DNA of 64,000 nucleotides. Source: Thioalkalivibrio sp. ALE14. GTDB lineage: Bacteria > Pseudomonadota > Gammaproteobacteria > Ectothiorhodospirales > Ectothiorhodospiraceae. Position numbers and translations under genes: made by a program. Below the pieces are notes generated by a model. That model had not been told where the DNA came from and made no database searches. It saw only the letters and a program-made list of their open reading frames with translations. Each line of letters begins with the position of its first letter. The stretch's first letter is position 1. The stretch lies in contig NZ_AQXY01000029.1 of assembly GCF_000376845.1 (NCBI RefSeq), positions 1-64,000 on the forward strand, given 5' to 3'. Below are positions 1 to 64,000 of the stretch, piece by piece.

Positions 1-94
1 CCAGCGCCGCCTCGCACTGGGCCTCGGTGCCGTACTGGGCGATGAATGCCGGCAACGACATCCCCGGCTGAAACTGAATCCGATTCTGCGCCAT
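1..94 (-). CDS. IS1595-family (ISXO2-like) transposase, N-terminal fragment cut by the window edge
   Basis: The minus strand reads from an ATG at 94 off the window edge and encodes 31 residues beginning MAQNRIQFQPG. This wording, with the later QYGTEAQCEAAL, matches the start of IS1595/ISXO2-type transposases, just before their zinc-ribbon cysteines. The zinc ribbon and catalytic domain lie outside the window, so it cannot be said whether the gene is intact. It stands at the edge of a region full of repeats and toxin-antitoxin genes. Identification is from remembered family wording only. Confidence 0.6.
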   Translation of the reverse strand, partial: MAQNRIQFQPGMSLPAFIAQYGTEAQCEAAL

Positions 95-183
95 GGTGGC
101 ACCCTCCGCTCGCTGTGTAGCCTCAGCGTACGCCCGGGGGTGGCTCACCCAGTGAGCCTGGCTGACTCTCGTCGCTAATCAGG

Positions 184-474
184 TCAAGGGTTGGGAAGCC
201 AATCTTCGCGTGCGTGGCGCACCCGGAGAATATAGACGTCGCCAACCGGGTCCAGGATGTAGACGACGATATGCGCCTGAAAGGGGTGGACACGTACAGG
301 CGGAGCGATTTCGGCGCGTTCGCGGGCCACCAGCGGGTTCTCCGCCAGGAACCGGAACTGGCGCTCCAGCGCTGCGTGATACCGCCCTGCCTGGTCAAGA
401 CCAAACTCTGCTGCGCCCTGGACGAAGATGGAGATGACATCCTCCTCCGCCTTTTCACTCAGGTAAAAGGGCAT
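184..474 (-). CDS. parE: ParE/RelE-superfamily toxin
   Basis: A 96-residue protein starting MPFYLSEKAEED, with the mid-protein signature HPFQAHIVVYI and the end VRHAREDWL. This is typical of ParE toxins, which in characterised cases poison DNA gyrase and are neutralised by a ParD partner. The start at 474 was chosen because upstream in-frame codons belong to a repeat element and the family begins at this motif. The partner parD lies upstream at 770-1012. The two genes would normally touch or overlap, but here an M-element (480-763) lies between them, 6 bp from the parE start. No clear Shine-Dalgarno sequence precedes the ATG, because the bases there belong to the element, so expression may be weakened. 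Confidence 0.85.
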   Translation of the reverse strand: MPFYLSEKAEEDVISIFVQGAAEFGLDQAGRYHAALERQFRFLAENPLVARERAEIAPPVRVHPFQAHIVVYILDPVGDVYILRVRHAREDWLPNP

Positions 475-479
475 TACCG

Positions 480-763
480 AGGGAGACGCTGATTGAATCG
501 CGCGCTCGCGTTGATAACCCAGGTTTTCCGAGACCAGGCGCGTCGTGCAGCGGGTAGTGGTTCTACCCGCAAGCGGCGCAACGCAGGATCGGGGAACCTG
601 GGGTGCCAACCCCTACACGCTATTGAAAGCAAGGGCTCGGCCGCTTTTGTGCGCGCACGGCGTTGCGGCTCCCTTGTGCAGAATGCTGCACGGCAGTCGC
701 CGCGCCTTGTTCGCACGCAAAAGCGACTCGAGCGCGAACGTGCGATTCAATCAGCGTCTCCCT
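480..763. repeat. M-element copy 1 (MITE-like, TIR-bounded), inside the parDE operon
   Basis: A 284 bp element bounded by inverted termini of the form AGGGAGACGCTGATTGAAT. It contains small internal hairpins (a CGGGTAGTGGTTCTACCCG stem-loop and a GTGCAG/CTGCAC stem). Related copies are at 16366, 41010, 47418 and 61423; this copy has the same orientation as the one at 61423. It has no coding capacity of its own. It fills the gap between the parD stop and the parE start. No convincing target duplication is visible. Confidence 0.8.
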
Positions 764-769
764 GGCGAG

Positions 770-1012
770 TCAGGAACCGGAGCATTGGCGCGCCGCCCGC
801 TCGCGGAGCTCTTCCATACTGTGCTGGCCGGGACCGCTCTCCAGCGCTTCCTTGACGAACGTCTGCATGCGCTCGACCTTCTCGGCACGCTCCTGGTCGT
901 GACGGATCAGATCGCGCACGTAATCGCTGGCATTGCTGTACCGACCGGATTCGGCCTGCTTTTCGACCCAGTTCTTCATCGGGTCGGGAAGCGATACGTT
1001 CATGGTCGCCAT
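770..1012 (-). CDS. parD: ParD-type ribbon-helix-helix antitoxin
   Basis: An 80-residue protein beginning MATMNVSLPDPMKNWVEKQ with SNASDYVRDLIR. This is the ribbon-helix-helix DNA-binding fold and helix of ParD/CopG antitoxins. The C-terminal part (SMEELRERA) would wrap the toxin. It should neutralise ParE and repress its own operon. The ATG at 1012 is preceded by GGAGG on the minus strand at about 11 bp; an internal ATG at 1003 is an alternative. Its stop codon at 770-772 lies 7 bp from the end of the M-element, so the antitoxin frame survived the insertion while linkage to the toxin was stretched. Confidence 0.85.
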   Translation of the reverse strand: MATMNVSLPDPMKNWVEKQAESGRYSNASDYVRDLIRHDQERAEKVERMQTFVKEALESGPGQHSMEELRERAARQCSGS

Positions 1013-1160
1013 AGCCTCAAAAACCTCCAACTTTCTTGGCAATCTTTGCCATAAAGACAATGATAGCCGTCCCGAACCCATTGTGCGACCGCACCCCCGG
1101 ATCCCGGCCCTTCCCTTCGCTGCGGCCGGAAGGACCGTTAACCTCCGGTGGCCCCGGACC

Positions 1161-1323
1161 TGTAGGAGCCGAGCCCTCTCGGCGATTGGGGCGCCGGACA
1201 GGCCCGATCGCCCAGGGGGCTGGGCTCCTACACCGTCTGGTGGCTCCGGATCTGTAGGAACCGAGCCTCTCGGCGATTGGGGTGTTGGACAGGCCCGGTC
1301 GGCCAGAGGGCTGGGCTCCTACA
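1161..1323. repeat. REP1 array: two inverted REP pairs (BIME-like)
   Basis: Two units of about 72 bp (1161-1232 and 1253-1323). Each begins TGTAGGAGCCGAGCC(C)TCT and ends with the inverted relative GCTGGGCTCCTACA. Each end forms a short hairpin (GCCGAG/CTCGGC or GCCCAG/CTGGGC), and the two halves pair imperfectly with each other. The family recurs throughout 1-7,600 and surrounds RAYT1. Confidence 0.9.
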
Positions 1324-1352
1324 ATAGGGCGAGGCCCGCAATTGTTCGTTCT

Positions 1353-1631
1353 TTAAACCTTCCCCTGGCGATAGACCGTGTTGCGGTGGGCCACGCGGAC
1401 GACCAGCACCCGGAGCCGATCATCCTCAATCGATGCAATGACACGGTACGGGCCGATGCGGTAGCGCCAGTACTCGCCCAGTTCGCCCGAAAGCGATTTA
1501 CCCAGCCTGCGTGGGTCGTCAAGGGACGCGATCCGCTCGTTCAGGTACTCCAGAATCCGCCTGGCGGCCTGCTTGTCTAGCGCGCGGAGATCCTTTTCCA
1601 CGCGTTTATCGAACTCAATCGTCCAGCTCAA
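1353..1631 (-). CDS. RelE/ParE-superfamily toxin
   Basis: A 92-residue protein (MSWTIEFDKRVEKDLRALD... ending VRVAHRNTVYRQGKV). The family marks are the N-terminal beta strand, the RLGKSLSG-ELGEYWRYRIGPYR stretch and the final VxxxAHRxxVY motif of RelE/ParE toxins. RelE members cut mRNA on the ribosome; ParE members hit gyrase, and which applies here cannot be told from sequence. It overlaps the 3' end of the upstream antitoxin gene (1615-1839) by 17 bp, the normal coupled arrangement, and is probably controlled by the palindrome at 1860-1875. Confidence 0.88.
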   Translation of the reverse strand: MSWTIEFDKRVEKDLRALDKQAARRILEYLNERIASLDDPRRLGKSLSGELGEYWRYRIGPYRVIASIEDDRLRVLVVRVAHRNTVYRQGKV

Positions 1632-1839
1632 GTCGGCGTCTCATTTCATCCATGGAGACTGTCTCGCCGCTTCCCTTGCGGTGGTCGATCAGGCGCTGTT
1701 CGGCCAGGTAGATGTCTTCAAGGTCTTCCAGATGCTGCACGATCGCCTCGCGCGCATAGTAGCTCTTGCTTCGGCCGGTCGCCTTGGCCAGCGCATTGAG
1801 CCGCTCTTCCACATCTTCAGGTAGGCGCAAAGCCAGCAT
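1615..1839 (-). CDS. RelB/RHH-type antitoxin
   Basis: A 74-residue protein beginning MLALRLPEDVEERLNAL, with the GRSKSYYAREAI helix typical of ribbon-helix-helix antitoxins of RelE-type toxins. The ATG at 1839 follows GGAGG at 7 bp on the minus strand. It is the first gene of a two-gene operon with the toxin at 1353-1631. A perfect 7-bp-arm palindrome sits just upstream and is the likely operator for self-repression. The C-terminal tail (SMDEMRRRLELDD) is the acidic toxin-binding part by analogy. Confidence 0.88.
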   Translation of the reverse strand: MLALRLPEDVEERLNALAKATGRSKSYYAREAIVQHLEDLEDIYLAEQRLIDHRKGSGETVSMDEMRRRLELDD

Positions 1840-1859
1840 GGGGTGTCCTCCGGAGGTTT

Positions 1860-1875
1860 GCTATACAAGTATAGC
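1860..1875. promoter_or_regulatory. Palindrome upstream of the RelB-like antitoxin, likely operator
   Basis: GCTATACAAGTATAGC has 7-bp perfect arms around a 2-bp centre and lies 20 bp before the antitoxin start on the minus strand. Ribbon-helix-helix antitoxins bind such short palindromes over their own promoter. The TATAC stretch could also serve as the -10 region. Confidence 0.65.
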
Positions 1876-2001
1876 ACTGCGGTGGATTGCCAAGCCCAGC
1901 GGCCCTTTCCTCCGAGGCTCCGCGCCTTTCCTGCGCTTCGGCATCCCGGTTACTACACCGTGGTGTCCGGGCGGTCCGTTCACGTACGGTGGCTCCGAAC
2001 C

Positions 2002-2067
2002 TGTCGGAGCCGAGCCTCTCGGCGATGGGGCGTTGGTTAGGCCCCGTCGCCCGGAGGCTGGGACCCT
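2002..2067. repeat. Degenerate REP1 pair touching the sat/cysC stop codon
   Basis: One decayed REP1 unit (TGTCGGAGCCGAGCCTCTC ... CCCGGAGGCTGGGACCC). Its tail, normally GGCTCCTACA, has drifted and runs into the TAA stop of the next gene at 2068-2070. Confidence 0.75.
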
Positions 2068-3783
2068 TTACGGGTTGCGGATGAAGCCCATGGCTTCGAG
2101 CTTGAGCAGGATGCGGTGGGCGGCTTCGTCCGGGGCCATGTCGCGAGTATCGATGCGCAGCTCGGGGTGCTCGGGTTCCTCGTACGGGTCATTGATGCCG
2201 GTGAATTCCTTGATGAGGCCGGCGCGGGCCTTGGCGTAGAGGCCCTTGCGGTCGCGCGCTTCGCAGGTCTCCAGCGGGGTGGCGACGTGGATCTCCAGGA
2301 AGCCGCCGTGCTGCTCGATGCGTTCGCGCACGCGGCGGCGCATGTCGGTGTACGGGGCGATGGGGGCGCAGATGGCGCAACCGCCGTTCTTAGTGATCTC
2401 GCTGGCCACGTAGCCGATACGCTGGACGTTGATGTCGCGGTGTTCCCGGGAGAAGCCGAGCTCGCTGGAGAGCTCCTTGCGCACGATGTCGCCGTCCAGC
2501 AGCGTGACGGCGCGGCCGCCCAGTTCCATCAGCTTCACCCGCAGGGCGTTGGCCATGGTGGACTTGCCGGAACCGGAGAGCCCGGTGAAGAACACGGTAA
2601 AACCCTGCCGGTGGCGCGGCGGGAAGGTGCGCCGCAGCTCCTGGACCACCTCCGGGTAGGAGAACCACTCGGGGATCTCCAGGCCTTCGCGCAGCCGGCG
2701 GCAGAACTCGGGGTTGTCGAGGTTGAGGGTATGTTCGCCTTCGCGTACCTCGTTGGCCGGCACGAAATCGGCGCGGTCCTGCACATAGGTCGTCGCCTGA
2801 AACGGGACCATCTCGATGCCGATCTCGTCGGCGTGGCGCCGGATCAGTTCCTGTGCCTCGAAGGCGCCATAGAAGGTCTGGCCGTCGGGGCCCGGGTCGG
2901 GGCTGGCGTGGTCCTGACCAACGATCAGGTGTGTGCAGCCATAGTTGCGCCGGATGATGGCGTGCCACAGCGCCTCGCGCGGGCCGGCCATGCGCATGGC
3001 CAAGGGCAGGAGGCTGAGCTGGGTGGTCTGCTCCGGGGCCTGGCGCAGCACGTGCTCGTAGCAGCGCACGCGCACGAAGTGGTCCACATCCCCCGGTGCG
3101 GTTACGCCCACCGCGGGCTGAATCAGCAGGTTGGCCTCGGTCTCGCGCACGGCCCGGCGGGTGAGCTCCACCTGGGCGCGGTGCATGGGGTTGCGGGTCT
3201 GGAAGGCGACCACGCGGTTCCAGCCGAGCTTCTGGAAGTACTCGCGCAGCTCCGTGGGGCTGTAACGATAGTTGCGGAAATCGTGGTGGACCGGAGGCTC
3301 CAGACCGTGCAGTGTGCCGCCCAGATAGACGGGGCCCGTGCGATGCAGCAGCTCGTTGACACCCGGGTGCGCGGTATCGGTGGTGCCAAACACCTGTTCT
3401 GCCTCGCGCGTGTGATCGGGGGTCCAGCGATACTCCACGTCCATTACCGCGACGAGCATGCCCTCCGCGTCGCGCAGGGCGATGCGGCTGCCCTCCTCCA
3501 CCTGCTCGGCAAAGGCCTGGCTCACGCCCAGGGTGATCGGCATCGGCCAGAGCGTGCCGTCCGCCAGGCGCATGGTCTCCACCACGCTCTCGTAATCCGC
3601 GGGGCCCATGAAGCCGGTCAACGGCGAGAAGCCCCCGTTCAGCAGCAGCTCGACATCGCACGCCTGGCGCGGCGTCAGATCCCAGGGGAGGAAGTCCCGC
3701 GCCTGGGCCTTCAATTCCCCGGCGGCCGCCTCGTCGAGATAGCGATCACACAGCGTGCCGCCGTACGGTTCAATCAAATCCAT
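2068..3783 (-). CDS. Bifunctional sulfate adenylyltransferase / adenylylsulfate kinase
   Basis: A 571-residue cytoplasmic fusion. Residues about 1-385 are a homomeric ATP sulfurylase (Sat) domain that makes APS from sulfate and ATP; the QTRNPMHR active-site motif is at 195-202 and HAIIRRNYG near 274. Residues about 393-571 are an APS kinase (CysC) domain that phosphorylates APS to PAPS, with the P-loop GLSGSGKST at 401-409. Fused enzymes of this order are known in sulfur bacteria such as Thiobacillus and differ from the CysDN system of enteric bacteria. Assimilatory PAPS formation is the likely role; reverse action in sulfite oxidation cannot be excluded. No cysteine-pathway gene is adjacent; a CysZ protein lies at 22623. 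Confidence 0.95.
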   Translation of the reverse strand: MDLIEPYGGTLCDRYLDEAAAGELKAQARDFLPWDLTPRQACDVELLLNGGFSPLTGFMGPADYESVVETMRLADGTLWPMPITLGVSQAFAEQVEEGSRIALRDAEGMLVAVMDVEYRWTPDHTREAEQVFGTTDTAHPGVNELLHRTGPVYLGGTLHGLEPPVHHDFRNYRYSPTELREYFQKLGWNRVVAFQTRNPMHRAQVELTRRAVRETEANLLIQPAVGVTAPGDVDHFVRVRCYEHVLRQAPEQTTQLSLLPLAMRMAGPREALWHAIIRRNYGCTHLIVGQDHASPDPGPDGQTFYGAFEAQELIRRHADEIGIEMVPFQATTYVQDRADFVPANEVREGEHTLNLDNPEFCRRLREGLEIPEWFSYPEVVQELRRTFPPRHRQGFTVFFTGLSGSGKSTMANALRVKLMELGGRAVTLLDGDIVRKELSSELGFSREHRDINVQRIGYVASEITKNGGCAICAPIAPYTDMRRRVRERIEQHGGFLEIHVATPLETCEARDRKGLYAKARAGLIKEFTGINDPYEEPEHPELRIDTRDMAPDEAAHRILLKLEAMGFIRNP

Positions 3784-3860
3784 GAGGGTGTGGAGTCCAG
3801 TTGTTGCGTGCGTGCCCGGTATTCCGGGTGCGAAGCCACCCGATCGGGGGTACTGGTCAG

Positions 3861-4072
3861 GCCTGATCGCCCAGGGGGCTGGGCTCCTACATGACGTGGT
3901 GGCGCCGACCTGTAGGAGCCGAGCCCTCTCGGCGATTGGGGCGTTGGGCAGGCCCGATCGCCCAGGGGCTGGGCTCCTACAGCCGCTGTGGCCCCGAGAC
4001 CTGTAGGAGCCGAGCCCTCTCGGCGATTGGAGCGTTGGTTAGGCCAATCGCCCAGGGGGCTGGGCTCCTACA
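3861..4072. repeat. REP1 array: half unit plus two full pairs
   Basis: A tail half (3861-3892) followed by full inverted pairs at 3911-3981 and 4002-4072, with the same GTAGGAGCC heads and GGCTCCTAC tails as the other REP1 sites. It lies between the sat/cysC promoter side and the DUF2283 gene. Confidence 0.88.
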
Positions 4073-4148
4073 TCGCGTGGGGCTCGGAAATACGAACCGA
4101 GCCCCTGGCGACTATCTATTGGCATGCCGCTGAAGCGTTCCGGTGAGC

Positions 4149-4346
4149 TCAGGCTGCTTCCGATCGCAGGAGTGGCCAGGCGCCCTGCTTGGATGCTTCG
4201 AGAATGACGACTTCCACAATCGTTCCGTCTTCGGCATAGCTCACATGGGTGTTCCAGTCCTGTGAACACTCGCGTGTAATCGGCTTGTCCGACAGATGCA
4301 GGACGAGAATGTCGTCGGTTTCGTCATAGGTCGTGCGCATCGTCAC
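4149..4346 (-). CDS. DUF2283 family small protein
   Basis: A 65-residue protein with the DUF2283 signature YDETDDILVLHLSDKP and a GTIVEVVILEASKQ strand. The molecular role of DUF2283 is not settled; it is often found paired with DUF4258 proteins. Its ATG overlaps the stop of the DUF4258 gene by 4 bp (ATGA), so the two are translationally coupled. The arrangement is toxin-antitoxin-like, but that role is inference. Confidence 0.75.
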   Translation of the reverse strand: MTMRTTYDETDDILVLHLSDKPITRECSQDWNTHVSYAEDGTIVEVVILEASKQGAWPLLRSEAA

Positions 4347-4597
4347 TCTCCCCAGTCAAAGTGGTGCATGACGGTTTTGACTACCAATTGCTCTTCGAGC
4401 ACCAAAGCGGCACAAATCAGGTTGTCGCAACGGCCTTCGAAGTGCTTCGCGGCCCACAAACGACTGTCATCCTTGTAGCGTAGCTCACCATTCTCCAGCA
4501 ACTGCACCAGCTCGCTTTCCGAGATTTCGCGCTGCGCCATCCGTTCTCGCGCATGGCGCGTAACGTGTATCGGTCGGTCGAATCGTTGGGAGTGCAT
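4343..4597 (-). CDS. DUF4258 family protein, probable partner of DUF2283
   Basis: An 84-residue protein with HVTRHARERMAQREISE, the conserved HA-RM-QR pattern of DUF4258, and the end VVKTVMHHFDWGE. DUF4258 has been linked to RelE-like folds, so a toxin role is possible but unproven. It is the first gene of a two-gene minus-strand operon with DUF2283. REP1 repeats flank the pair on both sides. Confidence 0.75.
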   Translation of the reverse strand: MHSQRFDRPIHVTRHARERMAQREISESELVQLLENGELRYKDDSRLWAAKHFEGRCDNLICAALVLEEQLVVKTVMHHFDWGE

Positions 4598-4660
4598 TCC
4601 TTTGCCCTTTTATCCGAATTCGGGTGGTCAGATCTCTGAGCGTTTGGGGGCATTGTCAGC

Positions 4661-4781
4661 ACCCGATCGCACAGGGGGATGGGCTCCTACACCCCCCGTG
4701 GCTCCGGACCCTGTAGGAGCCGAGCCCCCTCGGCGATTGCGGCGCCGGACAGGCCCGATCGCCCAGAGGCTGGGCTCCTAC
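4661..4781. repeat. REP1: decayed tail and one full pair, downstream of RAYT1
   Basis: A decayed tail at 4661-4691 and a full inverted pair at 4712-4781. The last base lies 2 bp from the RAYT1 stop codon (4784), so the transposase gene is tightly bracketed by its probable substrates. Confidence 0.85.
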
Positions 4782-4783
4782 GG

Positions 4784-5233
4784 TTATGGGGACAGCCAGA
4801 CGGCGTCCCAATGTGGGTAATCGCCGACATGGCGGACCAGGCCAGCGCGCAGGGGGTTGGCAACGATGTACCGGGCGGCGCCGGCGAGGTCCTCCTCGCG
4901 GCGAAGGGCTCGGTCGTGAAAACCCTTTTGCCATATTGGACGGCCCACGCGATGCGCGCTGACCGCCTTGACCCGCCGCATTACCCGGGATAATGAGTCC
5001 GGCTCTCCCAACTCCAGGAGCCAGTGCAGGTGATCAGGCATGATCACGTATGCCAGCGTCTTTGCGGTTTGCTGCTGCGCTTCGGACATCAGAGCACGCA
5101 CCACCGATCGAGCGGCCCACAAATCCCCGAACACGGGCTCCCGCTCAACGGTCACTGTGGTGACCAGATAAATCTGTCCAGGACAGGAATAGCGTCCCTT
5201 GCGCAGGGCATGTCCGCGAGGGTGGCCGTCCAT
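4784..5233 (-). CDS. REP-associated tyrosine transposase, RAYT1 (Y1/HUH family)
   Basis: A 149-residue protein of the Y1 transposase family (TnpA_REP type). The HUH metal motif is H68-L-H70 in MPDHLHW, and the likely catalytic tyrosine is Y122 in RYIVANPLRAGLV. These enzymes nick and rejoin single-stranded REP hairpins and are thought to spread REPs. The start at 5233 follows a GAGGAAGAGGAAAG purine run. REP1 pairs flank it directly on both sides (4712-4781 and 5261-5787), and each carries the GTAG tetranucleotide at the hairpin foot known from RAYT substrates. It is distinct from RAYT2 at 12172 but shares the WQKG(F/Y)HDRALRREEDL block. Confidence 0.92.
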   Translation of the reverse strand: MDGHPRGHALRKGRYSCPGQIYLVTTVTVEREPVFGDLWAARSVVRALMSEAQQQTAKTLAYVIMPDHLHWLLELGEPDSLSRVMRRVKAVSAHRVGRPIWQKGFHDRALRREEDLAGAARYIVANPLRAGLVRHVGDYPHWDAVWLSP

Positions 5234-5260
5234 GGCTTTCCTCTTCCTCTGAGATTTTCC

Positions 5261-5787
5261 TGTAGGAGCCGAGCCCTCTCGCCGATTGGGGCGTTGGACA
5301 GGCCCGATCGCCCAGGGGGCTGGGCTCCTGCACCGAGCGGTGGCCCCGGACCTGTAGGAGCCGAGCCCTCTCGGCGATTGGGGCGCTGGACATGCCCGAT
5401 CGCCCAGGGGCTGGGCTCCTACACCACTTGGTGCCCCTGGACCCGTAGGAGCCGAGCCTTTCGGCGATTGGGGTGTTGGTTAGGCCCGATCGCCCAGGGG
5501 GCTGGGCTCCTGCACCGCTTGGTGCCCCTGGACCCGTAGGAGCCGAGCCTCTCGGCGATTGGGGTGTTGGTTAGGCCCGTTCGCCCAGGGGGCTGGGCTC
5601 CTACACCACATGGTGGCCCCGACCTGTAGGAGCCGAGCCCTCTCGGCGATTGGGGCGTTGGATAGGCCCGATCGCCCAGGGGGCTGGGCTCCTACACCGC
5701 GCGGTGGCTCCGGACCTGTAGGAGCCGAGCCCTCTCGGCGATTGGGGCGCCGGACAGGCCCGATCGCCGAGAGGGCTGGGCTCCTGC
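5261..5787. repeat. REP1 tandem array: six inverted pairs with a 90-92 bp period
   Basis: Six full units start at 5261, 5353, 5444, 5535, 5625 and 5717. Each is about 70 bp of inverted REP pair followed by a related spacer of about 20 bp (CACNNNNGGTGSCYCYGGA-like). Because spacers repeat too, the block looks amplified as a tandem array rather than by six separate insertions. It begins 28 bp upstream of the RAYT1 start codon and runs into the 3' end of a decayed regulator gene. Confidence 0.92.
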
Positions 5788-5799
5788 GGGGTTGGTGGT

Positions 5800-5996
5800 T
5801 CGTCCGCTGGTTCGGTGCCCTGGAGCTCGGCGCGGAGTTGTTCGATCTCGGTCATCAGGGCTTTGTGTTCGGCGCGGATGGCGTAATGGGCCTCGCCCAC
5901 CGACAGGCCGGGCGCACGCGCGAGCTGGCGATGACTCATGTCCGAATCGCGCTCCAACAGGCGGAGCACTGCTAGATGAAGGTCTTCTTAATCCAT
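5800..5996 (-). pseudogene. Remnant of an EPS-associated MarR-family regulator
   Basis: On the minus strand the frame opens at an ATG at 5996 but reads M-D-stop, then continues EDLHLAVLRLLERDSDMSHRQ and later EHKALMTEIEQLRAELQ. The first part matches the N-terminal helix-turn-helix of EPS-associated MarR regulators and the last part their C-terminal coiled helix. The recognition-helix and wing region between them (about 50 residues) is missing, and the frame then runs into a REP1 unit. It sits at the end of the polysaccharide gene run, where such regulators are usually found. A stop at codon 3 plus an internal deletion make function unlikely. Confidence 0.6.
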
Positions 5997-5997
5997 G

Positions 5998-6013
5998 GGT
6001 TATCTTTATAACC
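5998..6013. promoter_or_regulatory. Perfect palindrome beside the decayed MarR gene
   Basis: GGTTATCTTTATAACC has 6-bp perfect arms and a 4-base centre and lies immediately before the start of the regulator remnant. It could be the old regulator's operator or a small hairpin. There is no other support. Confidence 0.3.
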
Positions 6014-6263
6014 GGGGGGCGCGCCTGGGCACGCTACCGCCGGGACGGTGCACCCGGATTTTCGCGGGTCCGCCTCGGCTGGAGCTTTGGCTGCATCTTT
6101 CGTTCACAGGATGAACGCGCTTGAGATTAGACCACAGCCGACCGCTAGCCAGCAACGAGACTCGCCGGCCCGTCGGGGGCCGCGTGCCTGCGCAAACGGG
6201 CAAAACATGCGGGAGTTCCTTCACGACAAGAGCCCCGAATGGGGAGTCGCATCGGACGTGTTG
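6014..6263. other. Intergenic, nothing recognised
   Basis: About 250 bp between the regulator remnant and wzz. It has no frame with family wording, no REP unit and no M-element. It may hold decayed sequence from the same locus. Confidence 0.4.
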
Positions 6264-7142
6264 TCAGCTTCCCTCGGAGCGGCGATTGCGGGCGTTGCTG
6301 ACAAACTCCCAGAAGAATGCCGCGAACAGTCCGAGCATGCCCCCGAGGACCACGGACAAGGCGACAATGAGCGAGCGACCAGGACCGACCGGGCTATCGG
6401 ACTCTTTCGCGAGGAAAGTTCCTTCCATCCCCCGGCTCATGGTTGCAATGGTTTCCGCATCGGACCTTGCATCGACACGGCGAGTGCGCAACTCGGCAAG
6501 CTCGCGCCGTGTATCGCTTATCCGCTGGGCCACAATCAGGCCGGCGACGTCGTCCCGCTCGCCGAGATGCTCGTTGAGCATATCGAGATCGCCCTGTAGC
6601 GACTCGATTTGCTGATCCAATAGCTCAATACGGTTTTCAAAAGGTCTCAGGCTGCTGGCCAGCATTTGTTCAAAACGCGGCTCGAGCCACTCGGACAAAG
6701 CCCTGATGACCCCCTCGTGGAGTTCCGACACATCGCCCGCCGCCTCGCGCGTGCTGGTGGACGTCAGGATCAGGCCGTAATCCGATCCATACTCACTCAC
6801 ACGAACATGGAGCGCGCGCCACTCCCCCGCCGAGAACGCATCGCGTTCCTGCGGGATCAGAACGTCTTCGAGCCTCGAGATCACCACATCCCGTGCTACG
6901 ACATCCATGACGCCATCGGAGTGCTCCTGAAGAGCTCCTTCCGAATAGACCCCCGGAAGACCCACCCCCGACCGGTATTCGTATTCCACCGGCTGCATCA
7001 CGGCGTAAACCACGCCCAGCACCACCGTAACCACCGCGACACCCATCAATACCGGCAACCGACGCATCAGCACGTCCCATAGTTCGTACAAGCTGATTTC
7101 GTCGTCGTACGGGCGGGTTTGTGGTCCGGCAGGGTCGCTCAT
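6264..7142 (-). CDS. Wzz-type polysaccharide chain-length determinant
   Basis: A 292-residue inner-membrane protein. It has a cytoplasmic N-terminus with ISLYELWDVLMRR, a first membrane segment at about 29-49, a long periplasmic coiled-coil region rich in E/L/R (about 160-235), and a second membrane segment at about 260-283. This is the two-membrane-helix plan of Wzz/chain-length proteins, which set O-antigen or exopolysaccharide length. The short cytoplasmic tail has no tyrosine-kinase domain, so it is the kinase-free type. The start at 7142 follows AGGAAA on the minus strand. It lies downstream of ugd in the same direction, separated by REP1 repeats. Confidence 0.85.
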   Translation of the reverse strand: MSDPAGPQTRPYDDEISLYELWDVLMRRLPVLMGVAVVTVVLGVVYAVMQPVEYEYRSGVGLPGVYSEGALQEHSDGVMDVVARDVVISRLEDVLIPQERDAFSAGEWRALHVRVSEYGSDYGLILTSTSTREAAGDVSELHEGVIRALSEWLEPRFEQMLASSLRPFENRIELLDQQIESLQGDLDMLNEHLGERDDVAGLIVAQRISDTRRELAELRTRRVDARSDAETIATMSRGMEGTFLAKESDSPVGPGRSLIVALSVVLGGMLGLFAAFFWEFVSNARNRRSEGS

Positions 7143-7421
7143 GAGTCGTTTCCTGTGTTCAGTTTCATTTGGCGCGTGTCAGCACCCAGGCGTCGGTGCT
7201 TTGGCAAACAGCTGCAACCCGCGTTTGCCGCTCCGACCTCGCTGGCGCATTGCGCCCCGGCCTTTCCCGGAGGAGCAGGCTCGAAGGCACGCCCCTGTGC
7301 CGACGATGGCGCGTGGCGATTGGATCGAAAACGAGGAGGCTTTGCAAGGCCGATGGTCTGCGCATCGGCTCAACCATAATCGACTCGATCGCAGGGCCGC
7401 GACGCATTTGGGTCTGCAATC
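7143..7421. other. Intergenic, nothing recognised
   Basis: About 280 bp between wzz and a REP1 array. Short open frames exist on both strands, but none has family wording or a convincing ribosome site. Any promoter for wzz would have to be here or upstream of ugd. Confidence 0.4.
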
Positions 7422-7580
7422 TGCAGGAGCCGAGCCTCTCGGCGACGGGGGAGCCGGAAAGGTCCGATCGCCCAGAGGCTGGGCTCCTACATCGTACGGG
7501 GCCCCGGATCTGTAGGAGCCGAGCCCTCTCGGCGATGGGGCGTTGGTTAAACCGAATCGCCCAGAGGCTGGGCTCCTACA
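7422..7580. repeat. REP1 array: two inverted pairs
   Basis: Units at 7422-7491 and 7511-7580 with the usual GAGCCGAGCC head and GGCTCCTAC(A) tail. They lie 24 bp past the ugd stop codon and could act as a transcript-end hairpin for ugd. Confidence 0.88.
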
Positions 7581-7604
7581 GGGGGTAGAGCGGCGCTGGT
7601 TGGC

Positions 7605-8771
7605 TTAGTCGCTGTTGAAGAGGTCGCGGGTGTAGATCTTGTCGGTCTGGTCCCGGATGTCGTCGGTGATGCGGTTGGCGACGATGACGTCGCTGATGCG
7701 CTTGAACTCGTCGAGGTCGCGGATGACGCGGGAGCGGTAGAACTCGTCGGCGGGCAGCTCGGGTTCGTAGACGACGACCTCGATGCCCTTGGCCTTGATG
7801 CGCTTCATCACACCCTGGATGGCGGAGGCGCGGAAGTTGTCGGAGCCGCTCTTCATCACCAGCCGATAGATGCCCACCACCTGCGGATTGCGCCGAATGA
7901 CCGCGTCGGCCACGAAATCCTTGCGCGTACGGTTGGCGTCTACGATCGCGCCGATGATGTTGTTGGGGATCTCGTCGTAGTTCGCCAGGAGCTGCTTGGT
8001 GTCCTTCGGCAAGCAGTAGCCGCCGTAGCCGAAGGACGGGTTGTTGTAGTGGCTGCCGATGCGCGGGTCCAGGCACACGCCGTCGATAATCTGGCGGGTG
8101 TCGAGGCCGTGGATCTCGGCGTAGCTGTCCAGTTCGTTGAAGTAGGCCACGCGCATCGCCAGGTAGGTGTTGGCGAACAGCTTGATCGCCTCGGCCTCGG
8201 TGGAGTTGGTAAACAGGATCGGGGTGTCGTCATCCATCGCGCCCTCGGCCAGCAGGCCGGCGAAGGTCTCGGCCCGCTCGGACTGCTCGCCGACGATGAT
8301 CCGGGAGGGGTGCAGGTTGTCGTACAGCGCCCGGCCCTCGCGCAGGAACTCCGGCGAGAACAGGATGTTGTCGGTCTCCATCTGCGCCTTGATCTCGCGC
8401 GTGTACCCGACCGGCACGGTGGACTTGATGACCATCGTGGCGTGCGGGTTGATGGCCAGCACATCGCGGATGACCGACTCCACCGTGGAGGTGTTGAAGT
8501 AGTTGGTCTGCGGGTCGTAATCCGTGGGCGTGGCGATGATGATGAAGTCCGCCCCTTCGTACGCCTGCTGCTTGTTCAGCGTGGCCTGAAGGTTCAGCTC
8601 GCGGTTCTCGAGGAAGTCCTGGATCTCGGCGTCGATGATCGGGGAATGCCGGCGGTTGATCTGCTCGACCTTCTCCGGCACCACGTCCAGCGCGACCACC
8701 TCGTGGTGCTGCGCCAGCAGCACGGCGTTGGAGAGTCCGACATAGCCGGTTCCGGCGACTGCGATTTTCAT
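7605..8771 (-). CDS. ugd: UDP-glucose 6-dehydrogenase (nucleotide-sugar dehydrogenase)
   Basis: A 388-residue cytoplasmic enzyme that oxidises UDP-glucose to UDP-glucuronate with NAD, a precursor for acidic exopolysaccharide. It has the N-terminal NAD-binding motif GTGYVGL at residues 7-13, the conserved KSTVPVGYT stretch and the catalytic-cysteine region [11 protein letters not shown]. Its length is that of the shorter bacterial class. The start at 8771 has the purine run AGGAAGGAAAG just upstream; a longer frame to 8825 has no such site. It lies between the WbpM-like gene and wzz in one direction, fitting an exopolysaccharide locus, although REP units separate all three genes. Confidence 0.93.
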
Positions 8772-8832
8772 CCGTTCTTTCCTTCCTGGTTCGATCTGTG
8801 TATCCATGTTCGTCGGCCGCGCCACGGATCCC

Positions 8833-8912
8833 CGTAGGAGCCTGCTTGCAGGCGAAGCCCCTGCCCACGCCGGACTTTGGCGGGGGCTTCGCCTGCAAGC
8901 AGGCTCCTACGG
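8833..8912. repeat. REP2 inverted pair
   Basis: CGTAGGAGCCTGCTTGCAGG begins the head hairpin (GCCTGC/GCAGGC). About 40 bp later the inverted copy ends AGGCTCCTACG. It lies between ugd and the WbpM-like gene. Same family as the repeats around RAYT2. Confidence 0.9.
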
Positions 8913-9012
8913 GGGCATGCCCTTCCTGCCCGGCGCGCTTACGCAGCGCCCGAGGATACTGGGGCTCCGTGAACAATGATGCGATCGGAGGCACGAAAGG
9001 CTAACGCCACCC

Positions 9013-10923
9013 TTACCCCGCGAACCGTTCTTGCGGGGGGTGATCCGCAGGAGCGTATTCGTGCACGACCGCGCGGATGGTCCGACAGGCGCTTTCGGTG
9101 TCCATGTCACGTTCGGCGCGCTCTAGCTGTTTCAGGGCGGCGTGGAGGTCCTGCGGCGACACGCAGTCCTCACGCGCGCGCATGATGCGCTCATGGGGCG
9201 TGGGCTCGACGTTGTCGCCGATCAACAGTTCCTCGTAGAGCTTCTCGCCCGGGCGCAGACCGGTGAACACGATCTCCACGCCATCCTCGGGGGCGCCGTC
9301 TTCCTTCACCTGTCGCCCGTGCAGGCGGATCATGCGCCGCGCCAGGTCGATAATCTTCACAGGCTCGCCCATATCCAGGACGTAGACCTCGCCGCCCTCG
9401 GCCATGGCGCCGGCCTGGATCACCAGTTCGGCGGCCTCGGGGATGGACATGAAGTAGCGCGTAATCTCCGGGTGGGTCACCGTGACCGGACCGCCATCGC
9501 GGATTTGCTGGTGGAACAGCGGCACCACGGAGCCGGAGGATCCGAGCACGTTGCCGAAACGCACCATGCTGAAGATCGTGCCGCGCTGCTGGCGGGCACG
9601 GTCCTGCAGGACCATCTCGGCCAGGCGCTTGGTGGCGCCCATCACGTTGGTGGGGCGCACGGCCTTGTCGGTGGAGATCAGGATGAAGCGATCCACGCCC
9701 GCCTTGAGCGCCGCTTCCGCCAGTACGGCCGTGCCGAAGACGTTGTTGCGCACGCCCTCGATCAGGTTCGCCTCGACAATCGGCACGTGCTTGTAGGCGG
9801 CCGCGTGATAAAGCGTCTGCACGCCATGTTCCGCCAGCACGGAGGCCACCCGCCGCGCATTGGCCACGGAACCCAGGACGGCGTGGATCGCCGGGTACTG
9901 CTCCAGCTGTGCCGCAAGCTCCTGCATCTCGCGCTCGATGCTGTAGAGCGCGAACTCGTTGCGCTCGAACAGGATCAGCGCGGCCGGCTCGAGGCGGATA
10001 ATGCGCCGACAAAGCTCCGAACCGATAGAGCCGCCCGCCCCCGTCACCATCACCACCCGGCCGCGCACGCTGCGGGTGAGCAGCTCCGGGTCCGGCGGAA
10101 CCGGATCCCGGCCCAGCAGATCGGCGATGTCGACGTCCTCCAGCTGTTCAAGGCTTGCGTGTCCGGAGACCACTGCCTCCATCGACGGCACGGTCTGCAC
10201 GTACACCGGAAGCGGTTCCAGTTGCTCGAGGATGCGGCGGCGCTCCTGGCGCGTCGCGGACGGGATGGCCAGCAGCACCCGACCGACCCGGAAGCGATTG
10301 ACCAGACGCGCGAGTTGGGCCGGCTTGTGAACCGGAATCCCGTCGATCGAGCTGCCTTGCAGGCTGCGGTCCTCGTCCACGAACGCGACCACACGGAAGC
10401 GGCCTCCGGCCTTGAGCCCGGACAGCAACTGCACACCGGCCTCGCCGGCCCCGAACACGACAACCGGTTCGGCGCCGGCGGACGCCTCGATGATGGAGCG
10501 ATACCAGGTGCGCACAAGGAACCGGCTGCCGCCAACATAGATAAAGGCCACGATCGCGAAGTTGACCGGTACCGAGCGCGGGAAGCCTTCCACCTGCCCC
10601 AGGGTTGCCGCAGCCCACAGCACCAGCGCCAGGATCACCACACCGGAGCCCACGGCCCAGATGGTGCGCGAGCCCATGAAGCGCACCACCGCCCGGTACA
10701 GACCCAGCTTCACGAACAGCGGGATGCCCACCAGCACCACCAGCGGGAACAGCCACCAGGTCTCCAGCATGATCGGCGGGAACGGCTCCGCCAGGCGGAT
10801 CGCGAAACCGGACCACAGCGCCAGCGGCAGCATGACCACATCCGCCAGCACCATCAGCCAGCGCTTCTTCGAGCGCGGCAGCGCCAACAACCTGTCCATG
10901 CCCTGTCTCAGCATGATCTGCAA
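9013..10923 (-). CDS. WbpM/CapD/FlaA1-like nucleotide-sugar epimerase-dehydratase, membrane-anchored
   Basis: A 636-residue protein. Residues about 20-140 contain four hydrophobic membrane segments. A CoA-binding/Rossmann-like domain follows (FGAGEAGVQL near 180), then a short-chain dehydrogenase/reductase domain from about 290 with GAGGSIGSELC and the catalytic-region ISTDKAVRPTNVMGATK. Proteins of this plan are UDP-GlcNAc C4/C6 dehydratases feeding O-antigen, capsule or glycan synthesis. In-frame starts at 10923, 10914 and 10899 are all possible; the longest is given and no ribosome site is decisive. It leads a minus-strand run with ugd and wzz. Glycosyltransferases are absent nearby. Confidence 0.9.
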   Translation of the reverse strand: MQIMLRQGMDRLLALPRSKKRWLMVLADVVMLPLALWSGFAIRLAEPFPPIMLETWWLFPLVVLVGIPLFVKLGLYRAVVRFMGSRTIWAVGSGVVILALVLWAAATLGQVEGFPRSVPVNFAIVAFIYVGGSRFLVRTWYRSIIEASAGAEPVVVFGAGEAGVQLLSGLKAGGRFRVVAFVDEDRSLQGSSIDGIPVHKPAQLARLVNRFRVGRVLLAIPSATRQERRRILEQLEPLPVYVQTVPSMEAVVSGHASLEQLEDVDIADLLGRDPVPPDPELLTRSVRGRVVMVTGAGGSIGSELCRRIIRLEPAALILFERNEFALYSIEREMQELAAQLEQYPAIHAVLGSVANARRVASVLAEHGVQTLYHAAAYKHVPIVEANLIEGVRNNVFGTAVLAEAALKAGVDRFILISTDKAVRPTNVMGATKRLAEMVLQDRARQQRGTIFSMVRFGNVLGSSGSVVPLFHQQIRDGGPVTVTHPEITRYFMSIPEAAELVIQAGAMAEGGEVYVLDMGEPVKIIDLARRMIRLHGRQVKEDGAPEDGVEIVFTGLRPGEKLYEELLIGDNVEPTPHERIMRAREDCVSPQDLHAALKQLERAERDMDTESACRTIRAVVHEYAPADHPPQERFAG

Positions 10924-11112
10924 TACCGTTTCGGCATGTCCGGCCCGACTTCCGCGTTTACGAAAACCACCCTGATTACACTACAGCAAGCGCGAATACC
11001 GGGTGTTCGCCGCTCTCCCTCGCGGCGCTGCGCAGCATAAGCAACCCCTGATGAAAATTCACCCGTTCGCCGGCCGCCGAGCGATGGCCCTGGGCATTGC
11101 GATCTTCCAGCG

Positions 11113-11150
11113 CGGGCAGGGGCATTCGCCTGCGAGCAAGCTCCCACCGG
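11113..11150. repeat. REP2 half unit
   Basis: GGGCAGGGGCATTCGCCTGC followed by GAGCAAGCTCCCACCGGG is the tail half of a REP2 pair with slightly damaged termini. It lies 4 bp past the hepT stop codon. Confidence 0.7.
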
Positions 11151-11154
11151 GCAC

Positions 11155-11565
11155 CTACAGCCGTTGTTCGGCCCACTGGGCGAATTGAGCATACACCTCG
11201 ATGGCAGGCGCGACGGCGCCTATGACCCGCTCCAGGTCGATGGTGTCGTAGAGGTGCGTAAGGACGTTGCGCATGGCGCAGGCATCCATCAATCGCTCCG
11301 CCAATGCCTCGTCGAGATCGAGCCGATCGCGGAGGGCTTCAAAGACATCGCGGTAGGTCGCGGCGAGCCGATAGCCATCGCTGCGCAACAGCTGCAGACC
11401 AATGTCCGCTGACGATTCACAGAGGAGTTGCAGCAGACGCTCGATGGCGTAATGCTCCCGCCGCTGTTGGCGCGGCTCCATTGCCGCGTAGAGTTCCAGG
11501 TCCGAGAGGAACTGGCGCAGCATCGACAGCTTGCGCTGCATCACCTCGGGCGTTTCAGGCGGCAT
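11155..11565 (-). CDS. hepT: HepT-like (DUF86) toxin of a MNT/HEPN pair
   Basis: A 136-residue, all-helical HEPN protein. The RX4HXY nuclease motif is present as R99-NVLT-H104-L-Y106. HepT cuts RNA; in the Shewanella system the tyrosine of this motif is AMPylated by MntA to silence it. The start at 11565 overlaps the end of mntA by 11 bp. The order antitoxin then toxin and the coupled translation match known mntA-hepT operons. Confidence 0.88.
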   Translation of the reverse strand: MPPETPEVMQRKLSMLRQFLSDLELYAAMEPRQQRREHYAIERLLQLLCESSADIGLQLLRSDGYRLAATYRDVFEALRDRLDLDEALAERLMDACAMRNVLTHLYDTIDLERVIGAVAPAIEVYAQFAQWAEQRL

Positions 11566-11941
11566 CCGGGCCCTCCGTCCGGTGGCGCTGAAACAGGACG
11601 GAATCCGCGTGCAGGAAGAACGCGCGGTCCTGCTCCGCATGAAAGCGGCCTGCCTCTGCCTCGAACAGGCACTGGCCATCGCGGAAGATCTCGAACCGCG
11701 TGGTCGGCGAGGTACGATCCGTGAGCAGAAGAAGGTCCACGGGTGCTGGATCGAACACGTCCTCCAGCTCTCGTTGCCAGCGCCCCTGCGTCATCAGGTC
11801 CGGCGTCGACCGTGGGTCCACGGCCAGATCGACATCCCTTCCATGCCCTTCCCGAACGGTAGAGCCGAACAGGATAACCAGGCGCCATTCGTAGCGTTCG
11901 GCGAGCTCGATGATGCGGCTGATCTGTTCCGGCTGAAGCAT
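11555..11941 (-). CDS. mntA: MntA-like nucleotidyltransferase antitoxin
   Basis: A 128-residue minimal nucleotidyltransferase. The active-site G26-S27 is followed eight residues later by D36-V-D38, slightly closer than the usual GSX10DXD. The characterised relative transfers AMP groups to HepT. The ATG at 11941 was chosen because the family starts shortly before the ISRIIELAERYEWRLVILFG helix-strand; the ribosome site is weak. It is the first gene of the mntA-hepT operon and has REP2 units upstream. Confidence 0.86.
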   Translation of the reverse strand: MLQPEQISRIIELAERYEWRLVILFGSTVREGHGRDVDLAVDPRSTPDLMTQGRWQRELEDVFDPAPVDLLLLTDRTSPTTRFEIFRDGQCLFEAEAGRFHAEQDRAFFLHADSVLFQRHRTEGPDAA

Positions 11942-12019
11942 TCCAATCACGACCCGTGTTTGTCCGCTTGGCCAGAGTAGCAAACCCGGCCACCCGGAAC
12001 CCCAACCCACAAGCACCCC

Positions 12020-12155
12020 CGTAGGAGCCGCCTTGGCGGCGAAGCCATCGCCAGAGCCGGACCCGGGCAGGGGCATTCGCCTGCGAGCAGGCTCCTACGG
12101 GGGTAATGGGCCTGGTTTGACCGTAGGAGCCGCCTTGGCGGCGAAGCCCCTGCCA
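12020..12155. repeat. REP2 array: one mixed pair and one half, downstream of RAYT2
   Basis: 12020-12101 is a pair whose head has the GCCGCC/GGCGGC stem and whose tail has the GCCTGC/GCAGGC stem. 12122-12155 is a head half of the GCCGCC type. The block ends 17 bp from the RAYT2 stop. Confidence 0.9.
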
Positions 12156-12171
12156 CAGCTGGAGCACGCTC

Positions 12172-12627
12172 TCATTCCAGCCAGATGGCGTCCCAGTGTG
12201 AATAATCACCCAAGTTGCAAACGAGGCCCGCCCTTAGCGGGTTTGCAACCACATAGCGGGCGACCGTCTGGAGGTCTTCTTCTCGGCGTAAGGCGCGGTC
12301 GTGGTAGCCCTTCTGCCAGATGTGGCGTCGCGCACCCTCGAGGCGGCCAATGCGGCGGGTGGTGTTTGCCTTGACCTTTTGTACCGCCACCGGGAGTTCG
12401 CCGTGGTTCAGTTGCAACAGCCAGTGCAGGTGGTCCGGCATAACCACGAAACATAACGTCGTGACGGCATCTTCAACCTCTCGCAACGACTGCACACAGC
12501 AACGGGCCCGCGCAAAATCTGCGAACCATTGCCGCCGGCCCGCACAGACCGTTGTGACGAGGTAGATGCGCCCCGGCTCGCTGAACCGGCCGCTTCGCAG
12601 GCGATGCCCTTGTGCCTTCCGTGGCAT
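12172..12627 (-). CDS. REP-associated tyrosine transposase, RAYT2 (Y1/HUH family)
   Basis: A 151-residue Y1-family transposase with the HUH motif H66-L-H68 in MPDHLHW and the probable catalytic tyrosine Y125 in RYVVANPLRAGLV. It shares the family blocks with RAYT1 (GRxxEPGRIYLVTT, WQKGYHDRALRREEDL, DYSHWDAIWL) but differs widely between them. The start at 12627 follows AAGGGGG on the minus strand; an in-frame extension to 12669 is less likely. It is flanked by REP2, not REP1, on both sides (12020-12155 and 12693-12941), so it is the probable driver of that family. Confidence 0.92.
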   Translation of the reverse strand: MPRKAQGHRLRSGRFSEPGRIYLVTTVCAGRRQWFADFARARCCVQSLREVEDAVTTLCFVVMPDHLHWLLQLNHGELPVAVQKVKANTTRRIGRLEGARRHIWQKGYHDRALRREEDLQTVARYVVANPLRAGLVCNLGDYSHWDAIWLE

Positions 12628-12692
12628 GGGGCCCCCTTCTGTATTCCGTTTCGTGTTCGAGAATATCAAACGCTGGTGGCAAGGCTGAGGCT

Positions 12693-12941
12693 GGCAGGAG
12701 CTTCGCCGCCAAGGCGGCTCCTACAGGGGCAGCCCCGTGCGCGACCACCACCCCGTAGGAGCCTGCTCGCAGGCGAACGCCCTTGCACGGGGCCGGCTCT
12801 GGCAGGGGCTTCGCCGCCGAGGCGGCTCCTACAGCGGCAGCCGCTGTGCGCGAACACCCCCGGTAGGAGCCTGCTTGCAGGCGAACGCCCCTGCCCGGGG
12901 CCGGCTCTGGCGGGGGCTTCGCCGCCGAGGCGGCTCCTACA
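12693..12941. repeat. REP2 array upstream of RAYT2 and at the ligA 3' end
   Basis: A half at 12693-12725 and two full pairs at 12753-12832 and 12861-12941. In both full pairs the head carries the GCCTGC stem and the tail the GCCGCC stem. The array ends 10 bp after the ligA stop codon and may serve as its transcript end. Confidence 0.9.
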
Positions 12942-12950
12942 GCGGCCTTG

Positions 12951-16264
<3,314 letters not shown>

Positions 16265-16365
16265 GCGGTACCTCGTTTAATTGCGGTTTTGTGCCGTGGT
16301 TTTGCCGGGCGCCGGGGTTCCGATGGAACCCGTTGTGCCATCCCCTGGAGATTGCCGCGGCCCCC

Positions 16366-16664
16366 AGGGAAACGCTGATTAATGTACACGCTCGCGCTCG
16401 AGTCGCTTTTGCGTGCGAACAAGGCGCGGTGACCGCCGTGCAGTCATTCTGCACAAGGGAACCGCAACGCCGTGCGCGCGCAAAAGAGGCCGAGCCCCTT
16501 CTTTCATTAAATTGTGGGGTTGGTGCCCCAGGTTCCCCGATCCTGCGTTGCAGCCCGACTCAGTCAAAAACGGGCCGGTAGAACCGCTACCGGCTGCGCA
16601 CCGCGCCTCGTCTCGGAAAACCTGGGGTACCAACGCGAGTGTGTACATTAATCAGTGTTTCCCT
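16366..16664. repeat. M-element copy 2
   Basis: A 299 bp element that begins AGGGAAACGCTGATTAATG and ends with the inverse, CATTAATCAGTGTTTCCCT. Inside are the GTGCAGTCATTCTGCAC hairpin and an internal inverted repeat in which TTGGTGCCCCAGGTT pairs with AACCTGGGGTACCAA. It sits between smc and zipA and could separate their transcription. No coding content. Confidence 0.85.
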
Positions 16665-16692
16665 AGGGCCTCGCAATGACGGGGCGGTTCGC

Positions 16693-19600
16693 TCAGGCCT
16701 CCGCCAGCTCCACGGCCTCGTCGATATCCACGCTCACCAGGCGCGAGACCCCTGGTTCGTGCATGGTAACGCCAATGAGCTGCTCGGCCATGGCCATGGT
16801 CGCCTTGTTGTGCGTGATGAAGATGAACTGGATCTGCTCCGACATCTCGCGCAGCAGGTCGCAGAAGCGACCCACATTGGCTTCGTCCAGCGGCGCGTCC
16901 ACCTCGTCCAGCATGCAGAACGGCGCCGGGTTCAGCTCGAAGATCGCGAACACCAGTGCCGAGGCCGTGAGCGCCTTCTCGCCCCCGGACATCAGGTGGA
17001 TGGTCGAGAGACGCTTGCCGGGCGGGCGCGCCATGATGGTGACACCGGTATCCAGCAGGTCGTCGCCGGTCATCTCCAGGCGCGCCTCGCCACCGCCAAA
17101 CAGGCGCTGGAACTTGTGGCCCAGCCCGGCGTTGACCTGATCGAAGGTCTGCTTGAACAGCGCCCGGGTCTCGCGGTCGATGCGGTGCATCGCCGCCTCC
17201 AGGGTCTCCAGCGCCTCGACCAGGTCGGCGTGCTGTTCCTCCAGATAGCGCGAACGCTCCTCCAGACTACGCGCCTCGTCGATCGCCGCCAGGTTGATCG
17301 GCCCCAGCTTCTCGATCTTGCGATCCAGTTCACCGATCGCCTGTTCCCAGGCCGGGCCGGTGGCATCCTCCGGTAGCTCGGGTGCCAGTGCCTCGGCCGC
17401 GAAGCCGGATTCCTGGAACTGGGTCTTCAGCTGTTCGATCTGTACCGAGCGCTCGCGCAGGTCCAGGCGCAGTTCCTCACAAGTGGAGCGCTGCGCCTCC
17501 ACGCGGTTGCCGAGCTCGGTGCTGGTACCGGCCAGCTCGCGCAGCCGCGCATCGCAGGCCTCCAGGTCGGCGCGTGCCTGGGTTAATCGTGCCTCGGCCT
17601 TCTGGCGCTGCTCCGCCGCGCTCTGCAAGTCCGCCCGCCACTGCTCCAGCGGGCCCTGGCGTTCGCCCAGCCCCTGTGCCAGGCGTTCGCGGCGCTGGGC
17701 ATCCTCTTCGCGCTGGCGTTCGAGGCGTCCCCGCTCGTTCTGTTCGCGCTCCAGGCGGTGGCGCGCCTCCTGCTCGGCCATGCGCGCCTGGTTCGCTGCG
17801 TCGCGCGCCGCGCGCACCGCGTCGCGAGCCTCGGATTGCGCACTGCGGGCAGCCTCGACCCGGGCTTCCAGGGCAGCGCGGTCGGCCTCCAGGGTCTCGA
17901 TGCGCGCCAGCGCCTCGTTACGCTCGGCCTCGGCCGTGGCGAACTGTTCGCGGGCCCGCGCGGCCTCCTCGTCGAGCTCGCCGGCCTCGCGGTCGATGCG
18001 TTCCTGCTGCTGTTCCAGCTGCCGCGCCTGGTCGCGCAGACGCTGCACGCGGCGCTCGCGGTCGTCGATCTGTGCCTGCTGCTCGCGGATCTGCCCGTCC
18101 AGCGCCTCTCGGTGCGCACGGGTAGCCGCGATGGTCTCGTTGCGCTCTTCCAGCGCGGCCTGCAGGCGGTTTACCTGCGTGGCCAGTTCCTCCTCGTGTT
18201 CCTGCAGCTCGCGCGCCAGGCGCACCCGGGCCACCGCGCCACTGGCCCCTCCCTCCAGGGTGCGATGGGCGACCCAGCCCGGCCCCAGCCAGGTGCCGTC
18301 GGGCGTGATCACGCTCTCGCCGGGGCCGAGCATGGCCACCTGTGCCCGCGCGGCATCAAGGTCCTCCGCGCAGTGCACCGCCGCCAGCCAGGCTGTGACC
18401 ACCGGCGATCCCTGGACACGGGCGGCCAGGCGGCCGGCCGGGGCCTGCGGCGCCTGCGGCACGTCCGTGCCGACCAGACGCAGCATCGCGTCGGGCAGGT
18501 CCGGCGGCGCCTCCGGCCGCTCCGTAACGGCGGCCTCCAGCCAGGCGCCCAGCACCATCTCCACCGCGGTATCCCAGCCCTCGGCGACCTCCAGCTGCTG
18601 CACCAGCGGGCGCGACAGGTCCAGCCCGTGTTCGCGCGCCCAGGCGTCGCGCCGGGCGCGGGTCTCCTGCGGGTCGTCCTCGCCGGCGAAGTGTTCGAGA
18701 CCCGCCAGGCGCCCGGCCACCTCGCGCGCCTCGCGTTCGGTGGCGTGCAGGGTGTCCTGCTCCTCGCGCTGGGCCTGCTCCAGTTCAGCCAGCGCGCCTT
18801 GCTGCTGGTCGCGTTCGACTTGCAGGGCCTGCAGCCGCTCGCGCAGGCCGGTCAGTTCGGAATCCAGGCGATCCGCCTCGGTGCCCGGGTGGGTCTGGGG
18901 CAGGGCCGCGCGCTCGGCCTCAAGGCGTTCCTGGCGCTGGGCGACGCGCTTGAGCAGGTGCTCGGCGTTGTCCATGCGCGAGCGAGCCAGCTGGGCGTTC
19001 TGGCGGGGCTCGGCCAGCGAGCGCTCCCATTCGGTGAGCGCCTCGCGCGCGGTCTGGTACTCGGTCTCGGCGCCCTCGGCGGCGGCCTCCAGGCGTTCGC
19101 GCTCCGCCTCGGCGGTCGTGGCCGCCTCCTGGCGTTGCACGCTCTCCTGCTCGGCCTGTGCGATGCGGGTCTCGACCGCCTGATGCTCGCCGGCCGCGGC
19201 CTCAATGCGGCTGTCCAGCTGGCGCAGCTCGGCCTGTTCGCGCGCCAGTTCGTCCTCGGCGTGGCGGATGGACTGCTCCAGGCGCGAGACCTCGGCGGCG
19301 CGATCGTAGTAGGCGCTCTGCGCCTGGGTCGTAGCGGCCTCCAGCTCGACCCGCTCCTGGCGGGCCTGCTCGGTGCTGGTCTGCGCCTTTTGCGCCTCGG
19401 CCTGGGCGGCCGCCAGTTCGGTTTCGGCGTCGTTCAGGCGGGTGCGGCTGGCCTCCATCTCCCGTTCCTGGGCCTGCAGGCGCAGCAGGATCGCCTCGGC
19501 GCGCTTGCGCCGGCGCTCGGCGGCCAGGGCCTGGTAGCGCTCGGCAGTGGCGGCCTGACGGTTGAGGCGTTCGGCCTGCTTGGCCACCTCGTCGCGCACG

Positions 19601-20187
19601 TCGTCCAGGCGCTCGAGGTTCTCGCGGGTGTGGCGCACGCGGTTCTCGGTCTCGCGCCGGCGCTCCTTGTACTTGGAGATCCCTGCGGCCTCCTCCAGGT
19701 AGACGCGCAGCTCCTCGGGGCGCGCCTCGATCAGGCGCGCGATCATGCCCTGCTCGATGATGGCGTAGCTGCGCGGGCCCAGACCGGTGCCGAGGAACAG
19801 GTCGACCACGTCGCGCTTGCGCGCGCGCTGACCATTGAGGAAGTACTTCGACTGACCATCGCGGGTGAGCGCGCGCTTGACCGCGATCTCGCCATAGCCG
19901 CTGTACTCGCCGCCCAGGCGGCCGTCGGAGTTGTCGAAGACGAGCTCGATGGAGGCCTGCCCGACCGGCTTGCGGCTGGAGGAGCCGTTGAAGATCACGT
20001 CCTCGCTGGAGTCGCCGCGCAGGTGCTTGGCCGAGGACTCGCCCATGACCCAGCGCACCGCGTCGATGGTGTTGGACTTGCCACAGCCGTTGGGCCCGAC
20101 CACGCCCACCCGGTTGCCGGGCAGGACAAGGGTGGTCGGGTCCACGAACGACTTGAAGCCGGCCAGCTTGATTCGGGCGAGTCGCAC
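16693..20187 (-). CDS. smc: Chromosome segregation protein SMC
   Basis: A 1164-residue SMC ATPase that organises the chromosome with ScpA and ScpB. The Walker A motif GPNGCGKSN is at residues 31-39. Two long coiled coils flank a hinge domain (about 500-650, ending near TLEGGASGAVARVRL). The C-terminal head has the signature LMSGGEKALTASAL and Walker B CMLDEVDAPLD. Its length is normal. The stop codon is 28 bp from an M-element. It is probably the first gene of the smc-zipA-ligA block. Confidence 0.97.
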   Translation of the reverse strand: MRLARIKLAGFKSFVDPTTLVLPGNRVGVVGPNGCGKSNTIDAVRWVMGESSAKHLRGDSSEDVIFNGSSSRKPVGQASIELVFDNSDGRLGGEYSGYGEIAVKRALTRDGQSKYFLNGQRARKRDVVDLFLGTGLGPRSYAIIEQGMIARLIEARPEELRVYLEEAAGISKYKERRRETENRVRHTRENLERLDDVRDEVAKQAERLNRQAATAERYQALAAERRRKRAEAILLRLQAQEREMEASRTRLNDAETELAAAQAEAQKAQTSTEQARQERVELEAATTQAQSAYYDRAAEVSRLEQSIRHAEDELAREQAELRQLDSRIEAAAGEHQAVETRIAQAEQESVQRQEAATTAEAERERLEAAAEGAETEYQTAREALTEWERSLAEPRQNAQLARSRMDNAEHLLKRVAQRQERLEAERAALPQTHPGTEADRLDSELTGLRERLQALQVERDQQQGALAELEQAQREEQDTLHATEREAREVAGRLAGLEHFAGEDDPQETRARRDAWAREHGLDLSRPLVQQLEVAEGWDTAVEMVLGAWLEAAVTERPEAPPDLPDAMLRLVGTDVPQAPQAPAGRLAARVQGSPVVTAWLAAVHCAEDLDAARAQVAMLGPGESVITPDGTWLGPGWVAHRTLEGGASGAVARVRLARELQEHEEELATQVNRLQAALEERNETIAATRAHREALDGQIREQQAQIDDRERRVQRLRDQARQLEQQQERIDREAGELDEEAARAREQFATAEAERNEALARIETLEADRAALEARVEAARSAQSEARDAVRAARDAANQARMAEQEARHRLEREQNERGRLERQREEDAQRRERLAQGLGERQGPLEQWRADLQSAAEQRQKAEARLTQARADLEACDARLRELAGTSTELGNRVEAQRSTCEELRLDLRERSVQIEQLKTQFQESGFAAEALAPELPEDATGPAWEQAIGELDRKIEKLGPINLAAIDEARSLEERSRYLEEQHADLVEALETLEAAMHRIDRETRALFKQTFDQVNAGLGHKFQRLFGGGEARLEMTGDDLLDTGVTIMARPPGKRLSTIHLMSGGEKALTASALVFAIFELNPAPFCMLDEVDAPLDEANVGRFCDLLREMSEQIQFIFITHNKATMAMAEQLIGVTMHEPGVSRLVSVDIDEAVELAEA

Positions 20188-20292
20188 GTTCGGCGCTATC
20201 CGCAGTCAGGGTACTCGGGGGTAGAATGGTACACGGTTAGACCCGTACCGTGACCACAGCCCGAAAACCTGTTCGCCCCTGCCTTGATCCCC

Positions 20293-20372
20293 TGTGGGAG
20301 CCTGCTTGCAGGCGAAGCCCCTGGCAAAATCTGGCGTGGGCAGGGGCTTCGCCTGCGAGCAGGCTCCTACGG
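20293..20372. repeat. REP2 inverted pair in the smc-queF divergent region
   Basis: Head TGTGGGAGCCTGCTTGCAGG and tail GCCTGCGAGCAGGCTCCTAC, both with the GCCTGC stem. It lies between the divergent smc and queF genes, so it may lie upstream of or within their promoters. Confidence 0.88.
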
Positions 20373-20419
20373 GGGCGCAGTCACGCGCGGGACCATTCAT
20401 TCGACAACGAGAGACGTAG

Positions 20420-20842
20420 ATGCCCAGCCAGCCGAGCAAGACCCTGGAGACCTTCGACAACCCGGCGCCGGAGAACGATTTCGCGATCTACATCCGCGTC
20501 CCGGAATTCACCTGCCTGTGCCCGGCCACCGGGCAGCCGGACTTTGCCGAGATTCATATCCAGTATGTTGCCGACAACAAGTGCGTGGAGCTGAAGTCGC
20601 TGAAGAACTACATGTGGTCCTACCGCGACGAAGGCGCCTTTCACGAGGCGGTGACCAACCGCATCCTGGCCGATCTGGTGGCCGCGACCGATCCGCGCTA
20701 CATGCGCCTGACCTCGTACTTCAACGTACGCGGCGGGGTCTATACCACGGTGGTCGCGGAACATCGCAAGCCCGGCTGGACGCCCCCGGAGCCGGTGCAC
20801 CTGCCGGCGCCGACGCGCAGCCCGCTGGACATGAACGGCTGA
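20420..20842 (+). CDS. queF: NADPH-dependent 7-cyano-7-deazaguanine reductase (short form)
   Basis: A 140-residue single-domain QueF that reduces preQ0 to preQ1 in queuosine biosynthesis. The nucleophile region is [13 protein letters not shown], with C34 matching the catalytic cysteine and D41 the conserved aspartate. The QueF motif [13 protein letters not shown] is near residue 57. It is the unimodular type found in Bacillus and some proteobacteria, not the two-domain enteric form. The start at 20420 follows GAGAGACGTAG. The pentulose-type kinase gene follows after 15 bp, probably in one transcript. Confidence 0.95.
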
Positions 20843-20857
20843 GCCCAGGGAAACACG

Positions 20858-22153
20858 ATGCACGCCATCGGCATTGATCTCGGCACCTCCGGCATCCGCC
20901 TGGTGCTGCTGGACCCCGAAGGCGTGCGCATCCACGCCGCGCAGCGGGCGCTGCCGGCCTCGGTGGGCGGCGACGAACAGCGGGCGGAACAGAACCCGGC
21001 ACTTTGGTGGTCCCTCGTGCGCGAGCTGCTGCGCGAGGCCGCCACGCAGCTCGACGGCGAACCCGCCGCCATTGCGGTGGATGGCACCTCGGCCACCCTG
21101 CTACGGCTGGATGCCGACGGGCGCCCGACCCACCCGGTGCTCATGTACAACGATGCCCGCGCCACCGACATGCTGCCGGTCCTGGCCGGGGTCGCCCCGG
21201 CGGACTCCGCCGTGCACAGCCCCAGCTCGTCGGCCGCCAAGCTGTTGTGGCTGCGGCGCCACGAGGGGCTCTCCGGCGTGCGCCGCGTCCTGCACCAGGC
21301 GGACTGGGTTGCCGGGCGGCTGCGCGGCCGCTTCGATCACATGGACGAGAACAACGCCCTGAAGCTCGGCTACGACGCGCTGTGGGGCGGCTGGCCGAAC
21401 TGGCTGCAGGAAACGCTCGGGACCGACGCCGCCCTGCTGCCGGAGGTGGTCCCGGCCGGGACCGTGCTGGGCCCGCTGGACCCGCAAATGGCGGAAAGCC
21501 TTCACCTGAATCCGGCCTGCCGGGTGGTCGCCGGCACCACCGACAGCATTGCCGGTTTCCTCGCCTCCGGCGTGACCGACGACACCACGGGCGTGACCAG
21601 CCTGGGCTCGACGCTGGTGCTCAAGCAGCTCGCGCCGAAACCGGTCTATGCCCCGGAACTCGGCATCTACAGCCACCGGCTGCTGGGGCGCTGGCTGGTG
21701 GGCGGGGCCTCCAACAGCGGCGGCGCCGTGCTGCGCCAGCACTTCGACGACGCGGCCCTGGAACGCCTCAGCGACGCGATCGACCCGGAGAGCGACAGCG
21801 GGCTGGACTACCTGCCCCTGCCCCGGCCCGGCGAGCGCTTCCCGGTCAACGACCCCGAGCTGGAACCCCGACTTACCCCTCGCCCCGACGACGATGCCCG
21901 GTTTCTGCAGGGCCTGTTCGAGGGGGTTGCCCGCATCGAACGCGACGGCTATCAGCGCCTGGCCGAACTGGGTGCCCCACGCATTGAACGCGTGGTATCC
22001 CTCGGCGGCGGCGCCCGGAACCCGGTCTGGACCCGCATCCGCAGCCGGGTCCTGGCGCTACCGGTCACCCAGGCCGAGGACGACGACGCCGCCCGCGGCG
22101 CCGCCCGGCTCGCCCGCATCGGCGTGGGCCTGGACCCGGGCCCCGCGGACTGA
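20858..22153 (+). CDS. FGGY-family carbohydrate kinase (pentulose kinase-like)
   Basis: A 431-residue sugar kinase. The N-terminal phosphate motif IGIDLGTSGIRLVLLD and an AVDGTSATLL motif are present, with a second actin-fold domain holding GTTDSIAGF and SLGSTLVLK and the C-terminal VVSLGGGARNPVW. It is shorter than classical xylulokinase (about 480-500) and resembles the short FGGY kinases of cyanobacteria and plants reported to act on D-ribulose. The exact substrate cannot be assigned. It follows queF at 15 bp. Confidence 0.85.
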   Translation: MHAIGIDLGTSGIRLVLLDPEGVRIHAAQRALPASVGGDEQRAEQNPALWWSLVRELLREAATQLDGEPAAIAVDGTSATLLRLDADGRPTHPVLMYNDARATDMLPVLAGVAPADSAVHSPSSSAAKLLWLRRHEGLSGVRRVLHQADWVAGRLRGRFDHMDENNALKLGYDALWGGWPNWLQETLGTDAALLPEVVPAGTVLGPLDPQMAESLHLNPACRVVAGTTDSIAGFLASGVTDDTTGVTSLGSTLVLKQLAPKPVYAPELGIYSHRLLGRWLVGGASNSGGAVLRQHFDDAALERLSDAIDPESDSGLDYLPLPRPGERFPVNDPELEPRLTPRPDDDARFLQGLFEGVARIERDGYQRLAELGAPRIERVVSLGGGARNPVWTRIRSRVLALPVTQAEDDDAARGAARLARIGVGLDPGPAD

Positions 22154-22178
22154 CCTTTGCCTCCGCCGACAAGCCCCC

Positions 22179-22328
22179 TGTAGGAGCCGCCTTGGCGGCG
22201 AAGCCCCCGCCAAAGCCGGAGGCAGCCCCGAATGGAAGGGGTTCGGCGAACCGAGTCCTGTAGCACGGATCTCCGGTTTTCCAGAACCCGACGCGGGCAG
22301 GGGCTTCGCCGCCAAGGCGGCTCCTACC
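22179..22328. repeat. REP2 inverted pair with a long spacer
   Basis: Head TGTAGGAGCCGCCTTGGCGG and tail CCGCCAAGGCGGCTCCTAC, both with the GCCGCC stem, separated by about 95 bp instead of the usual 30-40. It lies downstream of the kinase gene and may act as a transcript end. Confidence 0.88.
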
Positions 22329-22404
22329 GCATGCCCGGCTGCGGGGCCTGAAACGGTGATCGGTGCTACATTCGGGAGACAACACCGCAACAAAGGGGCA
22401 TGAC

Positions 22405-22614
22405 ATGCACTGGACGCGAGTTCTCGGCATTGCACTGCTGGTGGGCGGGATCATCCTGCTGGTGATGGGCTACAACGCGACCGAAAGCCTGGGTGAGGAA
22501 CTGCATCGGGAGTTCATGGGGCGCTATACGGAAGAGACGCGCTGGTATCTGATCGCGGGCGGCATTATGGCCGTCGTCGGGCTGGTGCTGGCGATCTTCG
22601 GGGTGCGCCGCTGA
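22405..22614 (+). CDS. DUF3185 family small membrane protein
   Basis: A 69-residue protein with two membrane segments (about 6-22 and 46-66) separated by an NATESLGEELHREFMGRYTEE loop, the DUF3185 pattern. Function unknown. The start at 22405 follows AAAGGGGC; the longer frame from 22363 has no ribosome site. It precedes cysZ by 8 bp and is probably cotranscribed with it. Confidence 0.85.
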   Translation: MHWTRVLGIALLVGGIILLVMGYNATESLGEELHREFMGRYTEETRWYLIAGGIMAVVGLVLAIFGVRR

Positions 22615-22622
22615 GGACAGCC

Positions 22623-23384
22623 GTGCCAGCAGCCGGTGCGCTTCGGCTCACGCCGCTGTTCGCATTCCTCGCGCCGTTCCGAGGCCTTTCGCGAGTCTTC
22701 GAACCGGGCCTGCGCGGCCTGGTGATCGGGCCCCTGATCATCAACATCGTGGTCGTGATCGGCCTGGCGATGGCGGCGGGGTTCGGCTTCGAGGCGCTGC
22801 TGGCCGCGTGGCTGCCCAGCGGATGGGACTGGCTGGCCTGGCTGCTGTGGCCCCTGTTCGCCCTGGCGCTGCTCGTGGCCTTCGGGGTGTCCGCGGTCGC
22901 CCTCGCGGCCATTATCGCCAGCCCGTTTTCGGGGCCGCTGGCCTACCGAACCGCGTGCGGGCTCGGCCACGAACCCCGCCAGCCAGCCCGTTCGTTCCTC
23001 GGGGAGATGGGCCACGCCAGCGTGACCGCCCTGCGCAAGACGGGCTACTACGCCCTGCTGTTCATTCCCGTGTTGCTGATTACCGTGATCCCCGGATTGA
23101 ACCTGCTGGCCGGCCTGGCCTGGTTCGTCTTCGGCAGCTGGGTGCTGGCCGTGGAGTTCATGGAGGCCCCGCTGGCCAACGACGGCCTCGACTTCGCCGA
23201 CGTGCGCCGAACCTTGCGCACCCACCGCCTGGAGACGCTCGGCTTCGGGGCCGGCACCACGCTGCTGGCCATGGTGCCAGTGGTGAACCTGCTGCTGGTC
23301 CCGGCCGCCGTCATCGGCGCGACCCACCTCCGCGTGCGCCTGCCCCAGGATTCAACCCGTCCCGAACCCCGGGGCACCGCCTGA
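22623..23384 (+). CDS. cysZ: CysZ-type sulfate transport protein (EI24 family)
   Basis: A 253-residue inner-membrane protein of the EI24/CysZ family. It has hydrophobic segments near 33-55, 67-98, 140-165 and 210-235 and the family phrase FVFGSWVLAVEFMEAP. CysZ mediates high-affinity sulfate uptake for cysteine synthesis in E. coli. It begins with GTG at 22623, preceded by GAGGACAGCC, directly after the DUF3185 gene. No cys genes are adjacent; the sulfate-activating enzyme is about 19 kb away at 2068. Confidence 0.85.
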   Translation: MPAAGALRLTPLFAFLAPFRGLSRVFEPGLRGLVIGPLIINIVVVIGLAMAAGFGFEALLAAWLPSGWDWLAWLLWPLFALALLVAFGVSAVALAAIIASPFSGPLAYRTACGLGHEPRQPARSFLGEMGHASVTALRKTGYYALLFIPVLLITVIPGLNLLAGLAWFVFGSWVLAVEFMEAPLANDGLDFADVRRTLRTHRLETLGFGAGTTLLAMVPVVNLLLVPAAVIGATHLRVRLPQDSTRPEPRGTA

Positions 23385-23774
23385 AACATGTTTCACCACA
23401 GAGGGGAGGACACAGAGGAATTCAAAAGCCGGTTACAGGAAGCATGGAAGGAGGCTGGAAGGGATCACGATGGCCACGTCGATTCTTCCGGAATCATCGA
23501 GCTCGGATTCAGGCCTTCCATGGCAAGGCGGCGCGAAGATGAGAGGGTGTCAGGCGTCGAATCGCCAGCGGCACGCTGGCCCGTATTCATTGTCAACCTT
23601 TTTCCTGCAGGCAGGCCGGCGCACCGAAACCCTGCAGCGCCCCCGGCCCTCCAGCCCATCAACCCCCTTCCAACCTTCAAGCCTTCCTGTGAATCGCCCT
23701 TGACCTTCTTCGTACCTTCGTGCGCTTCGTGGTGACCAAGGTCCTTGACCTCGCCAGCGCCGGATACTGCCGGA
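23385..23774. repeat. Intergenic with an inverted-repeat element related to 62364-62497
   Basis: Between cysZ and the DUF1631 gene, which converge. The right arm CTTCCTGTGAATCGCCCTTG at 23683-23704 matches the right arm at 62476-62497 in 20 of 22 bases. The left arm at 23421-23442 (TTCAAAAGCCGGTTACAGG...) is its imperfect inverse. Further out lie TTTCACCACAGAGG and CTTCGTGGTGACCAA. No gene is seen inside. Confidence 0.55.
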
Positions 23775-25856
23775 TCAGGCCAGTAGCGCGTCCAGCGGGT
23801 TGTCGTCGGGGAGCGGGCGCATGCGGCCCTCGCGCAGTTCCTGTGCCACCCCCTGGAGGGAATGACGGCGGCTCGCTGCCAGATCCAGCGACAGGAACAG
23901 GTACCCACGCGTGGCCTCGCCACGCCAGACGAGACCCATGCGGTGAAGCTGCCCGCTGGCCTTGTCGACCATCTCGAACCATTCGCCCGTGCGGATGCGG
24001 CTGGCATCGAACACCCAGGGATCATCGAGGTCGGTCAGTAGATCGGGGTCATCATCTTCCAGACGTACCGCGCGCCGCGCCTGAATGCGGGCCTGCGGAT
24101 CGAAACGCGGCTCGTTGGCAGAGGCGCGGATGCGGAGCAGGTGTGCCTGCCCGAGGTGCTGGACCACTGCCTTGATCCGCGCATCGTCGGCGCCATGCTC
24201 GCGAGCCGTCGCAACGATCTTCTGCACCAGCGGATTGACCTCCTGCGGCGTGGCGCGATTGCAGATCGCCCGGACCACTTCCTGCACCTCGGCATCCAGG
24301 ACCTGCACGGCCGCCTCGTCCACGGCGAGGAGGTCCTCCCAGGCCTCGGCAATCTGCTCGGCCGCGCGCTCCGGCAACTCGGCACCGGTCTCCAGCACGC
24401 AGACGGTCAGGGTGCGCCGGGCTCGGGCCGCGCGTTCCTTCTCGCACATCGGCGCCGCGAGCTCGTCCGCCTGCGCCTGCCAGTGTTCATGTTCCGCCGC
24501 AACGGCCGCACCCCAGTCCTCGCGCAGCGCCTGCGCCCCCAGGCGATCGAGCTCATCGACCTCGTTCTCAAGGCGCTCGACGCTCTGGCGGATCGCGTCG
24601 AGGTAACGGGTCACCACCGCGGAATCCTCGGCACCGTTCTCGGGACTGATGCGCACGCCGGTGTTGACCAGGCTGCCCACCCACTCGCGCAACGGGTGCT
24701 CCGGATCGTGGAAGAATTCCAGGTCGCGGCTAACCACGCGCGCGAGCAGCGGTTGCAGCCTCAGCATGATTGCCCGGAACTCGGCATTACACTCGAGCTG
24801 GCGCGAAACCTCGGCGAATACGCCGGCCAGCACCCCCTCGATGACGGCTTCCAGCGCCGGTTCTGTCGTACCGGCGGCACCATCGCCGGCTCCCGGACCC
24901 GGAGTGGCACCCCCGCCGGCACCGCCACCCGTTCCGCCACCCGTACCACCACTCGGGGGCAGCCAGCCCGAGGTGGCCGCCCATTGCCGCCAGGCCTCCG
25001 GATCGGCGTCCGCGCCGGGCATCGGTGCCCGATCCCCCATACCCTCCCCGCTGGCGACGGTCGCGGACACCCCGTCGGCCTCCAAAGGCGGATCCTTGAC
25101 CGAATCGTCCTGGTCTTCAGCCCTGGCCGCCCCCCAACTGGCGCGCGGCGCCGCACGCGCGAGATCACCATCCGGGGCCTCGGATACCGGCTCGCGAACC
25201 AGCCCGCAGGACTCCACGGTCTCGATCACGAAGGCCAGGGTGGGCGCGCCCGTCTGGCCGAGGCAGCGGACATAGGCGCGCATCAGGTCCAGTGTCATGT
25301 CCGTGCGACCGAACTGGGTCTCGGCGGACTCGATCAGCCGCTCGTACCAGTTCAGCGGGGACCAGGGCGCCCAGCCAGGGTGCTCGAAACGGGCATCCTC
25401 GCGCGCGGCCTGCAGGAAGACGTACCAGGAATAGCGGTTGTGCTCGCGGATCAGTCCTTCGAGCTTGTGGCGCAGGGAGCGGCGGGTGGACTGGTAATCG
25501 TCCAGGATCTGCAGACCGGAGTTGTCACCCGCATAGCTCGAACCGGAAAAATCGTATTTCGGGGGATAGGTCGTGGCGAGAAAATCCCGCTCCAGGGCCT
25601 CCTCGAACTGGCGACGCAGGACGAACTGATAGCCCTGGAGCTGATTCGCCCACTCCGTGCTGTCGGCATCCTTGCCGCCCGCGGTCCAGTCCCGGGCGAT
25701 GGATTCCAGGCACTGGTCGAGATGATCCGCCACCCGCGGCACGATGCCGCGGGCCAACTGCTGGCGCTGCGCCTCCGACAAGCCGGACAGCCCCGACCAG
25801 ACGGCGGCCGGGTCTGCACCCACGCCTTCCCTGTCTGTATGCTCCCTGTCTGCCAT
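23775..25856 (-). CDS. DUF1631 family protein
   Basis: A 693-residue protein of the proteobacterial DUF1631 family, sometimes wrongly labelled thymidine phosphorylase in databases. Visible features are the N-terminal helical part with ESIARDWTAGG, the block SGLQILDDYQSTRRSLRHKLE near 115, a low-complexity glycine linker around 300-320, the block DLEFFHDPEHPLREWVGSLVN near 385, and a C-terminal stretch with TRGYLFLSLDLAASRRHSL that may hold a PilZ-like beta fold. Function unknown. Single gene, convergent with cysZ. Confidence 0.8.
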   Translation of the reverse strand: MADREHTDREGVGADPAAVWSGLSGLSEAQRQQLARGIVPRVADHLDQCLESIARDWTAGGKDADSTEWANQLQGYQFVLRRQFEEALERDFLATTYPPKYDFSGSSYAGDNSGLQILDDYQSTRRSLRHKLEGLIREHNRYSWYVFLQAAREDARFEHPGWAPWSPLNWYERLIESAETQFGRTDMTLDLMRAYVRCLGQTGAPTLAFVIETVESCGLVREPVSEAPDGDLARAAPRASWGAARAEDQDDSVKDPPLEADGVSATVASGEGMGDRAPMPGADADPEAWRQWAATSGWLPPSGGTGGGTGGGAGGGATPGPGAGDGAAGTTEPALEAVIEGVLAGVFAEVSRQLECNAEFRAIMLRLQPLLARVVSRDLEFFHDPEHPLREWVGSLVNTGVRISPENGAEDSAVVTRYLDAIRQSVERLENEVDELDRLGAQALREDWGAAVAAEHEHWQAQADELAAPMCEKERAARARRTLTVCVLETGAELPERAAEQIAEAWEDLLAVDEAAVQVLDAEVQEVVRAICNRATPQEVNPLVQKIVATAREHGADDARIKAVVQHLGQAHLLRIRASANEPRFDPQARIQARRAVRLEDDDPDLLTDLDDPWVFDASRIRTGEWFEMVDKASGQLHRMGLVWRGEATRGYLFLSLDLAASRRHSLQGVAQELREGRMRPLPDDNPLDALLA

Positions 25857-25978
25857 CGCCGAGCCGCCCTCGTCTTGCCGCGCAATCGCCCACGTGAGCC
25901 CAACGTGAGTCAGGCCCCAGTGTACAACCGTGGCAAAAGCGGAGCATCCGGGACAGCTTCTGGACAGACCGCGCCGCC

Positions 25979-26305
25979 TCAGTCCTCCAGCGGCTGCGCG
26001 CCGACCTGGACCCTCTCGCCCTCGACGCGCACCGGAAAGCGCGTGAGGGGTTCTTCCGCCGGTGGCTCCATCACCTCGCCCGTGCGCAGGCAGAACTGGG
26101 CGTCGTGCATCGGACAGGTAATGCAGTCATCGGCATCGATCTCGCCGTCGGCGATCGGCACATCCTCGTGGGTACAGAGGTTTTCGACCGCGAAGTACTC
26201 GCCTCCCAGGTTAAAGATGGCCACCTCGGTATCGGCCGTCTCCACCAGACGGTGATCACCATCCTCGATGGACCCCACCGGGGCCACGTCAATCCATTCC
26301 GTCAT
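25979..26305 (-). CDS. Rieske [2Fe-2S] ferredoxin-like protein
   Basis: A 108-residue soluble Rieske protein. Cluster ligands are C44-T-H46 and C64-PM-H67. The fold is that of the ferredoxin subunit of non-heme-iron oxygenases. No oxygenase gene is nearby, so its electron partner is unknown. The start at 26305 follows GGAAG at 5 bp; a slightly longer frame to 26317 is possible. It is followed by the divergently placed DUF1631 start and preceded by a lipoprotein gene in the same direction. Confidence 0.88.
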   Translation of the reverse strand: MTEWIDVAPVGSIEDGDHRLVETADTEVAIFNLGGEYFAVENLCTHEDVPIADGEIDADDCITCPMHDAQFCLRTGEVMEPPAEEPLTRFPVRVEGERVQVGAQPLED

Positions 26306-26347
26306 TGCACTTCCCAAGGCATATCAGGGTTCAAAAAAGGCTTGCGC

Positions 26348-26719
26348 TCAGCGGACGGACGCGCCCAAAGCCGCTGTCGCGGCAGGGTCGATCTCGATCC
26401 GCCGCCCTTCTTCCGGGTGATAGGAGAAGCGCCCCACCACGCGCAGGTTCTCGCCCAGATGATCGCGCACCGCCGAGCCCGGCGTAACCGCCACGCGGTT
26501 GATGGCGTCATCCTCCAGCCAGTAGTGCTCGGGATCGTCGAAACGGTTCACGACCCCCTCGGTTTCCACCAGCTCGCCATTGAACGCGGGCGCCGACACC
26601 GCCAGCTGCTCCAGCGTCACCGGCGAAACCCGCTCGCCCCCACAGGCCGACAGCACGCCCAGCAACGGGATCAAGAAAAGGGCTTTCAAGCCATCACGCA
26701 CATCCATTCTCCGATTCAT
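26348..26719 (-). CDS. Small lipoprotein, function unknown
   Basis: A 123-residue protein with a lipoprotein signal (LIPLLGVLSAC lipobox) and a mature part resembling a small OB fold (VTLEQLAVSAPAFNGELV, then NLRVVGRFSYHPEEGRRIE). The start at 26719 puts the lipobox at a usual distance from the N-terminus. It may be cotranscribed with the Rieske gene 42 bp downstream. No family name was recognised. Confidence 0.65.
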   Translation of the reverse strand: MNRRMDVRDGLKALFLIPLLGVLSACGGERVSPVTLEQLAVSAPAFNGELVETEGVVNRFDDPEHYWLEDDAINRVAVTPGSAVRDHLGENLRVVGRFSYHPEEGRRIEIDPAATAALGASVR

Positions 26720-27030
26720 TTCCCGATAAACCCGCAATTGTACCCACAGCCTTCGCTTGCCCTTCCATTTCACCCTGCACCGAGGCTGGTTCCGCCGGCC
26801 TGCGCGAATCCTGCCCCCCCCACGGCCGAATACAGGCCTGGCCACCGATCACAGGCAGCCGCCGCGCCCACTATCCCTCGTGCCCCCGGATTCACTACAC
26901 TGCGCCCGGTGACGGGGATCACACTCGCGGCGCAAAGTGCGCCCGCGACCGACCAGGGAGACAACATCCGGTGCATCAGGATCGGCAGCCGCGCTGCGGC
27001 TTCTGCGCCTTGCCCCGGAGTTCAGCAAAT
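26720..27030. other. Divergent intergenic region before the MSHA operon
   Basis: 311 bp between the lipoprotein gene (minus) and mshI (plus). The promoter of the long plus-strand pilus operon must lie here, but no strong -35/-10 pair was recognised. No repeats of the window families are present. Confidence 0.4.
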
Positions 27031-27900
27031 ATGCAGATGCCGTTCGGACGCTCGCGCACGCGCACTACCGGGATGATCGGAATCGCCCGGTACGACGGCG
27101 TTCTGTCCCTGGCGCGCGGTCAGGGACAAGGCTGGACGGGCTGCGAATGCGATGTCGATCCCGAACAGCTCGCCCCCCTGGTGCGGCAACACCGACTTCG
27201 GCGCAGCCCTGCCCGCCTGGTGCTCGACCGCCGGGATTTCCGACTGCTCCCCACCGAGGCCCCCGACGTCCCGGAAGCGGAGCTGTGCGAGGCCATCCGC
27301 TGGCAGGTCGCGGAGCTGGTGGACTTCGATGTCAGCGATGCCGTGGTCGACTACTGCCCGATGGGCGATACCCATCGCCATGACGGCAAGCGTCTAGTTT
27401 ATGCCGTCGTCGCCCCGCAAGCCGCCGTACGCGATGCCATCCATATGGCACGCCGGGCCGGGCTGCGGGTCGACCAAGTGGGCATACCGGAGTTATGCCT
27501 GCGCAATCTCGCGGCCCGACTGCCGCAGGCCAAAGGCGGGGTGGCCCTGCTTTACGCCCAGGCCGACGGCGCGACCGTGGTCCTGGTGCGAGGCGAACGC
27601 CTGTTCGTGACCCGCCACGTCGAGGTTCAGCTCAATGACGAGAGCGGCACCGCGTTCGACAGTGTCCTGCTGGAGATCCAGCGTGCCCTGGACTACTTCG
27701 ACGGACATTTCGCCCACCCGCCCATCCGCCAGCTGGCGGTGATGGGGGACGAGCCGGTCGAGTCGGCCGCCGTCCAGCACCTGGGCAGTAATCTGCGCAT
27801 GGAGGCACAGTGGGTTTCCCTCTCCACCTTCCAGTCGGAAGCCGGCCCGGGTGGCCGCGGCTGTGCCTTCGCGCTGGGCGCGACCCTGGAGGGGAGCTGA
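27031..27900 (+). CDS. mshI: MSHA biogenesis protein MshI (PilM-like)
   Basis: A 289-residue cytoplasmic protein with the actin-like fold of PilM/GspL-type platform proteins. Recognisable parts are IGIARYDGVLSLARG at the start, LVLDRRDFRLLPTEAPDVP and the later RALDYFDGHFAHPPIRQL. It begins the plus-strand order I, pilN-like, J, K, L, M, N of the mannose-sensitive haemagglutinin pilus. The start at 27031 has GGAG about 11 bp upstream; an earlier in-frame ATG at 26971 lacks family wording. Confidence 0.8.
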   Translation: MQMPFGRSRTRTTGMIGIARYDGVLSLARGQGQGWTGCECDVDPEQLAPLVRQHRLRRSPARLVLDRRDFRLLPTEAPDVPEAELCEAIRWQVAELVDFDVSDAVVDYCPMGDTHRHDGKRLVYAVVAPQAAVRDAIHMARRAGLRVDQVGIPELCLRNLAARLPQAKGGVALLYAQADGATVVLVRGERLFVTRHVEVQLNDESGTAFDSVLLEIQRALDYFDGHFAHPPIRQLAVMGDEPVESAAVQHLGSNLRMEAQWVSLSTFQSEAGPGGRGCAFALGATLEGS

Positions 27901-28500
27901 ATGGCGCAGCACATCGATCTCTACCGCCCGGAACTGGATATTCGGCGGGAAGTGCCCATCTGGGGTCGTCTGGCCCTGGCGGTCGGGGCTTCGTTCCTGG
28001 CCGGGTTCGCGTTCTGGCTGGCTGCCGCGCACGATCGCGAGCAGTCGCGGCAGGCCCTGACCGCGGCCGAGACCCAGCATAGCCGCACGGCCTCGCAACT
28101 CCAGCAGCTCCAGGGCCTCTGGGACGCCCCGGAAGTGGCACGGGCGGAACGCCGCGTGGAACAGGCCGAAGCCCGCGCCGCAACACTGGAGGCCGCACGG
28201 GAGCTGCTCGACACCCGGTTGAGCCGGGCGCGCCAGGTCTCGATGACGGAACCCCTGCTGGCACTGGCCCGCACCCATCATGAGTCCGTCTGGATCACGG
28301 CCATGCAGGTCGACGGGCGCACACCCGTCCTGGAACTCACCGGGCGCTCGCTCACGCCCGATGCACTCCCGAATTATATCGGCTCGCTACAGCGGGACGG
28401 CTTCGGGATGGCGGGTGAAGCGCCGGCGCTCGAAGCGCAGACGGACAATGGCCATATCGTCTTCCAGTACCGGTTCGGCAACGCGGAGGAACAGCCATGA
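27901..28500 (+). CDS. PilN-like MSHA platform protein
   Basis: A 199-residue bitopic protein. It has a short cytoplasmic N-terminus with IDLYRPEL, a membrane segment at about 24-44, a coiled coil (60-110), and a periplasmic domain with SVWITAMQVDGRTPVLELTG. This is the PilN plan. Its ATG immediately follows the mshI stop codon, so translation is coupled. In Vibrio this position is occupied by a second MshI-type product. Confidence 0.8.
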   Translation: MAQHIDLYRPELDIRREVPIWGRLALAVGASFLAGFAFWLAAAHDREQSRQALTAAETQHSRTASQLQQLQGLWDAPEVARAERRVEQAEARAATLEAARELLDTRLSRARQVSMTEPLLALARTHHESVWITAMQVDGRTPVLELTGRSLTPDALPNYIGSLQRDGFGMAGEAPALEAQTDNGHIVFQYRFGNAEEQP

Positions 28501-29141
28501 CCCTGCGCGGCCAAATGCAAACGCTGGAGGCTCGGCTGCGCCAGATCTCCCTGCGCGAACGCCGACTCCTGTACGCCGTGGCGCTGATTACGCCCTTTCT
28601 GCTGGTCCTGCAATTCGCCGTGACACCCGTCGAGCAGGAACAGGAACGCCTGCAGGACGAGATCCAGCAACAACGCGAACAGACCCAAGCGTTGCAGGAC
28701 CAGATTCATCAGTTTGCCACGGCCACGGATCCGCTCACGTCCCTGGAAGCGCGGCTGGCCGATGCCCGCGAACAAGTCGCCCGGCACGAATCCGAGCTGC
28801 GCCTGACCTCCCGCGAGCTGCTGTCGCCGCAGGAAACCGCCTCCCTGTTGCGACAGCTGCTGGCCAATCGCGACGGCCTGCAGTTACAGCGCCTCGTGCG
28901 CCGCAGCCCGGAAATCCTCGCCTCCGGACCGGACAGCCCGGCACGACTGGAGAGCCACCGCATCGAACTGGAATGGACCGGCCCGTTCCTCGACACACTG
29001 GCCTACCTCCAGCATCTGGAGGCGATCCCCGTCACCTGGCTATGGGGCACACTCGAGCTCGCGGTAGAAGAACACCCGGTCGCTCGCGTTCAGCTGACCC
29101 TCGATGCCCTGGACCTGGGCGGCCTGGAGGTGCACGAATGA
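28497..29141 (+). CDS. mshJ: MSHA biogenesis protein MshJ (PilO-like)
   Basis: A 214-residue inner-membrane protein with one membrane segment near 24-42, a periplasmic coiled coil (about 45-110), and a C-terminal domain ending LTLDALDLGGLEVHE. This is the PilO/GspM-like plan. It overlaps the preceding gene by 4 bp (ATGA) and the next by 4 bp. It should form the alignment subcomplex of the pilus machine with MshI and the PilN-like protein. Confidence 0.8.
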   Translation: MTLRGQMQTLEARLRQISLRERRLLYAVALITPFLLVLQFAVTPVEQEQERLQDEIQQQREQTQALQDQIHQFATATDPLTSLEARLADAREQVARHESELRLTSRELLSPQETASLLRQLLANRDGLQLQRLVRRSPEILASGPDSPARLESHRIELEWTGPFLDTLAYLQHLEAIPVTWLWGTLELAVEEHPVARVQLTLDALDLGGLEVHE

Positions 29142-29479
29142 TCCGAGCGCTTTGCCTCGTGGCATTTCTTGGCGTGCTGGCGGCACCGGCCGCGGCCGCC
29201 GAGCCCCTGCAGGACCCCACAAAACCGCCCCGTGCGACCGCGACCGGGGCCGCCGCCGGTGAAGCCCCGGGCGAAGCCGCCCGCGTCTCGGTGATACGCT
29301 TGCACGGGTCCGCCGCCCTTGCCGTCGTCGGCGACCAGACGGTACGCGTCGGCGACCGCCTGAACGGGGCGCACGTGCAGGACATCGATGCCGGGGGCGT
29401 CACTCTCGAACAGGACGATCGAACCTGGACCCTGCCGCTCGGCTCGCGTCCGGACATGCAGATCAGGAGACACCCGTAA
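29138..29479 (+). CDS. mshK: MSHA biogenesis protein MshK (PilP-like)
   Basis: A 113-residue exported protein. It has a signal peptide (FLGVLAAPAAAAEP, cleavage after AAA), the motif LQDPTKPPRA typical of MshK/GspC-like proteins, then a small beta domain (VSVIRLHGSAALAVVGDQTV) that would contact the secretin. The ATG at 29138 overlaps the mshJ stop, and its own TAA overlaps the mshL ATG by one base. Confidence 0.82.
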   Translation: MIRALCLVAFLGVLAAPAAAAEPLQDPTKPPRATATGAAAGEAPGEAARVSVIRLHGSAALAVVGDQTVRVGDRLNGAHVQDIDAGGVTLEQDDRTWTLPLGSRPDMQIRRHP

Positions 29480-31191
29480 TGCAGCTTCGGCTCTCGCCCC
29501 TTCCTCCCCTTCTGGCCGCACTGCTTGCGCTGGGTGGCTGCGCCACGACACCCGGCGAGCCAAGCTCCCAGGCGCGCGACCGCGCCCTGGAGGCCCTGGA
29601 AGATCCCCTCCCGACCGAAACCGAGCCACGGCCGCCCGAGCTGCCCGACGAGGTCGCGCGCGAGATGATGGCGGAACCCGAGAGGCCCATGCGGGACGAG
29701 CCGGTTTTCGACCTGCGCGTGGACGCCGCCCAGGCACGGCAATTCTTCAACACCCTGGTCGAGGACTCGCCCTACAGTGTCGTCGTGCACCCGGATGTCG
29801 AAGGCTCCGTCAGCCTCAACCTGTCCAACGTGACGATCCCCGAAATCCTCGAGATCGTCGAGGACACCCACGGCTACCAGATCAACCGCCGCGCTGACAC
29901 CTTCCGGGTGGGACCGGCCGGTCTGCAGACCCGGACCTTCTTTGTCGACTACCTCAACGTGGAACGCGAGGGTCGCACAGGCCTTCAGGTCAGCGGCGGA
30001 CAACTCGCCGGTGGAGGCAACGACAACGACGGCCAGGAAACCTCGGGCACACGCATCAGCACGCGTTCGGAATCCGCCTTCTGGGGTGATTTGCGCCAGT
30101 CGCTGGAGATGCTGGTCCTCGGCGGCGAGGACGAGGCCAATAACGGGCGGCGCGTCATCGTGAATCCGAACACCGGCGTGGTCGCGGTGCGCGCCATGCC
30201 GGATGAACTGCATGACGCCGCGGGGTTCCTGCAGGCCGTGCAGGATTCCGCGCAGCGTCAGGTCATCCTCGAGGCCAAGGTCCTGGAGGTTACCCTCGGC
30301 AGCGGATTCGAGGCCGGGATCAACTGGTCCTACCTGGCCCAGATCGCCGGCAGCGACCTGATTATCGGTCAGTCCAGTCCCGGTCGCCTGGAGCGGGATT
30401 CGCAGCGGACCCCGTCCGCGGGAGACAGCGGGAGCCTGCGTCAGCAGCCCCCCGGGATCGTGGACGGCAGCCAGTTCGAGGCGCTGGGTGGAGTTTTCAC
30501 CGCCACCTACGCCCGCAACAGCTTTGCCACGTTCCTGGAACTGCTGGAGACCCAGGGCGACCTGACGGTGCTCTCCAGTCCGCGCGTCTCGACCGTGAAC
30601 AACCAGAAGGCGGTCATCAAGGTCGGCAACGACCGCACGTACATCACCGATTTCCAGCTGCGCACCGAGTCGGGCATTGGCGACCAGGCGCGCGACCGGC
30701 TGCTGCCCGATCCGACGTTCACACCGATCTTCGACGGCGTGGCCCTGGATGTGACCCCGCAGATCAGCGAGGGCGGCGAGGTGATCCTGCACGTACGCCC
30801 GAGCGTGAGCGAAATCAACGAGCGCGTCACCAGCTTCCGGTTCGACGGGAACGAATACTCGTTCCCGCTGGCCGCCTCGGCCATCCGCGAGTCCGACAGC
30901 GTCGTGCGGGCCCGTAGTGGTCAGGTCGTCGTGATCGGGGGGTTGATGCAGGATACGACCGAAGAACTCGCATCCAGCACGCCCCTGCTCGGGGATGTGC
31001 CGTTACTCGGTCGCCTGTTTCAATCCAGCAGCATCCAGCAGCGCAAGAGCGAGCTGGTCATCCTGCTGCGCCCGCTGGTGGTCGACAGCGATGGCCGGGC
31101 CTGGGAAGCCGAGATCGACCGCACCCGCCAGCGCCTGCGCGGCTGGCAGCAGGACGACCCGGAACCCGAACGCCGCACCCTGGAGATGTAG
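29479..31191 (+). CDS. mshL: MSHA secretin MshL
   Basis: A 570-residue outer-membrane secretin that forms the pilus exit pore. It has a lipoprotein signal with Cys21 in LALGGCATT, N-terminal N-domains (VVVHPDVEGSVSLNLSNVTI and the STN-like part near 90-140), and the secretin domain from about 300 with VLSSPRVSTVNNQKAVIKVG and the C-terminal signature VVVIGGLMQDTTEE ... STPLLGDVPLLGRLF. A serine/glycine-rich insertion lies near 165-195. Being a lipoprotein it may reach the outer membrane without a separate pilotin. Confidence 0.93.
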   Translation: MQLRLSPLPPLLAALLALGGCATTPGEPSSQARDRALEALEDPLPTETEPRPPELPDEVAREMMAEPERPMRDEPVFDLRVDAAQARQFFNTLVEDSPYSVVVHPDVEGSVSLNLSNVTIPEILEIVEDTHGYQINRRADTFRVGPAGLQTRTFFVDYLNVEREGRTGLQVSGGQLAGGGNDNDGQETSGTRISTRSESAFWGDLRQSLEMLVLGGEDEANNGRRVIVNPNTGVVAVRAMPDELHDAAGFLQAVQDSAQRQVILEAKVLEVTLGSGFEAGINWSYLAQIAGSDLIIGQSSPGRLERDSQRTPSAGDSGSLRQQPPGIVDGSQFEALGGVFTATYARNSFATFLELLETQGDLTVLSSPRVSTVNNQKAVIKVGNDRTYITDFQLRTESGIGDQARDRLLPDPTFTPIFDGVALDVTPQISEGGEVILHVRPSVSEINERVTSFRFDGNEYSFPLAASAIRESDSVVRARSGQVVVIGGLMQDTTEELASSTPLLGDVPLLGRLFQSSSIQQRKSELVILLRPLVVDSDGRAWEAEIDRTRQRLRGWQQDDPEPERRTLEM

Positions 31192-31206
31192 CCGGAACCG
31201 CGAGCG

Positions 31207-32121
31207 ATGTCGGCCCACCTCTATCTGGAGCACTTCGGGCTCGAGGAACCGCCGTTCAGGCTGACGCCGGCGACCCGGTTTCTCTACCTGGGCGAAAGCA
31301 TGCGCGAGGCACTCAACACGGCCTGCCTGGGGCTGGACTCGGGCGACGCCTTTCTGAAGATCACCGGTCAGGTCGGGCTGGGCAAGACCCTCGTCTGCCG
31401 CGAACTCCTCAACCGCCTCGAAGCGCCCTTTGAAACGGCCTACATCCCCAACCCGCGGCTGCCGCCCAACGAACTCCTGAGCGCCATCGCCCGCGAGCTG
31501 GCCATCGAGACCCCCGAGGGCTCACCCGGCGCCGACCACCTGATGTCCAGGATCCAGGACCGGCTGCTGGAGCGCGCCGCGGCCGGGGCACGTGTCGTGC
31601 TCCTGCTCGACGAAGCCCAGACCATGCCGGACGAGACCGTCGAAACCGTGCGCCTGCTGACTAATCTGGAAAGTGCCTCCGAACGCCTGCTGCAACTGGT
31701 CCTGCTGGGGCAGCCGGAACTCGATGAGCGCCTGGCCGCCCACCACCTGCGCCAGATCCGCTCGCGGATCACGCACGCCTGCACCCTGCGTCCGCTGGCT
31801 GTCCACGAGGTGGTCGACTACCTGCGGTTTCGCCAGATCGTGGCCGGGCGCCATGCCGGCGACCTGTTTACTGAAACCGCCGCACGGCGGCTGGCTCGGC
31901 ACAGCGGCGGCGTGCCTCGTCTGCTCAACATCCTCGCCCACAAGGCCCTTCTCGACGCCTTCGGCCGCGGTGACGGCCAGGCGCGCCGGGCCCACGTCGC
32001 CCGTGCCGCGCGCGATACCGAAGAGGCACGCAGGGACGCCCGTGCCCTGCCCTGGCTGGCCGCCGCCATCGCCGGTTCGGCCGCTGGCGCGGGGCTGTGG
32101 TACTCGGGGCTGCTCGCATGA
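31207..32121 (+). CDS. mshM: MshM, ExeA/GspA-type AAA ATPase
   Basis: A 304-residue AAA ATPase. Start YLEHFGLEEPPFRLTP is the ExeA-family opening. Walker A is GQVGLGKT near residue 58, Walker B VVLLLDEAQTM near 132, and sensor-like LLGQPELDERL. A single C-terminal hydrophobic segment (about 280-303) anchors it. Relatives help assemble or open the secretin through peptidoglycan. It overlaps mshN by 4 bp. Confidence 0.9.
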   Translation: MSAHLYLEHFGLEEPPFRLTPATRFLYLGESMREALNTACLGLDSGDAFLKITGQVGLGKTLVCRELLNRLEAPFETAYIPNPRLPPNELLSAIARELAIETPEGSPGADHLMSRIQDRLLERAAAGARVVLLLDEAQTMPDETVETVRLLTNLESASERLLQLVLLGQPELDERLAAHHLRQIRSRITHACTLRPLAVHEVVDYLRFRQIVAGRHAGDLFTETAARRLARHSGGVPRLLNILAHKALLDAFGRGDGQARRAHVARAARDTEEARRDARALPWLAAAIAGSAAGAGLWYSGLLA

Positions 32122-33293
32122 GCCTGCTGAACGACACCCTGCGCCGTCTCGAAGAACGCACCGGCCGGCGACCCGATCCCGCGAACACCGTGACCGCGGG
32201 CACGCCTGCCCGGTCCCGGCCCCGCTGGATCCTTTTCCTCGCTCCCGCTGGCGCGGGCGTCGCGGTCGCCGTGCTCGTGGCGTTCGCCTTCCAGCATTGG
32301 CTGGGGCCCGCCTCCGCCCCACCCCCGGAGGCGGCCACAGCGCACGCAACGCCACAGCCCCTTGTCGCGGAAGAGGCCGCATCAAAGGCACCGCCGGCGA
32401 TCATGCCTCTTCCCGCGGAAACCGGGGTCGCGGCATCCTCCGCCGAGAGCGCTCCCTCTGGATCGCAGGCTGAAGGGGATGCCCTCGCCGAACGGACCGA
32501 AAGCGCACCCGATATCCCCGAGAAGGCTACGGAGCCCCCCCAGGCGAATGCCGAAAGGGAACCGGAGTCGCCCCGCGAAGAACCAGCGCAGACAGCCGGC
32601 GCCGTGACGGAGGACACGCGCGAGTCCGGGGCCCCGCCAGAGGCGCCCAAACAACCGGATGATCCAGCCCCGGATGAGGAGCCCGTCGCGCCCGAACCGG
32701 GAGTTGAAGTTGCGAGCCCAGAAGCCCGGAGCGAGACGCCGATCGAGCGCGGCCACCGCCTGCAGGCGTCCGGACAATGGCGAGCCTCCATCGGTGCGTT
32801 CGAGGAACACCTGCAGGCGGAACCGGGCCATGCAGAGGCCCGTCTCGGAATTGCCCGGGCGCTGCGCCGGCTGGACCGCCCGGCGGCCGCCGCTCACGTC
32901 CTTGGCGAGGGTCCTGCGACCCATCAAGAAGATCTGCCCTATGCCATCACCCTGGCGCTGGCCCACCTGGAAAGTGGTGACCCGCAGGCCGCGCGCGACA
33001 CTCTCTCCCGGCTGGCGCCGGACCAACTGGACGCCCGCGCGCGAGCCTTACTGGCCCAGGCCCAGCAGCGCATCGGGGACCACGGCGAGGCCGCGCGCCA
33101 CTATCGAGCTCTGGCCACCCAGTCGGGCGAAGGCCGCCACTGGCTGGGCCTGGCCCACTCCCTCGAGCATGTTGGCGAGCCCGCCCAGGCCCGGAACGCC
33201 TACCGCCGGTCCCTGGACGCCGGCGATCTGGGCCCTGCCTCCCGCCGCCACGCCGAAGCCCGCTGGGAAACGCTCGCGGGCCACCGCCGCTAG
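32118..33293 (+). CDS. mshN: MshN, membrane-anchored TPR protein
   Basis: A 391-residue protein with the MshN opening MSLLNDTLRRLEERTG, a membrane segment at about 37-60, a long proline- and acid-rich linker (about 65-210), and TPR repeats from about 215 to the end (GHRLQASGQWRASIGAFEEH; EPGHAEARLGIARALRRL). MshN is required for pilus biogenesis in Vibrio, but its precise job is unclear. It is the last gene of the plus-strand block; the next four genes point toward it. Confidence 0.85.
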   Translation: MSLLNDTLRRLEERTGRRPDPANTVTAGTPARSRPRWILFLAPAGAGVAVAVLVAFAFQHWLGPASAPPPEAATAHATPQPLVAEEAASKAPPAIMPLPAETGVAASSAESAPSGSQAEGDALAERTESAPDIPEKATEPPQANAEREPESPREEPAQTAGAVTEDTRESGAPPEAPKQPDDPAPDEEPVAPEPGVEVASPEARSETPIERGHRLQASGQWRASIGAFEEHLQAEPGHAEARLGIARALRRLDRPAAAAHVLGEGPATHQEDLPYAITLALAHLESGDPQAARDTLSRLAPDQLDARARALLAQAQQRIGDHGEAARHYRALATQSGEGRHWLGLAHSLEHVGEPAQARNAYRRSLDAGDLGPASRRHAEARWETLAGHRR

Positions 33294-33502
33294 TCGCGTC
33301 TGGAATGTGTCGTCATTGGACACCGCGGCCGCATCCGTCACACCGCATGCCAGCGGCAGAGCGATGTGATCCTGCGCGAGTGCAGGCGGCGCCAGGTGGT
33401 GATCGACGTAGCCAGAAAGGAACAGCCCTACCCCCTACAGGTTGGGGCGGCCCCGGTCACCGCACACCGGCCATTTGGCTCTCCACACCCGGCCGGGGAA
33501 AC

Positions 33503-34309
33503 TCACTCGGAGTAGCCCCAACCAGAGCTGCCGTCGCCACCATGTGGGCACCAGGCATCGATGGTTTGATCACAACCTGTGGTATCCCCACTCAGATCTG
33601 CATCGAGTTCGGCCGCAACATACACGCAGGCTTCATAGTCGCTGGAGGCCCCGCTGGTGTTCTCCTCGGTCTCCCAGTACACGTTGCCCTGGAAGGTCAG
33701 CGCGCCGTTGACTTCAGCCCCGTCCGCAAAGCAAGCATCCCCTTCCACGGTTCGGTTGCCCCCTCCCTGAATGGTCACGTCTTCCGCCACGTAGAGGTTG
33801 TCGAAGTCGGAGCCCGGCCCGCCGCCGGGTGCGATATCATCGTCATCAAAGGCGCAGGTCCAGTCCGAATCGGGCTCGTCACATTCGGGCGGCGGTCCCG
33901 CTCCCCCGATGGCATCCAGGTTGGCGCAGATGTGATGAACCGCAGGCGCATCATCCTCACTATCGGCACCACTCCAACCACGCACCAGCGAGAAGGCATC
34001 GTGGTTGCCGCATGCCGCGACGGGTGGGGGGGTGCAATGAAACCCGGCGCCGTCACCCACCGCATGGCTGTCGCCGTTGCATGCAAGTGTCCCGTTCCGC
34101 CCCATGCGCAGGATACCGCTCTGGGCCGCGAACAGGGCCTTTTCCCCCAGCACACGGTCGGTGCTGGTGGCCGCACCCGAACCCACCAGCGACGCCGCTC
34201 CAACGGCGATCGCGGCCACCAGCACCACAAGCAACAGGGCCACCAGCAACAGGCTGCCGCGCTGACCGCGAGGTACCATCCGTGTGGTTTCAGCGTCGGT
34301 GGTAAGCAT
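33503..34309 (-). CDS. mshP: MshP-like minor pilus protein (PilX type)
   Basis: A 268-residue protein with a prepilin-like N-terminus (QRGSLLLVALLLVVLVAA), a cleavage-type glycine, and no glutamate at position 5, as in PilX/MshP proteins. The mature part is acidic with several cysteines that could form disulfides. The start at 34309 overlaps mshO by 20 bp; a shorter start at the MVPRGQRG methionine is possible. It is the last of four coupled minor-pilin genes. Confidence 0.72.
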   Translation of the reverse strand: MLTTDAETTRMVPRGQRGSLLLVALLLVVLVAAIAVGAASLVGSGAATSTDRVLGEKALFAAQSGILRMGRNGTLACNGDSHAVGDGAGFHCTPPPVAACGNHDAFSLVRGWSGADSEDDAPAVHHICANLDAIGGAGPPPECDEPDSDWTCAFDDDDIAPGGGPGSDFDNLYVAEDVTIQGGGNRTVEGDACFADGAEVNGALTFQGNVYWETEENTSGASSDYEACVYVAAELDADLSGDTTGCDQTIDAWCPHGGDGSSGWGYSE

Positions 34310-34712
34310 AAGTTGATACCCCGTATCCACTCTCGGTCTCCAGTTCCAGCGCGTAGAGACGGGCGACATCGGTCTCTTTACATTCGAACGAGGTCACCGC
34401 GTCCTCGCGGGTTCCCGCCAGCAGCACACCGTTCAGTTGCAGCCGCCCCCCGGTAACCGCGTAGTCGAGGTCGCCATCATTGAGTGACAGCGACCCGGCC
34501 GCGCAGCTATCCACGTTCTGCGCAACGCGAATGTCGCGCGCCATGCGGTCAATGGCCGCTCCGGCCTCCATCTGCGTATCGGTCAGCTCGCGCGTAACGA
34601 AGATCGTCTCCACCGCCCCGCCAAGGAAACGCGCAGCGGCCACGCCGATCACCCCGAGGATGATCAGCACCAGCACCAGTTCGAGCAGTGTGAATCCCCG
34701 GCGCCGCATCAT
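34290..34712 (-). CDS. mshO: MshO-like minor prepilin (PilW type)
   Basis: A 140-residue type IV prepilin with a very short leader MMRRRG before FTLLELVLVLIILG, which has the required glutamate at +5. The mature part contains a cysteine pair. It is shorter than Vibrio MshO, so the letter assignment rests on gene order (C, D, O, P). It overlaps mshD by 4 bp (ATGA). Confidence 0.72.
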   Translation of the reverse strand: MMRRRGFTLLELVLVLIILGVIGVAAARFLGGAVETIFVTRELTDTQMEAGAAIDRMARDIRVAQNVDSCAAGSLSLNDGDLDYAVTGGRLQLNGVLLAGTREDAVTSFECKETDVARLYALELETESGYGVSTYAYHRR

Positions 34713-35173
34713 TCGGCCTCGCGCGGGAACTGCAGGATGAACACCGGCATCCCGCCACCGGAACGGCGGATCTCGACCTGGCTTATAGGATTGTCCTCCG
34801 CGACCGCGGCCGCCGGCATTAACCGGCAGGAAACCTCCAGGTCAACGCCATCGCTACAGGCCCCGGCGAGCACGTCGGCGGCATTACCATCCTCGACCCA
34901 GTCGCGCGGGTCATCGCCGACTCCGCATTGCGTCTCGAGCTCCAACCCGGGACCCTCATGCACGGCCAGCAGGGCCTCGCCACAGCCACGCCCCTCGCGC
35001 GCGAAGGTCTCCGCGTCCTCGGTAGCCACCAGGCCGGTCAACAGGGCGAAGGTCCCGGCGAGCCCGACCATGGCCACGGCGATAATCACCAGGGCGACGA
35101 CAAGCTCGATCAGGGTCAGACCACGGACGCGATCGGCAGAAAGCCCGGGGTTGCGCAGACGGTGGACATCCAT
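34709..35173 (-). CDS. mshD: MshD-like minor prepilin
   Basis: A 154-residue prepilin: leader ending in RVRG, then LTLIELVVALVIIAVAMVG with Glu at +5, and a cysteine-containing mature domain (ETQCGVGDD, GACSDGVDLEVSCR). The ATG follows the mshC stop with no gap (TGAATG). It would prime or cap pilus assembly with the other minor pilins. Confidence 0.75.
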   Translation of the reverse strand: MDVHRLRNPGLSADRVRGLTLIELVVALVIIAVAMVGLAGTFALLTGLVATEDAETFAREGRGCGEALLAVHEGPGLELETQCGVGDDPRDWVEDGNAADVLAGACSDGVDLEVSCRLMPAAAVAEDNPISQVEIRRSGGGMPVFILQFPREAE

Positions 35174-35635
35174 TCAGCAGCCCCCTCGTTCCACCGCGCC
35201 GGTGAGCCCCCGAACGCACACCTCCCGGGATTCTCCGCCGCCGGCGAGGGTCAGGCGCACGTCATTTTCAGGCTCCAGGTGGCCGAACGGATAGCGAAAG
35301 AAAAAGCCCTCACCGGAAACCGTCACCCCACTGAGGTTCCGCGGTCCCTCGAGAGGGGTGGAAAGGCAGTTGCGGGCACCGTCGACGGTCCATCCATTTG
35401 TAATCTCGACCTCCACGGACTTGTTGTGGCCGCAAACCATGGCCCCTGTGCGCCCCTGCCGCAGATCGCCCGCCAGCTGGTCCTGCGCTGCCTGCAGATC
35501 CGGCGCGGAGCCCAGCAGGCCCGCCGGAAGCCGCGGAACGGCGACTACCGCCAGCACGCCCAGGATCAGCAGCACGAGCACCAGCTCGAACAGCGTGAAT
35601 CCGGCGACCGGGGTGGGCGGCTGACGGAGCGGCAT
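35174..35635 (-). CDS. mshC: MshC-like minor prepilin (GspH type)
   Basis: A 153-residue prepilin with the leader MPLRQPPTPVAG, then FTLFELVLVLLILGVLAVVA with Glu at +5, and a GspH-like mature part ending VCVRGLTGAVERGGC. The start at 35635 follows GGGAG at 6 bp; an upstream in-frame ATG at 35647 is less well placed. First gene of the minus-strand minor-pilin operon C-D-O-P. Confidence 0.8.
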   Translation of the reverse strand: MPLRQPPTPVAGFTLFELVLVLLILGVLAVVAVPRLPAGLLGSAPDLQAAQDQLAGDLRQGRTGAMVCGHNKSVEVEITNGWTVDGARNCLSTPLEGPRNLSGVTVSGEGFFFRYPFGHLEPENDVRLTLAGGGESREVCVRGLTGAVERGGC

Positions 35636-35887
35636 AGAAACTCCCATACAAACGAAACACCCCGAATATAACAGTCCCGCACCACGCCGACGCTTCTGGC
35701 GCACGGCAGGCCGAATCCCGGGAATCCAACCGTGAGCGATTGGCCCCGATGCCCAGCCTCCACGCGTGGAGCCCGCCAACGACCGTTCCAGCCCGCGGGA
35801 CTGGGTTGTCCCTGCGAGCGGGTTTGGGCAACCTGTCACGGATTCGCCGCCGTCATGCCAGGACGACCGGCTATACGAGGAAGTCGC
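35636..35887. promoter_or_regulatory. Divergent promoter region between mshC and mshE
   Basis: 252 bp between the minor-pilin operon (minus) and mshE (plus). Both operons must start here. No clear sigma-70 or sigma-54 element was recognised. No gene inside. Confidence 0.45.
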
Positions 35888-38059
35888 ATGCGCTTTTTCC
35901 GCAAGCCGGAAACCGATCAGGATCAGGACCGTCCCGCTGGTGAACAGACACCCGCCCCGGCCGAGGAGAAGAACGCAGGCAACCGTGCGCCCACGGCGGC
36001 ACGCCGAAGCCGTTCGTTGGGGGAAACCCTGGTCGAGACCGGCATCATCACGGACGACCAGCTGCAACAGGCGCTGGCGGAGCAGGAAAGCTCGGGGCGC
36101 AAGCTGGGCCGCGTGCTGACCGATCTGGGGCTTTGCACCCAGGAAGACATCGCCACGGCCTTGCAGGAACAGGTCCGGCGCATCCGTATCGGCGACCTGC
36201 TGATTGACTACGGCCACATCACCGAGACCGAACTTGAAGAGGCCCTCAAGCGCCAGAAGGGCAGCTCGCGCAAGCTGGGACAGGTCCTGATCGACATGGG
36301 GCTGGTGAGTCAGGCACAGATTCTCGACGTGCTGGCCGACCAACTGCAGATCCCGCAGGTGGATCTGCGCCGCTACCAGTTCGATCCCAACGTGGCCAAG
36401 CAGCTACCCGAGACGCTGGCACGGCGTTTCCGGGCCCTGCCCCTGTCCGAGGGGCGCGACGGCATCCTCGTCGCGATGGCCGATCCCACCGACATCTTCG
36501 CGCAGGACGAGATTGCCCGCAGTCTCGGCCAGCGCCCGCAGATCGCGGTCGTCGCCGAAGAAGACCTGCTGGCCACCCTGGATCGCGTGTACCGCCACAC
36601 CGAGGCGATCTCGCGGGTGGCCGAGGAGCTGTCGGAGGAGATCTCGCGCAGCGACTACGACCTCGACCAGCTGGTCGAGGCCGAGATGAAGGTCGATGCG
36701 CCGGTGGTGCGCCTGCTGCAGACCCTGTTCGAGGACGCCATCCAGACCGGTGCCTCGGATATCCACATCGAGCCCGACGAGAACGTGCTGCGCGTGCGCC
36801 AGCGCATCGATGGCGTCCTGCACGAACAGGAGTTCAAGGAACGCCAGATCGCCAACGCGCTGGTGTCGCGGCTGAAGATCATGGCGGGCCTGAACATCTC
36901 CGAGCGGCGTCTCCCGCAGGACGGGCGCTTTAATATCCGGGTGCGCGACCGTTCGATCGACGTCCGCGTGTCCACCCTGCCGCTGCAGTCCGGCGAATCG
37001 GTCGTCATGCGCCTGCTCGACCAGAGCACCGGCATCCTCGATCTGGACAAGCTGGGCATGCCACCGCATGTGCGCGAGCCGTTCGACCGCCTGCTGCGGC
37101 ATCCGCACGGGGTCATCCTCGTCACCGGGCCGACCGGCTCGGGCAAGACGACCACGCTCTATTCCGCCCTGCGCGCCATCAACGATTCCGGCAAGAAGAT
37201 CATCACCGTGGAAGACCCGGTGGAATACCGCATTCAGCGGGTCTGCCAGGTGCAGGTGAACAGCCGCATCGGTCTGGATTTCCCGCGGGTACTGCGCACC
37301 GCCCTGCGCCAGGACCCGGACGTCGTCCTGGTCGGCGAGATGCGCGACCGCGAGACCGCCGAGATCGGCGTACGCGCCGCGCTGACCGGCCACCTGGTCT
37401 TGTCGACCCTGCACACGAACGACGCCGTCTCCACGCCCATCCGGCTGCTCGACATGGGCGTGGAAGGCTACCTGCTGGCGCCCTCGATCGTGGGCGTGCT
37501 GGCGCAGCGCCTGGCCCGCCGCGTCTGCCCCGACTGCGCCGAGCCGGCCACCCCCGACCCTCGCGAGCTGGCCGCGCTCGCCGCCATCGACGACGACCCC
37601 GACTCCACGGCCAACTGGCGCCACGGAACCGGCTGCAACCGCTGCAACAACACCGGCGTCTCCGGTCGCATCGGCATCTACGAACTGCTGGAGCTGGATG
37701 GCGACATGGCCGCCGCGCTGCGGATCAATGACCATCAGGGGTTCAGCGAGGCCGCCCATCGGTCCCCCGGCTTTCGCACTCTCGGTCAGGTGGCCCTCGA
37801 TTATGCCCGTCAGGGCCTGATCCCCCTGGAGGAGGTCCTCCGGATCGCCGGCGAGTCCGCGCGTCTGGAGGACGAGGAAGACCCGCCGGCCGCCCCGCTG
37901 GAACCGGACTTCTCCGACCTTCCGGCTTTCCCGGACGACGCCCTCGACGGCAGTGCGGATCCGGAACCCTCGTCCCCCTCCACCCCGCCCTCCGCGCAAG
38001 ACTCAACCCCGCCAGAGGACGGTGACCTCGAGCTCCTGCCCCCGGACGGGGGGCGGTAG
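35888..38059 (+). CDS. mshE: MSHA assembly ATPase MshE with two tandem MshEN modules
   Basis: A 723-residue GspE/PilB-family extension ATPase. The N-terminus has four copies of the RLGxxLLxxG...LxxxLxxQ half-motif, at about 42-66, 71-95, 100-122 and 128-151; two copies make one c-di-GMP-binding MshEN module in Vibrio cholerae MshE, so two modules seem present. The GspE N-domain follows (IPQVDLRRYQF), then Walker A GPTGSGKT at 414-421, the Asp box VEDPVEY, Walker B DVVLVGEMRD, and a four-cysteine zinc site (CPDC ... CNRC). A proline-rich acidic tail of about 60 residues is added. The start at 35888 follows GAGGAAG. Confidence 0.93.
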   Translation: MRFFRKPETDQDQDRPAGEQTPAPAEEKNAGNRAPTAARRSRSLGETLVETGIITDDQLQQALAEQESSGRKLGRVLTDLGLCTQEDIATALQEQVRRIRIGDLLIDYGHITETELEEALKRQKGSSRKLGQVLIDMGLVSQAQILDVLADQLQIPQVDLRRYQFDPNVAKQLPETLARRFRALPLSEGRDGILVAMADPTDIFAQDEIARSLGQRPQIAVVAEEDLLATLDRVYRHTEAISRVAEELSEEISRSDYDLDQLVEAEMKVDAPVVRLLQTLFEDAIQTGASDIHIEPDENVLRVRQRIDGVLHEQEFKERQIANALVSRLKIMAGLNISERRLPQDGRFNIRVRDRSIDVRVSTLPLQSGESVVMRLLDQSTGILDLDKLGMPPHVREPFDRLLRHPHGVILVTGPTGSGKTTTLYSALRAINDSGKKIITVEDPVEYRIQRVCQVQVNSRIGLDFPRVLRTALRQDPDVVLVGEMRDRETAEIGVRAALTGHLVLSTLHTNDAVSTPIRLLDMGVEGYLLAPSIVGVLAQRLARRVCPDCAEPATPDPRELAALAAIDDDPDSTANWRHGTGCNRCNNTGVSGRIGIYELLELDGDMAAALRINDHQGFSEAAHRSPGFRTLGQVALDYARQGLIPLEEVLRIAGESARLEDEEDPPAAPLEPDFSDLPAFPDDALDGSADPEPSSPSTPPSAQDSTPPEDGDLELLPPDGGR

Positions 38060-38068
38060 GCGCCCACC

Positions 38069-39304
38069 ATGGCCCTGTTCCACTATCGCGCGCGTTCCTC
38101 CGCCGGCAGCATCCAGCAGGGGCAACTGGAGGCGGACTCGCCGGCCGGGGTCGCCCGCCGCCTGATGGGCGACGGTGCCACCCCGCTGGAGATCCGCCCG
38201 GCCAGTGATTCATCGACCACCTCCTCCGGCGCGGGAGGCACGCGCGCCCGCAAACGCAAGGCCACGGGCCGTCCACGCCTGGACGACCTGGAGCTGTTCG
38301 TCCGCCAGATGCACAGCCTGACCCGCGCCGGTGTCCCCATTGTGCGGGGCCTGCGCGGTGTCGCCGAGACCACGCACAACGCCCGGCTCTCGGACGCCGT
38401 CGGCCGCATGGCCGATGCCCTGGAGGCGGGGCGCGAGTTGTGGGCCGCGATGCGCGAGGAACCGAAGATCTTCCCGCCCCTGCTGGTCAACATGGTGCGC
38501 ATGGGCGAGAGCACGGGGCGCCTGGAAGAAACCTTTCAGCAACTGGCGTTCTACCTCGAACGCGAGCGCGAGACACGCCAGCAGATCAAGCAGGCCGTGC
38601 GCTACCCGATCTTCGTGCTGGTTGCGATCGCGGCGGCCTTCGTCATCATCAACGTGGTCGTCATCCCCGCCTTTGCCGGCATGTTCGAGCGCTTTGGCGC
38701 CGAGCTGCCCCTGCCCACGCGCATCCTGATGGGCACCTCTGATTTTACCGTTGCGTACTGGCCGTGGATGCTCGGGATCACGGTCGCGATCGCGCTCGGA
38801 TTCCTGCGCTGGATCCGCACGCGGCCCGGGCGCCTGTGGTGGGATCAAGCCAAACTCCGGCTCCCGATTGTCGGCTCCATCATCGAACGCGCCCTGCTCG
38901 CCCGGTTCTCCCGCGCCATGACCATGGCCTCGCGCTCCGGCATCCCGGTGCTCGACGGGCTGGAGGCCATTGGCCGCGCGGTGGACAACGCCTGGGTGGA
39001 AAACCGCGTGGACGAGATGCGCGCCAATCTGGAACGCGGCGAATCCCTGATCGGCGCCGCCGCCGGGACCGGCATGTTCACACCGCTGGTGCTGCAGATG
39101 ATCGCGGTGGGCGAAGAGACCGGACAGGTCGACGACATGATGGAAGAAGTCGCCCGCTTCTACGAGCAGGAGGTGGACTACGAACTGAAGACGCTATCCA
39201 GCTCCATCGAGCCGATCCTGATCGGCATCATCGGGGCCATGGTGCTGATCCTCGCCCTGGGCGTGTTCCTCCCCATGTGGGATCTCGGCGCTGCGGCCCT
39301 GTGA
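38069..39304 (+). CDS. mshG: MSHA inner-membrane platform protein MshG (GspF/PilC type)
   Basis: A 411-residue polytopic protein with two GspF domains (about 73-195 and 275-400, each with the LxxMxxSGIPxxxGL-type opening) and three membrane helices near 178, 230 and 385. The platform protein is turned or pushed by MshE to extract pilins. It begins 9 bp after mshE and is clearly cotranscribed. Confidence 0.92.
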   Translation: MALFHYRARSSAGSIQQGQLEADSPAGVARRLMGDGATPLEIRPASDSSTTSSGAGGTRARKRKATGRPRLDDLELFVRQMHSLTRAGVPIVRGLRGVAETTHNARLSDAVGRMADALEAGRELWAAMREEPKIFPPLLVNMVRMGESTGRLEETFQQLAFYLERERETRQQIKQAVRYPIFVLVAIAAAFVIINVVVIPAFAGMFERFGAELPLPTRILMGTSDFTVAYWPWMLGITVAIALGFLRWIRTRPGRLWWDQAKLRLPIVGSIIERALLARFSRAMTMASRSGIPVLDGLEAIGRAVDNAWVENRVDEMRANLERGESLIGAAAGTGMFTPLVLQMIAVGEETGQVDDMMEEVARFYEQEVDYELKTLSSSIEPILIGIIGAMVLILALGVFLPMWDLGAAAL

Positions 39305-39436
39305 GCCGCAAAACGCCAGGCGACACCTGCAGGCCTCGGCTGGACGCGCGCAGCTTGGCTCATGCTAGACTCGCGCAAACAGTGAATTGAGTCACATACA
39401 ACAAGCAGTTCCTGACCACCAAGGGGAGAATCCAAC

Positions 39437-39835
39437 ATGCAGCCCAAGACCGACTTCCTGCAGGCCCGCCGCAGCCGCGGCTTTACGCTGATCGAACTGG
39501 TCATCGTCCTGATCATCATCGGCGTCCTCGCCGCCGTCGCCGCCCCGCGCTTCATCGATTTCTCCAGCGATGCCGAAGAAGCCGCGCTGGAAAGCCAAGC
39601 GTCTAACCTTACCTCAGCCAACACCATTAACGTCGCGGCCTGCCGCCTGAACAAGACTGAATGCATTGCAGTGGGTGACTGCAGCGATGCGCCCAATCTT
39701 GTCGACAACTTTGACACTACTCGGTACTCCATCACCGCTACCACGATTGCTGATGGGGAAACCGAGGCTTGCACCCTGACCGCCGACAATACTGGCGAAA
39801 CCACGACGTTCCAGCTGACTGGCACCAGCAACTAG
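39437..39835 (+). CDS. mshA: Major type IV pilin, MshA-like
   Basis: A 132-residue prepilin: leader MQPKTDFLQARRSRG, then FTLIELVIVLIIIGVLAAVA with Glu at +5. The mature pilin is about 117 residues with four cysteines after position 60. The AAGGGGAG run lies 11 bp before the ATG. From about base 39600 the coding sequence is visibly richer in A and T than the surrounding genes. A strong hairpin follows at 39877. The size fits MshA, although B/A cannot be told apart by sequence alone. Confidence 0.88.
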   Translation: MQPKTDFLQARRSRGFTLIELVIVLIIIGVLAAVAAPRFIDFSSDAEEAALESQASNLTSANTINVAACRLNKTECIAVGDCSDAPNLVDNFDTTRYSITATTIADGETEACTLTADNTGETTTFQLTGTSN

Positions 39836-39876
39836 CGTTCTACGCACATCTGTTCGCTATCGGGCTATATGCCCCT

Positions 39877-39904
39877 GAAGAAGCCGGCTAAAGCCGGCTT
39901 CTTC
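39877..39904 (+). terminator. Strong hairpin after mshA, probable terminator
   Basis: GAAGAAGCCGGC-TAAA-GCCGGCTTCTTC is a perfect 12-bp stem with a 4-base loop, 41 bp after the mshA stop. The trailing bases lack a long T run, so it could also stabilise pilin mRNA. Confidence 0.75.
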
Positions 39905-40026
39905 GCGTTGAGGTCATCAAGGGGGCACCTTGCCGTTTGCCTGCCGGGCATCCCCACATTTCAAGGTTTCCCGACCTTTGCCGTTAACCGGGATGAGTCA
40001 TCCAATCACCCCGACGCGATGGTGGA

Positions 40027-40236
40027 TTGCCTGTGCGAACGAACCGCCACTTCCCTGAGGCTGCGGACCTGTTGCAGGTTTCCCTGCCGCATGCCGGGGC
40101 CTCCTCCAAGTCCAGTGACGTCTCCCGCCGCTCGGAGTACCGGATCGACCGCTCCAGGACGTGCAGCCTGGCCGACGCGGAACTCCTGCGACTGACCACC
40201 GAAACCCTGCAACTGATCCGCCAGCTGCGGATTTGA
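40027..40236 (+). CDS. Possible small protein, unrecognised
   Basis: A 69-codon frame from TTG at 40027 with high-GC codon use and a C-terminal helix LADAELLRLTTETLQLIRQL. Antisense frames of similar length exist in the same stretch and there is no family match or clear ribosome site. It lies in the otherwise empty 39905-40329 region. Existence is doubtful. Confidence 0.25.
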   Translation: MPVRTNRHFPEAADLLQVSLPHAGASSKSSDVSRRSEYRIDRSRTCSLADAELLRLTTETLQLIRQLRI

Positions 40237-40329
40237 GCCATCCGCCCTGATCCGGGCACCCGCAGCGGATCGCCAATCATCCTCCGGGTCGACGTGCCTC
40301 GATGTACGTGGCAGTCCGCCGGGCGCAGG

Positions 40330-40779
40330 CTACTTCGCGTTCTGCGCGAGCCATCGGTCCAGGGCATTACCGAAGGCCTGCCGGTCGCGCGGACCCAGCG
40401 CCGCGGGGCCGCCGGTCTCGACCCCGCTGGAGCGCAGGGTGTCCATGAAATCACGCATGCTGAGGCGTTCGCGGATGTTGTCGCGGGTGTAGAGCTCCCC
40501 GCGCGGGTTCAGCGCCTGACCACCCTTCTCGATCACCTCCGCGGCCAGCGGGATGTCGGCGGTGATCACCAGATCCCCGGCGGCGAGACGCCGGACGATC
40601 TCGTTGTCGGCCACGTCGAAGCCGGCGCCCACCTGGATCGAGTCGATGAGCTTCGACGGCGGGGTACGCATCGGCTGATTCGCCACCAGGGTCATGGGCG
40701 TACCCGTCCGTTTCGCGGCGCGAAACAGGATCTCCTTGATGACTGCGGGACACGCGTCCGCGTCGACCCAGATCTTCAT
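40330..40779 (-). CDS. yaiI: YaiI/YqxD family protein (DUF188)
   Basis: A 149-residue protein with the family opening [18 protein letters not shown] and the blocks [12 protein letters not shown] and [16 protein letters not shown]. This is a PIN-like fold with conserved aspartates, and the function is not established. The start at 40779 follows AAGGAG at 5 bp. It is convergent with the preceding plus-strand genes. Confidence 0.93.
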
Positions 40780-40954
40780 GTGTCTCCTTCCCGAGAGGTA
40801 TCCAGTAGCCGGGTGCAGGGTAGTCGTTTGCGGCGCCGGGCACATTCCGGGGCGCTCCGGATTGGCGCCAAGGGGGAACACATGCTATCGGCTGGGAAGA
40901 CATCCACCAATATGCTTGCACCCCGTCAGGGACAAGCCCCGCAAGGAGTTGCGC

Positions 40955-41397
40955 ATGGGAATCGAAGTCACCGGCATTCTGGGTCTGATCTGGCTGCTGA
41001 TCGTGATTTAGGGAAACACTGATCAATGCACACACTCGCGCTCGAGTCGCTTTTGCGTGCGAACAAGGCGTGGTGACTGCCGTGCAGTCATTCTGCACAA
41101 GGGAACCGCAACGCCGCGCGCAAAAGCGGCCGAGCCCCTTCGGGGTTGGCACCCCACGTTCCCCGATCCTACGTTGCGCCGCTTGCGGGTAGAACCACTA
41201 CCCGCTGCACGCCGCGCCTTGCCTCGGAAAACCTGGGGTGCCAACGCGAGTGTGTGCATTGATCAGTGTTTCCCTAAGCCATCGTGCGCACCGCGCAAAG
41301 CCCCGCAAGCCCCCTCGTTAAGGTGCTGTGGATCCTGATCCTGCTGTTCCTGCCGCTGCTGGGACTGATCGCCTGGCTGTTGCTGGGACCCAAATAG
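40955..41397 (+). pseudogene. PLDc_N-type small membrane protein split by an M-element
   Basis: The 5' part (40955-41009) encodes MGIEVTGILGLIWLLIVI and ends at a TAG formed at the element junction. After the element (41010-41275), the frame resumes at 41278 as AIVRTAQSPASPLVKVLWIL and runs to a stop at 41397 (ending LIAWLLLGPK). Joined, the halves give a complete two-helix protein of the PLD-nuclease N-terminal/immunity-like type of about 58 residues. Joining the flanks exactly leaves TAA as the junction codon, so one base there is unresolved. AAGGAG precedes the ATG. The gene is surely disrupted. Confidence 0.82.
41010..41275. repeat. M-element copy 3, inside the PLDc_N-type gene
   Basis: 266 bp, the shortest copy. 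It begins AGGGAAACACTGATCAATG and ends CATTGATCAGTGTTTCCCT; the termini are near-perfect inverses over about 31 bp. It holds the GTGCAGTCATTCTGCAC hairpin and a GGTAGAACCACTACC hairpin. It is the clearest case showing that this family inserts into genes. Confidence 0.9.
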
Positions 41398-41405
41398 GTC
41401 CCGCT

Positions 41406-42890
41406 TCAGAGCCGGCGCAGGAATTCCGCCAGATCGACGTCCTGGCCATCCAGTTCGCGCAGCCGCGCGAGCAGCGCATCCTGCGACCCGAAGCGTTTGT
41501 GATCAAAGCCGGGGGCGCGACGTGCCCTTGGCGCGCCCCCCGCACCCGGTCCCGCGCCGGCGCTACGCCAGCCGAAGTCCGGAGGCTGGGTGGATTTCGG
41601 CGCAACCAGATCGGCACCCCGCCCCACGCGCGACGGCGGGTGCGTCGGAGCGTCGGCGTCCAATACTTCACGCAGTGCGACATCATCCGGGGCCTCGGGT
41701 ACCGCCTGCGGGTCTGACGGTGCGTCGGCCGGCGGCTCGTGCCCCTCGATGGCCTCGATGGCCGATTGCCCGGTCCGCACGCGGTACTGCTCGTGCAGGG
41801 CGCTCAGGACACTGGCCAGCCCTTCCGGATCCGCGACTTCCAGAGCGGTCTCGAAGGCCATGCGCAACTGATTCAGGGCCAGCACGGGATCGTCCGTCGT
41901 CGGCGGAGCCTCGACCGGCGCGGAATCACCGGCCGCGCCATCCTCCGGCTCATCCCCCGGCTCAGCGGCGGTATCCCGTTCGGCGTTTGCGTGCATGTCG
42001 GGCGCGGAGCCAGCGCCGGGTTCCATCTCGACAGCGGCTTCTGGACCGGACGACATCGCGAATCGGCCCCGCCAGAAGCGGCTGAACGCCGAATCGGACC
42101 CTCGGGGCGGGTCGTCGTCCAAGGCGTTGGCCAGGCGCTGAAAGGGCCGCGCGGAGGGGTCGCCCTCGGCGAACAGGGCGACCGGGTGCTGCAGCGTGAC
42201 CGCGGTGCGCAGACTCTCGTCGCGCTGGACAAAGCCGAGGAAATCGACGCGCGTGTGCAGGTATTTCTCCACCGCGTTACCGAACCGCTGGAACACGCTG
42301 CGCGCCTCGGCCACATCCGTGACCATGTTGACGACGACCCGCACATCCAGTGGCTGCTGGCGCAGCGCCAGTTTCAGCAACGAGAAGGCATCGGTCAGGG
42401 AGGTCGGCTCGGGGGTCAATACCAGCAGGACCTGATGACTGGCGGCAAGAAAATCGAGCGTCGTGTCGCCGATCCCGGCGGCCGTATCCAGCAGCAGGTC
42501 GTCGAAGTCCTGCTCGATACGCCCCAGCTCCGTGACCAGGCGCCTCTGGTGCGCATCGCCGAGCTCGGCATACTCGCGAATCCCACTGGCACCCGGGATG
42601 ATCTGCACCCCGTGCGGCCCTTCCAGGAGGATATCCTCGATGTCGCACTCACCCGCCAGCACCTCGGGCAGGCCCCGCTCCGGACGCAGCCCCAGCAGGA
42701 TGTTGACGTTGGCCAGACCGGTATCGCCGTCGAGGATCAAGACGCGACGGCCCCGCCGCGCAAGGGTGATGCCGAGGTTCACGGCGATACTGGATTTGCC
42801 CACTCCGCCCTTGCCGCTGGCCACCGCCAGAACCCGCGGCCGTGCAACAGCCGCGGACCGGGGATCCGCCGGGCCATTCCGATCGGGCAT
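41406..42890 (-). CDS. MinD/ParA-superfamily ATPase, FlhG/FleN-like, with long C-terminal extension
   Basis: A 494-residue protein. Residues 15-270 are a MinD/FlhG-type ATPase: deviant Walker A SGKGGVGKSS, switch LDGDTGLANVNILLG, and DDLLLDTAAGIGD. The rest (about 280-494) is an acidic, proline-rich extension with a conserved-looking helical piece (LRMAFETALEVADPEGLASVL) and an RLRELDGQDVDLAEFLRRL tail. FlhG homologues position flagella or pili at poles; this one stands near the pilus genes and has no flagellar neighbours. The start at 42890 follows AGGAAG at 7 bp. It is divergent from the HDOD kinase. Confidence 0.82.
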   Translation of the reverse strand: MPDRNGPADPRSAAVARPRVLAVASGKGGVGKSSIAVNLGITLARRGRRVLILDGDTGLANVNILLGLRPERGLPEVLAGECDIEDILLEGPHGVQIIPGASGIREYAELGDAHQRRLVTELGRIEQDFDDLLLDTAAGIGDTTLDFLAASHQVLLVLTPEPTSLTDAFSLLKLALRQQPLDVRVVVNMVTDVAEARSVFQRFGNAVEKYLHTRVDFLGFVQRDESLRTAVTLQHPVALFAEGDPSARPFQRLANALDDDPPRGSDSAFSRFWRGRFAMSSGPEAAVEMEPGAGSAPDMHANAERDTAAEPGDEPEDGAAGDSAPVEAPPTTDDPVLALNQLRMAFETALEVADPEGLASVLSALHEQYRVRTGQSAIEAIEGHEPPADAPSDPQAVPEAPDDVALREVLDADAPTHPPSRVGRGADLVAPKSTQPPDFGWRSAGAGPGAGGAPRARRAPGFDHKRFGSQDALLARLRELDGQDVDLAEFLRRL

Positions 42891-43103
42891 TGTGGCTTCC
42901 TGCATCGCGCTCATCGGCATCAGCAAAAGAATGACGGCGAACTTACGGCGCGTCTACCCCATTCGGTGGCACGGGGAAAGACTGCACAGTATAGTCGGGC
43001 ATTAGTAGCGGCCTGCGAACAGGGGAGCACACGGCCCCTGCGTCAGGTACGCGCATCGGGCAACAGGGGCGGCAGGTCTCCTGCAGCGTCACCGGGGAGC
43101 AGC

Positions 43104-45188
43104 ATGGCAAGCGTCAACACGGCAACGGAGGCACTACCCAGCCTGCCCCAGGCGCTGATTCCCGTACTCGACGCGACCCAGACCGACGAGGCCGATTTTC
43201 AATCCCTGGCCCGCGCCATCCTGCAGGATGCCGGGATGTCCGGCCGCCTGCTGCAGGCCGCCAACTCCCCGTTCTACTATCGCGGTTCCCCCTGCCGCAC
43301 CATCGACCGCGCCCTGTTCAGCCTGGGGCTGGACACGGTGCGCAGCCTGGCCCTGACCGCTGCGATCCAGCAGCTGTTCGGCGAGTTCGGCCCGCGACAC
43401 CGCGGCTATCTGCGGGTGGTCTGGCGCCGCGCCCTGACTACGGCCAACCTCGCTCAGGCACTCTCGACCCTGACCCGCTACCCGCGCCCGGAGGAGGCCT
43501 ACCTGGCCGGGCTGCTGATCGACATCGGCCGCCTGATGCGCCTGGTGGAGGACGAGGGACACTACTGGCCCATCCTGCAGTCGGCGGAAGACGACGCGCA
43601 CCTGGTCATCGCGGAGCGCGATACGTACGGCCAGCACTATGGCGAACTGGGCGGGGAGTGCCTCGAGACCTGGGGCCTCGGCCGGTTTGTCGCCGATGCC
43701 GTGCGCTACCACATGGAACCCGCCGAACGCGTGCGCGATGCCCACCACCTCGTAAAGCTGGTGAACCTCGCCCATGCCCTGGGCTGCCTGCCACCCACCC
43801 TCTCCGCCACCGCCGAAGCCCGGTGCAACGAGGCCGCACTGGCGGCCGCCGACACCCTGTTCGGGCTGAACGAAGGGCTGGCACGCGAACTTCGTGGCCG
43901 GGTGGCCGAGGACGTCCAGCGGATTGCCGGTTCTCTGGAGATCGACCTGGAGCCTTCCGCGACGGAGCCCGAGCCGGAATCCTCCGACCGCACCGCCGAA
44001 CGCGCCCTTGGGGCGCGGGTCCGCGATCTCACCGAACTGGAGCGGGTCAACGGCGAACTGGCCCGCGCGGCCAGCCTGCAGGAACGCTGCATGGCCGCCC
44101 GCCGGACCCTGTTTCTGACGCTGGGGATCAGCCAGAGCCTGCTGTTCCTGGTGGACGAGGACCAGGAATCGGTCTCGGCCTGGGTGGAGGACGACGAGAC
44201 CCCCGATTTCACCCTGCCGTTGCTGCCCGGCCGCAGCCTGGTGACCGACACCCTGCTGGACCGCGAGATCCTGCGTCACGAGGAGGAAAACGCCACCGGC
44301 CTCCCGGTCATCGACCAGCAATTGTTCCGCCTGTGCGAGGCCGAACGACTGTGGAGCTTTCCCATGCTGACCGATGGCCACCAGCCCACCGGCGTGCTGA
44401 TCCTGGGGCTGACGCATCGCCAGGCTGAGGAGCTGGAGGCCCGCAGTGACTTTATCCGCTCCCTGACCCGCGAGATCGCCCGCGCCCTGAGCCAGCCCAC
44501 CCCCACCGCCTCCCCCGGCGATGCGGAGACTGCACAACGGATCCGCGAGACCGTGCACGAGGCGGGCAATCCGCTCAGCATCATCCAGAACTACCTGGGC
44601 GTGCTCCATCACAAACTGGGCGAGGAACACGAGGCGCGCCACGAGCTGGGCCTGATCAAGGACGAGATCGACCGGGTGGGCCGCATCCTGCTCCGCCTGC
44701 GCGACCCGGACGCCGCCCCGGTCGACGATGCCGGCCCGACTTCCCTGAACGCCCTGGTGCGTCAGGTCGCGGACATCGTCGACGGCTCTCTGTGCCGCAC
44801 CCGGGGGATCCAGCTACACCTGGATCTAAGCCCGTCCGACCCGCCGCTCTCCGTGCCGGCGGATCACGTGCGCCAGATCCTGACCAATCTGCTGAAGAAC
44901 GCCGCGGAGGCCCAGGCCGAAGGCGGCGAGATCACCATCGCCACCCGGGCGCCGACCACGGTCAATGGCCGCCGCGTGGTCCCTTTGTCGGTCGCCGACA
45001 AGGGCCCCGGCCTGCCCCCGGCGGTCCAGGCCGCCGCCTTTAGCCCGGTGGAATCCACCAAGGGCCCGGGTCATTCCGGTCTCGGGCTCAGTATCGTCAA
45101 GCGTCTCACCGAAGAGATCGGTGCGACACTCACCTTCACCAGCGGGAGCGCCGGGACGCGCTTCGAGATCGCCCTGCCCCTGGTTTAA
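43104..45188 (+). CDS. HDOD-GAF histidine kinase
   Basis: A 694-residue signalling protein. It has an HDOD domain (about 15-215, with DAGMSGRLLQAANSPFY and AYLAGLLIDIGRLM), a GAF-like domain (about 330-470), then a histidine-kinase core with H485 in VHEAGNPLSIIQNY, an N box LTNLLKNAAEAQA and G boxes ADKGPGLP and HSGLGLSIVKRL. No membrane segment is seen, so the sensor is cytoplasmic. The start at 43104 follows GGGGAG. The next gene, 63 bp downstream, is a receiver-GGDEF-EAL protein, a natural phosphorylation partner. Confidence 0.88.
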   Translation: MASVNTATEALPSLPQALIPVLDATQTDEADFQSLARAILQDAGMSGRLLQAANSPFYYRGSPCRTIDRALFSLGLDTVRSLALTAAIQQLFGEFGPRHRGYLRVVWRRALTTANLAQALSTLTRYPRPEEAYLAGLLIDIGRLMRLVEDEGHYWPILQSAEDDAHLVIAERDTYGQHYGELGGECLETWGLGRFVADAVRYHMEPAERVRDAHHLVKLVNLAHALGCLPPTLSATAEARCNEAALAAADTLFGLNEGLARELRGRVAEDVQRIAGSLEIDLEPSATEPEPESSDRTAERALGARVRDLTELERVNGELARAASLQERCMAARRTLFLTLGISQSLLFLVDEDQESVSAWVEDDETPDFTLPLLPGRSLVTDTLLDREILRHEEENATGLPVIDQQLFRLCEAERLWSFPMLTDGHQPTGVLILGLTHRQAEELEARSDFIRSLTREIARALSQPTPTASPGDAETAQRIRETVHEAGNPLSIIQNYLGVLHHKLGEEHEARHELGLIKDEIDRVGRILLRLRDPDAAPVDDAGPTSLNALVRQVADIVDGSLCRTRGIQLHLDLSPSDPPLSVPADHVRQILTNLLKNAAEAQAEGGEITIATRAPTTVNGRRVVPLSVADKGPGLPPAVQAAAFSPVESTKGPGHSGLGLSIVKRLTEEIGATLTFTSGSAGTRFEIALPLV

Positions 45189-45251
45189 CCGGGCTCGGCG
45201 AACGCATCAGGGACGACGCGGCCATGACCCATCCCTAACCCCGAGGCTCTG

Positions 45252-47393
45252 ATGACCGAACGCGACGCGCCGATTGACCCGCAGTCCGTCCGCATCCTCG
45301 TCGCCGATGACGATCCCGGCCTGCTCGAGAGCCTGCGCGGCCTGCTGAGCCTGGAAGGCTATCCGGTACGGACCGCGGCGGGCGGCGGGGCCGCCATCGA
45401 GGCCCTGCGTGAAAAGCGCTACGACCTGCTGCTGCTCGATCTCGCCATGCCGGAGCTCGATGGCCTCGACGTCCTGCGTTTCATGCAGGCCGCAGGGCTC
45501 GAGACCCTGACCGTGGTCGTCAGCGGCAACAGCACGGTGGAGGACGTCGCCGGCGCCCTGCGCGAGGGCGCACACGACTACCTGAAAAAACCCTATGAAC
45601 CGGCCGAGTTGCTGGCAACCGTGCGCAACGCACTGCAGCACAAGGCCCTGGAGGATGCCAACCGGGCGATGCGCGCCCGCCTGGAGAAATCCGAACGCCT
45701 GCACCGCGTAATCGTGAACAATTCGCCGGACATCGTGTTCGTGCTGGATGCCGCGCATCGCTTCCGCTTCGTGAACTCCCGCGTGCACGAACTGCTCGGC
45801 TATTCGCGCCAGGACCTGCTGGAAACATCCATCCTCGATCTGGTCGAGCCCGAGGACCGCGACAAGGCCGAGTACTTTTTCGAGCAGGCAACCAGCCGTC
45901 AGCCCCATATCCGCTCCGTGGAGCTCGCGCTGAAGCCGGCCCGCCTGTCACACACCCGGCATTTCTTCGAGGTCGCGGTCTGGCCCACCGGAGCCGACGA
46001 CGAGAATGCCGATGGTGGTCATGAACCGCTGACCTACGGGACCGCCCGCGACATCACGGAGCGCAAGGAGTCCGAGGCCTTTATCAACTTCCAGGCCTAT
46101 CACGACCTGCTCACCCGCCTGCCCAACCGTGCCCTGTTCCGCGATCGCGTGGATGTCGCGATCTCCCACGCCCACCGCGCCGACAGCCAGCTTGCGGTGC
46201 TGTTCATCGACCTCAACCGCTTCAAGGTGATCAACGACTCCCTCGGACACACGGTCGGCGACCGCCTCCTTCAGGGTGTCGCACAACGCCTGCAGTCCTG
46301 TATCCGCAAGGGAGATACGCTGTCCCGCTTCGGCGGTGACGAGTTCACCCTGCTGATCCCGGGACTGGCCACCAGCGATGCCGCCATCCAGGTCGCCGAC
46401 AAGATCCTCGAAAGCCTGGAGGCCCCGTTCGAGATCGGCGACCACGAGCTGTTCGTCGGGGCCAGCATCGGCATCGCGATCTATCCGGATGCCGGCGACA
46501 ACCTCGAGGCCCTGATCAAGAACGCCGACATCGCCATGTACCGGGAAAAGAGCACCGGCAAGACCGGGGTGCGGGTCTACAGCCCGGATATGGGGGGTCA
46601 CCCCCCGCGGCGGCTGCAACTGGAACAGGACATGCGCCGCGCCCTGGAGCGCGACGAGTTCCACGTCCTCTACCAGCCCCAGGTGGATACCGAAACCGGC
46701 CACATGGTGGGCGTCGAGGCGCTGATCCGCTGGGACCACCCGCAACTGGGGCTACTGGGGCCGGCCGAGTTCATCCCGGTCGCGGAGGACACCCGCCTGA
46801 TCGTGGATCTCGACCGTCTGACCCTGCGCACCGCCATCCGCGAAGTCCAGCACCACATGCACGAGGGCTATCCGGAACTGCGCCTGGCGGTCAACCTCTC
46901 CCCCGTACTGGTGGAGCGCGACGACTTCGTCGAGGACTTCCTCGGCATTCTCGGCGAGGCGGGTTTTCCGCCCGATCTGCTGGAGGTGGAGATCACCGAG
47001 AACCTGCTGATGAGTGACACCCCGGACACGGTGCACAAACTGAATCGGCTGGGGGCCGCCGGTGTCCAGATCGCGGTGGATGACTTCGGTACCGGCTACT
47101 CTTCACTCAGCTATCTGCAAAAGCTGCCCATCCATACCCTCAAGATCGATCGCAGCTTTACCCAGACGATCTGCCGCGAGGACGAGGCGTGCATCGTCAA
47201 CGCGATCATCTCCATGGCCCGTGGCCTGAACATGAACATTGTCGCCGAGGGCGTGGAGACCGACGCCCACCGCAATTACCTGCGCAAGCTGGAGTGCCCG
47301 ACGATGCAGGGCTTCCTGTTCGGTCAGCCTGCTCCGCTGCACCGCCTGCTGGAAAACGAGGCGCTCGCACCCCATTCGGCCGCCTGCCAGTAA
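45252..47393 (+). CDS. Response regulator: receiver-PAS-GGDEF-EAL
   Basis: A 713-residue c-di-GMP enzyme. The receiver domain (10-130) has D63 as phosphoacceptor. A PAS domain spans about 150-285. The GGDEF domain has the intact motif at 361-365 and an RxxD inhibitory site five residues before it (RKGD). The EAL domain starts with E489-A-L and keeps DDFGTGYSSL and AEGVET. Both synthesis and breakdown of c-di-GMP are therefore possible by motif. The partner kinase is directly upstream. An M-element lies 25 bp after the stop. Confidence 0.93.
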   Translation: MTERDAPIDPQSVRILVADDDPGLLESLRGLLSLEGYPVRTAAGGGAAIEALREKRYDLLLLDLAMPELDGLDVLRFMQAAGLETLTVVVSGNSTVEDVAGALREGAHDYLKKPYEPAELLATVRNALQHKALEDANRAMRARLEKSERLHRVIVNNSPDIVFVLDAAHRFRFVNSRVHELLGYSRQDLLETSILDLVEPEDRDKAEYFFEQATSRQPHIRSVELALKPARLSHTRHFFEVAVWPTGADDENADGGHEPLTYGTARDITERKESEAFINFQAYHDLLTRLPNRALFRDRVDVAISHAHRADSQLAVLFIDLNRFKVINDSLGHTVGDRLLQGVAQRLQSCIRKGDTLSRFGGDEFTLLIPGLATSDAAIQVADKILESLEAPFEIGDHELFVGASIGIAIYPDAGDNLEALIKNADIAMYREKSTGKTGVRVYSPDMGGHPPRRLQLEQDMRRALERDEFHVLYQPQVDTETGHMVGVEALIRWDHPQLGLLGPAEFIPVAEDTRLIVDLDRLTLRTAIREVQHHMHEGYPELRLAVNLSPVLVERDDFVEDFLGILGEAGFPPDLLEVEITENLLMSDTPDTVHKLNRLGAAGVQIAVDDFGTGYSSLSYLQKLPIHTLKIDRSFTQTICREDEACIVNAIISMARGLNMNIVAEGVETDAHRNYLRKLECPTMQGFLFGQPAPLHRLLENEALAPHSAACQ

Positions 47394-47417
47394 GCCGCGC
47401 CGAAGCCCGGGGAAGCC

Positions 47418-47700
47418 GGGAAACACTGATCAATGTACGCTCTCGCGCTCGAGTCGCTTTTGCGTGCGAACAAGGCGCGGTGACCGCCGTGCAGTCATTC
47501 TGCACAAGGGAGCCGCAACGCCGTGCGCGCGCAAAAGCGGACGAGCCCCTGCTTTCAATAGCTCGTGGGGTTGGTACCCCTGGTTCCCCGATCCTGCGTT
47601 GCACCCCTTGCCGGTAGAACCACTACCGGCAAGGGGCCGCGCCTTGTCTCGGAAAACCTGGGGTACCAACGCGAGTGTGTACATTGATCAGTGTTTCCTT
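47418..47700. repeat. M-element copy 4
   Basis: 283 bp from GGGAAACACTGATCAATGTA to GATCAGTGTTTCCTT, same orientation as copies 2 and 3. It stands between the GGDEF-EAL gene and the DUF1249 gene, which converge on it. Its right end supplies the TAA stop of the DUF1249 gene. Confidence 0.87.
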
Positions 47701-48181
47701 AGTCGAGTGCGACCACCTGCGACTCCGCATCCGCCAGGAAGCGGTGCCCCTGGCGCAGGCAGTAGCGCAGCCACTTGTACAGGAAGCGATTGTGGCGCCA
47801 ACGACAGACCAGGCCCGGATGCCCGATCAGGATCTCCGGCTCGGCGCTGACGCCAATGGTGCGGCAGTGCAGCTCCAGCACCTCGGCCTGACGCGCGTCG
47901 TGGAACAGGCGCACGCGCATGTCCGGCTGTTCACGGTGCTCGCCGTGGTGATCGAAGCGGTAGGTCAGATGCAGCGTCGTGGTGTAGCGGGTGCGCTCCA
48001 GCACCTCCAGGTGCAGGTCCAGGGCACCGTCGACCCGCGAGACGGATCGCGGCGGCTGCCGCTCCAGATCGGGGCACAAACGGCGCAACGCGAGGTAGTT
48101 CTCCTCGTACATCTCCATCAGCGCCGCGAAGCTCTCGGGCCTAGGTTCCAGATGGGACGGGGTCTGACGCTCCAGCAACAT
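47699..48181 (-). CDS. DUF1249 family protein (YqiB-like)
   Basis: A 160-residue protein with the family blocks YEENYLALRRLCPDL, VLERTRYTTTLHLTYRF, DMRVRLFHDARQAEVLELH and NRFLYKWLRYCLRQGHRF. Function unknown; E. coli YqiB is the reference. Starts at 48181, 48205 and 48229 are possible; the first keeps closest to the family N-terminus. The stop codon is formed from the end of M-element copy 4, so the last residues may differ from the original protein. Confidence 0.87.
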   Translation of the reverse strand: MLLERQTPSHLEPRPESFAALMEMYEENYLALRRLCPDLERQPPRSVSRVDGALDLHLEVLERTRYTTTLHLTYRFDHHGEHREQPDMRVRLFHDARQAEVLELHCRTIGVSAEPEILIGHPGLVCRWRHNRFLYKWLRYCLRQGHRFLADAESQVVALD

Positions 48182-48195
48182 GCCGGGCAGTCTAA

Positions 48196-49947
<1,752 letters not shown>

Positions 49948-49957
49948 GGCGGGCCGG

Positions 49958-51331
49958 ATGGACATCACCGCCACCGCGCAGCGCTGGAGCCACGGCTATG
50001 CGTTCTTCCTGGCGGCGACGGCCTCGGCGGTGGGCCTGGGCAACGTCTGGAAGTTCCCCTACATCCTCGGCCAGAACGGCGGCGGTGCGTTTCTGCTGGT
50101 CTATCTCGGCTGCATCATCCTGATCGGTATCCCGATCATGATGGCCGAGGTCATGATCGGGCGCCGCGGCCGCCGTTCCCCTGGCTACGCTGCCCGGGAG
50201 GTGGCCCGCGAAAGCGGCGCCCACGACATCTGGCAGCTGGTCGGCTGGCTGGGCCTGTTGGCCGCCTTCATGATCATGAGCTTCTACGTGGTGATCACCG
50301 GCTGGGCCTTCTCCTACGTCCACAAAGCGGCCACCGGGGCCTTTGCCGGCGCGGACGGTGGCCAGGTCGCAGGGGTCTTCGCTGCAATGACCGCCTCCCC
50401 TGCCGAGATGCTCGCCTGGAGCACCCTCGCGGTCACCCTGGCCTTCGCCATCGTCGCCCTGGGGCTGCGCCAGGGCCTGGAACGCGGCCTGCACGTGCTG
50501 ATGCCGGTGCTGCTGGGCCTGCTGCTGACTGTCCTGGCGAGCGCCTGGTGGATCGGGGAACCGCGCCAGGCACTGGACTTCCTGCTGCGCCCGGACTTCT
50601 CCGCCCTGACCGCGCACGGCATGCTGATCGCGGTCGGGCACGCGTTTTTCACCATGACCCTGGCCGCCGGCGTACTGATGATGTTTGGTGCCTACCTGCC
50701 CCGGGAGACCTCCATCGCCCGTACCGCCATCGGGGTGGCGCTGGCGGATACCGCCGTCGCGCTGATTGCAGGGATGGCGATCTTTCCAATTGTGTTCGGC
50801 TTCGGGCTGGACCCGGCCGAGGGCCCCGGCCTGATGTTCCAGACCGTGCCGCTGGCGCTGGCCGCGGTGCCGGCAGGGGTCGTGCTGACCACGCTGTTCT
50901 TCGCGACCCTGAGCCTGGCCGCATTCAGCACCATGATCACCAACGCCCGCGCCTTCGTGCACCTGTTTCACGAACGCCTGCACGCCTCGCGCATCCGCGC
51001 CGCCCTGGCCTGTGGTGGCGCAGTCTGGCTTCTCAGCCTGGCCAGCGTGTTCTCGTTCAGCGGTGCGGCCTGGGCGCGCCTGGACATCACCGTGCTCGGC
51101 CGCGATCTACCGACGCTGTACCACGCCATCGAACACATCGCGATCAATCTGCTGTTGCCGGTGGGCGGGCTGCTGATCGCGGTGTTTGCCGGCTGGGTGG
51201 TAAAGGATCGCGTGAGTCGCGAGGAGATCGGCCTGCCGCCCGTTGCCTTCGCGATCTGGCGCTTCGTGTTGCGCTATGTCGCGCCGATCGGCCTGGGCCT
51301 GCTGCTGCTGAACCTAGCCGGGGTGTTGTAG
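49958..51331 (+). CDS. Sodium-dependent transporter, NSS/SNF family
   Basis: A 457-residue membrane protein with about 11-12 helices. The first helix has ATASAVGLGNVWKFPYILGQNGGGAFLLVY, the NSS sodium/substrate signature. Later GHAFFTMTLAAGVLMMFGAY and TLSLAAFSTMITNARAF match helices 6-8. Substrate probably an amino acid or related solute; not assignable. Likely cotranscribed with pgm. Confidence 0.9.
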   Translation: MDITATAQRWSHGYAFFLAATASAVGLGNVWKFPYILGQNGGGAFLLVYLGCIILIGIPIMMAEVMIGRRGRRSPGYAAREVARESGAHDIWQLVGWLGLLAAFMIMSFYVVITGWAFSYVHKAATGAFAGADGGQVAGVFAAMTASPAEMLAWSTLAVTLAFAIVALGLRQGLERGLHVLMPVLLGLLLTVLASAWWIGEPRQALDFLLRPDFSALTAHGMLIAVGHAFFTMTLAAGVLMMFGAYLPRETSIARTAIGVALADTAVALIAGMAIFPIVFGFGLDPAEGPGLMFQTVPLALAAVPAGVVLTTLFFATLSLAAFSTMITNARAFVHLFHERLHASRIRAALACGGAVWLLSLASVFSFSGAAWARLDITVLGRDLPTLYHAIEHIAINLLLPVGGLLIAVFAGWVVKDRVSREEIGLPPVAFAIWRFVLRYVAPIGLGLLLLNLAGVL

Positions 51332-51335
51332 GCGT

Positions 51336-52511
51336 TTACAGGGCCGCCCGCAGGCGCTCTACCGCCTCGCACAGCCGGGCCTCGGACTGGGTATAGGCGA
51401 TGCGCAGGTACTCCCGTCCCCGGCTGGGACTGAAATCAGTACCCGGCGTCAGGGCCACGCCGGCCTGGTCGAGAATCCGTGCGCAAAGCGCCTCGGAATC
51501 CGGGCCGTGGGCCGTACAGTCGGCATAGATGTAGAACGCCCCCTCGGGACGCGCCTGGACCTTGAGCCCGAGCCCCGGCAGCGCCTCCAGGAGCACGTCC
51601 CGGCGCCGCTGCAGTTCGCGCACCTGCGTCTGCAGCAAGGCCTCGGTCTCGGGTGTGAACGCCTCCAGGGCCGCCGTCTGGGCCATCGTGGCCGGGGCCA
51701 CGAACAGGTTCTGTGCAAGGCGCCGCACCGGATCCACCCAGGACTCGGGCACGACCATCCAGCCCAGGCGCCAGCCGGTCATCGCGAAGTACTTGGAGAA
51801 CGAGTTGATGACCACCACATCCGGGAACCCGGCGGCGGCACTGGGCTCGGAGCCGTCAAACACGATCTGGGCGTAGATCTCGTCCATGATGACCAGTCCG
51901 CCGCGCTCGCGCACCACCTCGACGATCGCGGCCAGGCGTTCGCGCGACAGGCAGGTACCGGTCGGGTTCGCCGGGGAACCCAGCAGCACCGCGCGGGTGT
52001 TGGCACCCCAGACCGCGGCGACGGACTCGGCGGTCGGCTGAAAGCCGTGTTCCGCCTGCACCGGCAGGCCCACCGGGATGGCGCCACGGGCGGCGACGAA
52101 CTGCCGGTTGCAGGCATAGCCCGGGTCCGGCAGCAGGACCTCCTCGCCCGGGTTCACACCGGCCGCGAGCGCCAGCAGGATCGCGGCCGAGGCGCCGGCA
52201 GTAATCACGATGCGCTCCGGATCGATTTCGGCGTCATGACGCCAGCGGTAGTCGGCAGCCAGTGCCTCGCGCAGGGCGCGGGTCCCGTGCGCGGGGGTGT
52301 AGCGGGTATCCCCGGCGGCCAGGGCCGCGCGGCCGGCCGCGATCACCGGAGGCGGCGTCGGGAAATCGGGCTCCCCGACCTCGAGGTGGATGATGTCACG
52401 GCCGTCGCGCTCCGCCGCCAGGGCTCGCGCCAGGATGTCCATCACACGGAACGGCTCGACCACCTGCGCGAACGCCGACAGGTCCGGGTTGAGAGGATCC
52501 CCCGGGGTCAT
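51336..52511 (-). CDS. PLP-dependent aminotransferase, class I/II
   Basis: A 391-residue fold-type I aminotransferase with the PLP lysine in SFSKYFAMTGWRLGW, SPANPTGTCLSRE, and DEIYAQIVFDG. The specific substrate is uncertain; aspartate/alanine-type enzymes are closest by feel. The stop codon is 4 bp from the transporter's stop (convergent), and der lies 4 bp upstream, so it is probably cotranscribed with the der cluster. Confidence 0.88.
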   Translation of the reverse strand: MTPGDPLNPDLSAFAQVVEPFRVMDILARALAAERDGRDIIHLEVGEPDFPTPPPVIAAGRAALAAGDTRYTPAHGTRALREALAADYRWRHDAEIDPERIVITAGASAAILLALAAGVNPGEEVLLPDPGYACNRQFVAARGAIPVGLPVQAEHGFQPTAESVAAVWGANTRAVLLGSPANPTGTCLSRERLAAIVEVVRERGGLVIMDEIYAQIVFDGSEPSAAAGFPDVVVINSFSKYFAMTGWRLGWMVVPESWVDPVRRLAQNLFVAPATMAQTAALEAFTPETEALLQTQVRELQRRRDVLLEALPGLGLKVQARPEGAFYIYADCTAHGPDSEALCARILDQAGVALTPGTDFSPSRGREYLRIAYTQSEARLCEAVERLRAAL

Positions 52512-52515
52512 CCGA

Positions 52516-53976
52516 TCAGCGGCGTACGTGCCGCATCAGGCGCTTGCGCTTTTGCTGCTGGCGCGGGGTCAGCTTGTTGCGGCGCCCGGCGAAGGGGTTG
52601 CGTCCGGAGCGGAATTCCAGCCGCAACGGCGTGCCGACCAGCTCCAGATGCTTGCGGAAGAAGTTCTCCAGGTAGCGCTTGTAGCTTCCCGGCAGGGAAT
52701 CGGTCTGGTTGCCGTGGACCACGATGACCGGCGGGTTCTGACCGCCCTGGTGGGCGTAGCGCAGCTTGATGCGGCGGCCGCTGACCATCGGCGGGGCGTG
52801 CTCGGCCACCGCGGCCTCCAGCAGTCGGGTGAGCTCCGGCGTGGACACCTTGCGCAAGGCACTCGCGTAGGCCTCGCGCACGTCATCCAGCAGGTGCCCG
52901 ACGTTGGTGCCGTGCAGCGCCGAGATCAGGCGCATGCGGGCGAAGTCGACAAAGCCCAGGCGCCGGTCCAGTTCGTCGCGGATGCGTTCGCGCGCGTGGT
53001 CCTCCATGCCGTCCCACTTGTTCACGGCCAGCACCAGCGCCCGGCCGGCCTCGATCACCATGCCCAGCAGGTGCGAATCCTGATCCGACAGCCCGGACTG
53101 GGCATCGACCACCAGGATCACCACGTGGGCGGCCTCGATAGCCTGCAGGGTCTTGATGACACTGAATTTCTCGATGACCTCGTGCACCCGCGCGCGGCGG
53201 CGCACACCGGCGGTATCGATCAGGGTGTAGTCCTGACCGTCGCGCTCGAAGGGCACGAAGATGCTGTCGCGGGTGGTGCCGGCGATGTCGGTGGCCACCA
53301 CGCGCTCGTCGCCCAGGATGCGGTTGACCAGGGTCGACTTGCCCACGTTGGGCCGCCCGACGATGGCCACGCGAATCCCCGGCCAGTCATCCAGGGCGGC
53401 CTGTTGCGAGGCCTCGTCGAGGCCGTCGCTGGACGCCTCTTCACCGTGCTCCTCGTCTGCGGCAGCCGTCGCCGCCCGGCGGGCCGCCGCCACGTCCCGG
53501 CGTACGCTCTGCATCAGCCCCTGGACGCCGCGGCCGTGGGCAGCCGCGATGGACGTGATCGTCCCGAGGCCCAGGGCGTAGAACTCGGCACTGACGGAGT
53601 CGGCATCCAGGCCGTCGGTCTTATTCACCACCACGCGAGCCTTCACGCCGGCCTCGCGCAGCTGATCGGCAATCGCCTGATCCTGCGGCGTCAGGCCGTC
53701 CCGGGCATCCACCATGAACAGCACGTGATCGGCCTCGGCCACCGCGCGCCGGGTCTGTTCGGCCATCGCGCGATCCATCTCCGCGCCCTCGCCGGAGAGC
53801 CCGCCGGTGTCCACCACCAGGTAGGGAAAGTCGCCGACCTTGCCGATCCCGTACTGGCGATCACGCGTCAGCCCGGCGACGTCGGCCACCAGGGCATCGC
53901 GCGAGCGCGTGAGCTGATTGAACAGGGTGGACTTGCCGACGTTCGGCCGCCCGACCAGGGCGATAACCGGGATCAT
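52516..53976 (-). CDS. der: Ribosome biogenesis GTPase Der (EngA)
   Basis: A 486-residue GTPase with two tandem G domains: GRPNVGKS at 9-16 and again near 210, with DTGG and DTAGV switch motifs and NKTD / NKWD specificity motifs. A C-terminal KH-like domain ends in a basic tail ([15 protein letters not shown]). Der is essential for 50S subunit maturation. An acidic, alanine-rich linker joins the G domains. It lies downstream of bamB, as in E. coli. Confidence 0.97.
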
Positions 53977-54025
53977 CGGTGGCCCAGCCCTTTGCCTTGC
54001 GCCCGGCGGACCGGCATCACGTGGT

Positions 54026-55228
54026 TCACTCGTCGCCCCGGATCGAGGGGTTAACCGCGCTCAGCTGGCCGTTGTCGGTCACGACATAGAGCGTCCCGTT
54101 GACCAGGGTCGGACGTGTCACCACGGATCCGGAGCTGGCGCGCAGGCGCGCCACGATGCGTCCGTCCTCGAGGTCGATCCAGTGGAGGTAGCCCTCGTAG
54201 TCGCCGACGATCGCGTGCGGCCCGACCACCACTGGCGCGGTCACGCCACGCAGGCGCAGGCCGTCCATCTGCCACAGGTCGCCGCCGCTGCGCGGCTGCA
54301 GGCCCCAGACGTGACTCTCGGCATCGGTGACGACCAGCACGTCGGAATCGGTATCCACGTCCGCGCCCTGGTAGGACGAGAAATCGCGCGCCCAGAAGAT
54401 CTCCCCGGAATTCAGGTCGAGTGCGGCCAGACGCCCCTGATAGGTCGCGGCGATCGCCGCCCCGCGATACAGCGGGATGTGGCCGTCCACATCCACCATG
54501 CGCTCGACCTCGGTACGGCCACTGGGCACCCCAAGGGTGGTCTCCCACAGCACGTTCCCGCGGTTGAGCCCCAGCATGAGCAGGCGACCGTTGTCGAACC
54601 CGGCGAGCACCCGCCCGGCAGTGATCTGCGGGCGCTGGGCGCCGCGCAGACTCAGCGAGGGGGTCGTACGCAGCGCGGTCCACTGGGTCGCGCCGGAGGC
54701 GGCGTCCAGCGCGTGGATGCGCCCGTCGTTGGTCCGCACGACCACCAGTCCGCCGGCAACATCCGAGACCGCCAGCACCTCGCTGGAGAGCGCGGCGCGC
54801 CAGCGTTCGCCGCCCCCTTCCAGATCCACGCCGATGGCATAGCCATCCAGCGTACCGACCACCGCGAGGTCTTCGCCGACACCGACGCCCGCGGAGACAC
54901 GGGCATCATCGAGACGCACCTGCCAGCGCTGGCTGCCGCCGTCGGGGCTGAGCCCGGAGACACGGCCCGAGGCGTCGGTCATCACCACCAGGTCGTCGGT
55001 GATCCCGGGATAGACCTGCCACAGGAAACGCTCGCCGCCGCTGCCCACGGAGCGCGACCACAGGCGCTCGGGCTGACCCTCCGCCTCGAAGTCCGGAAGC
55101 TCAGCGGGGGGCTCGGTGGTATCGCGCTGCCACAGACCGCAGGCGCTCAGGGACAGGATGAGCGCGCTGGCGATCAGCAGGCGCACGGCCGGACTCGCAA
55201 GGGAAGGCACAGACATCGGGCGACGCAT
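54026..55228 (-). CDS. bamB: Outer-membrane assembly lipoprotein BamB
   Basis: A 400-residue lipoprotein with signal and lipobox (LILSLSAC, Cys30) and an eight-bladed PQQ-type beta-propeller, shown by repeated phrases such as [30 protein letters not shown] and [10 protein letters not shown]. It supports BamA in outer-membrane protein folding. An internal ATG (MSVPSL) could also be the start. It lies 3 bp after yfgM. Confidence 0.95.
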
Positions 55229-55231
55229 CCT

Positions 55232-55846
55232 CTAGACGGAAAGTTCTTCGTATTTCAGGCGCAGGTATTCGGGGCTGTGCCCGGCATCCAGTGCGGCCTC
55301 GTAGTGTTCGAGCGCCCCCTCGCGATCGCCCCGGGCACGAGCCAGATCCCCCTCCAGCTCGCGCTTCAGGCCGGTAAAGGCGTCACTGCGGATATCCGCG
55401 AGCGTCACCTCGGCATCGTCGAACCGCTCGGCCAGGATCATCTGGCGCGCGAGACGCAGGGTCACGACCTCGCGGTAACCACGATCGGGGGCGGCATCGC
55501 GCGCCGCCTCCAGGGCACTGATTGCCGACTCGGCGTCACCCTGGGAAATGGCCACGTCCGCGCGATAGACCCAGGCGAGGGCGCGATACGGTGTGCCCCG
55601 GCCCTGTTCGATCACCGCATCAGCCAGTTCCAGCGCCCGCTCGGTCTGGCCGGTCTGGCCCGCCACCTGCAGGGCCTGGTACATCTCGGAGGCCGCCTGG
55701 GCGCGGGTTTCCTCCCGATCGCTCCACCAGTTCCAGCCGAACAGGCCGGCGACCCCGAGGACCAGGCCCGCCACGATCGCCATGCCGTTGTCCGCCCACC
55801 ACTGTTTGATGCGTTCGGCTTTTTCTTCGTCGGTGAGATCACTCAT
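55232..55846 (-). CDS. yfgM: YfgM-like SecYEG-associated periplasmic TPR protein
   Basis: A 204-residue protein: cytoplasmic start MSDLTDEEKAERIKQWW, one membrane segment (about 22-42), and periplasmic TPR-like helices (ADVAISQGDAESAISALEAA). YfgM links the Sec translocon to periplasmic chaperones in E. coli. The start at 55846 follows AAGGAACAGC; the longer frame to 55933 lacks family wording. It lies between hisS and bamB, the standard place. Confidence 0.92.
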   Translation of the reverse strand: MSDLTDEEKAERIKQWWADNGMAIVAGLVLGVAGLFGWNWWSDREETRAQAASEMYQALQVAGQTGQTERALELADAVIEQGRGTPYRALAWVYRADVAISQGDAESAISALEAARDAAPDRGYREVVTLRLARQMILAERFDDAEVTLADIRSDAFTGLKRELEGDLARARGDREGALEHYEAALDAGHSPEYLRLKYEELSV

Positions 55847-55883
55847 GCTGTTCCTTGTCCTTGCTTGATCCGCGCCGGCGCGG

Positions 55884-57164
<1,281 letters not shown>

Positions 57165-57208
57165 GGTGTCTTTTCTTGTACGTGATGACCGAGCGGGGCG
57201 ATCCCGCG

Positions 57209-58399
57209 TCAGCCTTCCAGGTCGAAGCGCGCGGTGCGGTCGCTCCGGATATGCGGCTCGATGTCCACCGGCTCGCCATCCAGCATCAGCGAGACACCGG
57301 GGGCGTTGCCGAGGATCACCCGGCCCGGCAGTTCCAGGCGGAGCGTCTCGCGGTCGCCCGAGCTGAGCACGCCGGTCAGAACTACCTCGTCGGCGGCGTC
57401 GCGGATTTCCACCCAGGACGTCTCGCCAAACTCCAGTACCAGCTCGGCGCCCGCACCCGCCGCGGCCGGGTCTGCCTCGGAGGTTTCCGCGGCTGGCGCG
57501 GCGTCGGACGCGGCAACATCGACCGCCGGCGCGGGAGCCTCGACTTCGGCCGTGGCCGGTTCCTCCGGCAGGGCCAGCGGCTCGGTGAGGGATTCGGGCG
57601 TCACGCGGGGCGCCTCCGTCGTCGCCGGGGTCGAATCATCGGCCTCCCGAGCGGCCACCGCGTCCCCCGCCGGATCCGCCTCTTCCGGGCGTGCTTCCGG
57701 CGCCAGTGGCTCCGGTTCGGTACCCGTGGTATCCGTCGCCCCGGAAGGCGCGGCCGATTCGGTTTCCGGCGGTTGGGCGCTGGTCAGTGCAGGAACGACA
57801 TCGCGGGCATCACCCAGGTTAAGCGAGGGCAGTACGGGGGTACCCGTGCGCTCGCTCCACGCGTACACACCCAGCCCCAGCAGGACCACGACCAGCAACA
57901 GGGCCACCCAATAGACCCCGCGCCCCCGGCGCCGCTGACGCGCCCGTGCGGAGGGGGTCGCGACGGCCCGCAACTCGGGGTCCACAAGGCCGTGGCGCTC
58001 GAATGCCTCGATCCAGGGGGTAACATCCACCCCGAGCTCGCGGGCACAGGAGCGCAGGTAACCCCGCACGTAGGCCGGCGGCATGTGGTGAAAGCGATTG
58101 GCTTCAAGATCCTCCAGCGTACCCCGCCCGAGGTGGATCCGGCTGGCCAGCGTCGCCGTATCGACCCCCGCGGCCTCGCGGGCACGGCGCAGACTGGCAC
58201 CGGGCTCGTGATCGCCTTCGGGGGCTTCCGGCCCGGATGTGGCCGGCTGGTCGCGCGTGGTCAGGCCGTGTGCAGCGGAGAACGATGGCTCGGGATCGGG
58301 ATCGCTGCCCTCACTGCGCAGGGGGGCCACGTTGCTGGTCGAATCATCGACGTCCTCGACCCGGCCCAGGTCCGGTTCCTTGTCGTGCGGATTATTCAC
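57209..58399 (-). CDS. rodZ: Cytoskeletal protein RodZ
   Basis: A 396-residue bitopic protein. A cytoplasmic helix-turn-helix domain (about 68-140, [32 protein letters not shown]) binds MreB in relatives. A membrane segment lies near 162-182, followed by a long acid/Ala-rich periplasmic linker and a C-terminal DUF4115 domain ([20 protein letters not shown]). An unusual N-terminal extension of about 65 acidic residues is present. It overlaps pilW by 4 bp. Confidence 0.92.
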
Positions 58400-59166
58400 C
58401 CTTCACGCTCCAGACGGCGCATTTCGGTCATCTCGTCGCTGTCGGGGTGCTGACGACTCAGGCGCTCGGCACAGGCATTGGCCGCGCGGCTGTTCCCCAG
58501 CGCGGTCTCGGCCCGATAGCACAACAGCAGGGTCTCGGCATTCTCGACCCCCTGGCTGTCCAGGCGCTGCAGAAAGGCGCGGGTCTGCATCGGACGGCCG
58601 TCGTGATAGGTCAGCCGGGCCATCTCCAGCAGGGCCCGCGGATACTGCGGATTCAGCTCGAGGGCCCGACGCAACTGACGTTCGGCCTGTTCGATATCGC
58701 CCGCATCCGCATGGCAGACGCCCGAATTCATGTAGGCAATGTCACGCCGGTCGTAATCCGGGTTGTTGATCGCCTGGGCGAACAGCGCCTGGGCCTCGTC
58801 GAAGTCCTCGCGGCTGCACAGCAGCGCACCGAGGTTGGTCTGTGCGAAGGGATTCCCCTCGTCCCGGCGCAGGGCCCGGCGGTAGTGTTCCTCGGCGCGG
58901 TCCAGCTGACCCTTGCGCTCGTACACCGCCGCCATGCCGATATTGGCCAGGGCATCACCGGGATCGTAGTCCAGCGCGCGGCGCAGGTTGCGCTCGGCCT
59001 GCTCGAACTCGCCCTCGCGCAGATAGCCGATACCCAGTTCCGCATGCACCTCGGCGGCATTCTCGCGGTCGCCGGACACCGGTCGATCGGCCGTGGCGGC
59101 ACAGCCACCCAGCAGCAGCGCCAGGCACAGCACCGCGGCCAGGCGCAAACCCGTGCGTCCCGTCAT
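58396..59166 (-). CDS. pilW: Type IV pilus pilotin-like TPR lipoprotein PilW/PilF
   Basis: A 256-residue lipoprotein (lipobox LLLGGC, Cys22) with six or so TPR repeats ([44 protein letters not shown]). PilF/PilW of Pseudomonas pilots the secretin PilQ to the outer membrane. Start at 59166 with GGAGG at about 5 bp; the longer frame upstream is a shadow of rlmN. It overlaps rlmN and rodZ by 4 bp each. Confidence 0.93.
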
Positions 59167-60317
59167 GAAGCCCTCCGGTCCGTCTGGGGCAATTCGGCAT
59201 GCAGACGGAACATGCGCATCCCGCGATTGGTGCGGTCCTCGACCTGCCCCACCAGCTGGCCGCAGGCCGCATCGATGTCGTCGCCGCGCGTCCGCCGCAC
59301 GGTGGTGACATAACCGGCCTTTTGCAGACGCCGCTCGAAGGCCAGCACATCGGCCTCGCGCGGGCGGTCGAACGGCGCACCCGGGAACGGATTGAAGGGG
59401 ATCAGGTTGATCTTGCCGGGGATGCCGCGCAACAGCCCGGCGAGCTCGTTGGCATGTTCGGGCTGGTCGTTCACCCCGGCCAGCAGGACGTATTCGAAGG
59501 TCACACCGCTGTGGGCGTCCGTCGCCTCCACATAGCGGCGGCAACTGTCCAGCAACTGGGCAATCGGGTACTTGCGGTTGATCGGCACCAGACGGTCGCG
59601 CAGCGCATCGTTCGGCGCGTGCAGGCTGACGGCCAGCGCGACGTCGGTATGCTCGCTCAGGCGATCCAGGGCCGGCACCAGTCCGGAAGTCGACAGGGTC
59701 ACGCGCCGGCGGCTGAGGCCGTAGGCATTGTCGTCGGTCATCAGCTGACACGCCGGGACGACCGCATCGAAGTTGGCCAGCGGCTCGCCCATGCCCATCA
59801 GGACCACGTTACTCACTGCCCGCTTGCGACCCTCGGGCGCCGGCAGGCGCTGCATCGCCATCCATACCTGGCCGATGATCTCGGCACTGGTCAGATTGCG
59901 GTTGAAACCCTGCTGGGCGGTGGAGCAGAAGGTGCAGTCGAGCGCACAGCCGACCTGGGAGGAGATGCACAGCGTGCCGCGGCCGCCCTCGGGGATGAAG
60001 ACGGTCTCGATGGCATTGCCGTCGGGGAGACGCAGCACCCACTTTACGGTGCCGTCGGAGGAGGCCTTTTCCAGCCCGATTTCGGGCACGCGGATCTCGG
60101 TCTCGCGCGCCAGGCGCTCGCGCAGCTTGCGCGAGACGTCGGTCATCTGCTCGAAGTCGGTGACCCCGCGTTGATGGATCCACTTGACGAGCTGGGTGGC
60201 GCGAAAACGCGGTTCACCCCACTGCGCCAGCAGCTCGACGAGCTGTTGGTGGCTGTAACCCAGCAGATTCAGGGGGGTGGAGGATGCGCTTGCCATATCA
60301 GGGACCGGTTGGCTCAA
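59163..60317 (-). CDS. rlmN: 23S rRNA/tRNA adenine-C2 methyltransferase RlmN
   Basis: A 384-residue radical-SAM enzyme that methylates A2503 of 23S rRNA and A37 of some tRNAs. The cluster motif CxxxCxxC appears as CALDCTFC near residue 125. [10 protein letters not shown] and the C-terminal radical-SAM end with [11 protein letters not shown] are present. Internal start at MASASS is an alternative. It leads the rlmN-pilW-rodZ cluster; an IS481 copy lies 67 bp upstream and may have displaced its promoter from ndk. Confidence 0.96.
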
Positions 60318-60385
60318 GTCCCCTAGTGTACTGTGCCAAAGGGACGCCTGCCTACGGGGCCCGGTGCGCGGTGCAACCGGGCTCC

Positions 60386-61336
60386 TTAGGTGTGGAGTCT
60401 CACAAGGTTGTCCTCAGGTAGACCGAGGATGCTGATGGGTGGCTGTTTGCTCAGGCTACCGTGTGGACGGTGCCAGTTGTAGTCGTGGATCCATCGGGGC
60501 AGATGGCGTTTGCGTTCCTCCGACGTAGCATACGTGAAGGCATAGGCCCACTCGCGCAGGGCGGTCTGGATGAAGCGCTCGGCCTTGCCGTTGGTTCTCG
60601 GCGTATAGGGCCGGGTCCGACGATGGCGGATGCCCAGCCGTCGGCAGGCTTGGCTGAACGCCCGGGCGTGGTAGCAGGGCCCGTTATCGGTGAGAACGCG
60701 CCGGATGGTGATGCCGAGGGTCGCGTAGTAGCGCACGGCCGCCTCCAGATGCGCGATCGCATCCTGGACTCGCTCGGCGGGATGGATCTCGCTGTAGGCG
60801 ATGCGCGAGCGGTCATCGATCGCCACATGCACGTACTCGTAGCCGGCCCCGATGGAGTCCTTGGCGCGAACCCCGGTCACGCGGTGCCCCGGGTGACGGA
60901 AGCGCGCCAGCTTCTTGATATCAAGGTGGAGCAGATCGCCGGGGTGTTCGTGCTCGTAGCGCCGGGGGGGCTCGACGGGCTCCAGCGCACTCAGGCGGTT
61001 CAGTCCCTCACGCCGCAGGATGCGGCTGACGCTGGCCCTCGAGATCCCCGTGAAGGCGGCGATCCGATCCATGGTCCAGCGCTGGCGCCGCAAGGCGACG
61101 ACCTGCCGCTGGATCCGTCGAGGGGCTCGGCGGGTCTGCTTCCGGGGCCGGGACGAACGATCCAGCAGGCCGGCACGTCCCGCCTCCTGGAACCGCTGGA
61201 CCCAGCGGCGGACGGTCTTTGGATCTACGCCACAGACCCGCGCTGTGGCCCGAAGACTCTGGCCATGGTCGACTACCAGGCGGACCATCCGCTCTCGACC
61301 ACGGGGTCCCATTAAGGCATTTTGATGAAGGTTCAC
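60386..61336 (-). CDS. IS481-family transposase
   Basis: A 316-residue DDE transposase. N-terminal HTH ([20 protein letters not shown]), a second HTH-like part near 85-110, then the rve integrase core with D139 (LLHLDIKK), D217 (VLTDNGP) and E253 (NGKAERF). The frame is intact. Its TAA stop (60386-60388) lies outside the inverted repeat, in the duplicated target bases, which is a recorded habit of IS481. Confidence 0.93.
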
Positions 61337-61419
61337 GGGGCGTCCTCCTTGGAATGGCTAAGTCGGCAAACTCAGCATCCTTCGGAGTCGTCCCGTGGAC
61401 AACCTATTGAGAGATCACA
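60391..61419 (-). mobile_element. Insertion sequence, IS481 family, complete (1029 bp)
   Basis: Terminal inverted repeats match in 18 of 23 bases: TGTGGAGTCTCACAAGGTTG at the left end and, read inward, TGTGATCTCTCAATAGGTTG at the right. The 6-bp direct repeat CTTAGG flanks it (60385-60390 and 61420-61425). The right-hand copy overlaps the first three bases of M-element copy 5, so the IS landed exactly at that element's end. Confidence 0.9.
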
Positions 61420-61422
61420 CTT

Positions 61423-61723
61423 AGGGAAACACTGATCAATGTGCACACTCGCGTTGGCACCCCAGGTTGTCCGAGACAAGGCGCGTCGTGCGGCGGGTAG
61501 TGGTTCTACCCGCCCGTTTTTGATGGATTCTGGGCGCAACGCAGGATCGGGGAACCTGGGGCGCCAACCCCGAAGGGGCTCGGCCGCCCGTTGTTGATCA
61601 AAAACGGGCGTGGGAACTGCGTTGCGGCTCCCTTGTGCAGAATGACTGCACGGCAGTCACCGCGCCTTGTTCGCACGCAAAGGCGACTCGAGCGCGAGCG
61701 TGTACATTGATCAGTGTTTCCCT
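61423..61723. repeat. M-element copy 5, abutting IS481
   Basis: 301 bp, reverse orientation relative to copies 2-4. It begins AGGGAAACACTGATCAATG and ends CATTGATCAGTGTTTCCCT. It carries an extra inner palindrome pair (GCCCGTTTTTGAT ... ATCAAAAACGGGC) missing from copy 3. It lies 18 bp past the ndk stop codon. Confidence 0.9.
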
Positions 61724-61741
61724 TGGCGCATGCGGACCGTC

Positions 61742-62173
61742 TCAGCGGGTACGCGGGCAGACGCCGTCGTCACCGAAGAAGAACGCAATCTCGCGCTCGG
61801 CGGTTTCCGGAGCATCGGAGCCGTGCACGGCGTTCTCGTCGATGGAGACGGCGAAGTCGGCGCGGATGGTGCCCGGGGCCGCTTCCTTCGGGTTGGTCGC
61901 ACCCATGATGTCGCGGTTCTTGGCGATGGCGTCCTCGCCTTCCAGGACCTGCACCAGCACCGGGCCGGAGATCATGAATTCGACCAGGTCATTGAAGAAC
62001 GGACGTTCCTTGTGCACGTCGTAGAAGCCTTCGGCCTGCTCGCGGCTCAGGTGCATCATGCGCGCGCCGACGACCTTCAGGCCCGCCTTTTCGAAGCGGC
62101 CGATGATGTCGCCGATCGCGTTCTTGGCAACGGCGTCGGGCTTGATGATGGAAAGGGTGCGTTCAACGGCCAT
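61742..62173 (-). CDS. ndk: Nucleoside-diphosphate kinase
   Basis: A 143-residue enzyme that equalises nucleoside triphosphate pools. Opening [15 protein letters not shown] and the phosphohistidine in [16 protein letters not shown] are present. Normal length. The usual neighbour rlmN is still downstream, but M-element copy 5 and the IS481 now lie between. Confidence 0.97.
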
Positions 62174-62232
62174 GGGACGGCTCTCCTGCTACTTGGATGG
62201 ATGTCATTCGCCGGGCCCGTCTGCAAACGCGA

Positions 62233-62254
62233 GAACCCGCCGAACGGCGGGTTC
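62233..62254 (-). terminator. Hairpin between iscX and ndk
   Basis: GAACCCGCC-GAAC-GGCGGGTTC, a perfect 9-bp stem. It follows the minus-strand isc genes and precedes ndk by about 60 bp. Few T bases follow it, so terminator or leader hairpin are both possible. Confidence 0.6.
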
Positions 62255-62363
62255 CCAACGCAAAACGACGCGGACACAACGTGCGGCGCGTAGTCTAGCG
62301 ACCTGACGCCCTAGCAGCAACGTCCCCGGGTTTTCACCGCGACGCCCACGAGAGGCCTAGCAA

Positions 62364-62497
62364 GTCAAAAGCAATTCACAGGAAGGTTAGAAGATTGGAA
62401 GAATTCAAGGACAGGTTGGCCCCATCGGGATCCCACCAGGTCACGGCAATAATAGATTCCTTCCCATCTTCCCATCTTCCTGTGAATCGCATTTGAC
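62364..62497. repeat. Inverted-repeat element related to the one at 23421-23704
   Basis: Left arm GTCAAAAGCAATTCACAGG (62364-62385) and right arm CTTCCTGTGAATCGCATTTG (62476-62497) are inverse in 20 of 22 bases. Between them are purine-rich then pyrimidine-rich tracts (AAGATTGGAAG / CTTCCCATCTTCC). The same right arm occurs at 23683. No coding content. Confidence 0.6.
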
Positions 62498-62528
62498 CTT
62501 CGTCAGGTCGTCGTGCGCGAAGAACGCA

Positions 62529-62732
62529 TCAGTCGTCGACGTCGGCCTCGTCCATCCAGGCCAGCTGGATCGCCTCGAGGATGCGCTCGCCCGAGCGGTC
62601 CGGGTCGTCATCGAAGTCCGGCAGGCCCATTACCCACTGGCGCAGGTCCATGAAGTTGATGTTGCGCGGGTCGACGTCCGGGTGTTCGTCGGCCAGCTGC
62701 ATCGCGATTTCCTGGGTATCGGTCCACTTCAT
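62529..62732 (-). CDS. iscX: Fe-S assembly protein IscX
   Basis: A 67-residue acidic protein with the IscX signature MKWTDTQEIAMQLADEHPDVDP and MDLRQWVMGLPDFDDDP. IscX binds IscS and tunes iron-sulfur cluster assembly. It is the last gene of the isc operon, 14 bp after fdx. Confidence 0.96.
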   Translation of the reverse strand: MKWTDTQEIAMQLADEHPDVDPRNINFMDLRQWVMGLPDFDDDPDRSGERILEAIQLAWMDEADVDD

Positions 62733-62746
62733 CGCCTATCCCTCGC

Positions 62747-63085
62747 TCAGTGGTTTTCGGAGACCTGGTTGATGGTGTACTTCGGCAGCTCCACCACGAG
62801 GTCCGTGTCCGCGACGATCGCCTGACACGACAGGCGCGAGTCCGGCTCCAGACCCCAGGCCTTGTCCAGCATGTCTTCCTCGTCCTCGGTCGGCTCCTCG
62901 AGGCTGTCGAACCCCTCGCGCACGTAGACGTGACAGGTGGTGCACGCGCAGGACTTCTCGCAGGCGTGCTCGATCTCGATGCCGTTTTGCAGTGCGAGAT
63001 CACAGATGCTGACGCCCGACTGGGCCTCGAGGGAGGCACCTTCGGGGCAGATTTCCTCGTGGGGCAGAAAGATTACCTGGGGCAT
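62747..63085 (-). CDS. fdx: ISC-type [2Fe-2S] ferredoxin
   Basis: A 112-residue ferredoxin with cluster ligands in HACEKSCACTTCHVYV and the distal LSCQAIV. It supplies electrons for cluster assembly. The start at 63085 is favoured over the longer frame to 63151 because the family starts MPQVIFLPHEE. It lies 4 bp after hscA. Confidence 0.95.
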   Translation of the reverse strand: MPQVIFLPHEEICPEGASLEAQSGVSICDLALQNGIEIEHACEKSCACTTCHVYVREGFDSLEEPTEDEEDMLDKAWGLEPDSRLSCQAIVADTDLVVELPKYTINQVSENH

Positions 63086-63089
63086 GTTC

Positions 63090-64000
63090 TCAGTTCCCTG
63101 CGTCGTATTCGCTAACGTTGTGCCCGGCGAGCGCGCGCCGGATGCTGTCATTCATGCGCCGCGCGACAAAGGCCTCCGAGGCCTGTTCGACGCGCTTGCG
63201 GGCGGTCTCGATGGCGTCGGGGTCGGCGCCCTTCTCGCGTTCGGCGCGCAGGGCCTCGCGCGCCTGCTCGATCGTCTGGCGCTCCTCCGGCTCCAGATAG
63301 CGATCGCCATCCGTCTCCAGCGCCGCGTCCAGGGCCTCGAGGACGCGGTCGGCCTCCACCTGCTCCTCACGCAGGCGGCGGGCCTCCATGTCCTCGCGGG
63401 CCGAGGATGCCGAGTCGCGCAGCATCTGTTCGATCTCGGTATCCGTCAGGCCATAACTCGGCTTGACCTCGATATGCGCCTCGACCCCCTGGGTCTGCTC
63501 GCGCGCGGTCACGTTCAGCAGGCCGTCGGCGTCCACCTGGAAGGTCACCCGGATGCGCGCGGCCCCGGCGACCATCGGCGGGATACCGGACAGCGTGAAC
63601 TGCGCCAGCGAGCGGTTGGCATCCACCACGTCACGCTCCCCCTGCACCACGTGCAGCGACATCGCGGTCTGGCCGTCCTTGAAAGTGGTGAATTCCTGCG
63701 CCCGCGTCACCGGGATGGTGGTGTTACGCGGCACGATGAACTCGACCAGCCCGCCCATCGTCTCCAGGCCCAGCGAAAGCGGGATCACGTCCAGCAGCAC
63801 CAGTTCGGTATCCGGCTTGTTTCCGGCCAGGATATCCGCCTGCTGCGCGGCCCCGATCGCGACTACGCGATCCGGGTCGATCCCGGCGTGTGGCGTGCGG
63901 CCGAAGTAGCCCTCCACGGCCTCGCGCACCGCCGGCATGCGGGTGGAACCGCCCACCAGCACCACCTCGTCGATGGCACCGGGCTCCAGACCGGCATCCG
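63090..64000 (-). CDS. hscA: Fe-S assembly chaperone HscA, C-terminal part, cut by the window edge
   Basis: 303 residues of an Hsp70-family protein are visible; the N-terminus lies beyond base 64000. The phosphate-binding [12 protein letters not shown], linker [17 protein letters not shown] and substrate-binding domain are present. The position before fdx and iscX identifies HscA rather than DnaK; with HscB it delivers clusters from IscU. Confidence 0.95.

Follow-up and report, generated by a model that had tools for sequence, protein, structure and literature searches.

How did a gene for a small membrane protein of the PLDc_N type come to lie in two pieces around a repeat, and what has happened at this site since? 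We examined the question at positions 40955-41397 of the window, that is, the whole 64,000-nucleotide stretch of contig NZ_AQXY01000029.1 from Thioalkalivibrio sp. ALE14 (G000) that was analysed. A small non-coding mobile element, a MITE (M-element), sits in the middle of a 58-codon membrane-protein gene, and the gene is broken. The features of the locus are as follows.

40943..40948, plus strand: AAGGAG, likely ribosome-binding site of the original gene (sequence; a similar AAGGAG lies 5' of the intact orthologues)
40955..41008, plus strand: left half of the PLDc_N gene, 18 codons, MGIEVTGILGLIWLLIVI (sequence and intact orthologues)
41008..41011, unstranded: left copy of the target duplication, now TTAG (empty sites have CTGG; 4-bp rule from other empty sites)
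41008..41039, unstranded: left terminal inverted repeat arm including the target-site duplicate (complementary to 41246-41277)
41012..41273, plus strand: MITE, 262 bp, ends GGAAACACTGATCAATG...CATTGATCAGTGTTTCC (empty-site comparison and copy alignment)
41246..41277, unstranded: right terminal inverted repeat arm including the target-site duplicate (complementary to 41008-41039)
41274..41277, unstranded: right copy of the target duplication, now CTAA (empty-site comparison)
41278..41397, plus strand: right half of the PLDc_N gene, AIVRTAQSPASPLVKVLWILILLFLPLLGLIAWLLLGPK, 39 codons and a TAG stop (sequence and intact orthologues)

The left half begins with a start codon at 40955 and is followed directly by a TAG stop at 41009-41011, while the right half continues in the same register to its stop codon at 41395-41397. 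The earliest in-frame start in the right half is GTG at 41284, and inspection of the sequence before this codon revealed no ribosome-binding site. Direct joining of the halves gives MGIEVTGILGLIWLLIVI-stop-AIVRTAQSPASPLVKVLW..., in which codon 19 is TAA, as the first-pass annotation of this DNA had described. Once Trp is placed at the junction, the 58-amino-acid product of the two halves scores 37.4 bits against Pfam PLDc_N (PF13396), for which the cut-off (gathering score) is 23.3. The locus thus resembles the single-domain PLDc_N membrane proteins in that its joined product exceeds the Pfam cut-off, and differs from them in that the gene is interrupted in ALE14 and in Thioalkalivibrio sp. 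ALE31 (G004). The annotation's claim that the repeat splits a PLDc_N-type gene was borne out by these two in-frame pieces and their joined form.

The first orthologue search covered 24 other Thioalkalivibrio genomes, and 22 of them carry the gene in a single intact frame. Twelve of the intact orthologues align across all 58 residues with 72-98% identity, and the other ten, which are more distant, align over residues 3-58 with 59-64% identity. In strain AKL19 (G011) the junction reads ATC TGG GCC, and TGG was also present in the other relatives checked; the prediction of an uninterrupted frame of 58-60 codons with Tyr or Trp at this point was therefore correct, with 58 codons and Trp in relatives without the MITE. 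A DUF188 gene and a ParA/MinD-like ATPase gene, one on each side, are the same neighbours in the occupied and the near empty genomes. Among the relatives, only ALE31 has a divided gene, and there the same element lies between the pieces. Genome G007 gave no match to the PLDc_N gene and has nothing beside its DUF188 gene, and no second clear PLDc_N copy was found in the genome of ALE14 or ALE31. Because the gene is missing from G007 and no other clear copy occurs in these two genomes, it seems dispensable, and its loss is ordinary in kind and well documented.

Comparison of the occupied and empty sites makes it very probable that a non-autonomous IS5-type MITE inserted into one PLDc_N gene, a degree of confidence that applies to the insertion of such an element into a single gene and not to the order of the base changes discussed below. 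The comparison shows that the insertion, at codon 19 of the single-domain gene and most simply placed in the common ancestor of ALE14 and ALE31, duplicated 4 bp and inactivated the gene.

The empty-site comparison also set the limits of the element proper, which starts with GGAAAC and finishes with GTTTCC; its terminal inverted repeats comprise 32 complementary bp, target duplicates counted in. The ALE14 genome contains about 41 dispersed near-full-length copies with 76-100% identity, and five copies of this one family lie in the window (480-763, 16366-16665, 41012-41273, 47418-47701, and 61421-61723). Searches also located the MITE in 15 further Thioalkalivibrio genomes, and in none of 17 members of the family outside the genus or of 15 genomes from more distant parts of the class. 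Plasmid and phage collections gave no match to it, and the named records with the arm sequence, among the matches listed, all belong to Thioalkalivibrio. No family was obtained in an Rfam scan of the whole window. The two longest frames of the MITE have no Pfam match and are disrupted between copies by 4-, 14-, and 16-bp indels; it has no recognisable gene or transposase of its own. With inverted repeats, a YTAR duplication, no transposase, many copies, and a partner element, it is a non-coding MITE of the IS5 type. In a limited search of the literature on Thioalkalivibrio MITEs, which returned other repeats or topics, we did not find this family described. The window also has another, shorter kind of palindromic repeat, GTAGGAGCCGAGCC...GGCTGGGCTCCTAC, which occurs in clusters at 1067-7595 with a spacing of about 90 bp.

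The target duplication is exactly 4 bp at six empty sites (L004, L013, L017, L020, L029, and the PLDc_N site). Its consensus is CTAG (YTAR), the usual target being CTAG or TTAA, and many copies have degenerate duplicates; the same motif, YTAR, is duplicated by IS5 (PMC10359306). In most copies TA is central on both sides, which prompted us to consider a 2-bp TA duplication of the IS630-like kind. This was not preferred, because the outer bases follow the end type (CTAG/CTAG, TTAA/TTAA) and nonpalindromic direct repeats flank other copies (CTAA/CTAA, TTGA/TTGA). At L011, L017, L020, L029, and the PLDc_N site, relatives show TG or CA and not TA. A special rewriting of TG or CA to TA at insertion sites was rejected, because YTAR sites in ALE14 generally lack TA in relatives: 16 of 26 counted sites had it in none of the relatives compared (14 of 23 after removal of inter-locus overlaps).

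A candidate for the mover was found in the sister genomes G011 and G022, which carry an IS roughly 1.2 kb long that shares the 17-bp left end of the MITE (GGAAACACTGATCAATG) and has an IS5-family transposase (NF033581 at 322.8 bits; PF01609 and PF05598). One such IS is flanked by TAAG/TAAG, and a related IS stands at the start of ALE14 contig C30, cut by the contig end; none sharing the MITE ends was found in ALE31. Judging from the shared ends and the duplication, an IS5-family transposase of an IS with the same ends is the likely mover. The MITE has in common with ISs of the IS5 group a 4-bp YTAR-type duplication and ends starting with GG, and with the IS5-family IS of the genus the 17-bp left end. 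It differs from them in being only about 262-297 bp long, in having no transposase frame, and in sharing little beyond the ends. Comparable IS5-related MITEs of Porphyromonas gingivalis, namely BrickBuilt, MITE239, MITE464, and MITE700 (PMC4596501), are likewise short, multicopy, and devoid of a transposase, with ends matching IS5-family ISs, and long stem-loops are predicted for BrickBuilt. Sequence and host are different, and the duplication of the Thioalkalivibrio MITE is a regular 4 bp; moreover, BrickBuilt has minisatellite repeats, whereas the present MITE folds as a whole into one stem and two arms without them.

In ALE31, whose record L074 carries the same locus, the MITE occupies the identical position, to the base, and is flanked by the same TTAG...CTAA pair. 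A single insertion in an ancestor common to ALE14 and ALE31 accounts for this most simply, and such an insertion is not recent; the suggestion of a recent event in the first-pass annotation is not supported, the insertion being common to two genomes whose surrounding DNA is only about 84% identical. Several points count against this explanation. The flanking 4-mers are no longer identical; the locus tree joins ALE14 and ALE31 with weak support (62% bootstrap), ALE14, ALE31, and AKL19 being about equidistant over the region (84-85% identity); and the MITE differs by 4% between the two occupied genomes (96% identical, substitutions only) where the region differs by about 16%. Two independent insertions at the same base would agree with the 4 + 14 bp of loop sequence by which the same-site copies also differ, with the empty site in AKL19, which is about as close, and with a region more diverged than the MITEs. 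We nevertheless regard them as highly improbable, because, of 38 copies compared, the two at this site pair as sisters (support 0.943), the arm variant GCACACACTCGCG is common to both and absent from the other 36 aligned copies, the unusual TTAG...CTAA flanks occur in both, and loop inserts differ at other shared sites too. Passage of the occupied allele between the lineages through homologous recombination, instead of inheritance by descent, is unlikely but deserves more weight. It would explain why the MITE is so much more alike than its region and why the first 29 bp of the gene to its right are identical in the two genomes, but similarity on that side is back to background within about 30 bp, and at several other shared sites, too, the MITEs resemble each other more closely than the flanks do, so the PLDc_N site is not special in this respect. 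A single ancestral insertion thus remains our preferred reading.

Copies at shared sites (L001/L203, L010/L088, L009/L065, L106/L115, and others) usually differ by 2-7% in substitutions, even where the flanks differ by 10-20%, as if the MITE changed more slowly than its surroundings. The copy at 47418-47701 is absent from the matching place in ALE31 and AKL19, and for this reason is probably younger than that at 41012.

The description of both halves as still readable was accurate for ALE14 and not for ALE31, in which a 1-base insertion breaks the frame of the left half; the right half is open in both. Between the two genomes the right half shows 8.5 synonymous versus 4.5 nonsynonymous changes (binomial P about 0.005-0.02, from 13 changes in 39 codons and with a weak tree), and its amino-acid changes are fewer than neutral decay predicts. 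This synonymous excess would count against an ancestral insertion that inactivated the gene, and would fit either continued use or later spread of the occupied allele. Continued production of the right half as a small protein with one helix and 37-39 residues is improbable in our estimation: the frame open in both species and the excess of synonymous changes speak for it, and the lack of a visible ribosome-binding site before the start codon, the out-of-frame left half in ALE31, and the absence of the whole gene from G007 speak against it.

The base at the junction that did not fit a simple model is explained by the 4-bp duplication together with G-to-A changes of the TGG codon. The pre-insertion codon was TGG and the pre-insertion 4-mer CTGG, and the present duplicates are TTAG and CTAA; the site would have read ATC TGG GCC or something close to it. 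On the simplest path, TGG would first have changed to TAG, which would have created the preferred target CTAG; insertion would then have yielded CTAG...CTAG; and a single paired substitution in the outermost pair of the hairpin, with C becoming T on the left and G becoming A on the right, would have yielded TTAG...CTAA. This path takes three base changes, as compared with four for direct insertion into CTGG, and we favour a stop codon that preceded the insertion. The same event may, less probably, have run in the other order, with insertion straight into intact CTGG, no prior stop, and duplicates that changed later. By default one would assume a living gene at the site, and non-YTAR duplicates at a few copies (TTGA/TTGA at L021 and a CTGA pair at L010) indicate that TA is not strictly required; against this order stand the four changes, all of which would have to fall within the shared ancestor, and the central TA on both sides at most copies.

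On either strand the MITE is predicted to form a stem of at least 32 bp with a pair of long hairpin arms; the folding energy is about -177 kcal/mol, compared with about -99 to -106 kcal/mol for shuffles (z about -15). Across 38 MITE copies, 95.1% of cells pair, and 21 pairs (83 cells) are changed on both sides, against about 10 (25 cells) in shuffled and 2-9 (4-11 cells) in slid controls. Because one of these 38 copies supplied the structure, and because the copies are related to each other, the controls do not amount to probabilities. Clearly, the two arms of one copy change together. The annotation had set insertion against co-evolution; the insertion stands, but the opposition does not, since the arms of the copies also covary and neither excludes the other. 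Modular loop inserts of about 14-16 bp distinguish copies at shared sites. Three loops carry optional inserts of about 14-18 bp (alignment A1, 38 copies; columns 119-134, 155-170, and 211-225), and these vary from copy to copy, even where two species have a copy at one and the same site.

The clean pair of states before and after insertion helps to fix the exact ends and the duplication rule of an abundant Thioalkalivibrio repeat family, some copies of which are old enough to be common to different species. The covariation of the arms is the part of this family most worth following, and is testable as hairpin-templated mutation versus selection on structure. We tentatively suggest, as a possible but rather doubtful history, that TGG to TAG killed the gene first and made CTAG, and that arm-to-arm hairpin copying afterwards converted the direct duplication so that it lengthened the inverted repeat (TTAG...CTAA), by the same process that would match the arms of each copy. 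If this is true, the MITE family would be a natural record of hairpin-templated mutation.
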